From positions 1,612,001-1,676,000 of the forward strand of contig NZ_CP163423.1 in the NCBI RefSeq assembly GCF_041429785.1: DNA of 64,000 nt. Direction: 5' to 3'. The stretch's first letter is position 1, and each line of letters starts with the position of its first letter. Below are positions 1 to 64,000 of the stretch, piece by piece. Made by a program: the position numbers and the translations under genes. The notes under the pieces are model-generated. The model did not search any database and had not been told where the DNA came from. It was given only the letters and a program-made list of their open reading frames with translations. Source of the stretch: Fretibacter rubidus. Its GTDB lineage: Bacteria; Pseudomonadota; Alphaproteobacteria; Caulobacterales; Maricaulaceae.

Positions 1-2
1 GG

Positions 3-572
3 CAGTTTACCCATGAAAAACTGCCCCTCATCACCGTCACATCCGGGTCAAATAGTGTTAGCTATAACGGCTTTCTGTTCTCCACGGGGGCCATTCCGAT
101 GATCACGCAATACACCAAGCAGAAGCTGCATAAGCGCGGCATTGGTGGTTCGCCAGCCGTCATTGGCGGTATTGTACGTGGGGTGAGCGGGCAGCGCGCA
201 GATGTGATGCACCCGACTCCCATCACACTGACCATAGACGGCGGCACGCCAATATCAGACAATCATTTAGGCACTGTTCTGACCACACTACCCAGCCTTT
301 TTAAAGGGCTGGATCCCTTTTGGGGTGAAGGCGACGGTGAATTACGCCTGACATATGCCAAGGGTGACGCGCGGCGACTACTGTCAAATATCGTCAGCCT
401 GTGGCGCGGACAAAAAAACATCGATAGAACTGCGGATGGCCTCAGCAGCTATAACGCTAGCCAGATAGACTTTAATTACGCTGGCGATGTTGTTCTCGAC
501 GGCGAAACGCTTGACCTGCTTGGCCCTAAATTCACAGTAACGCCCTCACGACCCGTGAGCTTCCTATGGTAA
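3..572 (+). CDS. Lipid kinase of the diacylglycerol kinase family, C-terminal part (probable ceramide kinase)
   Basis: The reading frame is open from the first bases of the window, so the N-terminal nucleotide-binding half lies upstream. The visible ~190 residues match the C-terminal beta-sandwich lobe of DAGK/YegS-like lipid kinases: a YNGF/STGAIP stretch, a glycine-rich GIGGSPAVIGGI segment, then alternating beta strands ending in a 'DGE' turn (VVLDGETLDL). The stop overlaps the start of the next gene by 7 bases (566-572), so the two are probably co-translated. Because the next genes are ceramide synthesis genes, the likely substrate is ceramide rather than diacylglycerol. This is by analogy with the Caulobacter ceramide kinase CpgB, which is encoded beside spt. 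Family call is secure; substrate is inferred. Confidence 0.8.
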   Translation, partial: QFTHEKLPLITVTSGSNSVSYNGFLFSTGAIPMITQYTKQKLHKRGIGGSPAVIGGIVRGVSGQRADVMHPTPITLTIDGGTPISDNHLGTVLTTLPSLFKGLDPFWGEGDGELRLTYAKGDARRLLSNIVSLWRGQKNIDRTADGLSSYNASQIDFNYAGDVVLDGETLDLLGPKFTVTPSRPVSFLW

Positions 573-1513
573 ATCCAACTCCCGCTAATCCAGACCCGCT
601 TATTGCGCTCCTTAAACATTACGATCACGTAGAGCCGAGCGCACGGGTCAAGACGGTCTGTGATGCCATATCAAAGCGCCATAACGGTCACGTTCTGGGA
701 TTTGTCTATTACGGCTCGTCTCTGCGCGATATGAACAATGCCGATAAAATGCTCGATTTTTATGTCCTGATTGATAGCTACCGCAAAACACATAAAAACC
801 CGCTGCGCGCAGCTTTAAACGCGATGATACCGCCTGCGGTTTATTATCACGAAATGACACATCAGGACGGGGTCCTAACCACCTGTAAATATTCGCTAAT
901 ATCGATTAAGGCCTTTGAAAACCGCGCGACATCAAAGGCGTTGTTGTCGACAGTTTGGGGGCGTTTCTCCCAGCCTTGCGTCATGTTGTTTCCGAAAGAT
1001 GACACTGTTAATGACCGTATTATGCAGGCCCGCGCCAAGGCTGTGCGTCATATTGCAAGCGAGACGATACCGCTGCTGGAGGGCCCTGTTGATACGGCGA
1101 CGTTCTGGGCGCGGGGGTTTCGTGAAAGCTACCGCACAGAATTACGGCCTGAGAGCTCTGACGGACGATCACGCGAGATTGTTGCCCGTTATCAAGAGCG
1201 CTATGACGCCATTATGGCAGAGTTGTTCGGCGCAGCAGACGAAAGCCTTTACGCCCTGCCCCCTGTATCAGCGGGTGCGAAACGCCGCTGCAAAACGCGG
1301 TGGGCGTTCCGCCGTATGTTGGGCAAACCTATGACCGCTATACGCCTTATCAACAATGCGGCGACATTTGACGGCGGGCTTGATTACGTACTTCGGAAGC
1401 TTAAAAACCACTCTGGCGTCACAATAGAGCCAACCTCATTTCAAAGGAAACATCCCGTGATTTGCGCCCCCGTATTAGGCTGGAAACTATGGCGCAAAGG
1501 CGCGTTTCGCTAG
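566..1513 (+). CDS. Nucleotidyltransferase-like protein of the sphingolipid locus (Tam41-like motif)
   Basis: 315 aa, no signal peptide and no membrane segment. Residues ~45-70 read VYYGSSL followed by LDFYVLID. A G-S pair followed by spaced acidic residues is the layout of pol-beta-type nucleotidyltransferases and resembles the GYGS...D-F-x-x-x-D pattern of Tam41 CDP-diacylglycerol synthases. The rest is rich in Arg and His and gave no recognised domain. It overlaps the lipid kinase upstream and converges on the ceramide operon, stopping 4 bases from the spt stop codon. Inference: it acts on the phosphorylated ceramide, perhaps activating it with a nucleotide on the way to an anionic headgroup such as ceramide phosphoglycerate. 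The biochemical role is unproven. Confidence 0.7.
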   Translation: MVNPTPANPDPLIALLKHYDHVEPSARVKTVCDAISKRHNGHVLGFVYYGSSLRDMNNADKMLDFYVLIDSYRKTHKNPLRAALNAMIPPAVYYHEMTHQDGVLTTCKYSLISIKAFENRATSKALLSTVWGRFSQPCVMLFPKDDTVNDRIMQARAKAVRHIASETIPLLEGPVDTATFWARGFRESYRTELRPESSDGRSREIVARYQERYDAIMAELFGAADESLYALPPVSAGAKRRCKTRWAFRRMLGKPMTAIRLINNAATFDGGLDYVLRKLKNHSGVTIEPTSFQRKHPVICAPVLGWKLWRKGAFR

Positions 1514-1517
1514 GCCG

Positions 1518-2747
1518 TTATTCTGCCGCCTGCATTTTAGTCATCATGGACTGCATCATTGACGCTTGGTTCGTCTTCAAATCACCAAAAGCTTTGATGA
1601 TTTGATTGATGTCCTCTTCTGTATGAGCCGCCGACAGACTAATCCGAAGTAAGCTAGAGCTTTGCGGCGTCCCAGGCGGTACAGCCAAATTCACGTAAAC
1701 ACCGCTTTCAATCAGTGCGTTCCATTCCATGGCCGCGACCGCCTCATTCGGACGGCGCACAGCAATAACGGGGCTAGGCTCAGCACATAGATCATAGTCC
1801 ATAGCCGCCAAACCAGCGTGCAGTTGCGCGGCGCGGTCTTTCAAATTCTGCCGCAGATGCGCGCCTGTTTTAACCTTTTCAACAGCCGCTCTTGCTGCGC
1901 AAATATTAGACGGCGTGGCACTAGCGGTAAACATATAGGGTCGCATAACCTTGCGTGTGATTTCAAATTCCGGGTGCTTAGACGCACAAAACCCGCCAAC
2001 AGAGGCGAGTGATTTTGAAAATGTGCCAGAGATAAAATCAATTTTATCAAGCACACCTTGTTCCTCGGCGATACCGCAGCCCGTGGGGCCGAACACGCCG
2101 TAGCTATGGGCTTCGTCAATGTATAGATAGCCGCCGTGACGGTGCGTAACATCCACAAATTCATCAACGGGCGCTATGTCGCCGAACATGGAATACATGC
2201 CCTCAATCACGACAAGCGCGTTGCCGCCCTCAATCTCGCCTTGGCGGCGCAGTCGTTTGTCTAGGTCTTCGGGACTATTATGACGGAACCGAATGGTCGA
2301 TGCGCCCGTCAGCCGCGTGCCGTCGATGATACAGGCATGCGCGTCAGCATCCATAAAGATGATATCTTTATCGCCCGCAAGGCCCGCAATGGCCGCCAAA
2401 TTCGTCTGATAACCCGTAGTAAAAACCACACAGCTTGGCATGCCCAAATGCTCCGCTAGGGCGTTTTCCAAATCAATATGTTCGTGGTAGCTGCCGTTGG
2501 CTACGCGCGAGCCTGTGGTGCCCGTGCCGTGGCGCGTCACCGCGTCTTTGGCCGCTGCCATACAGTCTTCGTCAAATGTTAGGCCGAGGTAGTTATTGGT
2601 ACCCGCGAGCAGGATTTCGCGGTTGCCGACGCGGCCTTTGGTGGCCGATAAAATATCGTCAAATTGAACACCCAATGCGTCTTTGCCGATTTTCATCATC
2701 ATATCGACGCGGGATTGTAACGGGGCGTATTTATCAAAAAGAGACAT
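1518..2747 (-). CDS. spt: Serine palmitoyltransferase (alpha-oxoamine synthase)
   Basis: 409 aa. PLP-dependent enzyme condensing serine with an activated long acyl chain to 3-ketosphinganine, the first step of sphingolipid synthesis. Visible family features: GTNNYLGL near the N-terminus, TGSRVANGSYHEHIDLE, the cofactor-binding DEAHSYG (Asp211, His214) and the Schiff-base lysine in GTFSKS (Lys245). An upstream in-frame start at 2792 would overlap the acyl carrier gene. The start at 2747 is preferred because it has an AGG ribosome site in the 13-base gap and gives the usual N-terminus. The family also includes KBL, 5-aminolevulinate synthase and BioF. The adjacent acyl carrier protein, reductase and acyl-AMP ligase point to Spt. 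Last gene of the operon. Confidence 0.93.
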   Translation of the reverse strand: MSLFDKYAPLQSRVDMMMKIGKDALGVQFDDILSATKGRVGNREILLAGTNNYLGLTFDEDCMAAAKDAVTRHGTGTTGSRVANGSYHEHIDLENALAEHLGMPSCVVFTTGYQTNLAAIAGLAGDKDIIFMDADAHACIIDGTRLTGASTIRFRHNSPEDLDKRLRRQGEIEGGNALVVIEGMYSMFGDIAPVDEFVDVTHRHGGYLYIDEAHSYGVFGPTGCGIAEEQGVLDKIDFISGTFSKSLASVGGFCASKHPEFEITRKVMRPYMFTASATPSNICAARAAVEKVKTGAHLRQNLKDRAAQLHAGLAAMDYDLCAEPSPVIAVRRPNEAVAAMEWNALIESGVYVNLAVPPGTPQSSSLLRISLSAAHTEEDINQIIKAFGDLKTNQASMMQSMMTKMQAAE

Positions 2748-2760
2748 AGATTTGACCTGA

Positions 2761-3009
2761 TTAAGACGTGAGTTCGGTAATAGCGTTGACAAGCTCGCCG
2801 ACTGTTTTGATGTCGGATACTAATTCCATCGGAATAGAAATATCATAGTGATCTTCTAATCCCATAACCAAATCAAACACAGCGACGCTGTCGACTTCCA
2901 AATCCGACACAATACCGCTGGTCAGTTTAATCGGACGGTTTTCAGGATTATAGGGCTTTAGCAATTCACAGATTTTATCGAAAATCTCATCACGGGTTGG
3001 CGCGGTCAT
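2761..3009 (-). CDS. acpR: Dedicated acyl carrier protein of sphingolipid synthesis
   Basis: 82 aa acidic four-helix carrier. The phosphopantetheine attachment serine is Ser41 in EVDSVAVFDLV, which replaces the DSL of housekeeping AcpP with DSV. It lies 13 bases upstream of spt and 7 bases downstream of the reductase gene, inside the ceramide operon. Inferred role: carries the acyl chain loaded by the upstream fatty acyl-AMP ligase and presents it to serine palmitoyltransferase, as proposed for the Caulobacter locus. The symbol is taken from that locus by position and similarity. Confidence 0.88.
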   Translation of the reverse strand: MTAPTRDEIFDKICELLKPYNPENRPIKLTSGIVSDLEVDSVAVFDLVMGLEDHYDISIPMELVSDIKTVGELVNAITELTS

Positions 3010-3016
3010 AAAATAC

Positions 3017-3937
3017 CTATGATTTAGTGTCAGACCGATATGCGGCCAAAGTTTGGGACAGACGATCTGCCATAGACGTATCGCTTTGAATCAACGTCTC
3101 ACTACGCCAATCGTCATAGAGGAATTCTCGCAATTTTCCTAGGGTCAAGTGGCCGCGGCCAAAGCTCAATGACAGCGCAGACGTAACAGCTGCAACGGGG
3201 TATAAAACACTTAACGGAATAGGCACCGCTTTGACAGGTTTGCCAACAGCCTCTGACGCCATTTGCGCAAATTCTGGCCACGTTATCTGCCCCACAGTCG
3301 CTGGCGACACTGTCTGGCCGTCATAATCGCCTTTGACCGCGCGGGTGATCAGGTCATTCGCCAAGTCCTGCACGGCGACCAGTGAAAGATAACGCTCCCG
3401 CCACCCCCGACCGCCCGGTGCAGGGAGAAAACCACGGTCTATGGCCGAAATAATAGGTTTTGTTGCCTCATCCCCGGGCCCAAATACCGCTGGCGCACGA
3501 ATGACCGATAAAGGCCCCGAATAGGCGTCCTCCACCGCATCTTCGCCCGCCCGCTTTGACGCTGCGTAAGGGGACAACTCAGGCGCGCGGGCCGCCATGG
3601 ATGAAAGCAAAACAAAACGCTCAATGCGCGAGTCATTACATGTCTTGGCCAAATCAGCGCTGGCCGTCACATTAACGGCGTCAAAGGCAGCACGATTGCG
3701 CGCTTTGATGAGGCCAGCCATATGCAAGATGACGTCGGCCCCCTCTATGAACCCGGCGTCGTTATCGCCCAAAGCCCCCTTAAAGATCGTCAAGCGCGGA
3801 TGACTTAAATTATTTAATTTCAATGGGTTGCGAGCCAAAGCTCTCACGCGATAGCCAGCCGCAAGTGCGGCGGTTATAACATGCCCGCCAACAAACCCTG
3901 TGCCGCCCGTAATGGCAATGAGCGGTGCGTCGGTCAC
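3017..3937 (-). CDS. cerR: NAD(P)-dependent ceramide reductase-like epimerase/dehydrogenase
   Basis: 306 aa extended short-chain dehydrogenase. The N-terminal Rossmann motif GGTGFVG is at residues 11-17, a catalytic serine pair near 112-113, and the Tyr124-x3-Lys128 pair sits in PYAASK. The C-terminal third carries a hydrophobic segment around residues 240-260 (LSVLYPVAAVTSALSLSF) that could associate with the membrane. In Caulobacter the equivalent gene reduces the 3-keto group of the oxidised ceramide after N-acylation. Here it is the second gene of the operon, 6 bases after the acyl-AMP ligase and 7 bases before acpR. Family certain; exact substrate inferred from neighbours. Confidence 0.88.
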   Translation of the reverse strand: MTDAPLIAITGGTGFVGGHVITAALAAGYRVRALARNPLKLNNLSHPRLTIFKGALGDNDAGFIEGADVILHMAGLIKARNRAAFDAVNVTASADLAKTCNDSRIERFVLLSSMAARAPELSPYAASKRAGEDAVEDAYSGPLSVIRAPAVFGPGDEATKPIISAIDRGFLPAPGGRGWRERYLSLVAVQDLANDLITRAVKGDYDGQTVSPATVGQITWPEFAQMASEAVGKPVKAVPIPLSVLYPVAAVTSALSLSFGRGHLTLGKLREFLYDDWRSETLIQSDTSMADRLSQTLAAYRSDTKS

Positions 3938-3943
3938 TTAAAT

Positions 3944-5695
3944 TTAGACAGTATCAGATTTGACGATTTTCATCGGGGTTTCGTCGAGCAAGTCGATGAT
4001 CTGACCCGTGACAAATTTCTCTTTTACGCGTGCACGCGACAGCTTGCCTGAACTAGTGATAATCATGGTGCCACGCGGAACCAGTTGCAATTTCACAGGG
4101 ACACCGACTTCTAGGCGAATGGCCGCTGTTACAGCCGTGTAGATCTCATCCAGCAATTGCGGGTCACGCGTTCGGCATTCCAGCAGAAGCATGATGTTTT
4201 TCTCATCACCTGCCCCGCCCGTCGCAAATGAACAGGCAAGGCCACAGCGGTGCGGTGCCGCTGCCTGTGCGGCCCATTCAATGTCTTGTGGCCAGATATT
4301 GCGCCCATGCCACAGGATTAAGTCTTTAAACCGACCCGTAACCACTAATTGGTCTTCTAACCAGTAGCCCAAGTCACCGGTGTTGAGCCAACCATCTTTG
4401 GAAAATGATGCCTCTGTCGCCTGTTTATTGCGGAAATACCCCGGCGATACGCTAGGCCCCTTGAGGAAGACTTGTCCAACTTGTTTTTGGCCCAAGACGT
4501 CACCGTCAAAATTACGGATTTCAATGGCGTGATCAGGCAACACTGTACCGCAAGCGACAAATGTGCGTTTTTGCTCGTCAGGCGTCAAATCGCTTGCCTC
4601 GACGGCTTCGGATGTGCGCTCATAACGGCCCATATCAATTGTATGTTTTAATAACCCCTGCCCGAAAGGCGCGAATGTGGCCGCCAAAGTTGTCTCTGCC
4701 AAGCCGTAACTCGGCTTGAACGCATCCTCAGCAAACCCCATAGGACCAAATGTTTTGGCAAATTCCGTTAACGGTTCAGGACGCACCATATCACCGCCAA
4801 TACCGGCTGCACGCCAGCTGGAGAGATCAAGCTCTCTGTCCTCGCGCCAACGGCGCACGCAAAGCTCGTATCCAAAGGTTGGGCTATAAGACAGTGTACC
4901 TTTGTGATCAGAAATAAGCTGCAACCACGTCATCGGACGGCGCGTAAAGTCTTGCGGATCAAGATAATCCACGGTCAGCTGGCTCATCATCGGCGCAATC
5001 ATGAAGCCAATCAGGCCCATATCATGATACATCGGAAGCCAAGTGGTGCCGCGGTCATCCTCTTTCATTTGCATGCCGTCACGGGTAATGCCGCGACAAT
5101 TAGACGACACAGAAAACTGCGTGCCCAAAATGCCCTTTGGCGAGCTAGAGCTACCAGATGAATATTGGATATAGCACAAGCCGTCAGGACCGTGCGGACG
5201 TAAGTTGTCACCCTGTGGTAGGGTAAGCACATCCTCAAAACTAATCACTGGAACATTGGTATCGTTGAGCGCGGAACTCATGATGCTTTCCATGCTGGCG
5301 GGCGTGAATAACGCGTGAAAATCGCCTGTTTCGGCCATACGCTGTAATTGACGTTCATAGCTACTGCGTCCACCGAGCGTTACAGGTAGCGGAAGCGGCG
5401 CTGGGACTAGCCCTGCATATTGGCAAGCGAAGAACAGCACGGCAAATTCTGGCGAACTGACAGCCGCAATGCCAATGCGCGCGTCTTTATCCGCAAATTT
5501 CACAAGGCGCTTAGCCACATCAACCGCACGCTCACGAAGCTCACGATACGGCAGCGCCGTTTTCAGGTCGCCCTTGCCTGTGTAAAAGTTAAATCCTGTG
5601 TCACAGGTCGCGGCATAATCAAGGCCGTCACAAAGCGTCGGAAAATCAGAATGGATAATGGGTTTCGACCGCAGGGTCGGTGTTGGCATTGTCAT
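3944..5695 (-). CDS. Fatty acyl-AMP ligase / acyl-ACP synthetase of the ceramide operon
   Basis: 583 aa adenylate-forming enzyme. The phosphate-binding loop YIQYSSGSSSSPKG is at about residues 175-188, followed by PMYHDMGLIG and the conserved GYFRN and LNTGDLGYW motifs. The YHDMGLIG block and ~580 aa length are typical of fatty acyl-AMP ligases (FAAL), which pass the acyl-AMP to an acyl carrier protein rather than CoA. It is the first gene of the four-gene ceramide operon, so it probably charges the downstream carrier protein. A second in-frame ATG at 5689 is possible. No frameshift or missing motif seen. Confidence 0.92.
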   Translation of the reverse strand: MTMPTPTLRSKPIIHSDFPTLCDGLDYAATCDTGFNFYTGKGDLKTALPYRELRERAVDVAKRLVKFADKDARIGIAAVSSPEFAVLFFACQYAGLVPAPLPLPVTLGGRSSYERQLQRMAETGDFHALFTPASMESIMSSALNDTNVPVISFEDVLTLPQGDNLRPHGPDGLCYIQYSSGSSSSPKGILGTQFSVSSNCRGITRDGMQMKEDDRGTTWLPMYHDMGLIGFMIAPMMSQLTVDYLDPQDFTRRPMTWLQLISDHKGTLSYSPTFGYELCVRRWREDRELDLSSWRAAGIGGDMVRPEPLTEFAKTFGPMGFAEDAFKPSYGLAETTLAATFAPFGQGLLKHTIDMGRYERTSEAVEASDLTPDEQKRTFVACGTVLPDHAIEIRNFDGDVLGQKQVGQVFLKGPSVSPGYFRNKQATEASFSKDGWLNTGDLGYWLEDQLVVTGRFKDLILWHGRNIWPQDIEWAAQAAAPHRCGLACSFATGGAGDEKNIMLLLECRTRDPQLLDEIYTAVTAAIRLEVGVPVKLQLVPRGTMIITSSGKLSRARVKEKFVTGQIIDLLDETPMKIVKSDTV

Positions 5696-5980
5696 ATTAT
5701 CCCCTCAATATCCGGGTTTTGGCGCTTTGGAGCATTATAGATTCGCGCCTTATCCATTTATCAACATAATTTGTAAAGGAATCACAAACGCTTAGCATCC
5801 CCCTAGGCTGTCATGTCATGTTACAAAATATGACAGTTATATGACTTGGACATAAGGCTATTAACAGTGAAAAGGTGTTTATGGACGACCTCAATGATGG
5901 GGTTAGTCGTTTTCCTGCCGCTCGGTCCACTCTTACTATAATGCCCGCTTCAGGGGTTTCACGGTGTGCGCTAGAATGGA
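5696..5980. other. Intergenic region between ceramide operon and tRNA-Val
   Basis: 285 bases without a credible gene. The part nearest the operon holds the possible promoter. Further out, CTGTCAT (5808-5814) and ATGACAG (5830-5836) form a 7-base inverted repeat separated by 15 bases, within a cluster of TGTCAT/ATGAC words at 5808-5845. This could be an operator, but no regulator is identifiable. Nothing else seen. Confidence 0.5.
5734..5764 (-). promoter_or_regulatory. Possible sigma-70 promoter of the ceramide operon
   Basis: On the minus strand a perfect TATAAT (5739-5734) lies about 40 bases upstream of the acyl-AMP ligase start, with TTGATA (5764-5759) 19 bases before it. The spacer is 2 bases longer than ideal, so this is a tentative call. 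Confidence 0.4.
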
Positions 5981-6055
5981 TGGTGGGCGATACTGGGATT
6001 GAACCAGTGACCCCTGCCGTGTGAAGGCAGTGCTCTCCCGCTGAGCTAATCGCCC
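5981..6055 (-). tRNA. tRNA-Val (anticodon CAC)
   Basis: 75 bases including an encoded CCA end. All four arms pair: acceptor GGGCGAT/ATCGCCC, D stem GCTC/GAGC, anticodon stem CTGCC/GGCAG with loop TTCACAC (anticodon CAC, reading GTG valine codons), and T stem ACTGG/CCAGT with loop TTCAATC. No integrase or duplicated tRNA end lies next to it, so it is not visibly used as an attachment site here. Confidence 0.96.
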
Positions 6056-6130
6056 GTTCCATAAGTTTGGTTACCCAAGGTTCGCCAAACGTCAAACGAA
6101 GTCGGGTCATTAAGACCCCGTCGCATTAAG

Positions 6131-7186
6131 TCAAGCCATATCCAGCTTTTTTGCCGCAATCCGCGCCAAGGCCATACGTTCTGCAACCACATCGGGGGAG
6201 ACATTATCCGCCTCCGCAGCCTCAAAAACCGCAGCCAGCGTGTCAGCAAGGCCGTTAAGCTTTCCGTCCACCCAATTAGGGTCGTAATGGCCTGATAACT
6301 CTGCGGCGACATTGATAATCCCGCCGCCGTTAAGGACATAATCAGGGCAATAAAGGATACCGCGTTCATGCAATGCTTGACCCATATCAGGGGTAGCAAG
6401 CTGATTATTGGCCGCACCGCCGACTATCTTGACCTGAATACCGCCGATTGTGTTAGCGTTAACGGCTCCGCCCAAAGCACAGGGCGCAAACACATCGGCA
6501 TCCACCGCATGAATGGCTTCAACAGGCACAACGGATGCATCAAAATCGGATATAGCAGACTGTAAAACGTCATCGCGAATATCAGCGACAATCAGCTTTG
6601 CCCCTGCCGCATGTAAATGGCCACAAAGTGCGTAACCGACATGACCAAGCCCTTGAACCGCGACTGTTAAGTCACTGAAATCATTCTTATTAAGCTTGCG
6701 TTTAATCGCAACACATAGCCCACGATAGACCCCGTCTGCGGTTACAGGAGATGGATCACCAGAGGCCGCGGCGCCTTCGTCTAGGCCTGCAACATAATCC
6801 GTTTGCCTATGGATAACGCGCATATCATCAGGCGACACGCCGACATCCTCAGCGGTGTAATAGGCGCCGCCAACTCGGTTTAGCGCGCGCCCATAGGCGG
6901 CGAATATAGCCTCGCGGTCGAATTCGCCCTCGGGCTTCATAATGACGCCTTTACCGCCGCCGTGCGGGATATCCGCCATAGCGTTTTTAAGGCTCATAGC
7001 GCGCGATAGGCGCAAGGCGTCGGTTAGGGCAGACGCGCTATCTGCATAGCTCCAAAACCGTGTGCCGCCTGCCGATGGTCCCAAAGTTGTGGAATGGACG
7101 GCGATAATGCAGCGAAGTCCGCTGTCAGGGTCAGAGGCAAAGGCCACATGTTCATGGTCATCAAAATCAATATGGTCAAAAATCAT
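6131..7186 (-). CDS. Leucine dehydrogenase (Glu/Leu/Phe/Val dehydrogenase family)
   Basis: 351 aa. NAD-dependent oxidative deamination of branched-chain amino acids to 2-oxo acids. The N-terminal catalytic domain shows GPSAGGTRF, the substrate lysine in MSLKNAMA (Lys67) and the catalytic lysine in HGGGKGV (Lys79). The dinucleotide domain has the Rossmann loop VQGLGHVG, and the NGGGIINVAAEL block near the end is typical of leucine dehydrogenases. The length is normal for the family. It stands alone between tRNA-Val and cobT, 15 bases after the cobT-proximal side, with no branched-chain ketoacid dehydrogenase genes in view. Substrate preference among Leu, Val and Phe cannot be read from sequence alone. 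Confidence 0.9.
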   Translation of the reverse strand: MIFDHIDFDDHEHVAFASDPDSGLRCIIAVHSTTLGPSAGGTRFWSYADSASALTDALRLSRAMSLKNAMADIPHGGGKGVIMKPEGEFDREAIFAAYGRALNRVGGAYYTAEDVGVSPDDMRVIHRQTDYVAGLDEGAAASGDPSPVTADGVYRGLCVAIKRKLNKNDFSDLTVAVQGLGHVGYALCGHLHAAGAKLIVADIRDDVLQSAISDFDASVVPVEAIHAVDADVFAPCALGGAVNANTIGGIQVKIVGGAANNQLATPDMGQALHERGILYCPDYVLNGGGIINVAAELSGHYDPNWVDGKLNGLADTLAAVFEAAEADNVSPDVVAERMALARIAAKKLDMA

Positions 7187-7201
7187 ATGATGCCTTCGCC
7201 G

Positions 7202-8218
7202 TTATGATTGCGATACAGTCTTTAGCCCCGATGCCGCGGCCTTTAACAGTCCCATGGCCAATGTCGCGCCAGTGCTGTCGCCAATGCCAATCCCTAAGTC
7301 CACCATGGGCTTAAGGCCCATTCGGTCAAGAAGCGCAGCATGGGCGGGCTCTGAGGTAACGTGTCCCGCATAACAATGCGAAATGGCGTCAGGACGAATT
7401 TTATGAATAACGGCGGCTGCCGCGCAGACCACATAGCCGTCAAGGATAACGGGAATGGCCTGGTGTCGGGCAGCGATAATGGCCCCGACCATGCCTGCAA
7501 TATCACGCCCCCCAAATAGGGCCAGCACATTAAGCGGGTCGCTAAGACCGTCTTTGTGAACATCAGCCGCTTTTCTGACGGCTTCGATCCGGGCTTTGGC
7601 AACAGGGCCTGTGCCGCCTGCCCAATATTCGGGCGTGCCGCCGTATAGACCGTAACAAATCGCCGCCGCCGCTGTGGCTGATCCAAACCCAGCATTTCCG
7701 AGCACGATCGTATCTGCGCCTTCGGCGACGACTTCCATACCAAAAGCAATGGCCGCCGCACAGTCGCGTTCAGACAAAGATGGCTCTTTGGTGATTTTGG
7801 CCGCTGGATAGTCGATGCCCATCTCATATACTTTAAACGCGGCGCCGTGGGATTGTGCAATACCCCGTGCAGCGGCTGCACCTTCTGTCATCCCGCCGAC
7901 ACGTTCTCTGCATCCGATAATAGGGTCTGCACCGATGACGTCTTCCGCCACGAGATGTGAGCCTGCAAAGACTGCGACCAAGGGACGGTCAATACTGGGC
8001 AGCGGGCGGCCTTGCCAACCCCCAAGCCACATTAGCGCGCGACCCAAACCGCCAAAGGGGCTCAGCGCAGGGACAAACCCCGCGAGAGCTTCCTCTACCG
8101 CGTAGCGCGCTTTTTCATCCACCGCAGGCATATTCGTGACAAGCGCGCGAATATCGTCAAAGGGCTTCCCAGTCTCCAGTGAATCTTGGGCGGGTGTATC
8201 TTGGGCGGGTGTAGACAT
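7202..8218 (-). CDS. cobT: Divergent nicotinate-nucleotide:dimethylbenzimidazole phosphoribosyltransferase (CobT-like)
   Basis: 338 aa. CobT transfers phosphoribose from nicotinate mononucleotide to the lower-ligand base of cobalamin. The fold and length fit, with conserved GGRDIAGMVG and GYVVCAAAAV segments. Two signature motifs are altered. The usual GEMGIGNTT block reads GNAGFGSAT (174-182), and the usual GEGTGA block reads GDSTGA (313-318), so the first signature glutamate is replaced by Asn and the catalytic one by Asp. The start at 8218 is chosen for a GGAG ribosome site 9 bases upstream; an ATG at 8269 is less likely. A 15-base tandem duplication near the start encodes TPAQDTPAQD. No other cobalamin genes or riboswitch adjoin it. 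Confidence 0.8.
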   Translation of the reverse strand: MSTPAQDTPAQDSLETGKPFDDIRALVTNMPAVDEKARYAVEEALAGFVPALSPFGGLGRALMWLGGWQGRPLPSIDRPLVAVFAGSHLVAEDVIGADPIIGCRERVGGMTEGAAAARGIAQSHGAAFKVYEMGIDYPAAKITKEPSLSERDCAAAIAFGMEVVAEGADTIVLGNAGFGSATAAAAICYGLYGGTPEYWAGGTGPVAKARIEAVRKAADVHKDGLSDPLNVLALFGGRDIAGMVGAIIAARHQAIPVILDGYVVCAAAAVIHKIRPDAISHCYAGHVTSEPAHAALLDRMGLKPMVDLGIGIGDSTGATLAMGLLKAAASGLKTVSQS

Positions 8219-8366
8219 AGAATCAGGCTCCGATAAGAAAACACAGTATGAGTTTATGATACGCCTCACAACGCAGAAAAACTGGACATTTAGGAAAAAT
8301 TATCCAAAAGACGCAAAAATTCTGACTGTTAGGGGCATTTCAACATCTTAGTCTTAGTCTACTCCT

Positions 8367-8924
8367 ATGTTTGATGATGTCTTGAAAACCGTTCTAGCCG
8401 TTGGCGTGATGTGTTTGGTCTCGTTTTGGGCCGTCACAAATCGCCATATGCTCTATGAAGCCGCCGGTCTTATGCCTGCGCAAAATACTGAACAGCAAAC
8501 GCAAAACGTTGCATTAAAGACAGCTCAGAAACCGCAAAAAACCACCAGTAGCGGGGGGCGTGTCTCAATCCCGAAGTCCGCGCGTGATGGGCAATTTTGG
8601 ACAGAGGCGAGGGTCAATAATCGCATTGTCAATTTTCTAGTCGATACTGGGGCTGGCTCCATCGCTTTGACGCCAGACGATGCCAAATCTGCAGGAATTA
8701 ATCCTAGGCAGCTCGATTATGACGTCATTATCCGTACAGCTAACGGTGAAGGGCGCGCGGCGCGGGTGAGCTTAAAATCCGTACGTGTCGGCACAATTCG
8801 CGTGAAAAACGTCGAAGCCTTAGTCGTCGAAGACGGATTATCTGTATCACTCTTAGGTATGACGTTTTTAGGCGAGATTAAGAAAATCGAAGTGACGCCA
8901 GATGCGATGGTCTTAAGAAATTAA
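8367..8924 (+). CDS. Membrane-anchored retropepsin-like aspartic protease (TIGR02281 type)
   Basis: 185 aa. One N-terminal membrane segment (about residues 6-24) anchors a single retropepsin domain in the periplasm. The catalytic motif is FLVDTGAGSIALT near residue 90, and a second conserved strand ends in LLGMTFL, the family's flap-distal hydrophobic-Gly signature. Single-lobe proteases of this type must dimerise to be active. Between them lies a ~35-residue Gln/Lys/Thr-rich linker. The gene overlaps the convergent TauE gene by 4 bases. Substrate unknown. Confidence 0.87.
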   Translation: MFDDVLKTVLAVGVMCLVSFWAVTNRHMLYEAAGLMPAQNTEQQTQNVALKTAQKPQKTTSSGGRVSIPKSARDGQFWTEARVNNRIVNFLVDTGAGSIALTPDDAKSAGINPRQLDYDVIIRTANGEGRAARVSLKSVRVGTIRVKNVEALVVEDGLSVSLLGMTFLGEIKKIEVTPDAMVLRN

Positions 8925-9757
8925 AAGACCACCTTTCGCGCCATATTGAGAGCAATTAGCAATAGACATATCCCAAAGACCAACTTCAATCTTTTTTGGT
9001 TCATGCCGTGGGCCAGTTTTGCACCAACCGGGATAGTAAAAAACGCGAGCGCCGCGACAAATATAAACCCTAATAAATTCACATAACCGATTGAAAAGTC
9101 TGGTTTTCCGGTAACATTCCAGCCCGAAATGATAAATCCAATTGTCGCAGGTAGCGCGATAGCAAGCCCAAAGCCAGAGGCCGTTGCCACGGCACGGTGA
9201 ATAGGCACGCCGCATATCGCCATGAGCGGCACTGTAATTGATCCGCCGCCAATACCCATTAAGGCAGACAGCCCACCGATTGTGCCGCCAACAAGGGGCC
9301 TTGCAGCCCCGCCTGGCACGGTTTTACATAGTGTAAAATCTGGCCGACCAAAGATAAACTGAAGCGCCATAAAGGTGGCGATAACCGCAAAGAGCATGGT
9401 CAAATGCTCGCCAGACATGCGCGGGGCAAGCCATAGGGACGCAACAAAAGCCCCTATTCCAATCCACAGCGCATAGCTTTGCAATGCGTTTTTCGGCCAG
9501 AGTAAATCCCAATCCACCGCCCCGTGGCTGTTATGGGCACGCACGGAGCGTATGGCGTTGACGACAATCACGGCTGTTGACGTCCCAACCGCCATATGCA
9601 TGGTCACGTCAGAGCTATACCCCAAAGTGGTGAAAGCATAAAACAGGGCGGGCACAATCACGGCCCCGCCGCCAATACCAAACATGCCCGCTGTTAAACC
9701 CGCCAAGGCCCCGACCCCCGCCAGCGTGATAATTAGCAGGATGATATCGGGGCTCAT
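8921..9757 (-). CDS. TauE/SafE-family sulfite or organosulfonate exporter
   Basis: 278 aa, strongly hydrophobic with about eight membrane helices. Two internal glycine-rich repeats mark the family duplication: GMFGIGGGAVIVPAL near the N-terminus and LMGIGGGSITVPLM in the second half. TauE/SafE proteins export sulfur-containing anions across the inner membrane. No sulfur-metabolism gene is adjacent, so the substrate is open. It converges on the protease gene and lies 18 bases after thiG in the same orientation, so it may share the thiS-thiG transcript. Confidence 0.9.
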   Translation of the reverse strand: MSPDIILLIITLAGVGALAGLTAGMFGIGGGAVIVPALFYAFTTLGYSSDVTMHMAVGTSTAVIVVNAIRSVRAHNSHGAVDWDLLWPKNALQSYALWIGIGAFVASLWLAPRMSGEHLTMLFAVIATFMALQFIFGRPDFTLCKTVPGGAARPLVGGTIGGLSALMGIGGGSITVPLMAICGVPIHRAVATASGFGLAIALPATIGFIISGWNVTGKPDFSIGYVNLLGFIFVAALAFFTIPVGAKLAHGMNQKRLKLVFGICLLLIALNMARKVVF

Positions 9758-9775
9758 AACATTATACCGAGGCGA

Positions 9776-10573
9776 TTATATCAGACCAGCCAGTGGGCTA
9801 GACGGGTCGGCGTATTTTTTACGCGGCATACGGCCCGCTAAATAGGCTTCGCGGCCAGCGATGACGGCGTGTTTCATGGCGCGCGCCATACGAATTGGGT
9901 CTTTCGCTTCGGCAATGGCCGTGTTCATCAACACGCCGTCACAGCCAAGCTCCATGGCAATGGCGGCGTCGGACGCTGTGCCGACGCCCGCATCGACAAT
10001 TACAGGCACGGTCGATTGCTCGACAATCAAGCGGATATTGACAGGGTTTTGAATACCAAGGCCAGACCCAATGGGCGCGCCCAAAGGCATAATCGCGCAG
10101 CAGCCCAAATCTTCAAGCTTACGGGCGAAAACGGGATCATCAGAACAGTAGACCATGACCTCAAACCCGTCATCAATCAGCAGTTTTGCCGCCCGCATTG
10201 TTTCTTCCATGTCAGGGTAAAGATGCTTGGGGTCAGATAGCACTTCTAGCTTGACCAAATCCCAGCCCCCGGCTTCGCGGGCAAGGCGCAAAGTCCGCAC
10301 AGCGTCTTCGCCCGTGAAACACCCCGCCGTATTGGGCAGATAAGTTGTCGCCTTTGGGTCAATGAAATCAACGAGCATGGGCTCATCAGGGTTATCCAAA
10401 TTCACCCGCCGCACAGCCACAGTCACCATATCCGCACCAGAAGCGGTCAATGCGGCCGCATTTTCAGCATAGGTCTTATATTTGCCCGTCCCGATGATGA
10501 GGCGCGAATTAAAGCTACGCCCTGCTACGGTCAAAACGTCTTGCGACGATGTATGGTCATGATTGTCAGGCAA
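9776..10573 (-). CDS. thiG: Thiazole synthase ThiG
   Basis: 265 aa. Forms the thiazole phosphate of thiamine from deoxyxylulose phosphate, dehydroglycine and ThiS thiocarboxylate. Motifs: RLIIGTGKY at the first strand, the Schiff-base lysine in DLVKLEV (Lys108), and [10 protein letters not shown] and [17 protein letters not shown] in the phosphate-binding half. The start is a TTG immediately after the thiS stop codon. It is supported by a GGAGG ribosome site 7 bases upstream that lies inside the last thiS codons. Translation is therefore probably coupled to thiS. No thiF, thiO or thiH is in the window, and thiE is 52 kb away. Confidence 0.95.
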
Positions 10574-10798
10574 TTATCCGCCTCCGATAAAATGGATGAT
10601 TTCGAGCGTATCGCCGCTCTTCAGTATCGTGGTGTTAAAGGTCGACTTAGACACAATTTCGCGGTTGCGCTCAACCGCTATTTTTTTCTCTGGCAAGCTA
10701 AGATAAGCGAGCAATTCAGACACAGTCATATCGTCGTTCAAATCGTCATAATCTTTGCCGTTGACTGTCAAATGCACGTCTAAACCTTTGAATTTCAT
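10574..10798 (-). CDS. thiS: Sulfur carrier protein ThiS
   Basis: 74 aa ubiquitin-like sulfur carrier. Features: VNGKDYDDL turn near the start, the MTVSELLAYL helix, and the obligatory C-terminal Gly-Gly (here HFIGGG), which is adenylated and thiocarboxylated before sulfur transfer to ThiG. The ATG at 10798 gives the usual length; a GTG at 10813 is an alternative, and neither has a clear ribosome site. The next gene, thiG, begins directly at its stop codon. Confidence 0.88.
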   Translation of the reverse strand: MKFKGLDVHLTVNGKDYDDLNDDMTVSELLAYLSLPEKKIAVERNREIVSKSTFNTTILKSGDTLEIIHFIGGG

Positions 10799-10852
10799 GG
10801 TTGTCGTTATCACACTGCACCGCTAACATGGCCATTCAGCCAAGGACTCGCA

Positions 10853-11293
10853 ATGCCTAAACCCCTCTATATTTTAAACGGCCCCAATCTCAACCTCTTA
10901 GGACAGAGAGAACCAGAGATTTATGGTCACCAGACTTTGGCCGACATCGAAGCGGCTTGCGAAGCAACAGCGAATGCTGCGGGACACAGCCTCGTCTTTA
11001 AGCAATCCAATATTGAAGGTGAAATTGTCGATCATATCCAAGAGGCAGGCCGCGAGGGCGCGGCGATTATCATCAACCCCGCCGCCTATACCCATACATC
11101 GGTCGCAATTCATGACGCGCTAAAAGCCGTTGATTTGCCCGTGATAGAAATTCACCTCTCGCAGCCCGCCAAACGGGAAAGTTTTCGCCAGATTTCCTAT
11201 GTCGGCATGGCCGCAACAGGCACAATTAGCGGATTTGGCGCAAATTCTTATCAATTAGGGCTGCAAGCCGCGATAAATCTGCTAGACACATAG
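10853..11293 (+). CDS. aroQ: Type II 3-dehydroquinate dehydratase
   Basis: 146 aa, the normal size for the dodecameric type II enzyme of the shikimate pathway, which dehydrates 3-dehydroquinate to 3-dehydroshikimate. Visible motifs: LNGPNLNLLGQREPEIYG with the catalytic tyrosine (Tyr24), NPAAYTHTSVAIHDAL, and EIHLSQP. It starts a rightward group with accB and accC, 60 bases upstream of accB. This aroQ-accB-accC order is common in proteobacteria. Confidence 0.96.
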   Translation: MPKPLYILNGPNLNLLGQREPEIYGHQTLADIEAACEATANAAGHSLVFKQSNIEGEIVDHIQEAGREGAAIIINPAAYTHTSVAIHDALKAVDLPVIEIHLSQPAKRESFRQISYVGMAATGTISGFGANSYQLGLQAAINLLDT

Positions 11294-11353
11294 CTGAATC
11301 ACGTCGCACTTAGGCGACACATGCATAATTTAGGGATCAAGAGAGACATTTAA

Positions 11354-11854
11354 ATGGCCACGAAACCGACTAAAAAGACGACCTCCAGCGCAACTACCGA
11401 GACAAAACTCGTCAGAGAACTCGCCAAAATTTTGAATGATACGGAATTATCAGAGATCGCCATGACAAAAGGTGACCTTAAAATCCGCGTGTCTAAACAT
11501 GCCGCTGGTGGCACGGTTATGCAAGCGGTCGCCGCGCCGACACCCGTTGCCGCCCCCGCCGCATCTGCCCCAGCGGTCGAAAGTCCTGCACCGACTAGCA
11601 AAGCCGACGCTGGCGCGCACCCTGGTGCTGTTAAATCTCCCATGGTTGGTACAGCATACGTCCGTCCCAGCCCCGACGCAGACGCCTTTGTGAAAGCAGG
11701 CGACAAAGTCAAAGAAGGCGACACCATATTGCTCGTCGAGGCGATGAAGACGTTTAATCCCATTACGGCCCCGAAATCGGGCAAGATTGAAGAGATATTG
11801 GTCGATGACGCCCAACCCGTCGAATTCGGCGAAACCCTCTTTATTATCGTTTAA
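11354..11854 (+). CDS. accB: Biotin carboxyl carrier protein of acetyl-CoA carboxylase
   Basis: 166 aa. An N-terminal helical dimerisation region is followed by a flexible Ala/Pro-rich linker (about residues 57-90) and a C-terminal biotinyl domain with the biotin-accepting Lys132 in VEAMKTFNP. Carries CO2 between biotin carboxylase and the carboxyltransferase for malonyl-CoA synthesis. It ends 2 bases before accC, with which it is co-transcribed. Confidence 0.96.
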   Translation: MATKPTKKTTSSATTETKLVRELAKILNDTELSEIAMTKGDLKIRVSKHAAGGTVMQAVAAPTPVAAPAASAPAVESPAPTSKADAGAHPGAVKSPMVGTAYVRPSPDADAFVKAGDKVKEGDTILLVEAMKTFNPITAPKSGKIEEILVDDAQPVEFGETLFIIV

Positions 11855-11856
11855 TC

Positions 11857-13221
11857 ATGGCAGAGATGTTCAAAAAAGTCCTGATTGCCAATCGTGGTGA
11901 AATTGCGCTTCGCGTTCACCGTGCGTGCAAAGAAATGGGTATCGCCACTGTTGCGGTCTATTCGGAAGCTGACCGCGAAGCCATGCATGTGCGCCTCGCC
12001 GACGAATCTGTTTGTATAGGGCCCAACTCTGCGACCGATAGCTATCTCAACATTCCTGCGATTATCTCGGCCTGTGAAATCACCAATGCCGATGCTGTGC
12101 ATCCCGGTTACGGCTTTTTATCAGAAAATGCTCGCTTTGCGGAAATCGTCGAAGCGCATGACATGGCCTTTATCGGCCCAACGGCGGACCATATTCGCAT
12201 CATGGGTGATAAAATTACCGCTAAAGACACGGTTAAAGCGGCAGGTATTCCTGTTGTTCCCGGCTCTGACGGTGGTGTCGAAAATTATGAAGAGGCCAAA
12301 AAGGTCGCTGAAAAAGTGGGCTTTCCCCTGCTTGTCAAAGCCGCCGCAGGTGGCGGTGGGCGCGGTATGCGCCTTGCGGCAACGCCTGATAAGCTAAAAG
12401 AAGCACTGGAAGCCGCGCAGCAAGAGGCCATTGCGGCCTTTGGTGACGGCGCGGTATATCTGGAGCGTTACCTGACAGGCCCGCGTCACATTGAAATACA
12501 AGTGCTAGCAGACCAGCACGGCAATGTCGTGCATCTGGGCGAGCGCGACTGTTCCCTGCAACGTCGTAATCAGAAAATCCTAGAAGAAGCCCCCTCACCG
12601 ACATTGACGGCCAAAGAACGCGCCAAGATTGGTAATATTGTTGCCAAAGCGATTAAGAAAATTGGGTACCGCGGCGCAGGGACAATCGAATTTCTTTACG
12701 AGAAAGGCGAGTTTTTCTTCATCGAGATGAACACACGTTTACAGGTTGAACACCCTGTGACAGAGGAAATCACAGGCATTGATTTGGTGCGTGAACAAAT
12801 CCGCGTCGCAGCGGGCCTCAAGCTCAATTACAGCCAAAAAGATGTGCAGTTTAAAGGTCATGCCATCGAATGTCGTATCAACGCCGAAAATCCCAAGACC
12901 TTCGCGCCGTCGCCAGGCAAAGTCATTGATTTCCATGCCCCCGGCGGTATGAATACGCGCTTTGATAGCGGTCTTTATGCAGGTTATTCAATCCCGCCCT
13001 ATTATGACAGCTTGATCGGAAAGCTTATCGTTTGGGGCAACACCCGTGAAGGCGCGATATTGCGACTACGCCGTGCGCTCGGTGAAATGGTGATTACGGG
13101 CGTAGAGACGACAAAGCCGCTCCACGAGGCCCTCATCGACGATCCTGAATTTCAAGCGGGTGAATATAATATCCACTGGTTAGAAAAATGGCTGGACGAG
13201 CGGAACAAGGCTGGGAAGTAA
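11857..13221 (+). CDS. accC: Biotin carboxylase subunit of acetyl-CoA carboxylase
   Basis: 454 aa, typical length. ATP-grasp enzyme that carboxylates the biotin on AccB. Motifs in order: LIANRGEIALR, HPGYGFLSENA, the glycine-rich ATP lid KAAAGGGGRGMR, RDCSLQRRNQKILEEAPSP, and EMNTRLQVEHPVTE. Starts at 11857 or at an internal ATG three codons later; both retain the whole fold. Follows accB by 2 bases. Confidence 0.97.
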   Translation: MAEMFKKVLIANRGEIALRVHRACKEMGIATVAVYSEADREAMHVRLADESVCIGPNSATDSYLNIPAIISACEITNADAVHPGYGFLSENARFAEIVEAHDMAFIGPTADHIRIMGDKITAKDTVKAAGIPVVPGSDGGVENYEEAKKVAEKVGFPLLVKAAAGGGGRGMRLAATPDKLKEALEAAQQEAIAAFGDGAVYLERYLTGPRHIEIQVLADQHGNVVHLGERDCSLQRRNQKILEEAPSPTLTAKERAKIGNIVAKAIKKIGYRGAGTIEFLYEKGEFFFIEMNTRLQVEHPVTEEITGIDLVREQIRVAAGLKLNYSQKDVQFKGHAIECRINAENPKTFAPSPGKVIDFHAPGGMNTRFDSGLYAGYSIPPYYDSLIGKLIVWGNTREGAILRLRRALGEMVITGVETTKPLHEALIDDPEFQAGEYNIHWLEKWLDERNKAGK

Positions 13222-13258
13222 TCAGGCGTTTTAGACCTTTTTTAAGTCTTTGGGTCAG

Positions 13259-14233
13259 TTAGCCTTCACTTAACGCGCGCTCTAAGACTGACGGATCGAC
13301 ATTACCGCCTGACAGGATGATGCAGACCGTTTTAATCGAGTCATCGTCTGAAAATGCGCCGTCAAGCATCGCGGCCATAGCGACAGCACCGCCAGGCTCT
13401 AGCGTTACGCCTAAATGCTCATGCGCTAGCTTCATCGCGGATAGGCATTGCGCATCCGTCACCTCATATACACCGCTGAGGCGGTCTTTATTTATGGCCC
13501 ATGTCATCTTACCTGGCGCTGGCGTCATCAATGCGTCGCACAATGTGGGCGGCGGATTTTTCAGGCCCACGCGCATGCCAGCCTCTAATGATTTTTGGTG
13601 ATCATTATATCCTGCGGGTTCTGCGCCGTAGATTTTCGTCCGTGGTGAAAGCTCTCCCATGGCAAGGCTAATACCAGCACAAAGACCGCCGCCCCCCATA
13701 CAAGTAATAAGGGCATCAAAGTCCACATCACTACCCGCGATTTCAAGCCCCACTGTGCCCTGACCCGCAATAATATAAGGGTCATCAAAGCTCGGCACGA
13801 TGATCCGGCCGTCGCGGGCGGCGATGTCATCGGCCATGTCTTCGCGGCTCTCGGTTAAGCGGTCATAGACGACAATCTCGGCACCATCAGCGAGGACACC
13901 GCGAACTTTGACGGCAGGCGCGTCACTCGGCATCACAATCAGCGCGCTCATGCCAAGCTCTTTAGCAGCGCGCGAAACACCTTGCGCATGATTGCCCGAT
14001 GAATAGGCCACGACGCCGCATGCACGCTCGGCCTCGCTCATGGCAGACAAGCGGTTAAACGCCCCCCGGTATTTAAACGCGCCGACCTTTTGATTGCATT
14101 CTGGCTTAAACCAGACCTGCTTCCCAACCTTGGTGTCGATCACGTCAGACCGTATCAACGGTGTCACAACGGCATGACCCGCCAGTCGATCAGCAGCCAT
14201 AACAACATCGTGATAGGTCGGAAGGCGGTTCAT
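13259..14233 (-). CDS. Threonine/serine dehydratase-like PLP enzyme
   Basis: 324 aa, fold type II. PLP lysine is Lys54 in GAFKYRGA, the asparagine loop is SSGNHAQG, and the phosphate-binding loop is CMGGGGLCAG. It lacks the C-terminal ACT regulatory domains of biosynthetic IlvA, so it resembles catabolic threonine dehydratase or serine racemase. With kbl and tdh a few kb away the cell would have two routes for threonine breakdown, but these genes are not in one operon. Exact substrate unresolved. Confidence 0.88.
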   Translation of the reverse strand: MNRLPTYHDVVMAADRLAGHAVVTPLIRSDVIDTKVGKQVWFKPECNQKVGAFKYRGAFNRLSAMSEAERACGVVAYSSGNHAQGVSRAAKELGMSALIVMPSDAPAVKVRGVLADGAEIVVYDRLTESREDMADDIAARDGRIIVPSFDDPYIIAGQGTVGLEIAGSDVDFDALITCMGGGGLCAGISLAMGELSPRTKIYGAEPAGYNDHQKSLEAGMRVGLKNPPPTLCDALMTPAPGKMTWAINKDRLSGVYEVTDAQCLSAMKLAHEHLGVTLEPGGAVAMAAMLDGAFSDDDSIKTVCIILSGGNVDPSVLERALSEG

Positions 14234-14319
14234 ATGAAACTCTTTGCATAAGTTTTGTTGACCCAGACTTTAAACGGTGGAAAAACACAATCAACACAAA
14301 ACAAATTACGGGGAATGCT

Positions 14320-15939
14320 ATGCAAGGCTTAATGATGCACCACGCGCTAATGATCAGCGATCTGATCGAGCACGCGGCAAAGGTCCATAAGGACCGCGAG
14401 ATTTACACGCTCAACACGGATTTATCAGAGCATCGTTACAGTTGGGGTGATTGCGCAGCCCGCGTGCGCCAACTGGCAAACGCTCTAATTGCCGCAGGTG
14501 TCAAAGAAGGCGACCGGGTGGCCACGATTGCGTGGAATAATTACCGCCACATTGAAATTTACTATGCCGTGTCATCCATCGGCGCGATTGTGCACACGAT
14601 CAATCCGCGTCTAAAGCCAGAGCAAATCGGCTGGATGGTTAATCATGCCGAAGATACCATGTTGATGTTTGATACAACATTCGGCCCGATTATCGACGGC
14701 GTATCCGCCATGTGCCCCACAGTCAAAAAGTGGATTTGCTTGTCTGACAAAGCGGGCATGCCAAATTACAAAACCGATGTTCAGGATTATGAGAGCTTTA
14801 TCGAAGGCCATGCTGATACGATCGACTGGCCCCGCTTTGACGAAAACACTGCCTGCACATTGTGTTACACATCTGGCACGACGGGCGACCCTAAGGGCGT
14901 TCTATATTCACACCGCTCCACAATTCTGCACGCGATGGCAGGGTCTTTTCAAGACGTCATTGGCGCGGGGTCCAACGATGTAATCCTTGCGGTCGTGCCG
15001 ATGTTCCATGTTAGCGCTTGGGGCCTTGTTTATTCTGCTGCTATGGTCGGCGCGAAATTGGTTATGCCTGGCCCCGGCCTAGACGGCGCCAATATGGTCA
15101 AAATGATCAACCAAGAAGGCGTAACCTTAATGGCGGGTGTGCCGACCGTTTGGCTGGGTATTTATAACCATGCCAAAGAGCACGGCATTGATTTACCGAC
15201 GGTGAAAAAAGCCCTTGTCGGCGGTTCTGCCCTGCCAGAGAGCTTGCTACGCGCATTTGAACTCGACCTTGGCATTCCGATGCAACAAGGCTGGGGCATG
15301 ACAGAAACCAGCCCGCTTGGCACAACCTATTCGGCCTACCCCGGCACGGATATGTCAGATTATGAGGCCACAGTGTCAGATAAGCTTTTGGCGGGACGCC
15401 GTATTTTTGGCGTCGACATGCGTATCGTCGACGACGAAGGCAATATATTACCCGAAGACGGCGAAGCCACAGGCCACCTCCATGTACGCGGGCCGTGGAT
15501 TTCATCAGGCTATTTCAAAGGGGCAGGCTCTGATAGTTTCACCGATGACGGCTGGTTTGCGACAGGCGATGTATCTGCCCTGCATCCGCGCGGCTATATG
15601 GAAATCACAGACCGCTCTAAAGACGTGATTAAATCTGGCGGCGAATGGGTCAGCTCTATCGAAGTTGAAAACGCGGCCTGTAATCATCCAGATGTTGCTA
15701 TGGCCGCCTGTATCGGTATCGCCCATGAAAAATGGCAAGAACGTCCGTTTTTGATCGTGCAACCCGTTCCCGGTAAAAAACCCGATATTGACGAGATCAA
15801 AAAATGCATCACCGATAAATGCGCAAAATGGTGGCTTCCCGATGCGATCGTCTTCCAAGACAGCTTACCATTGGGCGCGACGGGGAAAATCCTAAAGCGT
15901 GAGCTTAAGGTGGTTTATAAAGATCATTACGTTAAGTAA
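14320..15939 (+). CDS. Fatty acyl-CoA ligase (AMP-forming)
   Basis: 539 aa. Phosphate loop YTSGTTGDPKGVLYSHRS, the QGWGMTETSP adenine motif, YFKG and FATGDV blocks, and the C-terminal GATGKILKREL with the catalytic lysine. The N-terminal MQGLMMHHALMISDLIEHAA is typical of the medium/long-chain acyl-CoA ligase group widespread in alphaproteobacteria. Unlike the enzyme at 3944-5695 it has no carrier-protein neighbour, so thioesterification to CoA for beta-oxidation or membrane lipid turnover is likely. A GGGGAAT stretch upstream provides a modest ribosome site. Confidence 0.92.
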   Translation: MQGLMMHHALMISDLIEHAAKVHKDREIYTLNTDLSEHRYSWGDCAARVRQLANALIAAGVKEGDRVATIAWNNYRHIEIYYAVSSIGAIVHTINPRLKPEQIGWMVNHAEDTMLMFDTTFGPIIDGVSAMCPTVKKWICLSDKAGMPNYKTDVQDYESFIEGHADTIDWPRFDENTACTLCYTSGTTGDPKGVLYSHRSTILHAMAGSFQDVIGAGSNDVILAVVPMFHVSAWGLVYSAAMVGAKLVMPGPGLDGANMVKMINQEGVTLMAGVPTVWLGIYNHAKEHGIDLPTVKKALVGGSALPESLLRAFELDLGIPMQQGWGMTETSPLGTTYSAYPGTDMSDYEATVSDKLLAGRRIFGVDMRIVDDEGNILPEDGEATGHLHVRGPWISSGYFKGAGSDSFTDDGWFATGDVSALHPRGYMEITDRSKDVIKSGGEWVSSIEVENAACNHPDVAMAACIGIAHEKWQERPFLIVQPVPGKKPDIDEIKKCITDKCAKWWLPDAIVFQDSLPLGATGKILKRELKVVYKDHYVK

Positions 15940-15944
15940 CAAAA

Positions 15945-15973
15945 TAAGGGCGGGGTTTAATATCCCGCCTTTC
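15945..15973. terminator. Probable bidirectional terminator between acyl-CoA ligase and MFS gene
   Basis: AAGGGCGGG (15946-15954) pairs with CCCGCCTTT (15964-15972), 9 pairs with one G-T wobble and a 9-base loop that contains the MFS stop codon. Only short T runs follow, so termination strength is uncertain. Confidence 0.55.
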
Positions 15974-17267
15974 CTTCCCCTAGTTCAAATAGCTTTCCGC
16001 GTTCAGTGATGAGAATAATCACAAGCGACAGCAACCCCAATCCCACAAAGCCGAGCAATATGGGCGCGACTTTGCCGTTAAATTGCGACGACACAGCGTA
16101 GCCAAACCCGCTAGCGATTGTGGAAGTAAAAAAGCCGTAGACCGCACTGGCCGTACCCGCGACCCTGCCTTGTGGTTCCATGGCAAGGGCAGAGAAGTTC
16201 GCCCCCAGCATACCAAAGCAGCCAAAGGTCAGCGCAAATAAGGGTAAGAACACCCAGAACATTTCGCCCATAAATGTCATAATCAAAAAATTGCTAAGCG
16301 CTAAAACAATGAAAGCAATTAAAATGCCGTGGCTCAGCCGCCGCATACCGTAATGCTCGACGATACGTGAATTAGTAAAGTTCCCAATCGCAAGCGTCCC
16401 CGCAATCAACGCGAACCAAAGCGCAAATTTATCACCGCGCCCGAACACATCGTCAAAGATTTGCTCTGACGCTGCGATAAAGGCAAAAAGCGAACCGAAT
16501 ACAACGCCGCTTGCCGCCATATATCCAAAGGTCACGCGGTGTGACAGGACTTGTGAAAAGCCTTCTTTAATGCGCGTAAAGCTTAGCTCCCGCTGGTTCT
16601 CTACAGCCAGTGTTTCGGGCAGACGAAAGCTAACCCATAAGAACGTCAATACAGCGGCGACACCCAGCACGCCAAAGGTCCAACGCCATCCCGCCAGCAC
16701 CATAACACCTTGGCCAATCGCAGGGGCAATGATGGGAATAATCATAAATATCGTCATGACCAGCGACATGATACTGGCCATAGCACGGCCCATGGTCAGG
16801 TCGCGCACGATGGATGTCGCGATAACCCGTATGCCCGCCGCAAATATGCCTTGTAAAAAGCGGACGGCCAACAGCAATGCAAAAGACGATGTCGCCATAC
16901 ACAGCACAGCAAATATGCCGTAGAACACAATGCAAAGCCGCAGTAAATTGCGCCGCCCAAACCTGTCAGAAAGCGGGCCAAAAACAAGTTGCGGCGCGCC
17001 AAACCCTAGTAAATAAGAATAAAGCAACCACTGTTGACTATTCGGGTTTTCTAGCGCGTAATACTCACCAATCGTGCCCATAGCGGGCAGCATGATATCA
17101 ATCGCAAAGGCGTTAAGCGCCATGAGCGCGGCGACCATACTCACGAACTCCCAAAGCGGCATGGGTAGTTCTGCATTGGCCAGACGCGTTTTCGCTTTAC
17201 TCGCCGCTTTCGCATGCGTTTTTTGCGCAGCTTTTGAGGCAGCTGGTGTTTGCGGTTGGTCTGTCAT
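15957..17267 (-). CDS. Bcr/CflA-type multidrug efflux MFS transporter
   Basis: 436 aa with 12 predicted membrane helices after a 40-residue Lys/Ala-rich cytoplasmic N-terminus. The loop between helices 2 and 3 carries GPLSDRFGRRNLL, the MFS motif A, and the first helix contains NAFAIDIMLPAMGTIG, characteristic of Bcr/CflA drug:proton antiporters. Exports drugs or small metabolites such as bicyclomycin or amino acids in relatives; substrate unknown here. It lies 59 bases after the nitroreductase gene in the same direction. Confidence 0.92.
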   Translation of the reverse strand: MTDQPQTPAASKAAQKTHAKAASKAKTRLANAELPMPLWEFVSMVAALMALNAFAIDIMLPAMGTIGEYYALENPNSQQWLLYSYLLGFGAPQLVFGPLSDRFGRRNLLRLCIVFYGIFAVLCMATSSFALLLAVRFLQGIFAAGIRVIATSIVRDLTMGRAMASIMSLVMTIFMIIPIIAPAIGQGVMVLAGWRWTFGVLGVAAVLTFLWVSFRLPETLAVENQRELSFTRIKEGFSQVLSHRVTFGYMAASGVVFGSLFAFIAASEQIFDDVFGRGDKFALWFALIAGTLAIGNFTNSRIVEHYGMRRLSHGILIAFIVLALSNFLIMTFMGEMFWVFLPLFALTFGCFGMLGANFSALAMEPQGRVAGTASAVYGFFTSTIASGFGYAVSSQFNGKVAPILLGFVGLGLLSLVIILITERGKLFELGEGKAGY

Positions 17268-17326
17268 CGTCGTGATATGCGCCTATTGGGAAAGCTTCGC
17301 AACCCACAGATTAACAGCGGTCTTGA

Positions 17327-18016
17327 TTACTCTAAAAAATCAGAAATCTCAGCGAGAGTTTTCTTGATAAGCGCGTGGGCGGGCACATGCGCTCCCTCTG
17401 CGGGATGTCCAACAACCAACAGGACAAAAGGCTTTTCAGACTTAGGCCGACCGCATATATCGCGCAAAAAATTCATCGGCGCGGGTGTGTGGGTTAACGT
17501 CCCCAAGCCTGCGCTATGCAGCGCCGTAATCAGCATGCCCGTGGCGAGGCCAACAGATTCGGTCACGTAGTAATTTTTCTTATCTTGACCGGCCTGTTCG
17601 CCGCCTCGTTTTTGGGCGAAAACGGCAATTAACCAAGGCGCGGTTTCTAGGAACGGTTTTGATGCATCTGTGCCGAGCGGCGCAAGCGCGTCTAGCCATT
17701 CATCCGGCGCACGACCCCCGTAAAACTCAGCCTCCTCGGCTTCGGCAGCGATGCGAATTTGGCGTTTAATATCAGGGTTTGAAATGGCCGTGAAATGCCA
17801 AGGTTGATGATTAGCCCCACTTGGCGCTGTGCCCGCTGTTTTAATCGCAGTTTCAATGACGTCGCGCGGGACGACTCGGTCCGAAAAATCTCGAATAGTC
17901 CGGCGTGTTGATAATGTTTCGCGCACAGCTTCGACCCGCGCCAGCATTTGCGCGTCACTGACCGCGTCATATCCAGACAGCGGAACTGTGTCGTGATCAT
18001 TATATTGATTAGACAT
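17327..18016 (-). CDS. Nitroreductase-family FMN oxidoreductase
   Basis: 229 aa. FMN-binding Arg-rich start RRTIRDFSDRVVP, GTAPSGANHQPWHF and the late GLATGMLITALHSAGLGTLTHTP motif are all typical of the family. Uses NAD(P)H to reduce nitro compounds, quinones or other electrophiles; the natural substrate is unknown. Its start codon touches the last base of tdh (18016), so it is probably co-transcribed with kbl-tdh. Confidence 0.92.
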   Translation of the reverse strand: MSNQYNDHDTVPLSGYDAVSDAQMLARVEAVRETLSTRRTIRDFSDRVVPRDVIETAIKTAGTAPSGANHQPWHFTAISNPDIKRQIRIAAEAEEAEFYGGRAPDEWLDALAPLGTDASKPFLETAPWLIAVFAQKRGGEQAGQDKKNYYVTESVGLATGMLITALHSAGLGTLTHTPAPMNFLRDICGRPKSEKPFVLLVVGHPAEGAHVPAHALIKKTLAEISDFLE

Positions 18017-19062
18017 TAAACGGCGTTCCAGTCCAAGATGACTTTGCCCGTCTGGCCCGTTTCCATTAAATCAAAAGCCTTTTGGAAATCCCGTGCAGGA
18101 AAACGGTGAGTGATCATCGGGCTGACGTCTAGCCCACTGTCCAGTAGCGCAAGCATTTTATACCAGGTCTCATACATCTGACGCCCGTAAATACCGCGCA
18201 AAGTAAGCGCTTTGCCGACGAGCTTTCCAAAATCAACAGGAAACGGTTTGGCGGGAATACCCAGCATAGCGATATTGCCGCCCATCAACATAACATCAAG
18301 CATTTGATTAAAGGCGGGCTCTGCCCCACTCATTTCCATGCCAACATCAAAACCCTCTTGCATACCAAGCTCAGCCATAACAGCGCGCAAGTCTTCGTTC
18401 ATTGTATTGACCATGCGAGTGCGCGTCGTAACTTTTTTCGCAAAATCGAGCCGCCAATCGTTGATGTCGGTCAGGACAATGCGCCGTGCGCCCGCCCGTT
18501 CAGCGACTGCGGCGGCCATAATGCCAATGGGGCCAGCCCCCGTAATCAAGACATCTTCACCGACCAAATCGAACGACAGCGCCGTATGCACGGCATTGCC
18601 CAGTGGGTCCATAATGGCCGCAATATCAAGCGGAAAATCATCCCCCAGCGGTATGACGTTAAATTCAGGCAGCGCCAGATATTGCGCAAAGGCGCCCGGT
18701 AAATTGACACCGATACCTTTGGTGTCGGGGTCCAAGTGAAATTTTCCCGCCCGTGCGTTGCGGGATTTACGGCCAACAACATGGCCTTCGCCCGTCACGC
18801 GCTGCCCGACCTTGACCCGGTTCACTGTCGAGCCAATGGCCGCCACTGTGCCGCCATATTCATGGCCGACCACCATAGGCACAGGCACGTTCTTTTGCGC
18901 CCAATCATCCCATTTATAAATATGCATATCCGTGCCGCAGATGGCGGTACGCTCAATTTTAATTAGCACCTCGTTGGGCGCAATCTCTGGCACAGGCACA
19001 TCCTGCATCCAGAGGCCTTTTTCAGCCTTTGCTTTGACTAGCGCTTTCATCATACCGCTCAT
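18016..19062 (-). CDS. tdh: L-threonine 3-dehydrogenase
   Basis: 348 aa zinc-dependent medium-chain dehydrogenase oxidising threonine to 2-amino-3-ketobutyrate. Catalytic zinc ligands in [18 protein letters not shown] and VVGHEYGG, Rossmann loop [11 protein letters not shown]. The start at 19062 overlaps the kbl stop by 4 bases (ATGA), arguing for translational coupling. Unusually, the region that normally holds the four-cysteine structural zinc site has no cysteine cluster ([14 protein letters not shown]), so that zinc is probably missing. Acts with Kbl to give glycine and acetyl-CoA. Confidence 0.92.
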
Positions 19063-20264
19063 GAGATAACACCTAATTCACGGCCGACTTTAGTAAAGGC
19101 GGCGATAGCGGTGTCGATATGCTCCGACGTATGCGCCGCGCTCATTTGGGTGCGGATGCGGGCTTTGCCTTTAGGGACAACAGGGAAGAAAAATCCCGTG
19201 ACGTAAATCCCCTCATCCATTAGCTGTGCCGCCATTTTCTGTGCAATGACGGCATCGCCTAGCATAACGGGTATAATTGGGTGATCGCCATCGGGTAATG
19301 TGAAACCTGCCTTAGTCATGCCGTCGCGGAATTGCTTGGCATTCGCGTTAATCTGGTCGCGCAATTCATCGCCCTGCTCCGCCATATCTATCGCCTTAAG
19401 ACTCGCGCCGACAATGGTCGGGGCCAAGGAATTAGAAAATAAATAAGGCCGAGAGCGTTGACGGAGCATATCAATGACGCCTTGCTTAGCACATGTAAAA
19501 CCGCCCATAGCCCCGCCGAGCGCTTTACCCAGCGTGCCTGTCAAAATATCGACACCGCCCAGAACGCCGCAATGCTCGGCAGAGCCGCGGCCCTTTTCGC
19601 CCATGAACCCTGTTGCGTGGCAATCATCGACCATCAGCAGCGCGCCGTATTTTTCTTTCAGCGTGATAATCTCTGGTAGTTTTGCGACAAAGCCGTCCAT
19701 CGAAAACACACCGTCAGTGGCAATCATAATATGGCGCGCACCGTCCGCTTTGGCTTGCTTTAGCTGCGCCTCTAAATCTTCCATATCACTTGTTTTATAA
19801 CGGTAGCGTTTGGCCTTACACAGGCGTATCCCGTCAATAATAGAGGCATGGTTTAGCGCATCAGATATAATCGCGTCCTCTGGCCCCAACAGTGGTTCAA
19901 ACAATCCGCCATTGGCATCAAAACAGGCGGCATATAAAATACAATCCTCGTAACCTAGCCAGCTTGCAAGACGCTGTTCCAGCTCTCTATGTTGTTCTTG
20001 TGTACCGCAGATAAAGCGGACAGAGGCCATACCAAAGCCGTGATCATCGAGCGCGTCTTTGCCCGCCTGTATAAGCGCGGGACTATCCGCGAGGCCGAGA
20101 TAGTTATTGGCACAGAAATTGATGACTTCTTGCGTCTTGCCATCCGTGGTCACCACAATATCGGCGGCTTGTTTGCTCGTGATGAGGCGCTCTGATTTAT
20201 ACAGGCCATCGGCTTTAATCGTGCTGAGTTCCGTTTGAATGTGATCAAAAAATGCAGCAGTCAT
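19059..20264 (-). CDS. kbl: Glycine C-acetyltransferase (2-amino-3-ketobutyrate CoA ligase)
   Basis: 401 aa alpha-oxoamine synthase, the same fold as the Spt at the left edge. Motifs: [22 protein letters not shown], cofactor-binding [12 protein letters not shown] and Schiff-base lysine in GTLGKALGG. Cleaves 2-amino-3-ketobutyrate from Tdh to glycine plus acetyl-CoA. The FICGTQEQH block and tdh downstream distinguish it from Spt and BioF. First gene of the kbl-tdh-nitroreductase group. Confidence 0.95.
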
Positions 20265-20352
20265 AAGGCGTCTCCAGTAAAGATTTTCAATAGAGTGATA
20301 AACTGTTATACGCGCCTATCCACCTTCTAAATCTAACGAAAACACAAAAATT

Positions 20353-20964
20353 TTGCCTAAACTTGATGAATTATTGAAAGACATTCGCAGTTGCACCCAT
20401 TGCGCCCATTCAAATCCGCCTTTGCCCGTGACGCCAAATCCAATCATTCGTGCCAATCAAAAATCTAAAATACGCATCATAAGCCAAGCTCCGGGTATTT
20501 TGGCCCATAACATTTCTATGCCGTTTAATGATCCTAGCGGTCGTCGATTGCGCGATTGGTTAGGTGTGAATGAAGATACATTTTATAACGTTGATAATTT
20601 TTCCATCACGCCTATTGGGTTTTGTTTTCCCGGTAATGACACGAGTGGCGGTGACCTGCCGCCGCGCATCGAATGCGCGCCGCTTTGGCAGGACAAAGTG
20701 ACAACGGCCCTGCCCGGCACTCAATTAACCCTGTTGATCGGTCAATATGCACAGCGGCGATATTTGGGTCAGCAAGCCCATAAAACTCTGACAGAGACCG
20801 TGGCGCAGTGGCGGGATTACGGCCCCAATATTATCCCAATGCCGCACCCCAGTTGGCGCAATAATGCGTGGATTAAACGCCATGACTGGTTTGATGATTT
20901 GCTCACGCATTTAAAAGTGCGCGTTCAAGACATCATCACCGAAGCGTCCCATCGCGCCCCATAA
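20353..20964 (+). CDS. Fe-S cluster uracil-DNA glycosylase superfamily protein
   Basis: 203 aa. Four cysteines at 14, 17, 91 and 108 (C-x2-C and C-x16-C) match the 4Fe-4S pattern of family 4/5 uracil-DNA glycosylases. SQAPG is at the active-site A position, where family 4 has GEAPG, and the C-terminal MPHPSW supplies the HPS DNA-intercalation motif. It probably removes damaged bases, but the altered A motif leaves substrate uncertain. The only in-frame start before the first motif is a TTG with no good ribosome site; an in-frame stop lies 15 bases upstream. It overlaps the convergent pbpC gene by 29 bases. Confidence 0.8.
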   Translation: MPKLDELLKDIRSCTHCAHSNPPLPVTPNPIIRANQKSKIRIISQAPGILAHNISMPFNDPSGRRLRDWLGVNEDTFYNVDNFSITPIGFCFPGNDTSGGDLPPRIECAPLWQDKVTTALPGTQLTLLIGQYAQRRYLGQQAHKTLTETVAQWRDYGPNIIPMPHPSWRNNAWIKRHDWFDDLLTHLKVRVQDIITEASHRAP

Positions 20965-22963
20965 TCCGAACGCGTGAAGACGCGCTTTGTCCTGTGGCAT
21001 CTACGGCCTTAATCGTGAAAAATCCTTCGCGATCTGGTTTCCAGACAGACCCTGCCAGCGGCGCGGCATCGACGTAAAATCTGACATTCCCCTGATCTGA
21101 TGTTGCACTCAGCGTAAAGCCGCGCGTATCAGCGCCTAATTCAGCCGCGTAAATATCAGCGCCGTTTGGCGGGAATAAAATTTGCGGGCCAGTGAGCGCT
21201 GCGACTGTCGTTAAGCCAGACGGCGCATCGTCGTCTCGCTGGTAGGCTTTGGCTCTGGCCCTATGCGGCAAGCTATCGAAAATGCTGTAAAGGATAGGTG
21301 CTGCGGCTTTGCGCCCTGTCTGGCCCAAACGCGGCGCACCGTCGGGCCGTCCGACCCAAACGACAACGGTCCAATCATCCGTATAACCCGCCGCCCATGC
21401 GTCGCGAAATCCGTAAGACGTCCCCGTCTTATAGGCGATATCGACCCCGTTTTTTGACAGCCACCCCGGCACATATCCGCTTGGGGTTGGCGATTGGCGC
21501 AGAGCCTTCGTTATATTGGCTGCCGTTTTTGGGCTGACCAGCGACACCGCTTTTGATTGCGGGCTATCCTCTATCCAACGCAGCGCGCGGGCCTGACCAT
21601 CATTGGCGAGCGCCGCATAAAGCACGGCAACATCATTCACCGACAACCCTGCTCCGCCTAGTGCCAAAGCAAGCCCCGCCTGTTCAGAGCCATCGCCAAG
21701 CCGCGTCATATCCACGCCCGTTGCCAGCAGTGATTGCTCTAGCCTTTTACCGCCAATTTTATCAAGTATAGCCACAGCGGGCACGTTCAAACTGTGGCGC
21801 AGCGCCTCATCAATACGGACCTGACCATGATAGCGGCGGTCAAAATTTTCAGGACGGTAATTACCAAATCGGGTGGGCGCGTCATTCACACGACTACCCA
21901 GCGATATAATACCGTCATCCATAGCAAGGCCGTAGATAAAGGGTTTGAGGGTCGAGCCGGGACTGCGGCTTTGGCGGGTCATATCAATCCACCCCCCCGG
22001 ACGTGTGCGGTCTGATGATGCCAAATGCGCGCGCACAGCCATGGACCGGTTATCGACAATGGTCACGGCAATGTTAGTGGGGCTTTCAATGTCCCGCATT
22101 ACGCGCATGGCCAGAGCTTCCACTGTGTTTTGCAGATCATAATCCAATGTTGTGGTAACGCGGGCTCCGCGCTCAGCAAGGCCGTAAGCGGTTATCCATG
22201 CGCGCTCGGGCATAGCGCTTCGCGATACATGCAGCGGGCTAACGGACGCTTCTTTGAAGGTCTGCGCGCTCAACAGCCCTTTGGCGTTTAGCTTTGCCAA
22301 GACTGCGTTACGGGCGGCTTTGGCGGTTTTGGGGTTGCGGTCTGGGCGGCGGGCCTCTGGTGATTGCGGCAGGGCGATAAGCAGCGCTATGTCTTCAGTC
22401 GTCAGTTGGTCTGGCGCTTTACCCAAATATAGACGCGTGGCAGCTTCGACCCCTTCGATATTGCCGCCGTAAGGGGTATGAGTCAGATAGGCCGCGAGTA
22501 TCTCGTCTTTACTCAGCCAAAGCTCTATTTGCACAGCGCGAATGGTTTCAATGACTTTAGACCGCAGATTTCGCGGGCGCGGTTCTAATTGCCGTATCAA
22601 CTGCATAGTGATGGTCGACGCGCCAGAGACCGCTTCGCCCTCACGCAACCATGTGCGCGCGGCCCGTATCACGGCAATCGGGTCAACGCCGCTATGGTCG
22701 TAAAACCGCTTATCCTCGACCGCGATAACGGCCTTGATAAAACTTGGATCAATCGCGTCTAAATCTGCGGGAATGCGCCATGTCCCGTCCTCTACCGTAA
22801 AGCCCGATAACCACCGCCCATCACGGTCCTGGACCACAGATGATACATGGCCCGCAGCGGTGAGCGACGGCGGCACGGCGATGTTGAGCGCAAACAATAG
22901 CGCGAGACAGCCTAGCAAGACTACGCCCCATCGTTGTCGCCGCTGCCAAACCTTAAGGAGCAT
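20936..22963 (-). CDS. pbpC: Penicillin-binding protein 1C
   Basis: 675 aa bifunctional peptidoglycan synthase. N-terminal membrane anchor (residues ~12-30); glycosyltransferase domain with VEDKRFYDHSGVDP, GASTITMQL and ELWLSKDEIL; transpeptidase with the nucleophile in SPGSTLKPF, SLN and KTGTS; and a C-terminal PBP1C beta domain of ~90 residues. Its start codon overlaps the stop of the alpha-2-macroglobulin gene by one base (TAATG). This pairing is conserved in gram-negatives and links cell-wall repair with a protease trap. Confidence 0.96.
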   Translation of the reverse strand: MLLKVWQRRQRWGVVLLGCLALLFALNIAVPPSLTAAGHVSSVVQDRDGRWLSGFTVEDGTWRIPADLDAIDPSFIKAVIAVEDKRFYDHSGVDPIAVIRAARTWLREGEAVSGASTITMQLIRQLEPRPRNLRSKVIETIRAVQIELWLSKDEILAAYLTHTPYGGNIEGVEAATRLYLGKAPDQLTTEDIALLIALPQSPEARRPDRNPKTAKAARNAVLAKLNAKGLLSAQTFKEASVSPLHVSRSAMPERAWITAYGLAERGARVTTTLDYDLQNTVEALAMRVMRDIESPTNIAVTIVDNRSMAVRAHLASSDRTRPGGWIDMTRQSRSPGSTLKPFIYGLAMDDGIISLGSRVNDAPTRFGNYRPENFDRRYHGQVRIDEALRHSLNVPAVAILDKIGGKRLEQSLLATGVDMTRLGDGSEQAGLALALGGAGLSVNDVAVLYAALANDGQARALRWIEDSPQSKAVSLVSPKTAANITKALRQSPTPSGYVPGWLSKNGVDIAYKTGTSYGFRDAWAAGYTDDWTVVVWVGRPDGAPRLGQTGRKAAAPILYSIFDSLPHRARAKAYQRDDDAPSGLTTVAALTGPQILFPPNGADIYAAELGADTRGFTLSATSDQGNVRFYVDAAPLAGSVWKPDREGFFTIKAVDATGQSASSRVRIMGRDGTLR

Positions 22964-25900
22964 TACAGCGTGCCGGGCCCAGTAATGCGCATACGGCTTG
23001 CCTCTGTCACGGCGCTGTCTTGTGGGCGGTACATATCTTCGACCACAACACCGGGATTGACAAAATCACCCGGTGTTACGGCGCGAATGATATAGGCGGC
23101 GCGGTAATCATCAGTGCGGTAGGTCTGACGCGAGGCGATGAAACGGTCATCGCGGGCTTCCATAATATCAAAGTCAGAGAGGCTACCAAGGAATGGATAC
23201 GGCCCCTCTGTGCGTTCACCGTAACGCACGACAACAGCGTCTTTGGGACGCAAAACAGTTTCAATTTCGACCCCCGCAGGCAGCAGGTCCGCGACGACGG
23301 CCATACGAGAGCGCCGCGCGGTGGAGTTAAAATCAATCCGCACAATGGCGCGATCGCCTTGTTTTAGGCGTCGCACGTCCATCGGCTCACCGCTCATGGA
23401 GAGGTAAGTTTTAGACGCCTCAATGCCCGCCGATATAGGCTCTGGCGCAGAGATTGGCGCCCCGCTATAACTCAGCGTCGCGTAGACAGTCATGTCGCTC
23501 TCATTTGTGAATGTCGGCCCCGATACTAGATTTGGGTCCAAGTCAGTGTCATAGAGCTTCGCCCCGACAAGCGTGTTGCTTTCATAAAGCGTTATACCCG
23601 TAGCGCTTATTGACGGGGTCTCAACGCCCTGCATCAACGCTTGCATCGCTAGAATGACATAGGCTTTTTCTTGGGTATTCAACCTATCAGCTTTATCAAG
23701 GCTAGCTAAGAATGCTGGCAGCATCGCGTCAAGGCTGGCTTGGCTATCCACTTCGGAAGCAGCGGCAATAAAGCCGCCATTATCTCGCAGCGGTGACTGG
23801 TAATAATCCCGCCCCGATTGATAGCCTTTCGCCGCCAGGCCTGCCTCGAAGCTACGTTGCGCGCGGCCATTATCGCCCATCATAGACAGGGCTGCGCCGA
23901 GATAAGCATGAGACACGGGTGTTTTCATATCCGCGCTATGACGGTCAAAATGATAGCGCATCGTTGGCAGCGATCCTCGCCCAGCGCGGGTTAAAACGTA
24001 ATGAGCGTAAGCCGCAGCCTCGGCCTTTTCGCGGACATTGTCCTCGGACTGACTATTATAGGGATCTGTTTGAAAGCGGTAATTCACATTGGGATAGCGC
24101 GGCATGCGCGATATTTCAGCAACCGCGTTGTAGCTACGCTCAAGCACATCTTTTGGCACGGCGTAGCCTTGCGTCTGCGCCTCTTGTAAGAAAAACGTGA
24201 CGTGCACGCCTAGCCAGGCCCGTGCGTCGCCGTCGCCTTCCCGCCACAATCCAAAAACACCTTGCGGGTCTTGGCGATTGGCAAGGCGGTTAATCGCTTT
24301 GCGTAGACCTCTGACATGGGTCGCTGTACCCTGCCCGCGTGTCTGTTCAAATCCGCCGAGCACCTCTGTATATAAAAGCGGCAAAGCGGTTGCGACGGTT
24401 TGTTCCGTGCAGCCATAAGGATAACGCGCCAGCGAATTGACATAGGGCTTGGGATCAAGCCCTGCGACATGAGAAAACGACACATCAATATCGACACTGC
24501 CGCGCACAAAATCACCGTTTATGCGGCTCTGGTCTAGCGTCAGTGTCTCGCCCGCGGCTAGCGCGATAATGTCTGAGCGTGTCACAGGACGGTAGGGTGT
24601 GCGGGTCTGTATAGGAAAGTCTGAAACCGCGCTATAGCCCGATGGGCCAGAGACATTGAGCGTCATATTATCAACACCCAATGACTTGGCCGTTAGGGTG
24701 ATTTTATCTTCACCGCGCGCAGCTTGTGGAAGGTCGATGGTCACGGCGTCCCCGGATTCGACAAATATATCCGTTGATAGCGCGGCGGTATAAGTCCCAG
24801 CCGCACCTTCGACATTATCAAGAGAAATCGTCGCTTGCGCTGTGTCACCAGGGGCAAGGAAACGCGGGAGGCCAACGATGGCAGGGACTTTGTCGCGCAC
24901 AGTCACAGGACGCGAAGCGCTGCCCACAGCGCTCTCACTCCATGCGGTCGCCATTAATCGCAATTCGCCGTTAAAGTCGGGTATGTCAAAGCTGACCACG
25001 GCCTTGCCGTTTTTAACCGCCACAGGCCCCTCAAACAAAGCAACAGTGCGGGTCGGCACAGCCGTTAAGCCTTCACCGCCGAGGCCGTCACCGCCAGAAT
25101 TGGCCATAGCAGGCGCCCCGAGATTGGGGTTAAGCAGACGGGCGTAATCATCATAAATCTCTAATCCCAACGCTTTTTTAGCAAAAAGTGTCTTAGCCGC
25201 TTCGGGGGATCTATATTTGGTGAGTTGCAAAATGCCTTCGTCCACGGCGGCAAAGCTCATATAGACGCTTTCCCCGCGTGGGGCGTTATCCACTGACACA
25301 GTAAAGTCATGCGTCTCGCGCGGACGAATAAGGTCCGGCGTGTCAATCGACAGGTTTAATGTCTGATCCGACCGGTCTAGCGCAATATAGCTAATCCCCA
25401 CGGCGCGGCGCGGAACGGGTCTATCCGCCACGTCACGCGGTGTATAAAGCGTCAGCATGGCATAGACGCCCTCGCCCCAAGCCTTATCAAATGGCAGCGT
25501 GATTTGTGACCCGCCCGCAGCCAGTTCAACGGTTTGTATCAAGTGAATATCTTGCCCCGCAATCACCAGTTCGCCTTGGCCCGCATATGGCGCGTTAATA
25601 TCAAGAGTGAAGCGCTCGCCCACATTCAGCGGCTCGCTCGGGCCAGCCATTTGGATTTGGTCCGGCGCATCGGATTTTTCGCCGCTGCCCCACCCCACAC
25701 TAAAGCGGTAGCTGCTTTCTGATCCCGTAGCTGATGTCACGACAAGGCGGTAGCTGCCCCAATCAAGGCGCTGTGAAAACTGCGCTGGAATGTCGGCGGC
25801 AATATCCAAAGTGCCTGTGTTTATGACGGTATCGATGACATCACGACGGTAACGCCAGCGTGACCCTTGGCGGAACCATTGATAATCCCAATCTTCCTCA

Positions 25901-27921
25901 ATAAGGCTATAAGTCACCTCGGCATTTATCCGCTCGCCAAGCCTATCTACGGCGACAAGCGCCAAGGACGCGGGCTTGCCTTTGGCAAAGCGCGCTTGAC
26001 CTGTGTCAGTTTTCAGACCGATATATTCAGACTGTGTACGCACAGGCAGACGCAGACTATCGCGCGTATAGCGACCCCCAGGTTCCGCGACTCCCGCAGT
26101 GATTTCCGCACGCAGAGGATAGCTGGTCTTGATATTTTGGTTCTTAATATCAAGCGGCAGTGTCACAAGGCCTTTGCCGTCGGTTGTCGCGCCGCCCATA
26201 TCAAGAAGCTGTTCTCGAAAATCACTGCCCGCTGGACCAAAACTATAGTCTTTGAAATCGGCAAAAGGGTTTGGGTCGATACGTAGACGCGCCTCTGCCT
26301 CTGCTGCCAATCCTGCGCCAGGCGCACCATAGAGAAATTGCGCGTCAATTGTGACGTCACGAATATCATCGGCATCCATTGGGCTCTCATGCGTCTTGAG
26401 AGTTAAGCGTAATTTTTGCGGGACGAAATCCTCGACCGCAAAGCGTGTTTGCGAGATTTGCCCAATACCGTCAGCGTTTATGACAATAGACCATTGACCG
26501 CGTGCTGCTGAACTTGGCACATTATAGCGATATGTCAGCCCGCCTGCTTGCGACGCCAAGGCCTCTTGATCGATACGAGCCGTTTCCATGATAACGCCGT
26601 TTGGGCGCGTGACCTCTAGGCTGACGGGGCGGTCTGCAACAGCGTAGCCTTTTTCATCGCGGAGTAATGCTGTAAATTCGACGGTTTCGCCTGGGCGATA
26701 AACGCCGCGTTCCGTATAGGCGAAAACATCAATCGGGCCAGAGACGGTACGCCCATCAACATCATAGCGCGATAAATCCAGCGGGCTACGGTTTAGCTCT
26801 AGCACGGCGTAATCACCCGACGTGCCGTAAGCCATGACGGTACGGGGTCGTAGCACTCCTTGGCCTTTCATGATCGCAGCGTCAAAGCTAGCGCGGCCAG
26901 ACCTGTCCGATTGGGTCGTCGCCAAGATTTCATTATTGGCCGCAATCAGGGTCAGCGTCACATTTGGCCTTAAGGCTGCGCTATCAATTGAGCGCACAGA
27001 GACAGAGAGGCCGCTATCGCTGCGATATGACGTCAGGGCCAAATCGGTAGACACAATCCACCGCCACGCCCGCGCCACTTTATCTTCATTGGGCTCATGT
27101 TCGCGTTCTGCAGTGACAATATAGGCGCCTGCTTCAAGCTCACCAATAAGCTCGCGCATGGGGAGGACTGTTGTGACCTTCTGATTGCGCAAGGATTTCA
27201 CAGGCAGCGTGCCTGTCCAGACTTGGCGGCGCAAATCAGAGCCCGCATCTTGACCGTCCCACGACCATTCGCCGTCTAGCGTGGCCTTGCCCGCATCCAA
27301 ATTGCGGCGCGCAAGCATACGGTCAGACACGCGGTATATCGTGACATCCAAGGCGTCGACGTTAATCGTCTCTAGCGCCAAGCCCTGCGCGTTAATACGC
27401 GGCAAGATTACACCCTCACCCGCGAAGCCGACAAAGGCAGGTTTATCGCCAAAGCTAACCTCGCGCATTACATCTTGATTGAGGGATAAGCCGTTCGCTG
27501 CACTGAGGCCTGATTTCCACGAAACGTCATAGGTCTCTGTATAGCTAAAGCCAACAAGGCATAGCGTGTCGCCTGCAACGGTAAGCGTAAGCGGCGCAGT
27601 GGGAATGACCGTGAAAAAATCACGCAACGCCACGGATTGGTCACTGTCAAAGCTAGCGTTGAAGTTAAAACACTGCGTTGGGCTGTCGGCATTGTCATTA
27701 ATCTGCGCTGACAAAAGCCGTAAACTGTCTGGTGTGGTTTGCGCGGGCAGCTCTGATGTTATGTCCTGCGGCCGCGCGTCTTGCGTAGGTGCTGTAGCGA
27801 CAATATCCATATTCGCGACAGGCGAGGATGAGGCCGTCGGGTTGTAAAAGTGATAACCCGCCCACCCTGCAAGGATAAAGGCGGCAATGCCCAAAATGAC
27901 GAATTTAATTGGATTTTTCAT
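22963..27921 (-). CDS. Bacterial alpha-2-macroglobulin (YfhM-like protease trap)
   Basis: 1652 aa, the longest gene here. An N-terminal membrane helix (residues 5-22) tethers it to the inner membrane. There is no lipobox cysteine, unlike the E. coli lipoprotein form. A long array of MG beta domains follows, then the thioester site YGCTEQ in the C-terminal alpha-helical domain. Cleavage of a bait region by an attacking protease exposes the thioester, which captures the protease covalently. The start at 27921 is chosen over in-frame ATGs up to 28056 because it has a GAGGG ribosome site and a clean membrane anchor. Translationally coupled to pbpC. Confidence 0.94.
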   Translation of the reverse strand: MKNPIKFVILGIAAFILAGWAGYHFYNPTASSSPVANMDIVATAPTQDARPQDITSELPAQTTPDSLRLLSAQINDNADSPTQCFNFNASFDSDQSVALRDFFTVIPTAPLTLTVAGDTLCLVGFSYTETYDVSWKSGLSAANGLSLNQDVMREVSFGDKPAFVGFAGEGVILPRINAQGLALETINVDALDVTIYRVSDRMLARRNLDAGKATLDGEWSWDGQDAGSDLRRQVWTGTLPVKSLRNQKVTTVLPMRELIGELEAGAYIVTAEREHEPNEDKVARAWRWIVSTDLALTSYRSDSGLSVSVRSIDSAALRPNVTLTLIAANNEILATTQSDRSGRASFDAAIMKGQGVLRPRTVMAYGTSGDYAVLELNRSPLDLSRYDVDGRTVSGPIDVFAYTERGVYRPGETVEFTALLRDEKGYAVADRPVSLEVTRPNGVIMETARIDQEALASQAGGLTYRYNVPSSAARGQWSIVINADGIGQISQTRFAVEDFVPQKLRLTLKTHESPMDADDIRDVTIDAQFLYGAPGAGLAAEAEARLRIDPNPFADFKDYSFGPAGSDFREQLLDMGGATTDGKGLVTLPLDIKNQNIKTSYPLRAEITAGVAEPGGRYTRDSLRLPVRTQSEYIGLKTDTGQARFAKGKPASLALVAVDRLGERINAEVTYSLIEEDWDYQWFRQGSRWRYRRDVIDTVINTGTLDIAADIPAQFSQRLDWGSYRLVVTSATGSESSYRFSVGWGSGEKSDAPDQIQMAGPSEPLNVGERFTLDINAPYAGQGELVIAGQDIHLIQTVELAAGGSQITLPFDKAWGEGVYAMLTLYTPRDVADRPVPRRAVGISYIALDRSDQTLNLSIDTPDLIRPRETHDFTVSVDNAPRGESVYMSFAAVDEGILQLTKYRSPEAAKTLFAKKALGLEIYDDYARLLNPNLGAPAMANSGGDGLGGEGLTAVPTRTVALFEGPVAVKNGKAVVSFDIPDFNGELRLMATAWSESAVGSASRPVTVRDKVPAIVGLPRFLAPGDTAQATISLDNVEGAAGTYTAALSTDIFVESGDAVTIDLPQAARGEDKITLTAKSLGVDNMTLNVSGPSGYSAVSDFPIQTRTPYRPVTRSDIIALAAGETLTLDQSRINGDFVRGSVDIDVSFSHVAGLDPKPYVNSLARYPYGCTEQTVATALPLLYTEVLGGFEQTRGQGTATHVRGLRKAINRLANRQDPQGVFGLWREGDGDARAWLGVHVTFFLQEAQTQGYAVPKDVLERSYNAVAEISRMPRYPNVNYRFQTDPYNSQSEDNVREKAEAAAYAHYVLTRAGRGSLPTMRYHFDRHSADMKTPVSHAYLGAALSMMGDNGRAQRSFEAGLAAKGYQSGRDYYQSPLRDNGGFIAAASEVDSQASLDAMLPAFLASLDKADRLNTQEKAYVILAMQALMQGVETPSISATGITLYESNTLVGAKLYDTDLDPNLVSGPTFTNESDMTVYATLSYSGAPISAPEPISAGIEASKTYLSMSGEPMDVRRLKQGDRAIVRIDFNSTARRSRMAVVADLLPAGVEIETVLRPKDAVVVRYGERTEGPYPFLGSLSDFDIMEARDDRFIASRQTYRTDDYRAAYIIRAVTPGDFVNPGVVVEDMYRPQDSAVTEASRMRITGPGTL

Positions 27922-28168
27922 ATGGCCCTCGCTCATGACGCTACCGATCATGTTTTCTACATCTGCGTTTATACTGATTCTTGCCATTTGTTTCGGGCTG
28001 CGTCGTGACCAAACAAAGGTATCGCTATGGCATGAATATGGCGCTGGAAAGACCAATAAAATTTACCACGCCTTAACTACAAAGCTAAACGAGGTTTTCA
28101 GACACATCCCCTATATCTCGTCCATCACCGGGAATAACTCGGGACAATTGACTAATTGGGAATATAAT

Positions 28169-29044
28169 ATGTCTATTAAAAAAATAGCTTTAGCGAGCGG
28201 CGTTGCAGTCTCGCTCATGGCAAGCACAGCTTATGCGTCTGTCATTGACCGTCCATTCTTCCAAGTTCTCGGCGTTGTTGTCGTTTGGGGTGGCACTGAT
28301 TTTGACGAAAACTCTGGTACAGCCCCTGTTGTATCTGATTTCGTTCTTCTTACCCCTGCAACTGGCACGGCTGGTGCTGATTTGATCACAGGCGATGTCT
28401 ACTCTGTTGTTACAGGTAGCCTCGACCCGATTTCTGATTCAGGAACAGCGGTTGACGGAACAGCAACATTTGACCCGGTAACCGGTGAAACATCTGGCGG
28501 TACATTCACAGACAACGGCACTGCTGGTGTTTTGGACGCTGCTGATACGCTAACCGCATTTGGTTTGGACGCAACAACTGACGTGTCTGGTGGTCTTGTT
28601 GGTTCACACAACTCAAGCTTCTACGTTGCCTCTAATGCAGCGTTTGATATCTTCGCACAAAGCTCTAATGTTGTTGCCACAGGTGACTTCCTGACAGACG
28701 GCTTGGATGACGAGAACATCAGCTTTGCCATGTCAATCGAGACATCTGGCACAGACGGTGGCTTGGCCTTTGGTGGTGCAACAGCACAAGACCCATCAAC
28801 AGGTGGTACAGGTGTTGTCGCAACAATCGACAGCCTTGATGACATGTCAACACAAACGAAAGTGTTTGATGGTGGTCAGCGCACAGCCGCAGCCCCAGGT
28901 TCATTGACAGAACAGTCTGTTCGTTTTGACAGTGTTTATACGCTGGATAGCGACACAGGTACTGCTGGTGTTCAAGGTTACGACCTGTCTATGGGTGTGG
29001 GTACACTCCAGGCTGACGTGACTTACACAATCTTCGTGCCATAG
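28169..29044 (+). CDS. Unrecognised secreted Thr/Asp/Gly-rich protein
   Basis: 291 aa. A clear signal peptide of 22-23 residues ends at STAYA. The mature protein is acidic, rich in Thr, Asp, Gly, Ser and Ala, has no cysteine, and contains many short predicted beta strands with repeated T-G-T/A-G turns. I do not recognise a family. Codon choice (many ACA, GCT, GGT) is more AT-leaning than in its neighbours, as in a highly expressed or foreign gene. A strong terminator follows 22 bases after the stop. The start at 28169 is preferred over the longer frame from 27887, because that extension would run into the divergent gene and bury the signal peptide. Possible surface, matrix or periplasmic structural protein. 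Confidence 0.85.
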   Translation: MSIKKIALASGVAVSLMASTAYASVIDRPFFQVLGVVVVWGGTDFDENSGTAPVVSDFVLLTPATGTAGADLITGDVYSVVTGSLDPISDSGTAVDGTATFDPVTGETSGGTFTDNGTAGVLDAADTLTAFGLDATTDVSGGLVGSHNSSFYVASNAAFDIFAQSSNVVATGDFLTDGLDDENISFAMSIETSGTDGGLAFGGATAQDPSTGGTGVVATIDSLDDMSTQTKVFDGGQRTAAAPGSLTEQSVRFDSVYTLDSDTGTAGVQGYDLSMGVGTLQADVTYTIFVP

Positions 29045-29064
29045 GCCCACGTCTATAACGAATG

Positions 29065-29096
29065 AAGGCCGTTGGTTCACGCCAACGGCCTTTTTC
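29065..29096 (+). terminator. Strong intrinsic terminator after the secreted protein gene
   Basis: AGGCCGTTGG (29066-29075) pairs perfectly with CCAACGGCCT (29082-29091) around a 6-base loop and runs into TTTTT. Confidence 0.93.
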
Positions 29097-29164
29097 GTGT
29101 TTGCATGGCTATAAATTTATACCGTTAGGAAAATCGCTTGCTCTCTCAATTGATATAGCTTACT

Positions 29165-29179
29165 TGAGAATCATTCTTA
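29165..29179. promoter_or_regulatory. Fur-box-like 7-1-7 inverted repeat
   Basis: TGAGAATCATTCTTA matches the 7-1-7 Fur consensus TGATAATNATTATCA at 12 of its 14 specified positions and is a palindrome with one mismatch. It sits 24 bases before the small gene at 29203, where a repressor would block transcription. Confidence 0.5.
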
Positions 29180-29202
29180 ATTGCATATGAAGACGCGACG
29201 CC

Positions 29203-29451
29203 ATGATGACTGCGGACGATAGAACAATCACCCAGGCCGCCTATCCAGAGTTTAGGCTTACCCATGAGCAATCTCTGACCAACATAGCGGATTACCTAAA
29301 CTGGGTTGATACACAACGCGATGTCATCGATATGTGGCTTGATAGAGTGATTTCGGAAAACGGGAACTTAGCGCTGGCCGAAGCATTAGAGAGACATAGG
29401 GAATGGCTAAACAGCATGTTTATTGTGCTTAATGACGCAGGAGAGGTATAA
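29203..29451 (+). CDS. Small unrecognised acidic protein
   Basis: 82 aa, helical and acidic with no signal peptide, cysteine or membrane segment. N-terminal half contains FRLTHEQSLTNIADYLNW, C-terminal half LALAEALERHREWLN. I do not recognise a family. It fills the gap between a strong terminator and the peroxiredoxin gene, with a Fur-like box in its leader, so it is probably a real gene with its own promoter. ATG at 29203 or 29206. It could share its transcript with the peroxiredoxin gene 76 bases downstream. Confidence 0.5.
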   Translation: MMTADDRTITQAAYPEFRLTHEQSLTNIADYLNWVDTQRDVIDMWLDRVISENGNLALAEALERHREWLNSMFIVLNDAGEV

Positions 29452-29527
29452 TTCTCTCGTGGCCCTTGTCATCAATGCGGAACATGCCTATCTCCGCCGC
29501 AAATTCATTCTGATATAGGAGACTACT

Positions 29528-30070
29528 ATGCGCAATACTGTGCCAAATGTTACTTTTAAGACCCGCGTCCGCGACGAATCTATTGGCGGCGACAACCCGT
29601 TCGATTGGAAAGACGTCACGACTGACGATTTGTTCAAAGGCAAAAAAGTTGTTGTCTTTTCCTTGCCCGGTGCGTTCACACCGACATGTTCAACGTCGCA
29701 CCTACCCCGTTACGAAGCGCTTTATGAAGATTTCAAAGCTCAAGGCGTTGACGAGGTTATCTGCGTATCTGTGAACGATGCATTCGTCATGTATAAATGG
29801 GGCGTCGACCAAGGCCGCAAAAACGTATTCTTGCTGCCCGACGGTTCTGGCCACTTTACGCGCCAAATGGGTATGCTTGTTGACAAAGACAATCTTGGCT
29901 TTGGTTACCGCAGCTGGCGTTATTCAATGCTTGTTGATGATTGCAACATTGAGAAAATGTTCATCGAGCCTGATTTTGGCGATAACTGCCCAACAGATCC
30001 ATTTGAAGTATCTGACGCTGACACTATGCTTGCTTACATCAAAGGCAATGCCGACAGCAAAGTGGCCTAA
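29528..30070 (+). CDS. Peroxiredoxin, Prx5 family
   Basis: 180 aa. Reduces hydrogen peroxide and organic peroxides. The active site is [14 protein letters not shown] with peroxidatic Cys54. [19 protein letters not shown] is the Prx5 signature region, and the [19 protein letters not shown] tail is shared with glutaredoxin-linked members, although no glutaredoxin domain is attached. Two further cysteines in the C-terminal third could resolve the sulfenate. An AGGAGA ribosome site lies 7 bases before the ATG. A strong terminator follows. Confidence 0.93.
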
Positions 30071-30091
30071 GCCCGCTTAAATTTGAAATTT

Positions 30092-30124
30092 AAAACCGTC
30101 CAGTGCCTCACTGGGCGGTTTTTT
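30092..30124 (+). terminator. Intrinsic terminator after the peroxiredoxin gene
   Basis: AAACCGTCCAGTG (30093-30105) pairs with CACTGGGCGGTTT (30109-30121), 13 pairs with one T-G wobble and a 3-base loop, followed by TTTTTT. Confidence 0.92.
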
Positions 30125-30146
30125 ATGCGTTATAAACACGAACGCT

Positions 30147-30521
30147 CTAGCTCCGCATGGCGTTCATCGTCTGGCGGTATTCCCAACGGCCAATTTCAAT
30201 TGTTGCCCGGTCAATGCGTATTTCCAACGTATCAACGGCAACTTGGCGCGCTGATAATTTGCGCCCCTCTCCGACTAAGCTCTCTGCGTTTTCACAGGCT
30301 TGGGCGAGTTTCATAGCCCCAATGGCCCGCGCAGACCCTTTCAGCGAATGGGTTACTGCGCTCCAAATTTCGTCATCGGCATCAGCTTGCAGTTGCTTAG
30401 CCCAGATATCGACTTGGTTTTTAAACAAGCCAAATATCTCTTTGGTCAGGCTGATATCGCCGCCAACATATTGATTTAAATGATCAAAATCGATCTCGGG
30501 TTCAGAATCATTGATATCCAT
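30147..30521 (-). CDS. Stand-alone histidine phosphotransfer (HPt) protein
   Basis: 124 aa. A single HPt four-helix bundle with the phospho-accepting His58 in VTHSLKGSARAIGA. It has no kinase or receiver domain, so it must relay phosphate between partners encoded elsewhere. It is encoded alone, convergent with the peroxiredoxin gene. It is distinct from ChpT, which has a degenerate kinase fold. The receiver-HPt protein at 42466 is a possible partner but only by inference. Confidence 0.88.
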   Translation of the reverse strand: MDINDSEPEIDFDHLNQYVGGDISLTKEIFGLFKNQVDIWAKQLQADADDEIWSAVTHSLKGSARAIGAMKLAQACENAESLVGEGRKLSARQVAVDTLEIRIDRATIEIGRWEYRQTMNAMRS

Positions 30522-30620
30522 AATGCCACGCTAAACACATTAACGGAATATGAATAGCGCTTTCAGCATAGGCTCAGACGCCGCAGTGTAGACAGGGTGC
30601 AAGCTTGAAAGGAGCCTATT

Positions 30621-31304
30621 ATGACCCACACACCTTTTAAAACCGCATTGAAGCTCTCTATCGCGACATTGGCCTTTGGTGCCTTGGCCGCCCCCGCAGC
30701 CTTTGCCGCGCCAGCCGTGTCCACTAAAACAGAGATTAAAACGCCGTCCACCGTCGTGAAAGTCGCGCAAAATGACCACCGTGACCGTGTTCGCAGAGAC
30801 CGCCCTAATCGTGATCGTCCGCGCGTTGAGCGCCGCCGTGATGACCACCGCGTTGACCGCCGCCGCGACCGCCGTGTAGAGCGTCGTCGCGACGATAGAC
30901 GCTCTGACCGCCGCGACCGCATCCGCCGTGATATTGCCCGTGACGTGCGCCGCGACGTGCGTAGAGATGTTCGACGGGATTTACGCCGAATTGACCGTCG
31001 CGTTAATCGCACGCATCGTTCGCGCGGACAGTACCGGCCGTACCGCAGCAACCTTGGCATCAGCTTCTCCTTTGGTAATGGCGGCTATAGCCCGTACCGT
31101 TGGGCAAAATCCAACTACGGCTTTTACCGCCCTGGTCGCGTAAGCTTTGCTGGGTACCAGAGCGCGACACGCTGTAGCCGCGTCATTCGTGACGGCTGGC
31201 ACCATGGGCGCCCTGTTCCGATCAGTGTGCGCGAGTGTTACAACCCGTTCGATGGATATTATATTATCCAAGGATCAGAGCGTTTGGTTCACCACCGCTT
31301 CTAA
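30621..31304 (+). CDS. Unrecognised secreted protein with Arg/Asp repeat region
   Basis: 227 aa. The signal peptide ends at AAFA (residue ~29). Residues ~50-135 are a low-complexity run of RR, RD and VERRRDD words, very basic overall with interspersed Asp. The C-terminal ~90 residues are Tyr/Gly-rich with two cysteines and an aromatic YNPFDGYYIIQG motif. Such proteins recur in alphaproteobacteria without known function. The charge pattern suggests binding to an anionic polymer or surface, which is inference. AGGAGCC upstream is a good ribosome site and a strong terminator follows. Confidence 0.85.
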   Translation: MTHTPFKTALKLSIATLAFGALAAPAAFAAPAVSTKTEIKTPSTVVKVAQNDHRDRVRRDRPNRDRPRVERRRDDHRVDRRRDRRVERRRDDRRSDRRDRIRRDIARDVRRDVRRDVRRDLRRIDRRVNRTHRSRGQYRPYRSNLGISFSFGNGGYSPYRWAKSNYGFYRPGRVSFAGYQSATRCSRVIRDGWHHGRPVPISVRECYNPFDGYYIIQGSERLVHHRF

Positions 31305-31333
31305 ACACAGACGGTGAAAACATAGCTAAGTCT

Positions 31334-31362
31334 AAACCACGCCTTCATCGGCGTGGTTTTTT
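31334..31362 (+). terminator. Intrinsic terminator after the Arg-rich protein gene
   Basis: AAACCACGCC (31334-31343) pairs perfectly with GGCGTGGTTT (31350-31359) around a 6-base loop and continues into TTTTT. Confidence 0.93.
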
Positions 31363-31415
31363 ATTGTTTCATATGACAAACGCTGGCATCACGCCTTAAT
31401 CATGGAGATTTATGC

Positions 31416-32555
31416 GTGTTAAGCTCAGCCCCGATAAAAGCCTATTTCGCCAAAGCGGACACAGGACAAAACCACCCCGCCGCGTGGTTTGGCGTTATCT
31501 GGTTCACCATTTTAATATGGATGGTCGCTCAACTTATTGTTGGCTTTCCGATGCTTATGGGTATCGCTTTGGTTGATTCTGATTGGATAAGCAAAATGCC
31601 CAGTAGCGCTATGGGAGGGGGCAGCTCTTGGCCCGTAACCGGCTATCTTCTGTTCACAGTCGCGGCGCTGATTATTTATTTTGCGCGCGATAATATGGGA
31701 TCGCTGTCGCAACGTTCGACCATTACGGCGGCTATTACTATGGCCGTGCTATCGCTTGTTTGTTTTGGCTTTATGATGCAGTCCAACGATGCAGAGGCAA
31801 ACGCGTTCTTATTGGGATATATAGGCAAGAGCCCGCTGGTTTATCTGTCTTTACTGCTGGTCTTCCCAATCGTCTGCGCGGGGTTATTTATCGGGCAGCG
31901 TGTCCTGCATAAACGCTCTATTGTGTCCATGCTAACAGCGGCGGATAAGTTTCGCTGGAAACGGATGCTTTTCTCTATGTTTGTTTTTTGGGCTATTGCT
32001 GGCGGCATTTCTTTCGTGATGCATATCACTGGCAATAATAAAGCTGACTTTGTCTTTGATGCCAGCCGCTTCTGGCCGTTTTTCGTTGTCTCGCTACTGT
32101 TTATCCCCCTCCAATCCGCGACAGAGGAGACCGTCCTGCGCGGTTATTTGAACCAAGGCCTGGCCCGCATTATCAAAAACCCGTGGATTGTCTTTTTCAT
32201 CACAAGTGCGGGATTTGCGGCCCTGCATTTGGGCAATCCCGAAATTGCCAAAGGTGCAGAGCAAGGCACAAAATGGATGACGCTTAGCGCTTATTTCTTC
32301 TTCGGCTTTTTTGCCTGTATCCTGACCTATATTGACGGCGGACTGGAGACAGCCATAGGCGTTCATGCGGCCAATAATTTATTTGCAGCCGTGATGATGG
32401 GCTATGACCATTCGGCCTTACCGACACCAACAGTCTTTCGCGTTGGCTTTAATTCCAGCCTTGATACGTTGGTCACGATCAGCGGCCTAAGTCTTGTCTG
32501 TATTGTTATGTATCTGACGCGTGATAAAACATTGGAACGCAGTTATTTCAATTAG
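31416..32555 (+). CDS. CPBP-family intramembrane glutamic endopeptidase
   Basis: 379 aa with about eight membrane helices. The catalytic EExxxR motif is in TEETVLRGYLNQG, with conserved HLGNPE and HAANNL histidine/asparagine motifs in later helices, as in Rce1-like proteases. Bacterial members process prenylated or small membrane proteins or protect against peptides; target unknown. The start is a GTG at 31416 with GGAG 8 bases upstream. An ATG four bases earlier is out of frame. Confidence 0.88.
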   Translation: MLSSAPIKAYFAKADTGQNHPAAWFGVIWFTILIWMVAQLIVGFPMLMGIALVDSDWISKMPSSAMGGGSSWPVTGYLLFTVAALIIYFARDNMGSLSQRSTITAAITMAVLSLVCFGFMMQSNDAEANAFLLGYIGKSPLVYLSLLLVFPIVCAGLFIGQRVLHKRSIVSMLTAADKFRWKRMLFSMFVFWAIAGGISFVMHITGNNKADFVFDASRFWPFFVVSLLFIPLQSATEETVLRGYLNQGLARIIKNPWIVFFITSAGFAALHLGNPEIAKGAEQGTKWMTLSAYFFFGFFACILTYIDGGLETAIGVHAANNLFAAVMMGYDHSALPTPTVFRVGFNSSLDTLVTISGLSLVCIVMYLTRDKTLERSYFN

Positions 32556-32568
32556 TTAGACATAAAGT

Positions 32569-32868
32569 CTAAAGTGCAGAGCGGCCCCGTTCAGTCAAAC
32601 GACACACAAGCCAATCAGGCTTTAGCGGATTAGCAAACCAAGGTTCGGCCAAGCCTTTGTCCACACATGTACGAATTAGCTGTGTGCTGATCTCTTGGCC
32701 TTGGCTATCAAATAGCGGCAGTTTCCCACCGGGCTGCCTCAGCCCCATTTGAAGATATTGACGTTCAGCACCAGATAGACGTGCATCATTCTTGACGGTC
32801 TGCCCCATAGTGGCCCCCATTTTTCCATTCAACCCAATGGCGGCGCAGTCAATGCTGTGCCGTCTCAT
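32569..32868 (-). CDS. Small conserved protein of unknown function
   Basis: 99 aa from the first ATG. The conserved-looking core starts near LSGAERQYLQMGLRQPGG and ends with DWLVCRLTERGRSAL, a helix-turn-strand arrangement reminiscent of a winged-helix fold. Internal starts at 32820 or 32808 are equally plausible, and no strong ribosome site decides between them. Similar short proteins occur in alphaproteobacteria, function unknown. It converges on the CPBP gene with 13 bases between stops. A short hairpin, TTAGAC and GTCTAA around a 5-base loop at 32556-32572, spans the junction. Confidence 0.65.
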   Translation of the reverse strand: MRRHSIDCAAIGLNGKMGATMGQTVKNDARLSGAERQYLQMGLRQPGGKLPLFDSQGQEISTQLIRTCVDKGLAEPWFANPLKPDWLVCRLTERGRSAL

Positions 32869-32937
32869 TACAGGAATAATTAGTGGAAAAGCGCTTATAT
32901 TCCGTTAAGTTAGGCAAGAAAATAATAAGGGTCGTCA

Positions 32938-35478
32938 ATGTCAGATATTTTTAAGCGTATTAAATCAATCGAAGCCGATGATAGCGACGCTTTGGATGCG
33001 TTGGGTTTGCCCCCCGCTGATGACGACACGGCACCAAAATCTGACGCCGCGCAAAAACCAACAGATGAAAATATATCATCCGCGAAACCGCTTAATTTAA
33101 CTGTGCCCGTCGATGATGCTGGCGAGCCGATTGATTTGGATGAAAGCGACACTACCACGTCAGATAGTGAAACCGCGCCGCCCCCCCGTATTCGCCCTCT
33201 TGGCTTAACGCCCGTCGTGCCTTTGGCATCATCCAAAACAAAAAATCAGGATGATAACGCTCTAAAACCAATTACGGCGCCTATTCCGAAGCCGCCGAAA
33301 CCAGATCTGGATAGTCAAACTAAGAAACCAACCCCTGTTGAGAAGGCGGCAGCGCCCTCACCTACCGCTCCGCAAAAGACTGAAAAGGACACAGTACCAG
33401 CCTTTGTCACACGTGAAGCCGTCGGCAGCATAGAGGACATCGCCACAACACCTCGTTTCGGACACATCATGATTATAGGCGTTATCGCCGCCATCATTTG
33501 GACGTTGTGCGCCATTGGCTTCACGCTATGGGGGCAAGGCGGGCTCAAAGGGCTACAAGCTATGTCAGCGCTAAAACTCGCGGGCTTCGCCACACTGATT
33601 ATTGTGCCGATGTTGTTATTCATTTTCTGCGCTTATGCGCTACGCGAATTATCAAAGCTCGCCGTTCATTCTGACCGCCTTTCAAAAGCGGCCCAAGCCA
33701 TGATGTCACCTGATGAGACGGTTATTACGCGCTCTACCATTATGTCCAAAGCCGTTCAGGCGCAAATTGAGGCGGTAAACCTTAAAGTCTCAAGCGCGAT
33801 GACCCGTATGGAATTGCTGGATGATGTGGTGAAATCCCAAAGTGCGTCTTTATCACAATCCACATTATCGGCGGAAAATGTCACGGACAAAATTGCGTCT
33901 ACCCTCACCGCGCAACGCGAGGCCCTAGACGCTGTGGCCAATACATTTGAAAGCCGCATGGCGGGGCTGTCTGTTACGCTCGATAGCCATGCCGAAAACC
34001 TGTCGCAGTCCACACAGACGGCGGAGCAAAAAATACAAGAGGCCCGCGTCAGCATCGAAGGCGCCGCAGAGAAGATCAACTCTGCCTCTGATGTTGTGCG
34101 TCAAAACGCTGTAGCGGCCGCGGAGACACTCAGCGGAAGCCAGACAGAGATTACAATGTTAGGCAATGCCATCAACACACGGTCAGAGGAAATGGACGCT
34201 GTCTACCGCAAACATGTAACAGACCTGACCGCCATGATTGATCATTTGAAAAAAGAACAAGACGAAATGGGCGCGATATTGGAAGAGCGCCTGACCAAAA
34301 TGCGCGACATGTCTATGTCTGCCAAAGTCGGCGCGCAGAGCCTGTCTGATGCGTCCGATAGCGGGCGGGCCACAGTTGAGGCTTTGGCCGATGCCGCGCG
34401 CTTGACCGATACCGCCGTGCGCGCGCGTTTTAAAGAAATGGAAGATATGGTCAAATATTCCACAGCCCGCGCCGAAAGCATCAGCGACACCGCCGCCCGC
34501 CAAGTGCAAAACAGCCTATCAACGACCCGCAAAGAAATTGCTCGCATCGAAGCCGATATGATGGATTTGATGGATAAATTGGGCCGTTCACAAAATGCGC
34601 AAAACATTGTTGAGCCCTCTGCCGCGAATAACACCTTGGCACAGCAAAAGGAGGCGCTTGGATTTAACACAGACGACCCCCCCAAACCGCGCCGTGTAAC
34701 CTTGCGACCTCTCGATAGCGATTTCCCGTCTCTTGAACCCGGGTTACCGGCTGAGAGCATAGAGGAGCAGGACACGACTTATGCAGCCCCTGTGGAGCCT
34801 GACACTCTGTTTCGTTTAGAGACGATGCCTGCCCCGCCGCCTGTCGCCCTGCCCGACGACCTTGATGATGCGCCTATTTATGACGACACGCAGCTAAGTT
34901 TTGAACCCATTGAGGACGGCGACCTGACGCCCCCTGATGCTGACGCGCCGTTGACGTCTTTTGACCCTGACATTGTTCGGTCGGCAATAGAGGATAATGA
35001 CGCATCGTCAAAAAAAGAAAGTTCATCAAAATGGCGGTGGCGCGGCCTGTTTGGGGCTCCTGAAAAATCCAATGCCTCGGGTCAAAGTGCCGCGAAAGAC
35101 ATTGTGAAAGCCGCGAAGAAAGCAGAAACACCTCACCCCATTAAAGACATCACAATTGTCAAAGCGCTAAGCAATATGGGCCTCAGCCCCGCGGCGATTG
35201 TCGACGACGGATGTATTATCGAGGCCGCTAATATCCGCAAATCCAAAACAGCTGACGCGATGAGCGCTGCCGTTGCAAAGCGTATGGCGACCCCAGTTCG
35301 GCACCTCCGCGAAGCTGCGATAAATGATGCAGGTTTTAAATCTGATCTAACACGTTTCACCAATCAGTTTCGCACCCGACTTGACCCGATCTCTACAGAC
35401 AGAGAAGCAATTCGCGAGACATTAGAAAGCGACGCAGGACGCGCATTTTTGCTGTGTGATGCGGCTTTAAATGGGTAA
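32938..35478 (+). CDS. Large two-helix membrane coiled-coil protein (TipN-like architecture)
   Basis: 846 aa. Residues 1-170 are acidic, Pro-rich and probably disordered. Two membrane helices follow (about 176-198 and 213-235). A ~320-residue Ala/Ser/Glu-rich helical region resembles a coiled coil or methyl-accepting-type bundle. Next come a second disordered acidic stretch and a compact C-terminal domain of ~110 residues (from IVKALSNMGL to FLLCDAALNG). The architecture recalls the Caulobacter birth-scar/polarity factor TipN, but I see no diagnostic motif, so this is a hypothesis. Transcribed alone, with a 69-base leader. Confidence 0.85.
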   Translation: MSDIFKRIKSIEADDSDALDALGLPPADDDTAPKSDAAQKPTDENISSAKPLNLTVPVDDAGEPIDLDESDTTTSDSETAPPPRIRPLGLTPVVPLASSKTKNQDDNALKPITAPIPKPPKPDLDSQTKKPTPVEKAAAPSPTAPQKTEKDTVPAFVTREAVGSIEDIATTPRFGHIMIIGVIAAIIWTLCAIGFTLWGQGGLKGLQAMSALKLAGFATLIIVPMLLFIFCAYALRELSKLAVHSDRLSKAAQAMMSPDETVITRSTIMSKAVQAQIEAVNLKVSSAMTRMELLDDVVKSQSASLSQSTLSAENVTDKIASTLTAQREALDAVANTFESRMAGLSVTLDSHAENLSQSTQTAEQKIQEARVSIEGAAEKINSASDVVRQNAVAAAETLSGSQTEITMLGNAINTRSEEMDAVYRKHVTDLTAMIDHLKKEQDEMGAILEERLTKMRDMSMSAKVGAQSLSDASDSGRATVEALADAARLTDTAVRARFKEMEDMVKYSTARAESISDTAARQVQNSLSTTRKEIARIEADMMDLMDKLGRSQNAQNIVEPSAANNTLAQQKEALGFNTDDPPKPRRVTLRPLDSDFPSLEPGLPAESIEEQDTTYAAPVEPDTLFRLETMPAPPPVALPDDLDDAPIYDDTQLSFEPIEDGDLTPPDADAPLTSFDPDIVRSAIEDNDASSKKESSSKWRWRGLFGAPEKSNASGQSAAKDIVKAAKKAETPHPIKDITIVKALSNMGLSPAAIVDDGCIIEAANIRKSKTADAMSAAVAKRMATPVRHLREAAINDAGFKSDLTRFTNQFRTRLDPISTDREAIRETLESDAGRAFLLCDAALNG

Positions 35479-35491
35479 AATTTGGTTGCGA

Positions 35492-36124
35492 CTAGCTGCG
35501 CGTCTTTGACAAGACATCGCTTATCCAATCTGCAACCTCGGTTAGGGCCTCTAAATTGGCACTGTCTTGTGCCTCAACAATCGCGGGCACGCTAAAGCTA
35601 CTCGCGCGCTGTGTTTTTCGAACGTCATAAGTCCCAAGCAACGCACGTGTGGACGAATTTGAAAAGGTCACAGCATAATGAACCGTCGCCAGCGGAGCGC
35701 TGCCCTGCCCATTATCAAAGTTTGATTCAAAGCTTCTAACAGTCAAATGCACCCTATATTCCGTGCGTGCGCCCGATGTTGGCAGAACACCGACCAAGTC
35801 TGCGCGAGCCGATAACACATCAAGCATCGAATCTTGGATAAGGTCTGGTAACGCTTCGGCCCAACGGGCTTGCTCTGCCACCGCTAAGCGGCGACCATCT
35901 GGCGATATGACAATATCCTCGCCGCGCAACGCTTTGGACACGGCCGGACGGTCCACACGCATCACCGCGGCATCAGCATTGGCCGCCACGGATGCTGTCT
36001 GGGTTGATAAGCGGTAAACGATATCAGCAGGGGCCGGATCAGGTAAAATACTGGACACACAGCCAGACAGCGGCAACGTCGTCAAAGCCACAGCAAAACA
36101 AGCAAAATTGAGGCTTTTTATCAT
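35492..36124 (-). CDS. ABC transport auxiliary lipoprotein (PqiC/YmbA-like)
   Basis: 210 aa. Signal peptide with lipobox LSGC, lipidated Cys22. The body matches the DUF330-type auxiliary lipoprotein: an early YRLST strand and a late VADWISDVL helix. Such proteins attach to MCE complexes at the outer membrane side. The start overlaps the MlaD-like gene stop by 4 bases, placing it last in the lipid transport operon 39071-35492. Confidence 0.87.
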   Translation of the reverse strand: MIKSLNFACFAVALTTLPLSGCVSSILPDPAPADIVYRLSTQTASVAANADAAVMRVDRPAVSKALRGEDIVISPDGRRLAVAEQARWAEALPDLIQDSMLDVLSARADLVGVLPTSGARTEYRVHLTVRSFESNFDNGQGSAPLATVHYAVTFSNSSTRALLGTYDVRKTQRASSFSVPAIVEAQDSANLEALTEVADWISDVLSKTRS

Positions 36125-37098
36125 TGGGGTATCTCCACAGTTTCGCGTTCTTCGCCTGCAATAAATAGAAGCGGATTAGCCTCGAGCGAGGTGACAACAT
36201 CGTTCAGGCTACTGACCACGTCGCGGATGCCGTCGATGGTTTCTTCGATATCTGTGATGCCAGAATTAGACAGACGGTTAATCGCGTCACGCGTATCAAC
36301 AGTTAGCGCCTCGCCGCCCTTTGCAAAGCCAGAGAAATCAGCAAGCGTTTTATCAAGCTGCGCCATGCTCACTTCGGCCCGAGATATCACGGACGCCACA
36401 TCATTGGTTACAAGCGCGTCAAAGGACGTGGCGGCATCGTCCACAGCGATGGCTGCCGCGCTTACGTCGATGGCGGCTTTCTCAAAAGATAGCAGGACTT
36501 GGTTGATAATATCCGTGTCCAAATCAGCGTCCTGAAGGTTGGCTGTGATGGTTCGGATATTGGACAAGATGCCTTGGAAATCTAAAATCGCGTCCTCGCT
36601 CAAAAGCGCATTCACCCGCCCGAGCGCGCGCTGCGCGCCAATAATTACGTCTTCGCCGCCCTCAACCAGCGTATCAATCTGGCTCATCTGTCCCGGAATA
36701 ACCAGCGGCCCACGCCCTGGTAATTCTGACATCAACGGAAATTCATCTGTGCCACCTGAAATTTGAATATAGTTCAACCCCGTCAAGCCTAGCGGTTCTA
36801 GCTGCGCTTTACTATTCGTATGCACGGGTGTCTCAGCTTGAATTTGAATGCTGGCGACCACAGCATTCGTGTTATTCGGATCGAGTTTCAGAGCCGTCAC
36901 TTCGCCGACACGAAGGCCGTTAAACCGCACTTCACTGCCTTGGGACAGCCCCCGCACGGCGCCTTGGAACACGACATCATAATTATCATATTTCTGGTCA
37001 AATTGCGCGCTGGATAGCCACACAATAAAGCTTAGAATACTGGCCATTGCGACCAAGACAAAGACGCCAATCAGGGCATAATTTGCTTTGCTTTCCAT
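36121..37098 (-). CDS. MCE-domain substrate-binding protein (MlaD family)
   Basis: 325 aa. One N-terminal membrane helix (residues 7-28), then a single MCE domain starting at YDVVFQGAVRGLSQGSEVRFNGLRVGEV, followed by a long helical tail. MlaD-type proteins form hexameric rings passing phospholipids between membranes. It lies 3 bases after the ATPase gene and overlaps the lipoprotein gene. The tail is longer than in E. coli MlaD and could form a periplasmic tunnel, as in PqiB/LetB relatives. Confidence 0.92.
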   Translation of the reverse strand: MESKANYALIGVFVLVAMASILSFIVWLSSAQFDQKYDNYDVVFQGAVRGLSQGSEVRFNGLRVGEVTALKLDPNNTNAVVASIQIQAETPVHTNSKAQLEPLGLTGLNYIQISGGTDEFPLMSELPGRGPLVIPGQMSQIDTLVEGGEDVIIGAQRALGRVNALLSEDAILDFQGILSNIRTITANLQDADLDTDIINQVLLSFEKAAIDVSAAAIAVDDAATSFDALVTNDVASVISRAEVSMAQLDKTLADFSGFAKGGEALTVDTRDAINRLSNSGITDIEETIDGIRDVVSSLNDVVTSLEANPLLFIAGEERETVEIPQ

Positions 37099-37101
37099 GT
37101 C

Positions 37102-37914
37102 CTAGCCCCTGCTTTCTGATACAATATCTTTGACACCCGCGTTGAGTGCGGCGCGTGCGCGTTCCCCACCAAAATACTCTGCCACCCATGGATGGTCATA
37201 GGCCATGACATTAGGCAAGCTGTCGTTAATGGCAATATGTTTATCAACTAACACGGCGACACGGTCACAGATGCGAAACAAGCTATCCAAATCATGGGTG
37301 ATCATAATCACCGTCAAATCCATGGCCTCGCGCAATCCCAATATCAGTTCGTCAAAGGCCGAAGCCCCAATCGGGTCAAGACCCGCTGTTGGCTCATCAA
37401 GATAAAGAATTGACGGGTCAAGCGCCAGTGCACGCGCCAGCCCAGCCCGCTTTTTCATCCCGCCAGATAAGTCAGACGGAAACAAGGTCGCCGCCGTTGC
37501 CGGTAATCCAACCATATGAATTTTCATATCGGCCAAGCTACGCATCAGCTTTAGCGGTAAGTCCGCATGTTGACGCAATGGCACCATGATATTTTCGCGA
37601 ACAGTCAAGGATGAAAACAAAGCCCCGCCTTGAAACAACACGCCAATTTGATTGTTAATCGATTGGCGTTGCTCGGGCGTCAGCTCTCGGCGGTCTTGGC
37701 CGTAATAGCGCACAACGCCGCCCTCTTGCTGCTTTAATCCCAACAGCGTGTTCATCAGCACGGATTTACCAGATCCAGAGCCCCCAACAAGACCGACAAT
37801 TTCGCGGTTATTCACGCGAAAATCTAGATTTTCATGGATTACATTCGGTCCAAATTGCGAAAGGATACCGCGCGCTTCAACCGGTGGGGCTGTCATGTCT
37901 AAGGTCAAGCTCAT
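37102..37914 (-). CDS. ABC transporter ATPase (MlaF family)
   Basis: 270 aa. Walker A GGSGSGKS, signature LSGGMKKR, Walker B ILYLDEPTAGLDP and switch histidine in MITHDLDS. The GGMKKRAGLARAL variant is typical of the MCE/Mla ATPase subfamily. Energises lipid movement with the MlaE-like permease, whose gene ends 2 bases upstream. Confidence 0.95.
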   Translation of the reverse strand: MSLTLDMTAPPVEARGILSQFGPNVIHENLDFRVNNREIVGLVGGSGSGKSVLMNTLLGLKQQEGGVVRYYGQDRRELTPEQRQSINNQIGVLFQGGALFSSLTVRENIMVPLRQHADLPLKLMRSLADMKIHMVGLPATAATLFPSDLSGGMKKRAGLARALALDPSILYLDEPTAGLDPIGASAFDELILGLREAMDLTVIMITHDLDSLFRICDRVAVLVDKHIAINDSLPNVMAYDHPWVAEYFGGERARAALNAGVKDIVSESRG

Positions 37915-37916
37915 GG

Positions 37917-39071
37917 TTAAACGTCCAACTGTAAGAATAGCATGGCAAACATAGCATCAAGCGTGATAACCGCGAAAATCGCCTGCACGACGGATGATGT
38001 CGTGCGCTGCCCCAAGGAGTTGACGCTACCTGACACCGCAAGGCCTTGTCGACAGCCAATAATGGCAATGATAAGTCCGAAGAACGGGGCTTTGACCATG
38101 CCCACCCAAAAATGATTCATATCCACGGCGTCCTTTAGACGCGCAAAAAACAAGATAGGCGTTACATCCGTTGGCCCAAGCCATGCGACCAACATGCCGC
38201 CAAATATCCCGCTTATCATGGCAAAAAATGTCAAAATCGGCGCGCTGACAAGACAGGCAATAGCCCGCGGTGCAACTAATGTTTCAAATGTGTCCAACCC
38301 AATGACACTCATCGCGTCAATTTCTTGGCGCATTTTCATCGCGCCAATTTGCGCTGTAAAAGCAGAATCTGAGCGTCCCGCCAGTAATATCGCAGTGATC
38401 AACACGGCAAATTCCCGCAACACCGAGAACCCAACCAGTTCGACCATGAATATTTGCGCGCCGAATGACGCTAATAAATTCGCGCCCATATAGGCAAGCA
38501 CGGCCCCAATGAAAAAGCTGAGCAGCATGATAATAGGTGCAGCGTTTAAGCCGACCTCTTCGATAAGCGCGACAACGGATTTCCATTTGATACGCTGGGG
38601 CTGCACGATCAATTTGCCCATGATAACCATGAATTGGCCCAGAAAGGCAAGCGTATCATAGGTCTCTTTGACGAATTTTTCGGTCGCCATACCCATGCGA
38701 ACCATGACTTCATACCAAGGTTTTATATCAGGCGGCGGTCGTCCCATACGCGCATCAGCAGCGACTTGCAGCAATGTTTGTTGCCCCTTATTGGGCGTTT
38801 TTATCATCCAACTAAAGCAGCTCTCCGCGTCACACCGCGCCGCACGGGCTAGAATATAGGCACCCGCCGTATCAAGATTGGTTACGCCGTCCAGATCATA
38901 TTGCACTGCATTATAACTATGCCCTGCCAAGGCGTCGCTGACCTGCGCGTCAACTTGGGTGATTGTGTTAAGACTCCAATCCCCGCGCGCGGTTATAAAG
39001 GCGCATTCGCCGTCAAAACGTAGCGCAAAATCAGGATTTATCCTTGAATGTTGAAGCGAAGCGTCATTCAT
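37917..39071 (-). CDS. MlaE-family permease with N-terminal STAS domain
   Basis: 384 aa. The first ~110 residues form a STAS/MlaB-like domain (YDLDGVTNLDTAGAYIL), followed by the MlaE permease with five to six helices and the conserved GxxxxAxxGAMKMRQEIDAMSVIG motif region. Fusion of MlaB-like and MlaE parts explains why no separate mlaB is present. An in-frame start at 39221 is rejected because it would overlap the divergent epimerase gene. The ATG at 39071 leaves a 49-base divergent intergenic region, though its ribosome site is poor. Confidence 0.9.
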   Translation of the reverse strand: MNDASLQHSRINPDFALRFDGECAFITARGDWSLNTITQVDAQVSDALAGHSYNAVQYDLDGVTNLDTAGAYILARAARCDAESCFSWMIKTPNKGQQTLLQVAADARMGRPPPDIKPWYEVMVRMGMATEKFVKETYDTLAFLGQFMVIMGKLIVQPQRIKWKSVVALIEEVGLNAAPIIMLLSFFIGAVLAYMGANLLASFGAQIFMVELVGFSVLREFAVLITAILLAGRSDSAFTAQIGAMKMRQEIDAMSVIGLDTFETLVAPRAIACLVSAPILTFFAMISGIFGGMLVAWLGPTDVTPILFFARLKDAVDMNHFWVGMVKAPFFGLIIAIIGCRQGLAVSGSVNSLGQRTTSSVVQAIFAVITLDAMFAMLFLQLDV

Positions 39072-39120
39072 AGTGCTAAGGTGCTGTGCAACGGCGTGTA
39101 GGTCAAGAAAAGGATAAATT

Positions 39121-40131
39121 TTGCGCGAAATAAATTCAACAATCGAACATTGGCCTGTAGCAGGAACATTTCGGATTTCACGCAGCAGCTTGACCGAAGT
39201 GATTGTCGTGACAGTCGCCATTACTGACGGCGTTCACACAGGATACGGCGAATGTCGTCCCTATGCGCGCTACAACGAGACGGCTCATGGCGTCTGCGCG
39301 CAAATCAACAGCCTGTCTGATAAGCTAGAGAGCCTTAGCACGGAGACGCTGCAAGACTTCCTTCCGGCTGGTGCGGCGCGTAATGCGGTGGATTGTGCGT
39401 TGTGGGATTTAAAGGCGCAACAGACGGGACAATCGGTGGCGCAGATGCTCAACCTCCTGCCGTCCAAGACATCACGCACGGCTTTTACACTTTCCATCGA
39501 TACGCCTGCGAAAATGCAAACCGCCGCAATAAAGGCCAAGATCCATAGCCTGCTTAAAATAAAGATTGGGGATTATGACGGCGGCCTAGCAGCCGCTCTC
39601 GCGATATTTAAAGCGCGCCCTGACGCGGAACTCATCATTGATGCGAATGAAGCGCTAAGCTTTGAACAAACCCGCGCGATGCGAGACCGTCTCGCGGGCT
39701 ATCCTGTAGTCTTGATTGAACAACCTGTGCCGTCCAGCGAGACATCAGCCTTTGACGCAGCCGACATGTTGCCTATCATTTGCGCCGATGAAAGCCTTCA
39801 TACACGCACGGAACTCCCTGCCCTGCATAAGGCAGGCTACCGCGCGGTGAATGTGAAACTTGATAAAACAGGCGGTCTAACAGAAGCGGTGAAACTCATC
39901 CAAACAGCACGGGCACAGGGTTTCGTTATTATGATTGGCTGTATGGTGGGCACATCACTGGCCATGGCCCCCGCGACGTTATTGATGGATTATGCCGATG
40001 TGGTGGATTTGGACGGTGCACTGCTTCTGGCCAAGGATAGAAACCCAGGCATTCATTATCATGGAGAGTTTATAGATCCCGCACCAAATGCCCTATGGGG
40101 GCAGCCACGTGGAGCCTTACGGCTGATATAA
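39121..40131 (+). CDS. L-Ala-D/L-Glu (dipeptide) epimerase, enolase superfamily
   Basis: 336 aa. Catalytic lysines in LKIKIGD (Lys148) and NVKLDKTGG (Lys246); metal ligands Asp174 (IDANEA), Glu200 (IEQP) and Asp223 (ADES). These fit the muconate-lactonising subgroup that epimerises L-Ala-D-Glu from peptidoglycan turnover. The start is TTG with AGGA 6 bases upstream (39111-39114), which decides the start. A lipoprotein gene converges on its end. Confidence 0.9.
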   Translation: MREINSTIEHWPVAGTFRISRSSLTEVIVVTVAITDGVHTGYGECRPYARYNETAHGVCAQINSLSDKLESLSTETLQDFLPAGAARNAVDCALWDLKAQQTGQSVAQMLNLLPSKTSRTAFTLSIDTPAKMQTAAIKAKIHSLLKIKIGDYDGGLAAALAIFKARPDAELIIDANEALSFEQTRAMRDRLAGYPVVLIEQPVPSSETSAFDAADMLPIICADESLHTRTELPALHKAGYRAVNVKLDKTGGLTEAVKLIQTARAQGFVIMIGCMVGTSLAMAPATLLMDYADVVDLDGALLLAKDRNPGIHYHGEFIDPAPNALWGQPRGALRLI

Positions 40132-40146
40132 GTGTTTTAAGGGTCG

Positions 40147-40758
40147 CTAGCCAAGACCCGCTGTTTTAAGCGGTGATGATGTCTGGCGCACACGCTGGCC
40201 ATATTCATCGGTCACATCACGCAGGGCATTAACACGCGCGGCATAACTTGCGAAATCGGGACAGTCTGTGCGGTTCAAACGCTCAAGTGCCGTGCTGAAA
40301 ACTACCTCCGCCTGACGAGACGTTATCAGGGCTTTCTCCAAACTGCTGAGCTCTGCACGCATGTTGACGCCCAAATCAGACATCGCCAAATATACCTCTG
40401 CCGCTTTGACGGTTTGGTCGACATGTTGCTGTGCCGCGCGAATATCAGATGATAATGACGCGTAGCTGGTTGCTGTGTCTGCATAAGACCCTGCGTTCAT
40501 ATCAGCGACAGTTGGCTCTAGACCCTTTAAAAGGACATTAGCCGTGGATTGTACGCGTTTGCGAGAGGCCTTTGCTGCCCAACCCTTATTGACAAATACG
40601 GCGTAAAGTTTGCTGGCAGCGCGTTCAACGACGTTACCTTGCGGGGATGTTTGCTGAGCAGATATTGATGTTGTTCCGGCCATGCTCGTCATATCGACGG
40701 TGGCACAGGCGGTTAAGGACATAGCTGCCAAGCTCGCGCAGAGTAACTTTAGTCGCAT
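40147..40758 (-). CDS. Unrecognised lipoprotein, mostly helical
   Basis: 203 aa. Signal peptide with lipobox LTAC (Cys18). The body is alpha-helical with Ala/Gln/Arg-rich heptad-like stretches and no recognised domain. The start at 40758 is chosen over an ATG at 40794 because it yields the lipoprotein signal and has a GGGGA ribosome site 5 bases upstream. Stands alone between the epimerase and the NSS transporter genes. Confidence 0.8.
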   Translation of the reverse strand: MRLKLLCASLAAMSLTACATVDMTSMAGTTSISAQQTSPQGNVVERAASKLYAVFVNKGWAAKASRKRVQSTANVLLKGLEPTVADMNAGSYADTATSYASLSSDIRAAQQHVDQTVKAAEVYLAMSDLGVNMRAELSSLEKALITSRQAEVVFSTALERLNRTDCPDFASYAARVNALRDVTDEYGQRVRQTSSPLKTAGLG

Positions 40759-40865
40759 CAAAATCCCCAATTCGTGATGATGGACGTCCATCAACTAGGT
40801 CAGCCTAACATACTCAGACTTGCTGAATATTGTGTGAATGCCCCACATCACACAATTCTTTTACT

Positions 40866-40902
40866 ATAAAAAAAACGCAGTGCAAGGGATGCACTGCGTT
40901 TG
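40866..40902 (-). terminator. Intrinsic terminator of the NSS transporter gene
   Basis: AAACGCAGTGCA (40873-40884) pairs perfectly with TGCACTGCGTTT (40890-40901), 12 pairs with a 5-base loop. On the minus strand it is followed by a run of eight T residues (40875-40866), so it terminates the leftward transporter gene. Confidence 0.92.
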
Positions 40903-40928
40903 CGCTTTAATGTGAAAGGATTTTAATT

Positions 40929-42302
40929 TTAAATGCCAAAATAGCGCTGAAGAATACCTCGAACGAGGACAAACCCCATAAATAAAGGTGCAACATATTT
41001 GACAAAGAATAAGATGAACCTACCTAAGGCTTCGCCTTCGCCAGCAATTTCCTGCGCTATAATGGTCTTGCTGAGGCGCCATCCTGTAAACAAGACAATC
41101 AACAGCGCAGACAGCGGCGCCAAGATCGGACCCGCAAGCCCTGTGTCGATAAAGTCGAAGAAGGCCGGCGACATGAGTGAAAATAAACCGACAAAGGTAA
41201 TCGCACCACCTGTCAGCCATGCCGCTTTCGCTTTTGTTAGTTTAAATTTCTCTGCGACATAAGCTACGGACGGCTCTAGCAATGACACGGATGACGTAAT
41301 CGCTGCGAAAAAAGCCAAGAAGAAGAACGCCGCACCGATGTACCAAAAGTCAGCCAACGCTGTCGGCAGTGTTTGGAAGAACAGCCCGGCACCACCCGCA
41401 GAATTTAAACCGTGGGTGAATACAATTGGAAAAATCGCGAGGCCCGCCGTAATGGCAACTAGTGTGTCGACAAGACTAATCGTTACCGCAGCCTTCGGAA
41501 TACTGACAGACCGCGGAAGGTAAGACCCATAAGTAATCATGATGGCGTTACCAATACCGATAGAGAAGCACGCTTGGCCTAGCGCCGATGTTGCCACAGC
41601 AGGTGTTATTTTTGAAAAGTCAGGCGTGAACATGAAAGAAAATGCCTGTGCTGTGCCGCCTGATTGCATACCCGTAATGAGAGAATACGCCGCCAATCCA
41701 ATCAGAAGAATAAAGAAGAGTGGCATCAAAAGTTTTGCCGCTGTTTCAATACCTTTATTGACGCCCCGAGCCACAAGCCATGTCGTAATACCAGCGAATA
41801 TGAAAAAGTATGGCCATACAGCTTTGACAACTCCGCTTTCTTTACCCAGCGGGTCAGCGAGCATATCCGGGAATTGTTGTGCAATAGACTCAGCTGATAG
41901 ACCTTGAAAACCATTCCCCAAAAAACGCACTAGATAATTCAACACCCATGCCGCAACAACGCAGTAAAAACTAACAATCAGAAACGACGCTATCATACCA
42001 AACCACGCACCGCCGCTCCAACCTTTGGAGACATTGCTTCGAATGGCCAAATCAGTTTGTGAGCCAACAGCGCTAGAAGCCAAACCAGCGCGGCCAATCA
42101 TAAATTCGCTCATCAAGACTGGAATACCAACGAAGATGATACAGGCTATATATACTACAAGAAAAGCTGCCCCACCGTTTGTGCCTAACTCCGCGGAAAA
42201 CCGCCAAAGGTTACCAAGACCTACGGATGAACCCACCGCGGCCATAGTAAATGCAAATTTAGACGACCATTGAACGGTCTCTGAGCTAGGAAGTCCTGCC
42301 AT
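40929..42302 (-). CDS. Sodium-dependent transporter of the NSS (SNF) family
   Basis: 457 aa, about 11-12 helices. The first helix contains AAVGSSVGLGNLWRFSAELGTNGGAAFL, the sodium/substrate site signature of LeuT-like bacterial transporters. Related proteins import amino acids with sodium, which fits a marine host. Substrate unknown. AGGGG lies 6 bases upstream of the start. Transcribed alone. Confidence 0.93.
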   Translation of the reverse strand: MAGLPSSETVQWSSKFAFTMAAVGSSVGLGNLWRFSAELGTNGGAAFLVVYIACIIFVGIPVLMSEFMIGRAGLASSAVGSQTDLAIRSNVSKGWSGGAWFGMIASFLIVSFYCVVAAWVLNYLVRFLGNGFQGLSAESIAQQFPDMLADPLGKESGVVKAVWPYFFIFAGITTWLVARGVNKGIETAAKLLMPLFFILLIGLAAYSLITGMQSGGTAQAFSFMFTPDFSKITPAVATSALGQACFSIGIGNAIMITYGSYLPRSVSIPKAAVTISLVDTLVAITAGLAIFPIVFTHGLNSAGGAGLFFQTLPTALADFWYIGAAFFFLAFFAAITSSVSLLEPSVAYVAEKFKLTKAKAAWLTGGAITFVGLFSLMSPAFFDFIDTGLAGPILAPLSALLIVLFTGWRLSKTIIAQEIAGEGEALGRFILFFVKYVAPLFMGFVLVRGILQRYFGI

Positions 42303-42465
42303 ATTAATCCCCTATAATTTTTCCATACAGTCGCGGAACTGATGAGTTTGGTCAAGGTCTTAACGGCAAAACGCCCAGCTTATGCACGAAATCACAATGC
42401 GCCTTACAGCCTATCTTTACGTTCTCTTCATATAAATATCTTAGGTTGCCAATAAGAAGACAACA

Positions 42466-43377
42466 ATGGCGCATAATATGTCTCACATTCCGCAAAATTT
42501 AAATCCCCAAGACGCCGTTGGTTTGCCGTTTAAAAACATCCTTGTTGCTGATGATAATTATGCCAGCCGGACTATCATGAAAACATTGCTTGAGCGCGAA
42601 GACTGCGATGTCAGTTTGGCGCATAATGGCCGTATCGCAATACAACTTAGCGCGATTGAACGGTTCGACCTTATCCTTATGGATTTACAAATGCCGATCA
42701 TAGATGGATTTGAGTCTGCTGCCGCTATTCGCAAAACCTGCCGTTACAATCGTAAGACTCCGATATTTGCTGTTACCGCCTATGCTGATACCTCTATAAC
42801 GGACGCTGTAAAAGCCGTTGGTATGAACAAGACGCTGCTGAAACCGTTTCGTATCGGGGATATTGTCAAGGCGTGGAACCGCTCACACCAGACCGAAGTC
42901 TTAGCTAAGCCTATGCACGCAGACACGACGACTTTTCCAAAGACGGGACACGATTTCGCCTTGCTTGATAAAACGGTGCTGTCGCCGCTCTGCGATGCTG
43001 CGCCTGCCGATATGTTATCCAGATTAATCGACCGGTTTTGGGCGTCGACGGAAGGTTTTATCGAACGACTGCACGATGATTTGCCCGAGGCCATCACAGG
43101 TGATGCCAGCAGTATTGAAAGCTTTCGGCGCTCTGCCCATGCGCTAAAAGGGTCCGCCGCCAATATCGGCATTTTGAAAGGTAGTAAACTCGCCGCGCAA
43201 CTTCAAAATGCTAAACCTGCCAATATGAAGCCGCTTTTGACTGATCTTGTTGATTGCTTGGACATCACACGGCCCGAATTAAACAGCTTTATAGCTATTC
43301 ATGCGCTGCCCACGACGACGGCTAATCCCCACCCCGGGGTAGCTCAGACCCCCGGTATAGATGCGCAGACAGGATAA
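42466..43377 (+). CDS. Receiver-HPt phosphorelay protein
   Basis: 303 aa. Receiver domain at residues 22-140 with acidic pair Asp29-Asp30, phospho-accepting Asp73 (ILMDLQMP) and Lys126 (LLKP); then an HPt domain with His225 in SAHALKGSAANIG. There is no kinase or output domain, so it resembles the detached C-terminal half of a hybrid kinase. Its last 56 bases overlap the convergent rodA gene. Partner kinase not in view. Confidence 0.9.
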   Translation: MAHNMSHIPQNLNPQDAVGLPFKNILVADDNYASRTIMKTLLEREDCDVSLAHNGRIAIQLSAIERFDLILMDLQMPIIDGFESAAAIRKTCRYNRKTPIFAVTAYADTSITDAVKAVGMNKTLLKPFRIGDIVKAWNRSHQTEVLAKPMHADTTTFPKTGHDFALLDKTVLSPLCDAAPADMLSRLIDRFWASTEGFIERLHDDLPEAITGDASSIESFRRSAHALKGSAANIGILKGSKLAAQLQNAKPANMKPLLTDLVDCLDITRPELNSFIAIHALPTTTANPHPGVAQTPGIDAQTG

Positions 43378-44470
43378 GCCCAAAGCCTGTCATCACAGCT
43401 AAGATCACTGTGCCGCCATAAGAAATCAGAGGTAAAGGCACCCCTACAACAGGGATTAATCCCATAACCATTGCCATATTGATAAAGACATAAAGCGCGA
43501 ATGTCGTGGTTATCCCCAAAATTAAAAGCCTTGAGAACACATGTTTCGTCTGTGTCGACAAAAACAAGCACAGTGCCATCAATGCGCTATAGGCCAGTAT
43601 TGTTGCGACACAACCAATCAGCCCGAATTCCTCGCCAATCACTGTAAAGATAAAATCTGTGGTATTTTCTGGCACATATTCGCCTTGGCGCTGCGTGCCC
43701 TGCATATATCCTTTGCCAGACAAACCGCCGCTCCCGAGCGCGATTTTAGACTGGATAATGTGATAACTCGCACCTGTGGGGTCTGATTCTGGTGATAGTA
43801 AGGTTTGAATACGGCTGCGCTGGTAATCTTTCAGTCCGTATTTGAAAAATAGCGGTATCATAACCATGGCCGCTATGGCCGCCCCGCCAATAACGCGCCA
43901 CCGCACGCCCGCTAGGAACACAAGCGCAAAGCCCGTCGCAACCAATAAAATAGTGGTGCCCAAATCTGGCTGCCGCAAAATAAATTGCATCGGCACGCCT
44001 ATGATGACCAAAGCGCCTAATAAGCCAATCGGGGTGGAAACCTTGCGTCTCGGCAAATCATGATAATAACGCGCCAAAGCCAATACAATGGCGACCTTCA
44101 TAATCTCTGATGGTTGCAAGCGTATGAAAGGTAGGTCTAGCCAACGCTGAGAGCCATTGACGGTCACGCCAAATATATCAACCGCGCCCAACAGCAAGAG
44201 CGCCACCGCATAGACAGGATAAGCCGAATAATACCACACACGAATATCGATCAAAGCAATCGTGAGCATTAACCCACCCGCGAGAAGTAAGCGCACCAAA
44301 TGCTGTAGCGCGCCTTGGTTCCAAACCCCGTCAGTGGCCGCTAAAATCATTGCCACCCCGACGGCACCAATAACGTAAACCAGCGCAAAAAGAAGCCAGT
44401 TGACCTCATAAAGCCGCCCAATCAGCGAATTGGAAACAGCTGATCCAGACATGGAGCGCCGCATACTCAT
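43322..44470 (-). CDS. rodA: Rod-shape peptidoglycan polymerase RodA (SEDS)
   Basis: 382 aa, about 10 helices. SEDS signatures GSQRWLDLPFIRLQPSEIMK, QPDLGT and GVPLPLISYGGT near the C-terminus. Polymerises glycan strands with PBP2. The start overlaps the mrdA stop by 4 bases. Last gene of the mreBCD-mrdA-rodA set. Confidence 0.96.
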   Translation of the reverse strand: MSMRRSMSGSAVSNSLIGRLYEVNWLLFALVYVIGAVGVAMILAATDGVWNQGALQHLVRLLLAGGLMLTIALIDIRVWYYSAYPVYAVALLLLGAVDIFGVTVNGSQRWLDLPFIRLQPSEIMKVAIVLALARYYHDLPRRKVSTPIGLLGALVIIGVPMQFILRQPDLGTTILLVATGFALVFLAGVRWRVIGGAAIAAMVMIPLFFKYGLKDYQRSRIQTLLSPESDPTGASYHIIQSKIALGSGGLSGKGYMQGTQRQGEYVPENTTDFIFTVIGEEFGLIGCVATILAYSALMALCLFLSTQTKHVFSRLLILGITTTFALYVFINMAMVMGLIPVVGVPLPLISYGGTVILAVMTGFGLILSAHLYRGSELPRGGD

Positions 44471-46311
44471 AATCGAGCCTCGGGCGATAATGGTTTCACC
44501 CCGTCGCGTGAGAGAGCCATAGATAGGAGTTGGCGGCTAATATCAGCAGCGCGCCCTGCCCCAGATCCGCCGTGTTCAACGAGTGTGGCGACCGCAAAAC
44601 GCGGCGCTTCAAATGGCGCGTATCCAACAAAGACGGAATGGTCACGTAATTCCCACGCAATGCGTTCATTTGACCGAACTCCGCTTTCGCGTTCGGCCCG
44701 TGAAATGCTGCGTACTTGGCCTGTGCCCGTTTTGCCGGCCATATCAATGCCCCCAAAGCCGAGACTATCTGCGCGGTAGGCCGTACCGCCCGGCTCTTCG
44801 CAGACCGACCACATAGCGTCGCGCACCAATTGCAAATGGGTGGGGTCAATATCCAACGCGTCAAACCCGTCTAAATCTTGGCCAATAATCAATGTGGGAT
44901 TTACAGCCCGACGCCCATTGGCCAGCCGCGCTGTCATAACAGCCATTTGCAGCGGTGTTGTCAAAACAAACCCCTGTCCAATGGCCGCATTATAGCTATC
45001 GCCTGTTCGCCAGCCGTCACCAAGCCGCGCCTGTTTCCATGCATCATTGGGCACAATACCCGATGTTTGCCCAGAGATACCAATATCAAAACGCTCGCCG
45101 AAACCCAAACGTCGCGCCATATCATGAATAGGGTCAATACCCAGGCGATTGGCAATTTCGTAATAATAAACATCGCAGCTTTGTTTCAATGAATCGCGTA
45201 AATCCATTGGCCCGTGACCCCGGCGTTTCCAACAGTGAAAATTGCGGTTACCTAAGCGCACACGACCCGTACAGAATATCTTCTCTTTGGGATCAATAAG
45301 ACCTTCCTTTAGCCCAGCAAGCATCACCACCATTTTAAAAGTCGATGCGGGCGGATAACCGCCGCCAATGACTTTGTTAAACTGCGGGCGTTTCTCGCTC
45401 GCATTCATCGCTGCCATATCGGCCGCCGTCAGACCTGAGACGAATAAATTACCGTCAAATGTTGGCATAGATAAAAGCGTGCGCAGTTCGCCTGTCATAA
45501 CGTCAATGACCGCAATGCCGCCGCTATCCTCTTCAAATAGGTCTGCGGCATGACGCTGTAAATCCGCGTCCAGTGTTAACCAGACATCGTCACCCGAAAC
45601 GGGCTTTTCCTTTGGGTCTGGCCATTCGCGCACAACACGGCCACGGGCATTGACTTCGACCTTTAATCGCCCCGCTTTACCTCGCAGGGTTTTATCAGAC
45701 GCCGCCTCGACCCCTGTTTTGCCAATTCGAAAAGACGGTTGACGCAGTAAGGGATCCTTATCAACAGCAATATCGTCTGGCCCCGCTGTGCCGACATAGC
45801 CCAACGTATGAGTGAATAACCCCTTGTGAGGATAGAGGCGCCCCTGCCCAACATCCAGTGCAACACCCGGCAAGTCGGGTGTGCGAAGATTAAGCGCAGC
45901 GAAGGCGTCCCAATCCAAATGACTATCAACCAACACAGGAATAAACCGCGCGCGGCGTTTTGCTTCGCGTTTCACGCGCGCACGAACCTTATCCGTTATC
46001 GGGACAATATCGGAAATAGCATCAAGCGTGCCGTCAACATCGTCAACTTGTTCAGGCACGATCATAACTTGGAAATCTTGGCGGTTCACCGCGAGGCTGA
46101 CACCGTTACGGTCTAATATGCGGCCGCGTTCAGGGATAAGTGTTTTAAAATTAAACCGGTTGCGGTCAGAAAGAACTGTGTAGTCTTCTGCCTTAACGAC
46201 TTGCAGATAATAGAGCCGCGCCGTTAGAGCGCTCATGCCAAGCGCCCCCGCCACGCCTAGAAACGCTGTGCGGCGGGTAATTAAGGATGGGTCAATACGG
46301 TCATCACTCAC
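44467..46311 (-). CDS. mrdA: Penicillin-binding protein 2, elongasome transpeptidase
   Basis: 614 aa class B PBP. Membrane anchor near residues 15-30, PBP dimer domain with the conserved PERGRILDRNG, transpeptidase with nucleophile in ASTFKMVV, SCDVYYYE and KTGTGQV. Cross-links side-wall peptidoglycan with RodA. Follows mreD by 7 bases. Confidence 0.96.
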   Translation of the reverse strand: MSDDRIDPSLITRRTAFLGVAGALGMSALTARLYYLQVVKAEDYTVLSDRNRFNFKTLIPERGRILDRNGVSLAVNRQDFQVMIVPEQVDDVDGTLDAISDIVPITDKVRARVKREAKRRARFIPVLVDSHLDWDAFAALNLRTPDLPGVALDVGQGRLYPHKGLFTHTLGYVGTAGPDDIAVDKDPLLRQPSFRIGKTGVEAASDKTLRGKAGRLKVEVNARGRVVREWPDPKEKPVSGDDVWLTLDADLQRHAADLFEEDSGGIAVIDVMTGELRTLLSMPTFDGNLFVSGLTAADMAAMNASEKRPQFNKVIGGGYPPASTFKMVVMLAGLKEGLIDPKEKIFCTGRVRLGNRNFHCWKRRGHGPMDLRDSLKQSCDVYYYEIANRLGIDPIHDMARRLGFGERFDIGISGQTSGIVPNDAWKQARLGDGWRTGDSYNAAIGQGFVLTTPLQMAVMTARLANGRRAVNPTLIIGQDLDGFDALDIDPTHLQLVRDAMWSVCEEPGGTAYRADSLGFGGIDMAGKTGTGQVRSISRAERESGVRSNERIAWELRDHSVFVGYAPFEAPRFAVATLVEHGGSGAGRAADISRQLLSMALSRDGVKPLSPEARL

Positions 46312-46318
46312 GGGACAC

Positions 46319-46852
46319 CTATGTCACAAAACCGGCACCGCTGCCATCTGTGCTTCTGCGACCAATGGCGCGCAAGCCCAAATAAACAAGCGGAAAGAGA
46401 CTTAAAACAGGAGCCCAACCAAAAATTAGGGACGTTAATTTTATCGGCTGTCCTATGAATATAAAACTGGCGACAAGCATCGTGAGTGCGGCGACAATAA
46501 CGGCGACCAGAAAACCAAGCCATAGCTCCATTAGGCTTGATGATGTTTCGCGCGTGTCAGGCCGAAAGACCATGAAATACACTAAATAAACAAAGGGCCA
46601 AAACCCAAGGGGTGTTTCACCCAACATATCAGCAAGGCATCCCAGCGCAAATAGACCCAAAACACTTAGCATTGGATTGGCAAGGCGTGGCCATAAGTAA
46701 AGCCCTGCCAAAGGCAAAAACGACAGGCCGATATGGTAGGTCAATATATTGACACTAAGCAGAGACAAGACCGTAAGCACAAGCACAGAGGCGATACCGC
46801 TTAATGCGAGCCCGCGTGATCTCTGGTCTGATATCTTATCAACAAATGGCAT
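46319..46852 (-). CDS. mreD: Rod-shape determining protein MreD
   Basis: 177 aa, five to six membrane helices, normal length. LYLWPRLANPMLSVLGLFALGCLADMLGETPLG contains the family's conserved middle helix and loop. The start overlaps the mreC stop by one base (TAATG). Inner-membrane scaffold of the elongasome. Confidence 0.9.
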   Translation of the reverse strand: MPFVDKISDQRSRGLALSGIASVLVLTVLSLLSVNILTYHIGLSFLPLAGLYLWPRLANPMLSVLGLFALGCLADMLGETPLGFWPFVYLVYFMVFRPDTRETSSSLMELWLGFLVAVIVAALTMLVASFIFIGQPIKLTSLIFGWAPVLSLFPLVYLGLRAIGRRSTDGSGAGFVT

Positions 46853-47772
46853 TATTGATCCGTTGCACTATCCGCTGATGCGCTAGGGCCGCCGTTTGAC
46901 GCCGCTTGGGCTGTAATGTCTTCATCAGGGTTTTCGTCTGGCTCTTGAATAGGTGTAAACGGATAGACCCAGACCCAATCTACAGCACGTTTGTTTGTAT
47001 GAAGCGTCACATTAAACGCGCGCTCGGACGCAGCAGCAACCGCCTGCCCGATCGGCAGACCTGCTGGCAAAACGCCTTCATCGCCAGAGCTGACAACACC
47101 GTCACCGGGCTTCCAATCGGCCTCTGGACCAATGAATGACAAGGACGGCGTAGCGGAATTATTCCCAATTAATATGGCGCGGGCTTCGCTGCGGGCAGAC
47201 TTCACCGCAATACGCGAGTTTAGATCATTCAGGAGTAACGCGCGCGATGACCCGTTCCCGACACGCACAATATGGCCGTATAAACCGTCCGTCGTCATCA
47301 CAGCATGCCCTTTGCTTACACCGTCATTGCGTCCGACATTTAAAAGGGCAGAGCGCACAAAAGGCCCATTCGTTTCGGCAACCGCGCGTGCGGGTATTTT
47401 AAGGGTCGGGATATCATCGACAATATCAGTTTTTAATATCTCTTCAAACTGGTTGATTTTATCCTGCAGCGCCTTTGCCCGAATTTCGACATCCTTCAGC
47501 CGCGCAATTTCTGCCCGTAGACGCTCGTTCTCTTCAAACGTTTCACTGCGCGCTTTCATATTACTTATCATGCGCTCGGCCCCGCGGATGGGCATATTGA
47601 TGACATTGATGACGGGGGCTGTGATGTTATCAATAACGGCGCGAGGCTTAGCAAAGGCGTCCGACTCGCTGCGCGCGACCAGCATCGTCAAAACGGAAAT
47701 GACGAATAATATTGTAACAACGCTGAGGAATGTGCGGCGGCGTTGGAACGCGTTTTCAGAGCCGCCCCTCAC
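46852..47772 (-). CDS. mreC: Rod-shape determining protein MreC
   Basis: 306 aa. N-terminal membrane helix (residues ~14-30), a coiled-coil of ~40 residues (NERLRAEIARLKDVEIRAK region) and two periplasmic beta barrels. The C-terminal 35 residues are an acidic, Ser/Ala-rich extension. Organises PBP2 and MreD around MreB. Lies 45 bases after mreB. Confidence 0.94.
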   Translation of the reverse strand: MRGGSENAFQRRRTFLSVVTILFVISVLTMLVARSESDAFAKPRAVIDNITAPVINVINMPIRGAERMISNMKARSETFEENERLRAEIARLKDVEIRAKALQDKINQFEEILKTDIVDDIPTLKIPARAVAETNGPFVRSALLNVGRNDGVSKGHAVMTTDGLYGHIVRVGNGSSRALLLNDLNSRIAVKSARSEARAILIGNNSATPSLSFIGPEADWKPGDGVVSSGDEGVLPAGLPIGQAVAAASERAFNVTLHTNKRAVDWVWVYPFTPIQEPDENPDEDITAQAASNGGPSASADSATDQ

Positions 47773-47817
47773 GTGGCCACACGCTGTGTTAGTCTAGCAA
47801 GACAGAGATATGCGCGC

Positions 47818-48867
<1,050 letters not shown>

Positions 48868-49061
48868 TTATCGCCTGTCTCCAGACGAGCCTTGCTTTTT
48901 AAACGAAGCGAGCAACCGAAACGTCATCGGTATCGGTCATGTCCCACTTAAAAACGCAAAATTAAAATCATTGTCCCGCAACACGATTCGTGTGCATTGA
49001 ATTAATGCGGGTTGAACCTGAAAAAAGCAAGCCATCCCTATGCAAAAGCCCGTATTTTCCG

Positions 49062-49769
49062 CTATTGCGTCTTGTTTCCTAAGTCTACAAACCGCCGCAG
49101 ATAGCGTCTTGCCAGTAACATCAATAAAATCACGACACCCGCAGCCCCAGCAAAAGCCAAAAGCGCCATACGACTATCGCCAGACTCTAGCACCCCCTGG
49201 CCCAAAAGCGCGACCATAATTATCTTGGGCATTATCCCCAGCGCCGTGCCCAGCATGAACAAAACATAGGCCATGCCAGAGACTCCCGCCGCCATATTCA
49301 CAAGGATAAACGGCCCCGTTGGGACAAGCCGTACAGCAAAGCTGGTCAGCACAGCATTACGTTTAATAACCGTCACGATACGGGTTACAAATTTACCCGC
49401 CAGCACTTCCAATTGTGCAGCCCCCATCAATCGCGCGAGCCAGAAATTGACACTGGCGGAGCACAGCGTTGCGACCCAGGCAAAACCGCCCCCCGTAACA
49501 GGCCCAAAGGCCGCAACACAGATCGCGATAAGAACCCATTGCGGCATGCCGATAAAGCTTGCGACGATAAAGATAAAAATCGTGACAGGCAGCGCCAAGC
49601 CAGAACTTTTCAAAGAGATAAGCAAGCGAGACAACTCGCCGTCATCAACAGTCATGAAGCCGCGCGCCCATGTTATAATAACCGCAACGATAAGGAACAT
49701 CATCACCAGCACGCTTACCGCGCGCAGAGCTTTTTTATCCATCGTTAGAAAAAATTGCGGCAGACGCAT
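49062..49769 (-). CDS. TVP38/TMEM64 (SNARE-associated, DedA-like) membrane protein
   Basis: 235 aa with six or so helices. The core includes GMPQWVLIAICVAAFGPVTGGG and a FAVRLVPTGPFILVNMAAG re-entrant region typical of DedA/VTT proteins, which are linked to lipid scrambling or membrane potential maintenance. Substrate unknown. Stands alone between mreB and miaA. Confidence 0.9.
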   Translation of the reverse strand: MRLPQFFLTMDKKALRAVSVLVMMFLIVAVIITWARGFMTVDDGELSRLLISLKSSGLALPVTIFIFIVASFIGMPQWVLIAICVAAFGPVTGGGFAWVATLCSASVNFWLARLMGAAQLEVLAGKFVTRIVTVIKRNAVLTSFAVRLVPTGPFILVNMAAGVSGMAYVLFMLGTALGIMPKIIMVALLGQGVLESGDSRMALLAFAGAAGVVILLMLLARRYLRRFVDLGNKTQ

Positions 49770-49885
49770 AATGACCTCACGCCTATGCTCTTACGGTTTT
49801 GAGGTCACAGCGCAAGCTATGAAAACATGACATTATCTCAACACAGATTACAGAATGCGACAGCGGGTTCATTGACGCCACTGAT

Positions 49886-49920
49886 AAAAAAAAGGCGTCC
49901 TTAAAAAAAGAACACCTTTC
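49886..49920 (-). terminator. Probable miaA terminator
   Basis: On the minus strand AAAGGTGTTCTT pairs with AAGGACGCCTTT over 12 positions, including two G-U wobbles, and a T-run follows. On the plus strand the same positions give two C-A mismatches, so the hairpin belongs to the leftward miaA transcript. Confidence 0.75.
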
Positions 49921-49993
49921 ACCAAAACGGTAAGTTGCGCATGACTGCTCCGTTTAAAGAGCTATTAAGGCATAATTTACCCTTAATGCGCCG

Positions 49994-50902
49994 TCAATCG
50001 TTAAAATTAGAAATTTTTGCCATGAACGCTGTTCGTTGTGAAACGTTCTCCACGGTATCCCAATCCGCAGCTTGCCCGCGAAACCACGTAAATTGCCGTT
50101 TCGCAAAGCGCCGCGTATCCCGTTTCGCAATCTTTATGGAGGCCGCGAGGGCATCTGCGTTATCAAGGCAATCTTTAAACTGTTGCACGCCAATGGCTTT
50201 CATGACGGGTAAATCCGCTGGCAACCCGCGCAGCATTAACGCTCTGACCTCATCAAGGCCCCCAGTATCGACCATGGCATCAAACCGCGCATTGATGCGG
50301 GCGTATAGCTGTGCGCGGTCAGGCAATAATACCGCGCCGCGCCAATACCGACGCGGAACGATAGGCTTTGTGTCAGCTTGCCATACGCTAAGCGGTTTTG
50401 CCGTATTTCTCGCAACACTAACAATACGGATAAGGCGCTGCGGATCATCGCCCAACACGCGCGCCGTCGCAATCGGATCTAAGCGTAGCGCGGTCGCTCT
50501 TAGGGCCTTGATACCGTCCTTATCCAGTAATGCCGTGGCATCCGATATGTCAGCGTCTGGCACCGCCGCCAGCCCCTGTGTGAGCGCTTTGAAATAAAGC
50601 CCCGTACCGCCCGTCACAATCGGTACACGCCCCCGCGCCATAATATCGAGTATCACTGGCACGGCATCACGCAGCCACATGCCCGTGGAATACCGTATAG
50701 CCCCGTCGACATGGCCAAACAAATGATGCGGCACATCCTCCATCTCTTGAACGTCAGGACGTGCCGAGATGACCCGCAAATCACTGTAAACCTGCATGGC
50801 GTCAGCGTTGATAATCTCGCCATTCACAGATTTTGCAATCTGCACCGCCCAAGCACTCTTGCCGCTGGCGGTTGGGCCTGCAATACACACAACGGGTTTC
50901 AC
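49994..50902 (-). CDS. miaA: tRNA dimethylallyltransferase
   Basis: 302 aa. P-loop GPTASGKS at residues 9-16, NADAMQVY and VTGGTGLYFKAL motifs, and a C-terminal FAKRQFTWFRGQ tRNA-binding signature. Adds dimethylallyl to A37 of tRNAs reading UNN codons. Divergent from serB with only 16 bases between start codons. Confidence 0.96.
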   Translation of the reverse strand: MKPVVCIAGPTASGKSAWAVQIAKSVNGEIINADAMQVYSDLRVISARPDVQEMEDVPHHLFGHVDGAIRYSTGMWLRDAVPVILDIMARGRVPIVTGGTGLYFKALTQGLAAVPDADISDATALLDKDGIKALRATALRLDPIATARVLGDDPQRLIRIVSVARNTAKPLSVWQADTKPIVPRRYWRGAVLLPDRAQLYARINARFDAMVDTGGLDEVRALMLRGLPADLPVMKAIGVQQFKDCLDNADALAASIKIAKRDTRRFAKRQFTWFRGQAADWDTVENVSQRTAFMAKISNFND

Positions 50903-50918
50903 AATAAGGGTCCTTCAC

Positions 50919-51812
50919 ATGACACGACACACAGGCTCTAGCGCGACTATCGTCTTGGCGAAACCGCAAAAGTCGGCCATTGACGCCGTGATTGATTATT
51001 TGATTGAGACGCTACCCGTGAAAAAAGTCGAGATGCTGTCGGGTGATAAAGCCGTTGACGTCATTATCGACACTGATGCACCGCAAGGATTACAAAGCGA
51101 CATTGCCGATTTCATGACGCGCAAAGACATTCTCGGTGATGTCTGTGTCGCGGGGTTAGAGGGACGTAAACGGTCGCTATTAATTTGTGATATGGATAGC
51201 ACGCTTATCGGGCAGGAATGTATTGACGAGCTAGCCGATTTTGCGGGCGTCAAAGACCGCGTTAGCGCCATTACAGAACGTGCGATGCGCGGCGAGATAG
51301 ACTTTGACGGTGCGTTGACTGAACGCGTTAGCTTATTGAAAGGGTTGGATTTATCCGTCCTACAACAGTGTTTTGAGGACCGCATATCGATTAACACGGG
51401 TGCTCGGACCTTATGCCAGACAATGAAGGCCGCTGGGGCGAAAACTGTGATTGTATCGGGAGGCTTTACGTTTTTCACGGGCCGCGTTGCAGAGGCTTGC
51501 GGTTTTGATAGCCATCAGGCCAATGTCCTATTGGATAAGAACAGCAAGCTAACAGGCACAGTGAAAATGCCAATCTTGGGCCGTCAAGCCAAGCTAGACG
51601 CGTTGAACGCCCATACAGATAACGCCCCCCTATCGGCGGTCGCCATTGGGGACGGGGCGAATGATTTGGCGATGATAACGGCGGCGGGACTTGGTATTGC
51701 CTATTACGCTAAACCCGCCGTTGCGGCGGCAGCCCATTGCGCGATTAATCACACAGATTTAACGACAGCGCTATATTTCCAAGGCTACCGCGAATCTGAC
51801 TTTGTCCAGTAA
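50919..51812 (+). CDS. serB: Phosphoserine phosphatase
   Basis: 297 aa HAD phosphatase, last step of serine synthesis. ACT-like N-terminal ~80 residues, then DMDST with nucleophile Asp91 and acid Asp93, VSGGFTFFT (motif II) and AIGDGANDLAM (motif III). The start at 50919 with AGGG 8 bases upstream is chosen over the in-frame ATG at 50796, which lies inside miaA. Serine supply feeds the serine palmitoyltransferase reaction among others. Confidence 0.95.
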   Translation: MTRHTGSSATIVLAKPQKSAIDAVIDYLIETLPVKKVEMLSGDKAVDVIIDTDAPQGLQSDIADFMTRKDILGDVCVAGLEGRKRSLLICDMDSTLIGQECIDELADFAGVKDRVSAITERAMRGEIDFDGALTERVSLLKGLDLSVLQQCFEDRISINTGARTLCQTMKAAGAKTVIVSGGFTFFTGRVAEACGFDSHQANVLLDKNSKLTGTVKMPILGRQAKLDALNAHTDNAPLSAVAIGDGANDLAMITAAGLGIAYYAKPAVAAAAHCAINHTDLTTALYFQGYRESDFVQ

Positions 51813-51823
51813 GGCGGCAACGC

Positions 51824-53233
51824 TTAGAGCATGAGTGAATAGAACTTATAATTACCGTTTTGGTTCACAAGGATTGTCACGGGGCTGCTACCCTCTTCCA
51901 TGGACTTGACGGCGTCCATAAAGGCTTCGGGTGACCCTACGGGCTCGAACCCAACCTCTTCGATGATGTCGCCCGGGACAATCTTGCCAGAGGCCTCACT
52001 CTTGGCCGCAACTTTAACCACGCGTACACCGACCACATCGTCTTTGATACGGTGCTTACGGCGAACCTCACGGGTGAGTGCCTCAACGGAGACGCCCATG
52101 GCGACGCCTTCGATATCGCCTTCGATTTGCGGCTCTAATGTGCCGTCAGCCTTGCGGACTTTTTCTTTCAAGCGGTCAATCTTGACCTCTGCTGTGCGCC
52201 GCTTTTTCTTACGGATATAGTCTATTGTGGCCATTTCATCGATGGGCAGTTCCGCAACTTGGCGGAACAGAGCACGCGAATTGACCACGTCATCGCCGTT
52301 AATACCGACAATCAAATCACCGCGGCGAAGGCCACCGGTAGCGGCGGGGCCTTTGTCATTCACGCGCGTAATCAGCGCACCTTTAGCTTCGTCCAAACCA
52401 TAGCTTTTGGCCAAGTTTTTATCGACCGCCTGCACACGAACACCTAATGTGCCGCGCCGGGTTTCGCCGAACTCGCGCAGTTGGGCGACCACGGATTGGG
52501 TCAAATCTGCGGGAACAGAGAAACTAATACCAACAGAGCCACCAGTGGGTGACAAAATCGCGGTGTTTACGCCAATCACTTCGCCCGCCATATTAAAGAG
52601 GGGTCCGCCGCTATTGCCTTTGTTGATAGCGACATCGGTCTGAATGAAGTCATCATAGGTGCCGTGATTAATATTGCGCGAGCGCGCAGATACAATACCC
52701 GCCGCGACAGAGCCATTATAGCCGAATGGGTTACCAATCGCTATGACCCAATCACCGACTTCGGCCTTGGACGCATCGCCAAAGGGCACAAACGGCATAT
52801 CCTTACCCGCATCAATTTTTAGAAGCGCAATATCTGTGGCAGGGTCACGGCCGATAAGTGTGGCGGTGTAAACGTCCTCATTCGGAAATGACACTTCGAT
52901 AATATCGGCGCCCTCAATGACGTGATTATTGGTGACGATGTAGCCGTCTTTATCTATCACAAAGCCAGAGCCGAGCGATTTTGATACGCGTCCGCCAATA
53001 TCCCCGCCGCCAAAGAAGTCGTCAAAGCGTTCCAATGGAGAGCCTTCGGGAAAACGCCCAACATTAGTGTCGACTTCTACGGTCTGTGCCGTTGAAATAT
53101 TAACCACAGCCGGGCTAAGCCGTTGCGCGAGTTCCGCAAAACCGTCCGGCACGCCGCGCGTCTGAGCGAAAGCCGCAGATAGCGGTAAAAACAAAAGGGA
53201 AATAGCTAGGAAAAGTCGTGTTAGAAAAGTCAT
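51824..53233 (-). CDS. DegP/HtrA-family periplasmic serine protease
   Basis: 469 aa. Signal peptide ends near AFAQ (residue 24). Trypsin-like triad His104 (TNNHVIEG), Asp134 (ATDIALLK) and Ser208 (GNSGGP), then two PDZ domains. Degrades or refolds damaged envelope proteins. Encoded downstream of hflKC and a DUF2065 gene, the usual alphaproteobacterial order. The usual oligomer-forming LA loop is short. Confidence 0.95.
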   Translation of the reverse strand: MTFLTRLFLAISLLFLPLSAAFAQTRGVPDGFAELAQRLSPAVVNISTAQTVEVDTNVGRFPEGSPLERFDDFFGGGDIGGRVSKSLGSGFVIDKDGYIVTNNHVIEGADIIEVSFPNEDVYTATLIGRDPATDIALLKIDAGKDMPFVPFGDASKAEVGDWVIAIGNPFGYNGSVAAGIVSARSRNINHGTYDDFIQTDVAINKGNSGGPLFNMAGEVIGVNTAILSPTGGSVGISFSVPADLTQSVVAQLREFGETRRGTLGVRVQAVDKNLAKSYGLDEAKGALITRVNDKGPAATGGLRRGDLIVGINGDDVVNSRALFRQVAELPIDEMATIDYIRKKKRRTAEVKIDRLKEKVRKADGTLEPQIEGDIEGVAMGVSVEALTREVRRKHRIKDDVVGVRVVKVAAKSEASGKIVPGDIIEEVGFEPVGSPEAFMDAVKSMEEGSSPVTILVNQNGNYKFYSLML

Positions 53234-53311
53234 AGCTTCACCTTAGCGCGCGGAAAATTTTTGCCAAGTCACAGTGACGTTAAATTGCGGTTATGTCGCG
53301 GGTGAGAGGGG

Positions 53312-53518
53312 CTAGCTGCCGATCATCTTAACCGCACCAAAAATCATGACACTGCCCAATGCCACAGAAATCAATCCCGCACGATGGAGCATCACGTCTG
53401 GCATCGACATCATTTCCGCATAAACATCGCGCATCCCGCGCGGGAAAATAGCCCAAGCGGCACCCTCAACTGCGAGAGCGCCGCCTATGGCAATCAATAA
53501 AACAGTTCCCCAACCCAT
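53312..53518 (-). CDS. Small DUF2065 membrane protein
   Basis: 68 aa with two membrane helices around a FPRGMRDVY loop, typical of DUF2065. Consistently encoded between hflC and a degP-like gene, so it may assist the HflKC-FtsH complex, though no role is proven. It lies 29 bases after hflC. Confidence 0.85.
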   Translation of the reverse strand: MGWGTVLLIAIGGALAVEGAAWAIFPRGMRDVYAEMMSMPDVMLHRAGLISVALGSVMIFGAVKMIGS

Positions 53519-53547
53519 GATGGTCGCGATCCGTTTTGCGAGCGCCC

Positions 53548-54432
53548 CTAGCGGGGGCCGCCTTGGTCATCAAGATAGGACAAGAAGTCACTGTCAGGCG
53601 ACAGCACATAGGTTGTGCCTGTGCCTAGGCCTTTTTTATAAGCCTCCATAGAGCGGTAAAAGGCAAAGAACTCTGGGTTCTTATTATAGGCCGCCGCATA
53701 GACATTGTTACGCTCTTTATCGCCCTCACCGCGAATAATCTCAGCTTTTTGCTGGGCTTCCGCGCGGATAATTGTCGCATCTTTTTCGGCTGTTGAGGTA
53801 ATCTCTAGCGCGCGCTCACGACCCTCTGACCGTAGAAGTTCAGCAATTTGCTTACGCTCTGTCACCATGCGGTTAAAAACTTGCTCCGTGTTGGCTGGCG
53901 GCAAATCGGCACGCTTAATCCGCACGTCGATAATTTCGATACCAAAGCTTTTGTCTTTAACAACATTATTAGAGACTTGCTGGATTTCAGCCATCAACTC
54001 GGCACGGCGTCCCGCAATGATGTTAGGACGGTCGACCCGACCCAAAACGTCACGCAATGTTGAATCCATGATCGATTGGAGCTGTAATTGTGCGCCGCGC
54101 TCTGTCTGTAGGGCCTCATAAAAACGGATAGCGTCAACGATCCGGTAACGCACAAAGGCATCCACAACGAGACGTTCTTGATCCGAGGCAACAAGTTCCA
54201 CAGGCTGCAAGTCAACCTCTAGGTTACGGCGGTCTAGCGTGATGATATTCTCAACAGGCGACTTAAACTTAAGGCCCGCGTCGGCGTCTTGCCCCCAAGG
54301 GTTTTCAACCCGCTTGGCTTCACCAAACTGTAGCACAAGGGCTTGCTCAAACTCTTTGACTGTATGTGTCATGGTCAGAAAACCAATGACAATAAGGGCG
54401 ACAATAACGCCAAAAATCGTAGTAAACTTCAT
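53548..54432 (-). CDS. hflC: FtsH-protease modulator HflC
   Basis: 294 aa SPFH/prohibitin protein. N-terminal membrane helix (residues 5-22), band-7 domain, and a long charged helix (RSEGRERALEITSTAEKD region). The start overlaps the hflK stop by one base. With HflK it forms the cage around FtsH in the inner membrane. Confidence 0.95.
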   Translation of the reverse strand: MKFTTIFGVIVALIVIGFLTMTHTVKEFEQALVLQFGEAKRVENPWGQDADAGLKFKSPVENIITLDRRNLEVDLQPVELVASDQERLVVDAFVRYRIVDAIRFYEALQTERGAQLQLQSIMDSTLRDVLGRVDRPNIIAGRRAELMAEIQQVSNNVVKDKSFGIEIIDVRIKRADLPPANTEQVFNRMVTERKQIAELLRSEGRERALEITSTAEKDATIIRAEAQQKAEIIRGEGDKERNNVYAAAYNKNPEFFAFYRSMEAYKKGLGTGTTYVLSPDSDFLSYLDDQGGPR

Positions 54433-55559
54433 TAGTTTGCTCCTGCGTTTCTGCCTAAGCGGTCAAGCGGCAAGTAAGGGACAACGCCGCTTCCTGCGGA
54501 ACTATCCAAAATGATTTTCTCAGCGGGCGCGTAAACCTCTTCGATCGTCTCTAGATACATCCGTTGACGGGTCACGCGGGGGGCCGCTGTGTATTCCTCC
54601 AAAATCAGGTTAAAGCGTTCGGCTTCACCGCGCGCTTCGGCAACAACACGACCTTTATAGGCTTCGGCGTCTTGCAAAATTTTTGCGGCGTCACCACGCG
54701 CGGCTGGAACTAAAGTGTTCTGCACGGCGGTCGCTTGGTTGATTAGCGTTTCTTTTTCCTGTGTGGCGTCAACAACTTCGCGGAAGGCGTCAACAACGCG
54801 GCCCTCAGGCGCATCGGCCTTTTGTAACTGCACTTCGACGACATCAATACCGGCTTTATACTCGTCCAGTGTAAGCTGCATGAGGTCACGCACTGCAATT
54901 GTGGTTTCCAAACGTGCAGTCGTAATCACGTCTTCAAGTTCAGATCGGCCTACGACTTCGCGCATCGCGCTTTCGGCAACACCGCGCAGGGCAACATCCG
55001 GCTCGTCCACCTCAAAGACATAATCTTTAAGGTCGTTAATCCGCCATAGGACGGTAAAGTTGATATCGACGATATTTTCGTCACCTGTCAACATGAGCGA
55101 GTCGCGGCCACCGACTGTCGTTTTTTGGACAACGCGTGTTGGACGGATAATCGTTGTCTCAAACGGGCTCGGCAATTTGAAATTCAAACCCGGACCTGTC
55201 GTGCGAACATATTCACCAAAACGCAGGACAACGGCTTCTTCCTGTTGATCAACCTGATAAACCGTCGACAAAAGCATAATTCCAGCACCAACGGCGATAA
55301 AAATACCAAACGGCCCAAATTTGGAGAGCGGGCCTTGTGGGCGTCCGGGACGTCCACCGCGACCACCACCATTGCCACCTTGACCAAAGCGCGTCTTAAA
55401 GCCTTGGATTACATTTTCCAAATCAGCAGACGTTTCACCCGGACGTGGACGATTTCGGTCAGGGGTTCCCTGCCCTTGTCCCCAAGGGTTCTGTCCTGAC
55501 GAGCGAGACGGCTTCTTTCCGCCGTCTTTACCGCCCCATGGGCTCTTATTATCAGACAT
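54432..55559 (-). CDS. hflK: FtsH-protease modulator HflK
   Basis: 375 aa. Gly/Asn/Arg-rich disordered N-terminus with NPWG repeats (1-85), membrane helix near residues 85-105, SPFH domain and coiled coil. The start at 55559 has GGAG 5 bases upstream and is preferred over an ATG at 55616. Coupled to hflC by a one-base overlap. Confidence 0.95.
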   Translation of the reverse strand: MSDNKSPWGGKDGGKKPSRSSGQNPWGQGQGTPDRNRPRPGETSADLENVIQGFKTRFGQGGNGGGRGGRPGRPQGPLSKFGPFGIFIAVGAGIMLLSTVYQVDQQEEAVVLRFGEYVRTTGPGLNFKLPSPFETTIIRPTRVVQKTTVGGRDSLMLTGDENIVDINFTVLWRINDLKDYVFEVDEPDVALRGVAESAMREVVGRSELEDVITTARLETTIAVRDLMQLTLDEYKAGIDVVEVQLQKADAPEGRVVDAFREVVDATQEKETLINQATAVQNTLVPAARGDAAKILQDAEAYKGRVVAEARGEAERFNLILEEYTAAPRVTRQRMYLETIEEVYAPAEKIILDSSAGSGVVPYLPLDRLGRNAGAN

Positions 55560-55657
55560 ATTATCTCCGTAATTTACATTTGCACTATATGTGGTGCGCG
55601 GCGCACTATATATCAAGTCTTATCCGTTTCATTTTCGCATTTCGTTTTGAGGTTTTT

Positions 55658-56308
55658 ATGCTAACCGATCAGCCCGCACAGACATTGTTCTTATACCCAA
55701 CGCCCGTCATCCTGCATGACCTTGATGGGGCTGGCTATTTAAATCCTGATTTGACCGAGCGTATCCTCGCGAAACGTGAAGCAGACGCGGGTATTAAACG
55801 GTCCAATTATGGCGGCTGGCATTCCGAAGTGGACATGATGGTGTGGGCCGAAGACGCCGCCCGCGTCATTTTGGGCGAAGCGATTAATGTTGTGGCCAGC
55901 GCGACGGCTGATATTCATCCGCACGGCAAACGCGACTTTGAATTTGACGTGCAGATGTGGGCCAATGTGTCTGGCCCCGGCAATAGCAATCAAATGCATT
56001 GCCATCCCGGCGCGCTTTGGTCTGGTGTGTATTATGTCGATGTCGGCGAGGACAGCCCCGACGTGGATGTCGAGGGTGAGCTTCTGCTCGTCGACCCGCG
56101 CTTTCCGACCAATGTGATGTATATGCCAGAGCTTGTGAACCGCTATCCTGACGGCAAACCGCAATATTCCCAAACACCTATCCGTCCCAAAAATGGCCGC
56201 ATGGTGTTATTCCCCGCATGGATGAACCATAGTGTGCGTCCCTATAAAGGCACGCGCGAGCGGATTAGTATTGCGTTTAATCTAATGGTCTCGGTCGCTG
56301 ACGCGTAG
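55658..56308 (+). CDS. 2OG-Fe(II) oxygenase family protein (TIGR02466 type)
   Basis: 216 aa. Double-stranded beta-helix dioxygenase. Iron ligands probably in MHCHPGALWSGVYYVD and the distal His of MNHSVRPY, with the 2-oxoglutarate arginine in TRERISIAFN. Hydroxylation target unknown. The start at 55658 with GAGG upstream is preferred over an ATG at 55445, which lies inside hflK. Divergent from hflK. Confidence 0.85.
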   Translation: MLTDQPAQTLFLYPTPVILHDLDGAGYLNPDLTERILAKREADAGIKRSNYGGWHSEVDMMVWAEDAARVILGEAINVVASATADIHPHGKRDFEFDVQMWANVSGPGNSNQMHCHPGALWSGVYYVDVGEDSPDVDVEGELLLVDPRFPTNVMYMPELVNRYPDGKPQYSQTPIRPKNGRMVLFPAWMNHSVRPYKGTRERISIAFNLMVSVADA

Positions 56309-56320
56309 CGTCATAATTTG

Positions 56321-56370
56321 ATTGATAATCAATGTGAATAAGCTGCCTAAATCGCTGGCGATTTAGGCAG
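56321..56370. other. Perfect hairpin and palindrome between convergent genes
   Basis: CTGCCTAAATCG (56343-56354) pairs perfectly with CGATTTAGGCAG (56359-56370), 12 pairs with a 4-base loop. ATTGATAATCAAT (56321-56333) is a second palindrome just upstream. No T-run follows on either strand, so it is not a standard intrinsic terminator. Confidence 0.7.
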
Positions 56371-56386
56371 TGGCACAATTGCACGC

Positions 56387-56911
56387 TTACAAATCACTCC
56401 GCCGCTCATACACCTTCACAACAAAGGGATGGTCGTCTTTATCTGTTTGCACATGCGGCGTCTCTGATACCAATGTCCACTCGCTTGCTTGAACCGCGGG
56501 GAAATGGGCGTCACCCTCAATCATCGCGTCCACATCAGTAATATACATGCGGTCCACATAGGGCATTAACTTGGCATAAAGCGTCGCGCCGCCGATCAAC
56601 ATGACCTCATCTGTCCCTGTCAGCCCTGCAAGCTCATAGCCCCGTCCGATCATGGCGTGTAAATCTGTGAAAACTTCGGCCTTTGGCGCGCTATAATCGC
56701 TATTACGGGTCAGCACCAAATTAGGGCGGCCCGGCAAGGCAAACGGCAAGCTCTCCCATGTCACGCGGCCCATCAAGACGGGCTTGCCAAGTGTGGTCGC
56801 TTTGAAAAACTTCAAATCAGATGACAAACGCCACGGCAAATCGCCGTCAACGCCGATCACGCCATTTCGCGATTTTGCAACAATCAAAGAGAGCATAGGA
56901 TTCGTAGACAT
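56387..56911 (-). CDS. folA: Dihydrofolate reductase
   Basis: 174 aa. Motifs VAKSRNGVIGVDGDLPWRL, MGRVTWESLP and the glycine pair in EVMLIGGATLYAKLMPYVDR. Regenerates tetrahydrofolate consumed by ThyA, encoded 1.2 kb away on the same strand. The two are not contiguous because the VUT and GIY-YIG genes separate them. Confidence 0.96.
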   Translation of the reverse strand: MSTNPMLSLIVAKSRNGVIGVDGDLPWRLSSDLKFFKATTLGKPVLMGRVTWESLPFALPGRPNLVLTRNSDYSAPKAEVFTDLHAMIGRGYELAGLTGTDEVMLIGGATLYAKLMPYVDRMYITDVDAMIEGDAHFPAVQASEWTLVSETPHVQTDKDDHPFVVKVYERRSDL

Positions 56912-56969
56912 AATGTCGGGTTACACCAAGGCCGTAGCCGCGTATAGTCAAAGCTGCTGGAGGGACAAA

Positions 56970-57512
56970 ATGTCATCATACTCGGACCGCGAACCGCCCA
57001 AAACGTCACTGCGTTACTTTAAATATACGCTTGTCTATATCCTGCTGATCCCGTTTATCAATTGGAGCTTTACCTGGGCGCCTATGGTCGAACTGCCGGG
57101 ATTAGTTGGCTGGGCGTTTAATCCGGTGACAGTCGTGACGGGCCTCGTCCTTGTCGTGCGGGATTTCGCGCAAAGGGAAATTGGGCATGAAGTCCTCATT
57201 GCCATGTTTCTCGCGCTGTTCCTGACCTATGTCACCAGCGGGGCCGAGCTCGCGCTGGCCAGCGGGGCGGCGTTCCTCATCTCGGAACTTATCGATTACG
57301 CCATGTTCACCTTCACGAAATATAAGCTCTCAACCCGCGTTCTGCTCTCCTCCGCGATTGCCGCGCCTATTGACACAACGGCATTCCTGTATGGCGCGAG
57401 TTTTATTCGTGACGCGCAATTTACTGTGCCGAACGTGGTCATGAGCGTGGGTGGTAAGATGGTCGGGGCCGTTGTGATATGGTGGATTATCAAGCAGCGG
57501 ATAGAGCGATAA
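56970..57512 (+). CDS. VUT-family integral membrane protein (YhhQ/QueT-like)
   Basis: 180 aa with about five or six helices. The middle contains VVRDFAQREIGHEVLIAM and a SELIDYAMFTFTKY helix, characteristic of the VUT (formerly DUF165) family, some of which import queuosine precursors. The start at 56970 has GGAGG 6 bases upstream; an ATG at 56784 lies in folA and is rejected. Divergent from folA. Confidence 0.85.
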   Translation: MSSYSDREPPKTSLRYFKYTLVYILLIPFINWSFTWAPMVELPGLVGWAFNPVTVVTGLVLVVRDFAQREIGHEVLIAMFLALFLTYVTSGAELALASGAAFLISELIDYAMFTFTKYKLSTRVLLSSAIAAPIDTTAFLYGASFIRDAQFTVPNVVMSVGGKMVGAVVIWWIIKQRIER

Positions 57513-57554
57513 GAGCGGCCAAGGCCAACAGATTTTGTCCACCCCTGAAACCTA

Positions 57555-57666
57555 ACGACATGGTTTCCGGGCGTCCCTTCGGGCCGCGACGGAATGACGG
57601 CACCTAAATTATGTCACACCGACGCGACACAGTCGCCCGGTGCCCATGTCGTGAAATCTCGTTTAA
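57555..57666. repeat. Structured ~110 bp REP/MITE-like repeat, copy A
   Basis: Left arm CGACATGGtttCCGGGCG and right arm CGCCCGGtgcCCATGTCG are imperfect inverted repeats. Internally a CCC-TTC-GGG hairpin lies near the left arm and a CACCG...CGGTG hairpin at 57616-57642. Copy B (58004-58113) is nearly identical, with about seven differences outside a variable apex. The right end covers the GIY-YIG stop codon (57663-57665). Confidence 0.85.
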
Positions 57667-57965
57667 TAACTCAGATAACGCATATCCCCATATAGATCAT
57701 ACCACTCAGGGTTATCCCGCTCTATCATCCTAATTTTATAATCGCGTCTTTGTTTTTTTAAAAACTTCTCACGCTCAATCGCCTCATTAGCATCTTCGCA
57801 GGCTTCGTAATAGACGAGCCGCTTTACATTGTGCCGCTGCGTAAACCCTTTAAGGCGGCTCTCCTTATGGTCAAAAACACGCCCAGCCAAATCACTGGTC
57901 ATACCAATGTAAAGCGTACCGTTCTTGTGACTTGCCATAATGTAAACGTGAAAATTTTTGACCAT
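57663..57965 (-). CDS. GIY-YIG nuclease domain protein, repeat-flanked
   Basis: 100 aa single-domain nuclease. HVYIMASHKNGTLYIGMT supplies the GIY (here VYI) and YIG elements, with catalytic Arg29 and His33 (GRVFDHK) and metal-binding Glu64 (AIERE). It belongs to the short COG2827/UPF0213-type group of unknown role. The start at 57965 is preferred over 57992. It lies alone between two copies of a structured repeat, and its stop codon occupies the same position in copy A as the thyA stop does in copy B. This suggests it belongs to, or depends on, the repeat element. Confidence 0.88.
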   Translation of the reverse strand: MVKNFHVYIMASHKNGTLYIGMTSDLAGRVFDHKESRLKGFTQRHNVKRLVYYEACEDANEAIEREKFLKKQRRDYKIRMIERDNPEWYDLYGDMRYLSY

Positions 57966-58003
57966 TATTATGTCTAACGCAATTTGCACCACCTTGCCAC
58001 TTC

Positions 58004-58113
58004 ACGAAATGGTTTCCGGGCGAGCGACGCTCGCGACGGAATGACAACACTTAAATCATGTCACACCGACGCGACGCAGTCGCCCGGTGCCCATGTCGTG
58101 AAATCTCGTCTAA
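58004..58113. repeat. Structured ~110 bp REP/MITE-like repeat, copy B
   Basis: Second copy, in direct orientation relative to copy A. The apex hairpin here is GAGC-GAC-GCTC instead of CCC-TTC-GGG, so the stem is kept while its sequence changed. Outer arms pair with a few mismatches. It begins at the thyA stop codon (58110-58112) and forms the 3' untranslated region of thyA. Confidence 0.85.
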
Positions 58114-58922
58114 ACCGCCACTTTCCCCGCGATATGCGGATGCGCCTCATAGCCCAATATCTTCACATCCTCATAGGTAAAGTCATAGAGCGACTTAACA
58201 TCTTTATTCAGCTTTAATCTTGGCAGCGAGAACGGCTTCCGCGTGAGTTGCTCCCTCACCTGCTCGAAATGGTTACTATATATATGCGCGTCGCCAAATG
58301 TATGGACAAAGTCCCCGACATCGAGGTCGCAGATTTGCGCCATCATATGGGTGAGTAGTGCGTAGGACGCGATGTTAAACGGCACACCGAGGAAGATATC
58401 GGCGCTACGTTGGTAAAGCTGGCACGAGAGCTTGTCTTTGCCGCCGTCTTTGCTGGGCGAGACAAAAAATTGGAACAAGCAATGACACGGCGGCAGGGCC
58501 ATGTCGTCGACATCGGCGGGGTTCCACGCGGAGACGATATGACGGCGTGAATAGGGATTGGCCTTAATCGCCTCCATAACCTTTGACACTTGGTCAATCA
58601 CGGCTCCGTCTGGGCCTTCCCAACGTCGCCATTGTTTACCGTAGACAGGGCCAAGGTCGCCGTTTTCATCGGCCCAAGCGTCCCATATTTTGACTTTGTT
58701 ATCTTGCAAATAGCCAATATTGGTATCGCCCGCGAGGAACCATATCAGCTCATGAACGATTGATTTTTTGTGCAGTTTCTTGGTTGTGACCATTGGAAAC
58801 CCGTTCGCGAGGTCAAAGCGCATTTGATAGCCAAACACCCCCCGGGTACCAGTGCCCGTGCGGTCACCGCGGTCTACACCGTTTTCCATGACATGAGATA
58901 AGAGGTCGAGATATTGCTGCAT
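58110..58922 (-). CDS. thyA: Thymidylate synthase
   Basis: 270 aa. Methylates dUMP to dTMP using methylene-tetrahydrofolate. Nucleophile Cys146 in ALPPCHC, phosphate-binding YSRRH, DRTGTGT at the start and LPRLKLN near the end. Normal length. Its stop codon lies inside repeat copy B, so that element forms its 3' untranslated region. Confidence 0.97.
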
Positions 58923-58947
58923 CTAAAGACGCTAGCCGATTCGAGCC

Positions 58948-60108
58948 TTACCCGCTAGCGCTAGGGGCGGCTTTGCGCACAGGAATGTGGCTACCAAAGC
59001 GCTTGCGAAGTTTCATGAACGGCCCTTCGACCATGTAAAAACTAATGGCCGTCATCACAAAGCTAATCACAAGGGTCAGTGCGATTGACCACGCGTCCAC
59101 ATCCATATTGCGGTGCACGAAATCATAAACAGGGTAGTGCCATAGATAGAGCGCGTAAGACGTCTTGCCGATCCAAACCAGCGGCGCAAGCTCCAAGACC
59201 TTAAACGCCCAACGCAGTTTGGCGAGGTAATAGAGATTCAAAATCAGCACACAAATCGCGGCCCCTTGCAGGGAAAAGCGAAAGATATAACGAAAGCTGT
59301 CATCACGGATAATAAAGCTCGCGAGCAGGGCTGCGCCTGCCACCAGCACTGGCAAGACACCCGTGATCAAACGTAGACCCTCTATGCCTTTGCGGTGCAG
59401 CATAATGGTGAGGAGGCAGCCCCAAGCAATGCTGTCGATCCGCGCATCCGTCATCATGTAATTATAATCTGACACAGGCACATTCAGGTTAAAGTAAACA
59501 AACATACGCCACAGCGGCACCATTACGATAATCGCCAGCACAGCCATATGCAGGCGTTTCCACACCAAACCTGCCGCCAAGACGAGCAACGGAAATAGCA
59601 GGTAGAAATGCTCTTCCACCGCCAGTGACCAGAGTGGTGTCCAACTCATCAACGGGCTGTAATCCACTGATGCGGCATGAACTTGGTAAAAATTGGTAAA
59701 GTAGAACACGGCGGCTAGAAATTCGGTTTTCGTCGGCAGACCATAACCCATCAGGCCCGAAATTAATGTCGTGCCAAACACCATGAATAACAGCGCAGGA
59801 TAAAGCCGTGCAAAGCGCCGCATGTAAAACATCGGCAAATTCACTCGCCCTTTAGCTTCTTGTTCTGCGATCAACAAACGCGTGATGAGAAAGCCTGAAA
59901 TAAAGAAGAAAACTGTGACCCCGAAACCACCCGGAACAATGTGATCCAGCCCCATATGGGCAACCAAAACAATCAATACCGAGAGCGCACGCAAACCATC
60001 AAGTCCTGGAATGAACCCATAAGCTGACGTTGGCGACAAGGCGTTTGTGTCAATCTGGTTCAATCGCTGCCATAATGACAGATGTGTTTGGTATGTATGG
60101 CTAACCAT
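58948..60108 (-). CDS. Membrane acyltransferase 3 family protein
   Basis: 386 aa, about ten helices. Catalytic histidine in LVAHMGLDH after the GLDGLRALSVL opening, as in OafA-type O-acyltransferases that acetylate lipopolysaccharide, peptidoglycan or other envelope glycans. No extracytoplasmic SGNH domain. Target unknown; stands alone. Confidence 0.92.
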   Translation of the reverse strand: MVSHTYQTHLSLWQRLNQIDTNALSPTSAYGFIPGLDGLRALSVLIVLVAHMGLDHIVPGGFGVTVFFFISGFLITRLLIAEQEAKGRVNLPMFYMRRFARLYPALLFMVFGTTLISGLMGYGLPTKTEFLAAVFYFTNFYQVHAASVDYSPLMSWTPLWSLAVEEHFYLLFPLLVLAAGLVWKRLHMAVLAIIVMVPLWRMFVYFNLNVPVSDYNYMMTDARIDSIAWGCLLTIMLHRKGIEGLRLITGVLPVLVAGAALLASFIIRDDSFRYIFRFSLQGAAICVLILNLYYLAKLRWAFKVLELAPLVWIGKTSYALYLWHYPVYDFVHRNMDVDAWSIALTLVISFVMTAISFYMVEGPFMKLRKRFGSHIPVRKAAPSASG

Positions 60109-60224
60109 GACAGGCTCCGACGTAAATTTACGTCATGTCATGCAAAATTAGCGCCAAAAGAGAAAAGTAGTGACAGTATTCGTCTTGGTTACAGGCGCAA
60201 TGCAAGTCGCATTAACTGATAACT

Positions 60225-60455
60225 TTATTTCTTGGAACGATTGCGTTTGCAATTTTCCATAAACCGCTCAGGACGTTTTATCGTATCTGCTCTTTTAACG
60301 ACCGATGATGTGCAACTTAGCTGCGCCTTTGATTGCTTACCTACAGCCGTGACTCCCGTCACCATAAGAACACCAATAAGCGCCGCCGCAAGGCCGTATT
60401 CAAGAGCCGTTGCGCCAGATGAATTTTTGAAAAATGACTTTAATATTTTAAACAT
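60225..60455 (-). CDS. Flp-type IVb pilin with extended Cys-containing tail
   Basis: 76 aa. Prepilin cleavage site G14|ATALEY with Glu at +5 and Tyr at +6, followed by the hydrophobic helix GLAAALIGVLMVTGVTAVG. The mature chain carries a ~35-residue basic extension with Cys48 and Cys69 (RPERFMENCKRNRSKK end), longer than usual Flp pilins. No cpa/tad assembly genes are nearby. A perfect TTAA-N7-TTAA CtrA-type box lies 62 bases upstream, as expected for a cell-cycle-controlled pilin. Confidence 0.87.
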   Translation of the reverse strand: MFKILKSFFKNSSGATALEYGLAAALIGVLMVTGVTAVGKQSKAQLSCTSSVVKRADTIKRPERFMENCKRNRSKK

Positions 60456-60516
60456 AATCTACCCCACAGAATGGGAGTATAGATATATTAGGTCAAAAAA
60501 CCCCTATGAAACAGGG

Positions 60517-60531
60517 TTAAGCTGGACTTAA
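60517..60531 (-). promoter_or_regulatory. Full CtrA-type binding site upstream of the Flp pilin
   Basis: TTAA-GCTGGAC-TTAA, exactly seven bases between half-sites, 62 bases upstream of the pilin start. It matches the Caulobacter consensus for the cell-cycle regulator CtrA, which activates pilA there. Confidence 0.6.
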
Positions 60532-60563
60532 ATAATGCGCAATGCCCATGTTTAACCGCGACC

Positions 60564-62192
60564 CTATTCCCCTGTTAAACCGCCCGCATGGTTCATAATG
60601 TGGAAAATCACATTCTGCTCATGCACGCCTGATACAAGGTGTGCGCCAGGACCAGAGGCGTAAATCGCCACGTCCTCGCCGCCGTGCGTTTCAGAATTTA
60701 GCGGCACGAGCGCTTCTTGACGAAAACCGGGCTTTGTCGTGTCCACATCCAAGGTCAACTGACGGCCCGCATTGATGTCAACGTCATAAAGCGCGTCGGC
60801 ATCTGTGCTGTCGCCCAAATCGCCAAATCCGCGTCCATTGGCATAGGATAATGTCGTATAGGGCTTGCCGTCATCAGCGAGGTTGGGCGTATCCTTGCCG
60901 ACACCAACGACAGGGCCGAGGATCGGGTTGCCGCGCTTCGGGTATCCCGCGAACGTCATGACGTGGCTATGATCGGCTGTTACAATAATAAGCGTGTCTT
61001 TATCACTCGTGGCTTGGCGCGCCGCGTCCACGGCCTCTGATAATGATATTGTGTCTTGTAGGGCGTTATAAGCGTTGCCCGCATGGTGACCGTGGTCAAT
61101 GCGGCCTGCCTCGACCATCAGGAAAAAGCCGTTTTCATTATCATCTAAGAGGTCAATCGCCTTGGCAGTCATCTGCGCGAGGCTGGGTTCACCGCGATTA
61201 TCTTTTGAGCGGTCAGAGTCATAGCGCATATGGGATTCGGAAAAGAGGCCCAGCACAGGTGTTGTCGTAATCGTATCAAAGCCCGCTTGGTCCATGACAT
61301 ATTGCCCGCCCGTTTTCTCGACCCATTCTTTGGTCAAATCGCGACCATCTGTGCGGTCGCCCTCAATATCACTATCCGCATCAGACGAATTAAACGCAGC
61401 GTCTTTGGGCAGAAAATGCCGACGACCGCCACCAAAGGCGACATCAATACCGATATCATCATAGCTTGCGTCCGCAGCCTTCAGCCGGTCAGGCAAGTTT
61501 ACAAATTGCGCCGCAATATCAATACAGCCCGCCTCAATGGCGGCTTTGGGCATATCCGATATGTCTTCCCATCCACGATTGGCGGAATGAGCATAAGTCG
61601 CTGCGGGTGTGGCATGTGTAATGCGCGCCGTGCTAATAATGCCCGTCATCTTGCCCATAAGTTCAGCGTGTTGCAGCGCGCTTGGGATTTCCACGGCTTT
61701 GGCCGCGGCGCAGTCATTGCGGGTCTCAGGCCTGCTGATACCGATGACGCCAATATTGGTTTTCACGCCCGTCATCATCGCGGTCATTGTGCCTGCGCTA
61801 TCAGGGGTTTGGGCGTCCACATTATAAGTCTTTGACAGGCCCGTGAATGGGAATTTATCAAAGCTAAGCTGGTTTTCCTCGCCCTGCCCGCCTTTAATTT
61901 GGCCATCGCGAATACGCGCCGCAGAGACGGTAGACACGCCCATACCGTCACCCACGAACAGGATGATGTTCTTTGCCGAACCACGTTTCGTATTAATCGA
62001 CGCCATGGCTGCGTTAGCCGCCGCGATATCGCTCGCCCCCGTATTATACCACGTAGACGCTGACGCATTGCTCGTAATTGCAGCAGGAACGACCGCTGCT
62101 TTGACAGGCTCTGTTATCTCGGTTGAGTTTACAGTGGCCTGCGTACAGGCCGTTAAGGCTGTCGCCGCCAATAATCCAAACAATAAACGCAT
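60564..62192 (-). CDS. Alkaline phosphatase lipoprotein (PhoA superfamily)
   Basis: 542 aa. Lipobox LTAC (Cys16), so probably tethered in the outer envelope. Metal and nucleophile sites: FVGDGMGV (Asp82), TPDSAGTMTAMM (nucleophile Ser132) and later TADHSH and SETHGGEDV. Hydrolyses phosphomonoesters for phosphate scavenging; GGAG precedes the start. No Pho box recognised. Confidence 0.95.
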   Translation of the reverse strand: MRLLFGLLAATALTACTQATVNSTEITEPVKAAVVPAAITSNASASTWYNTGASDIAAANAAMASINTKRGSAKNIILFVGDGMGVSTVSAARIRDGQIKGGQGEENQLSFDKFPFTGLSKTYNVDAQTPDSAGTMTAMMTGVKTNIGVIGISRPETRNDCAAAKAVEIPSALQHAELMGKMTGIISTARITHATPAATYAHSANRGWEDISDMPKAAIEAGCIDIAAQFVNLPDRLKAADASYDDIGIDVAFGGGRRHFLPKDAAFNSSDADSDIEGDRTDGRDLTKEWVEKTGGQYVMDQAGFDTITTTPVLGLFSESHMRYDSDRSKDNRGEPSLAQMTAKAIDLLDDNENGFFLMVEAGRIDHGHHAGNAYNALQDTISLSEAVDAARQATSDKDTLIIVTADHSHVMTFAGYPKRGNPILGPVVGVGKDTPNLADDGKPYTTLSYANGRGFGDLGDSTDADALYDVDINAGRQLTLDVDTTKPGFRQEALVPLNSETHGGEDVAIYASGPGAHLVSGVHEQNVIFHIMNHAGGLTGE

Positions 62193-62277
62193 CTGAGTCT
62201 CCTAAATCTTACGCCTCATTACCATAGCCGCGTGGTTAGCTGTAGACCTAATTGCCGCATCAGGTCATAAAGCTTCT

Positions 62278-62943
62278 ATGACCGATAATGACACTATTCC
62301 CTGCCAGATTTACCTCATCACGCCGCCGTCCATTCCTGACATGGACGTGTTTTTAAAACATCTGGAGGCCGCAATCACCGCTGCCCCTGTCGCCTGCCTA
62401 CAAATTCGGCTAAAAACACCTAACGGAGATGTAATGGATAGTTCAGACGTTGTTCAGGCAGCGCGCGCTATTGTGCCCTTATGTCATAGCCATGGCGTGG
62501 ACGTGATTATCAATGACGACCCCACCATTGTCGATGATTGCGGCGCAGACGGCGTTCATATCGGACAAAACGATATGGACTATTTCAGCGCCCGCGAACT
62601 GCTAGGCGGGGATGCCATTATTGGTGTGACCTGTCATAACAGTAAAGAATTGGCCTTTAAGGCCGCACAGGCTGGGGCCGACTATGTTGCGTTTGGTGCG
62701 TTTTTTGACACGCCAACCAAGACGCCCAAAGCCCGTGCAGAATTGGAGATTTTGGAATGGTGGCAAGAAGCTGTCGAAATACCCTGCGTCGCGATTGGCG
62801 GGATAACCGTGGCCAATGCCGCCTCAGTGATAGCGGCGGGCGCGGATTTTATCGCCGTGTCTTCGGGCATATGGGCGCATCCGGACGGACCAGCTTCCGC
62901 AGTCTCTGCCTTATCAGCGCTCTGTCACTCAGCGCAGGACTAG
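62278..62943 (+). CDS. thiE: Thiamine phosphate synthase ThiE
   Basis: 221 aa. Couples hydroxymethylpyrimidine and thiazole phosphates. TIM-barrel motifs VIINDDPTIVDDCGADGVHIGQ and VAIGGITVANAASVIAAGADFIAVSSGIW. Its last 73 bases overlap the next gene in another frame. Encoded far from thiS-thiG. No TPP riboswitch in the 85-base leader. Confidence 0.95.
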   Translation: MTDNDTIPCQIYLITPPSIPDMDVFLKHLEAAITAAPVACLQIRLKTPNGDVMDSSDVVQAARAIVPLCHSHGVDVIINDDPTIVDDCGADGVHIGQNDMDYFSARELLGGDAIIGVTCHNSKELAFKAAQAGADYVAFGAFFDTPTKTPKARAELEILEWWQEAVEIPCVAIGGITVANAASVIAAGADFIAVSSGIWAHPDGPASAVSALSALCHSAQD

Positions 62944-63929
62944 CCGCCCCTAGCTTTGCCACGACCAAGCCCGACTGGACATTAAATAGCACCCAAAGCG
63001 TGGTCACATTTGAAGACGCCTTGCGCGCCTATGACGCAAAAAACTATGACCTCGCCCTTGCTAATGCTAAAATCGCCGCCACAGCGGGCAATGATGAAGC
63101 GATGGTACTGGCTGGCAACATGCTGATGAACGGCGAAGCCGGTATCATCAATGACAAAGAGGCTGCTGATTGGTTTCGCCAAGCCGCCAGCTTTGGAAAT
63201 ACCGACGCGCAAGTGCTGCTTGGTAAAATGGCCCTGAAATCACGCGGCGGATTAATGCCGGCCGATGCTTTGGCCTATTTCTCCCAAGCGTCCCAAGCGG
63301 GCCGGACAGATGCACGCCGCGCCATTGGCGAAATGTATCAAAAAGGGATTGGTATCGCCAAAGACCCCGAGAAAGCCAAAGTCTGGCTCCGTCAATCCGC
63401 CGACGCTGGCGATATTAGCGGCGCACGCAAAATGGGAGACAGCCTGATTGAAACTGATCCCAAATCGGCGCTTCAATGGTATGAAAAGGCCGCCGATGCG
63501 GGCGACGCAGAGGCCGCCTATATCGCCGCCGTTATGTATGCCGAAAACCTCGATATCCGTCCGAATGGACGCAAAGCTGCTATGTTAATGCGCCAAGCCG
63601 CAGAGTCTGGCATTGCTGGCGCGCAAGCCGATTACGGTCTTTTGGTTTATCAAGGGGCTGGCGTGGAACGCGACATCGACGCGGCAGCGGATTGGTTTAA
63701 ACGCTCTGCCAATGGCGGCGACAGCGAAGGGCAGTTTCTTTATGCCTTTACCTTGGCCAAAGGCGAAGGCGTGCCGCAAAACTTTGAAGACGCCTATTTC
63801 TGGCTGCTGAAATCGGGTGAAAGCGGTGTCGATGATTATGACACAGACCGCAAAGTGCTGCGTAAGCGTCTTGAGGATAATGTGGACCAAGCCGTCCTAA
63901 TGCGCGCGAGAAACCGCGCCGGATTATAG
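62871..63929 (+). CDS. Secreted Sel1-like repeat protein
   Basis: 352 aa. A signal peptide (residues 1-31, ending PSFA) is followed by about seven Sel1/TPR-like repeats (for example GEMYQKGIGIAKDPEKAKVWLRQSA and VYQGAGVERDIDAAADWFKRSA). Such periplasmic solenoids scaffold envelope complexes. The start at 62871 is chosen because it gives a clean signal peptide; the longer frame from 62757 does not. The start overlaps thiE by 73 bases, so translation may be coupled. Confidence 0.88.
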   Translation: MGASGRTSFRSLCLISALSLSAGLAAPSFATTKPDWTLNSTQSVVTFEDALRAYDAKNYDLALANAKIAATAGNDEAMVLAGNMLMNGEAGIINDKEAADWFRQAASFGNTDAQVLLGKMALKSRGGLMPADALAYFSQASQAGRTDARRAIGEMYQKGIGIAKDPEKAKVWLRQSADAGDISGARKMGDSLIETDPKSALQWYEKAADAGDAEAAYIAAVMYAENLDIRPNGRKAAMLMRQAAESGIAGAQADYGLLVYQGAGVERDIDAAADWFKRSANGGDSEGQFLYAFTLAKGEGVPQNFEDAYFWLLKSGESGVDDYDTDRKVLRKRLEDNVDQAVLMRARNRAGL

Positions 63930-64000
63930 GCAGTCGCTCTTAAACCTCTTTGGATTGCGCCAGATTGTCGCAAATTCATGACATCTTACTAACGGCTAGA

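Follow-up and report, generated by a model that had tools for sequence, protein, structure and literature searches.

The window analysed here is a stretch of 64,000 nucleotides (C1:1612001-1676000) of the genome G000, which is 3.45 Mb in a single contig. Its first base cuts a gene cluster that extends ~8.5 kb further upstream, and the upstream DNA was read as L002 (C1:1600001-1620000), in which window position equals L002 position minus 12000. Ceramide and headgroup genes are found on both sides of the window edge, comprising five ceramide genes, second copies of lptF and lptG, and genes for a flippase, CpgA, a MobA-like nucleotidyltransferase and a HAD phosphatase. Positions without a prefix are those of the window:

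L002:3487-4173, minus strand: HAD-IB phosphatase
L002:4170-5333, minus strand: CpgA, CDP-alcohol transferase
L002:5334-6728, minus strand: flippase-like protein, without a Pfam match and named by identity and position relative to Caulobacter-type clusters
L002:6725-7546, minus strand: MobA-like nucleotidyltransferase of the CC_1153 type
L002:7500-8663 (window about -4500 to -3337), minus strand: CerS, ceramide synthase, without a Pfam match and named in the same way as the flippase
L002:8722-9240, minus strand: DUF2141 protein
L002:9348-10556, plus strand: LptF, second copy
L002:10556-11641, plus strand: LptG, second copy
L002:11646-12572, plus strand: cpgB-type ceramide kinase, 308 aa, with its C-terminal part in the window (frame 3-572)
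566-1513, plus strand: cpgC, Tam41-like nucleotidyltransferase by predicted fold
1518-2747, minus strand: spt, serine palmitoyltransferase (NCBIfam equivalog NF047599, 549 bits, cut-off 500)
2761-3009, minus strand: acpR, specialised acyl carrier protein (acyl carrier protein models, E ~4e-14; carrier-serine motif VDS)
3017-3937, minus strand: cerR, 3-oxo-sphinganine/ceramide reductase (NAD-dependent epimerase/reductase models; CerR position; 31-35% identity to Caulobacter-type CerR)
3944-5695, minus strand: aasR, fatty acyl-AMP ligase/acyl-AcpR synthetase (NCBIfam NF006624, 665 bits, cut-off 600; 43-44% identity to Caulobacter-type AasR)

The reference for this gene set is the Caulobacter crescentus cluster CC_1168-CC_1152 for ceramide phosphoglycerate (CPG) and ceramide diphosphoglycerate (CPG2) (Olea-Ozuna 2024, PMC11324152; CpgB, PMC10331486; CpgD, PMC12275187). 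Three genomes from another family of the order (L045, L046 and L047), termed Caulobacter-type by gene order only, reproduce the published C. crescentus order CC_1152-CC_1167: CpgD, CC_1153, CerS, LptG2, LptF2, CC_1157, CC_1158, cpgA-cpgB-cpgC facing spt-acpR-cerR-aasR, the flippase and CC_1167. The Caulobacter cluster and that of G000 have in common the five ceramide genes, cpgA, cpgB, cpgC, the CC_1153-type nucleotidyltransferase, lptF2/lptG2 and the flippase, with cpgB-cpgC facing spt-acpR-cerR-aasR in both. In G000, however, cpgD is present as a remnant only, there is a HAD-IB phosphatase instead of the CC_1158 metallophosphoesterase, the pair lptF2-lptG2 immediately precedes cpgB, and cpgA is placed with the flippase. 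Clusters of the Hyphomonas neptunium type likewise have no CC_1158 orthologue, but the other 16 genes are reported there, including the cpgD orthologue CC_1152 that G000 has lost (PMC11324152). The G000 locus adds one more member to the known type of CPG cluster, one from which cpgD has been lost naturally.

All features that an earlier note, made from the window alone, had placed between 3 and 5695 lie at their assigned positions. Its reading of the acyl-AMP ligase, reductase, carrier protein and serine palmitoyltransferase as Caulobacter-type ceramide genes is borne out by NF006624, NF047599 and identities of 31-44%, and both gene content and gene order agree with the anionic sphingolipid cluster of Caulobacter type that it proposed. 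The transfer from Caulobacter holds for the CPG cluster but fails for the CPG2 part, cpgD being deleted. The ceramide synthase gene is outside the window, as the note had said, but it was overlooked just upstream at L002:7500-8663, and all five ceramide genes (aasR, cerR, acpR, spt and cerS) are present at the locus. The open frame of spt reaches a TTG at 2792, while homologues begin at the ATG at 2747; spt and cpgC are arranged tail to tail with 4 bases between their ends. G000 also encodes LpxC, so the locus gives no hint of life without lipid A, and a sphingolipid-only outer membrane is not suggested for this organism.

Inspection of the DNA upstream of the window, as the note had proposed, supplied headgroup genes and the N-terminus of the kinase, whose gene starts 354 bases before the window and overlaps cpgC by 7 bases. 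The kinase facing the ceramide operon had been assigned to the DAGK family and matches DAGK_cat (E 2.8e-10); it is 27% identical to Caulobacter-type CpgB (E 3e-13). Bacterial CpgB is recognised by a GGDG motif without the eukaryotic CxxxCxxC motif, and its ceramide kinase activity is proven in Caulobacter (PMC10331486). The G000 protein carries GGDG in its upstream part, and CxxxCxxC is absent from its sequence. Judged by comparison with Caulobacter-type clusters, the window kinase is CpgB, a putative ceramide kinase. Homologues of cpgB and cpgC adjoin in all 75 loci fetched from the order, including loci without other cluster genes nearby, an adjacency that exceeds chance by far.

The same comparison identifies 566-1513 as CpgC: the protein is 25-31% identical (E 1e-35 to 1e-39) to Caulobacter-type CpgC, the CC_1161 orthologue, and its gene lies beside cpgB, facing spt. 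The 566-1513 protein matched no family in Pfam, NCBIfam or PADLOC scans. The Tam41 profile PF09139, put forward earlier as a means of recognising the protein, does not match it and found no CpgC in 299 genomes; CpgC is therefore described as Tam41-like by fold and not filed with the curated Tam41 family. When profiles from three CpgC alignments were run against PDB sequences, they returned sub-significant or short matches only. Among these, S. pombe Tam41 aligned in register at YGS and M(I/L)DF, with VYY, KY and GRFxxP in the same order, at an E-value of 0.89 that is not significant. Matches to gH and tail-sheath proteins were taken as chance, and that to PDB 9xbd reflects just a generic GS...D nucleotidyltransferase motif.

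An AlphaFold model of CpgC was built from 13 sequences, from the window and related loci (pLDDT 85.6, pTM 0.83). The predicted structure shows the Tam41 fold, with a nucleotidyltransferase and a winged-helix domain, and Tam41 is its best match in the PDB, as the earlier note would have led one to expect. Tam41 chains fill the top five rows of a Foldseek search against the PDB (E 1.3e-7 to 4.9e-7) and the top three rows of a structural alignment (Z 16.9, 15.6 and 14.9 over 212-225 residues), the best superposition covering 225 residues at 3.2 A. The next non-Tam41 family reached Z 6.7 over 110 residues, and on this contrast with Z 16.9 over 225 residues an antibiotic nucleotidyltransferase was ruled out. 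Like the CDP-diacylglycerol (CDP-DAG) synthase Tam41 (PDB 6ig2, 6ig4, 7ecd), modelled CpgC has a nucleotidyltransferase domain followed by a helical domain, the elements YGS...MLDF, K-Y and GRFxxP in the same order, a single invariant acid in strand 2 and a cationic C-terminus. It differs in its low identity (14-16%), in having no Pfam match and in a genomic context of ceramide-1-phosphate, not phosphatidic acid.

Residues invariant in 75 CpgC homologues are YGS (49-51), D64, Y66, P90, V92, K108, W131, R133, F134, Q136, Y189, E192, R194 and E196. In the strand-2 motif D64 is kept in 75/75 and residue 66 is Tyr in all, while D70 is variable. Of the YGS...D...D pattern that had suggested Tam41 to the earlier note, YGS and the first D are thus invariant and the fold is predicted to be Tam41-like, but the second D is not conserved. 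Of the three acidic residues usual for the fold, Tam41 itself retains just one (PMC11646218); in the strand-2 motif of CpgC, D64 is likewise the one acid kept. The C-terminal 80 residues of CpgC are cationic in all members (mean net charge +12, minimum +6), and Tam41 has a cationic membrane-binding C-terminal end (PMC7018664). The predicted fold and active-site pattern of CpgC point to the mode of action of a Tam41-like CDP-lipid synthase.

CpgC was found in 76/299 genomes of the order, with CerS alongside in 74 of the 76, and in 42/385 genomes across the class. The two genomes with CpgC and no CerS are the incomplete G258 and G126, which has spt, acpR, cerR and aasR beside cpgC. Two irregularities were seen among related clusters. 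Two separate frames of 202 and 164 aa make up the ceramide synthase gene at L052:14400-15552, perhaps as the result of a frameshift, in a cluster that is otherwise intact, and cerR was undetected in its usual place between aasR and acpR in L052, L079, L080, L081, L083 and L085. Caulobacter mutants without CC_1161 make neither CPG nor CPG2, and CpgC has been described as acting 'through a yet unidentified mechanism'. The idea of a nucleotide-activated ceramide is not new: the orthologue CC_1161 carries, according to Olea-Ozuna 2024, an InterPro domain of CDP-DAG synthases, and an NDP-activated ceramide was suggested there (PMC11324152). The predicted fold strengthens that proposal without proving it. 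A text search of the available literature found no paper on CDP-ceramide in bacteria.

CpgD is a proven CTP:phosphoglycerate cytidylyltransferase (PMC12275187), and the complete G000 genome holds no orthologue of it. In the order, 44 genomes have both CpgA and CpgD, and two have CpgA but no CpgD, namely G000 and the divergent G218; this pattern lends support to the published view that CpgA takes the CpgD product as its substrate. In both genus mates of G000 and in G277, cpgD directly follows the HAD gene. The corresponding slot in G000 is a 224-bp gap (L002:3263-3486), flanked by the HAD gene and a cyclopropane-fatty-acid-synthase-like gene. With four CpgD proteins as queries, the C-terminal residues of each aligned with the antisense strand of the gap (TWAELDILEDY*LCAALVGGNEIVR), at E-values from 4e-7 to 3e-6 when the gap was searched and from 4e-5 to 5e-4 when 20 kb were. 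This match marks the sequence in the gap as what is left of the 3' end of cpgD, decayed and with an internal stop, and cpgD is lost. CPG2 is therefore not expected in G000, where the other CPG2 genes, those for the CpgA CDP-alcohol transferase and the CC_1153-type nucleotidyltransferase, are present. A weak CpgD match at G000:C1:211532 was discarded, as it reads as MurU and has a tsaE-like gene upstream of it. The other NTP_transf_3 proteins of G000 read, by sequence recognition and length, as MobA, GlmU, IspDF, KdsB, RfbA, ManC and GalU, and a stand-in for CpgD is not apparent in this family; one of another fold might exist. CC_1167-like proteins lie beside clusters at L047:16910-18037, L048:133-1275 and L014:747-1967, two of the three showing similarity below threshold to CDP-glycerol glycerophosphotransferase (PF04464, E 0.003-0.02). 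CC_1167 was earlier called probably unrelated to the pathway; CDP-glycerate is since known to be made there.

Two phosphatase-type genes occur in these clusters. Among 75 loci, 31 have the HAD-IB phosphatase, 34 a CC_1158-like metallophosphoesterase, none both and 10 neither (Fisher p 1e-12, which is not an independent-sample probability, the genomes being related). The HAD protein may thus replace CC_1158 in a non-orthologous replacement of one phosphatase step. The flippase and CpgA form one frame of ~830 aa in nine genomes (G153, G247, G262, G277, G287, G029, G098, G299 and G300), both genus mates of G000 among them; the fused frame was seen at L005:1592-4096 and L006:1613-4126 and in L007, L009, L010, L011 and L013. 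This fusion suggests that headgroup addition may be coupled to flipping. In G000 the two genes are parted by an in-frame TAA and an immediate ATG (L002:5331-5336).

We favour, with a probability of about 0.6, a CPG cluster that uses a CDP-ceramide route through CpgC of predicted Tam41 fold and stops at CPG. AasR, AcpR, Spt, CerS and CerR would make dihydroceramide, and CpgB would phosphorylate it to ceramide-1-phosphate. We infer that CpgC then acts as a CTP:ceramide-1-phosphate cytidylyltransferase, moving CMP from CTP onto ceramide-1-phosphate to give CDP-ceramide. A further putative transferase would exchange CMP for (phospho)glycerate, a phosphatase, which in G000 might be the HAD protein, would trim the product to CPG, and the second LptF/LptG pair with the flippase would carry the lipid outwards. 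With cpgD deleted, G000 should end at CPG. The gene content, gene order, co-occurrence, predicted CpgC fold and cpgD remnant observed here stand beside what others have established in Caulobacter, namely the activities of CpgB and CpgD and the genetics of CPG and CPG2. A transferase using CDP-ceramide was not found; the CDP-alcohol transferase family in G000 consists of PgsA, a PgsA-like protein whose motif is altered and whose score lies below the PgsA model cut-off, and CpgA, and CpgA is dispensable for CPG in Caulobacter.

A shared predicted fold leaves the substrate of CpgC unfixed. Phosphatidic acid is the substrate of those Tam41 enzymes that have been tested, and CpgC might be a second CDP-DAG synthase of this kind with an indirect link to ceramide. 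We consider this unlikely, given that cpgC adjoins the ceramide kinase gene in every locus fetched, that CpgC keeps company with CerS in nearly all genomes that have it, and that loss of CC_1161 abolishes both CPG and CPG2 in Caulobacter. It is also improbable, to a similar degree, that CpgC joins glycerate directly to ceramide-1-phosphate without a nucleotide-activated ceramide. This was proposed earlier from mass spectrometry, and CpgB and CpgC are the only known requirements for CPG; yet direct attachment was judged energetically not very favourable by those who discussed it (PMC11324152), and CpgC is predicted to fold as a nucleotidyltransferase.

Other readings concern the headgroup branch in G000. 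The cpgD remnant with its internal stop, and the stop that cuts the flippase-CpgA fusion with an ATG at once behind it, could mean that the branch is decaying and that its remaining genes are partly relics. We think this quite improbable: the remaining frames are all intact, CpgA keeps its CDP-alcohol transferase motif and has not diverged faster than the CpgA of relatives (64% to G153 versus 61% for a genus mate), and unfused flippase and cpgA genes are also found in other members. With CpgA conserved at a normal rate, either the loss of cpgD is recent or CpgA has another donor. By its predicted model (pLDDT 70, moderate), CpgA resembles IPCT-DIPPS and PIP synthases. It shares with the IPCT-DIPPS/AF2299 CDP-alcohol transferases (PDB 4mnd, 4o6m) an N-terminal cytidylyltransferase-like domain and a CDP-alcohol transferase domain, but its N-terminal domain is short and has no Pfam nucleotidyltransferase match. 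By analogy with archaeal and mycobacterial inositol-lipid synthesis, one could imagine, as a long shot, that CpgA of G000, lacking CDP-glycerate, uses CDP-ceramide from CpgC and a small phosphate acceptor, and that the HAD protein removes the extra phosphate. The headgroup would then make a further, undescribed anionic sphingolipid.

The conversion of ceramide-1-phosphate to CPG belongs to a lipid pathway that enables some Gram-negatives to live without LPS and sets polymyxin sensitivity. The predicted Tam41 fold of CpgC reduces the 'unidentified mechanism' of this step to a one-tube assay with CTP and ceramide-1-phosphate. Whether CpgA depends on the CpgD product alone is put to a natural test in a strain that retains cpgA without cpgD, and CpgC, if it is indeed a Tam41-like enzyme, would give bacteria a route to CDP-ceramide.
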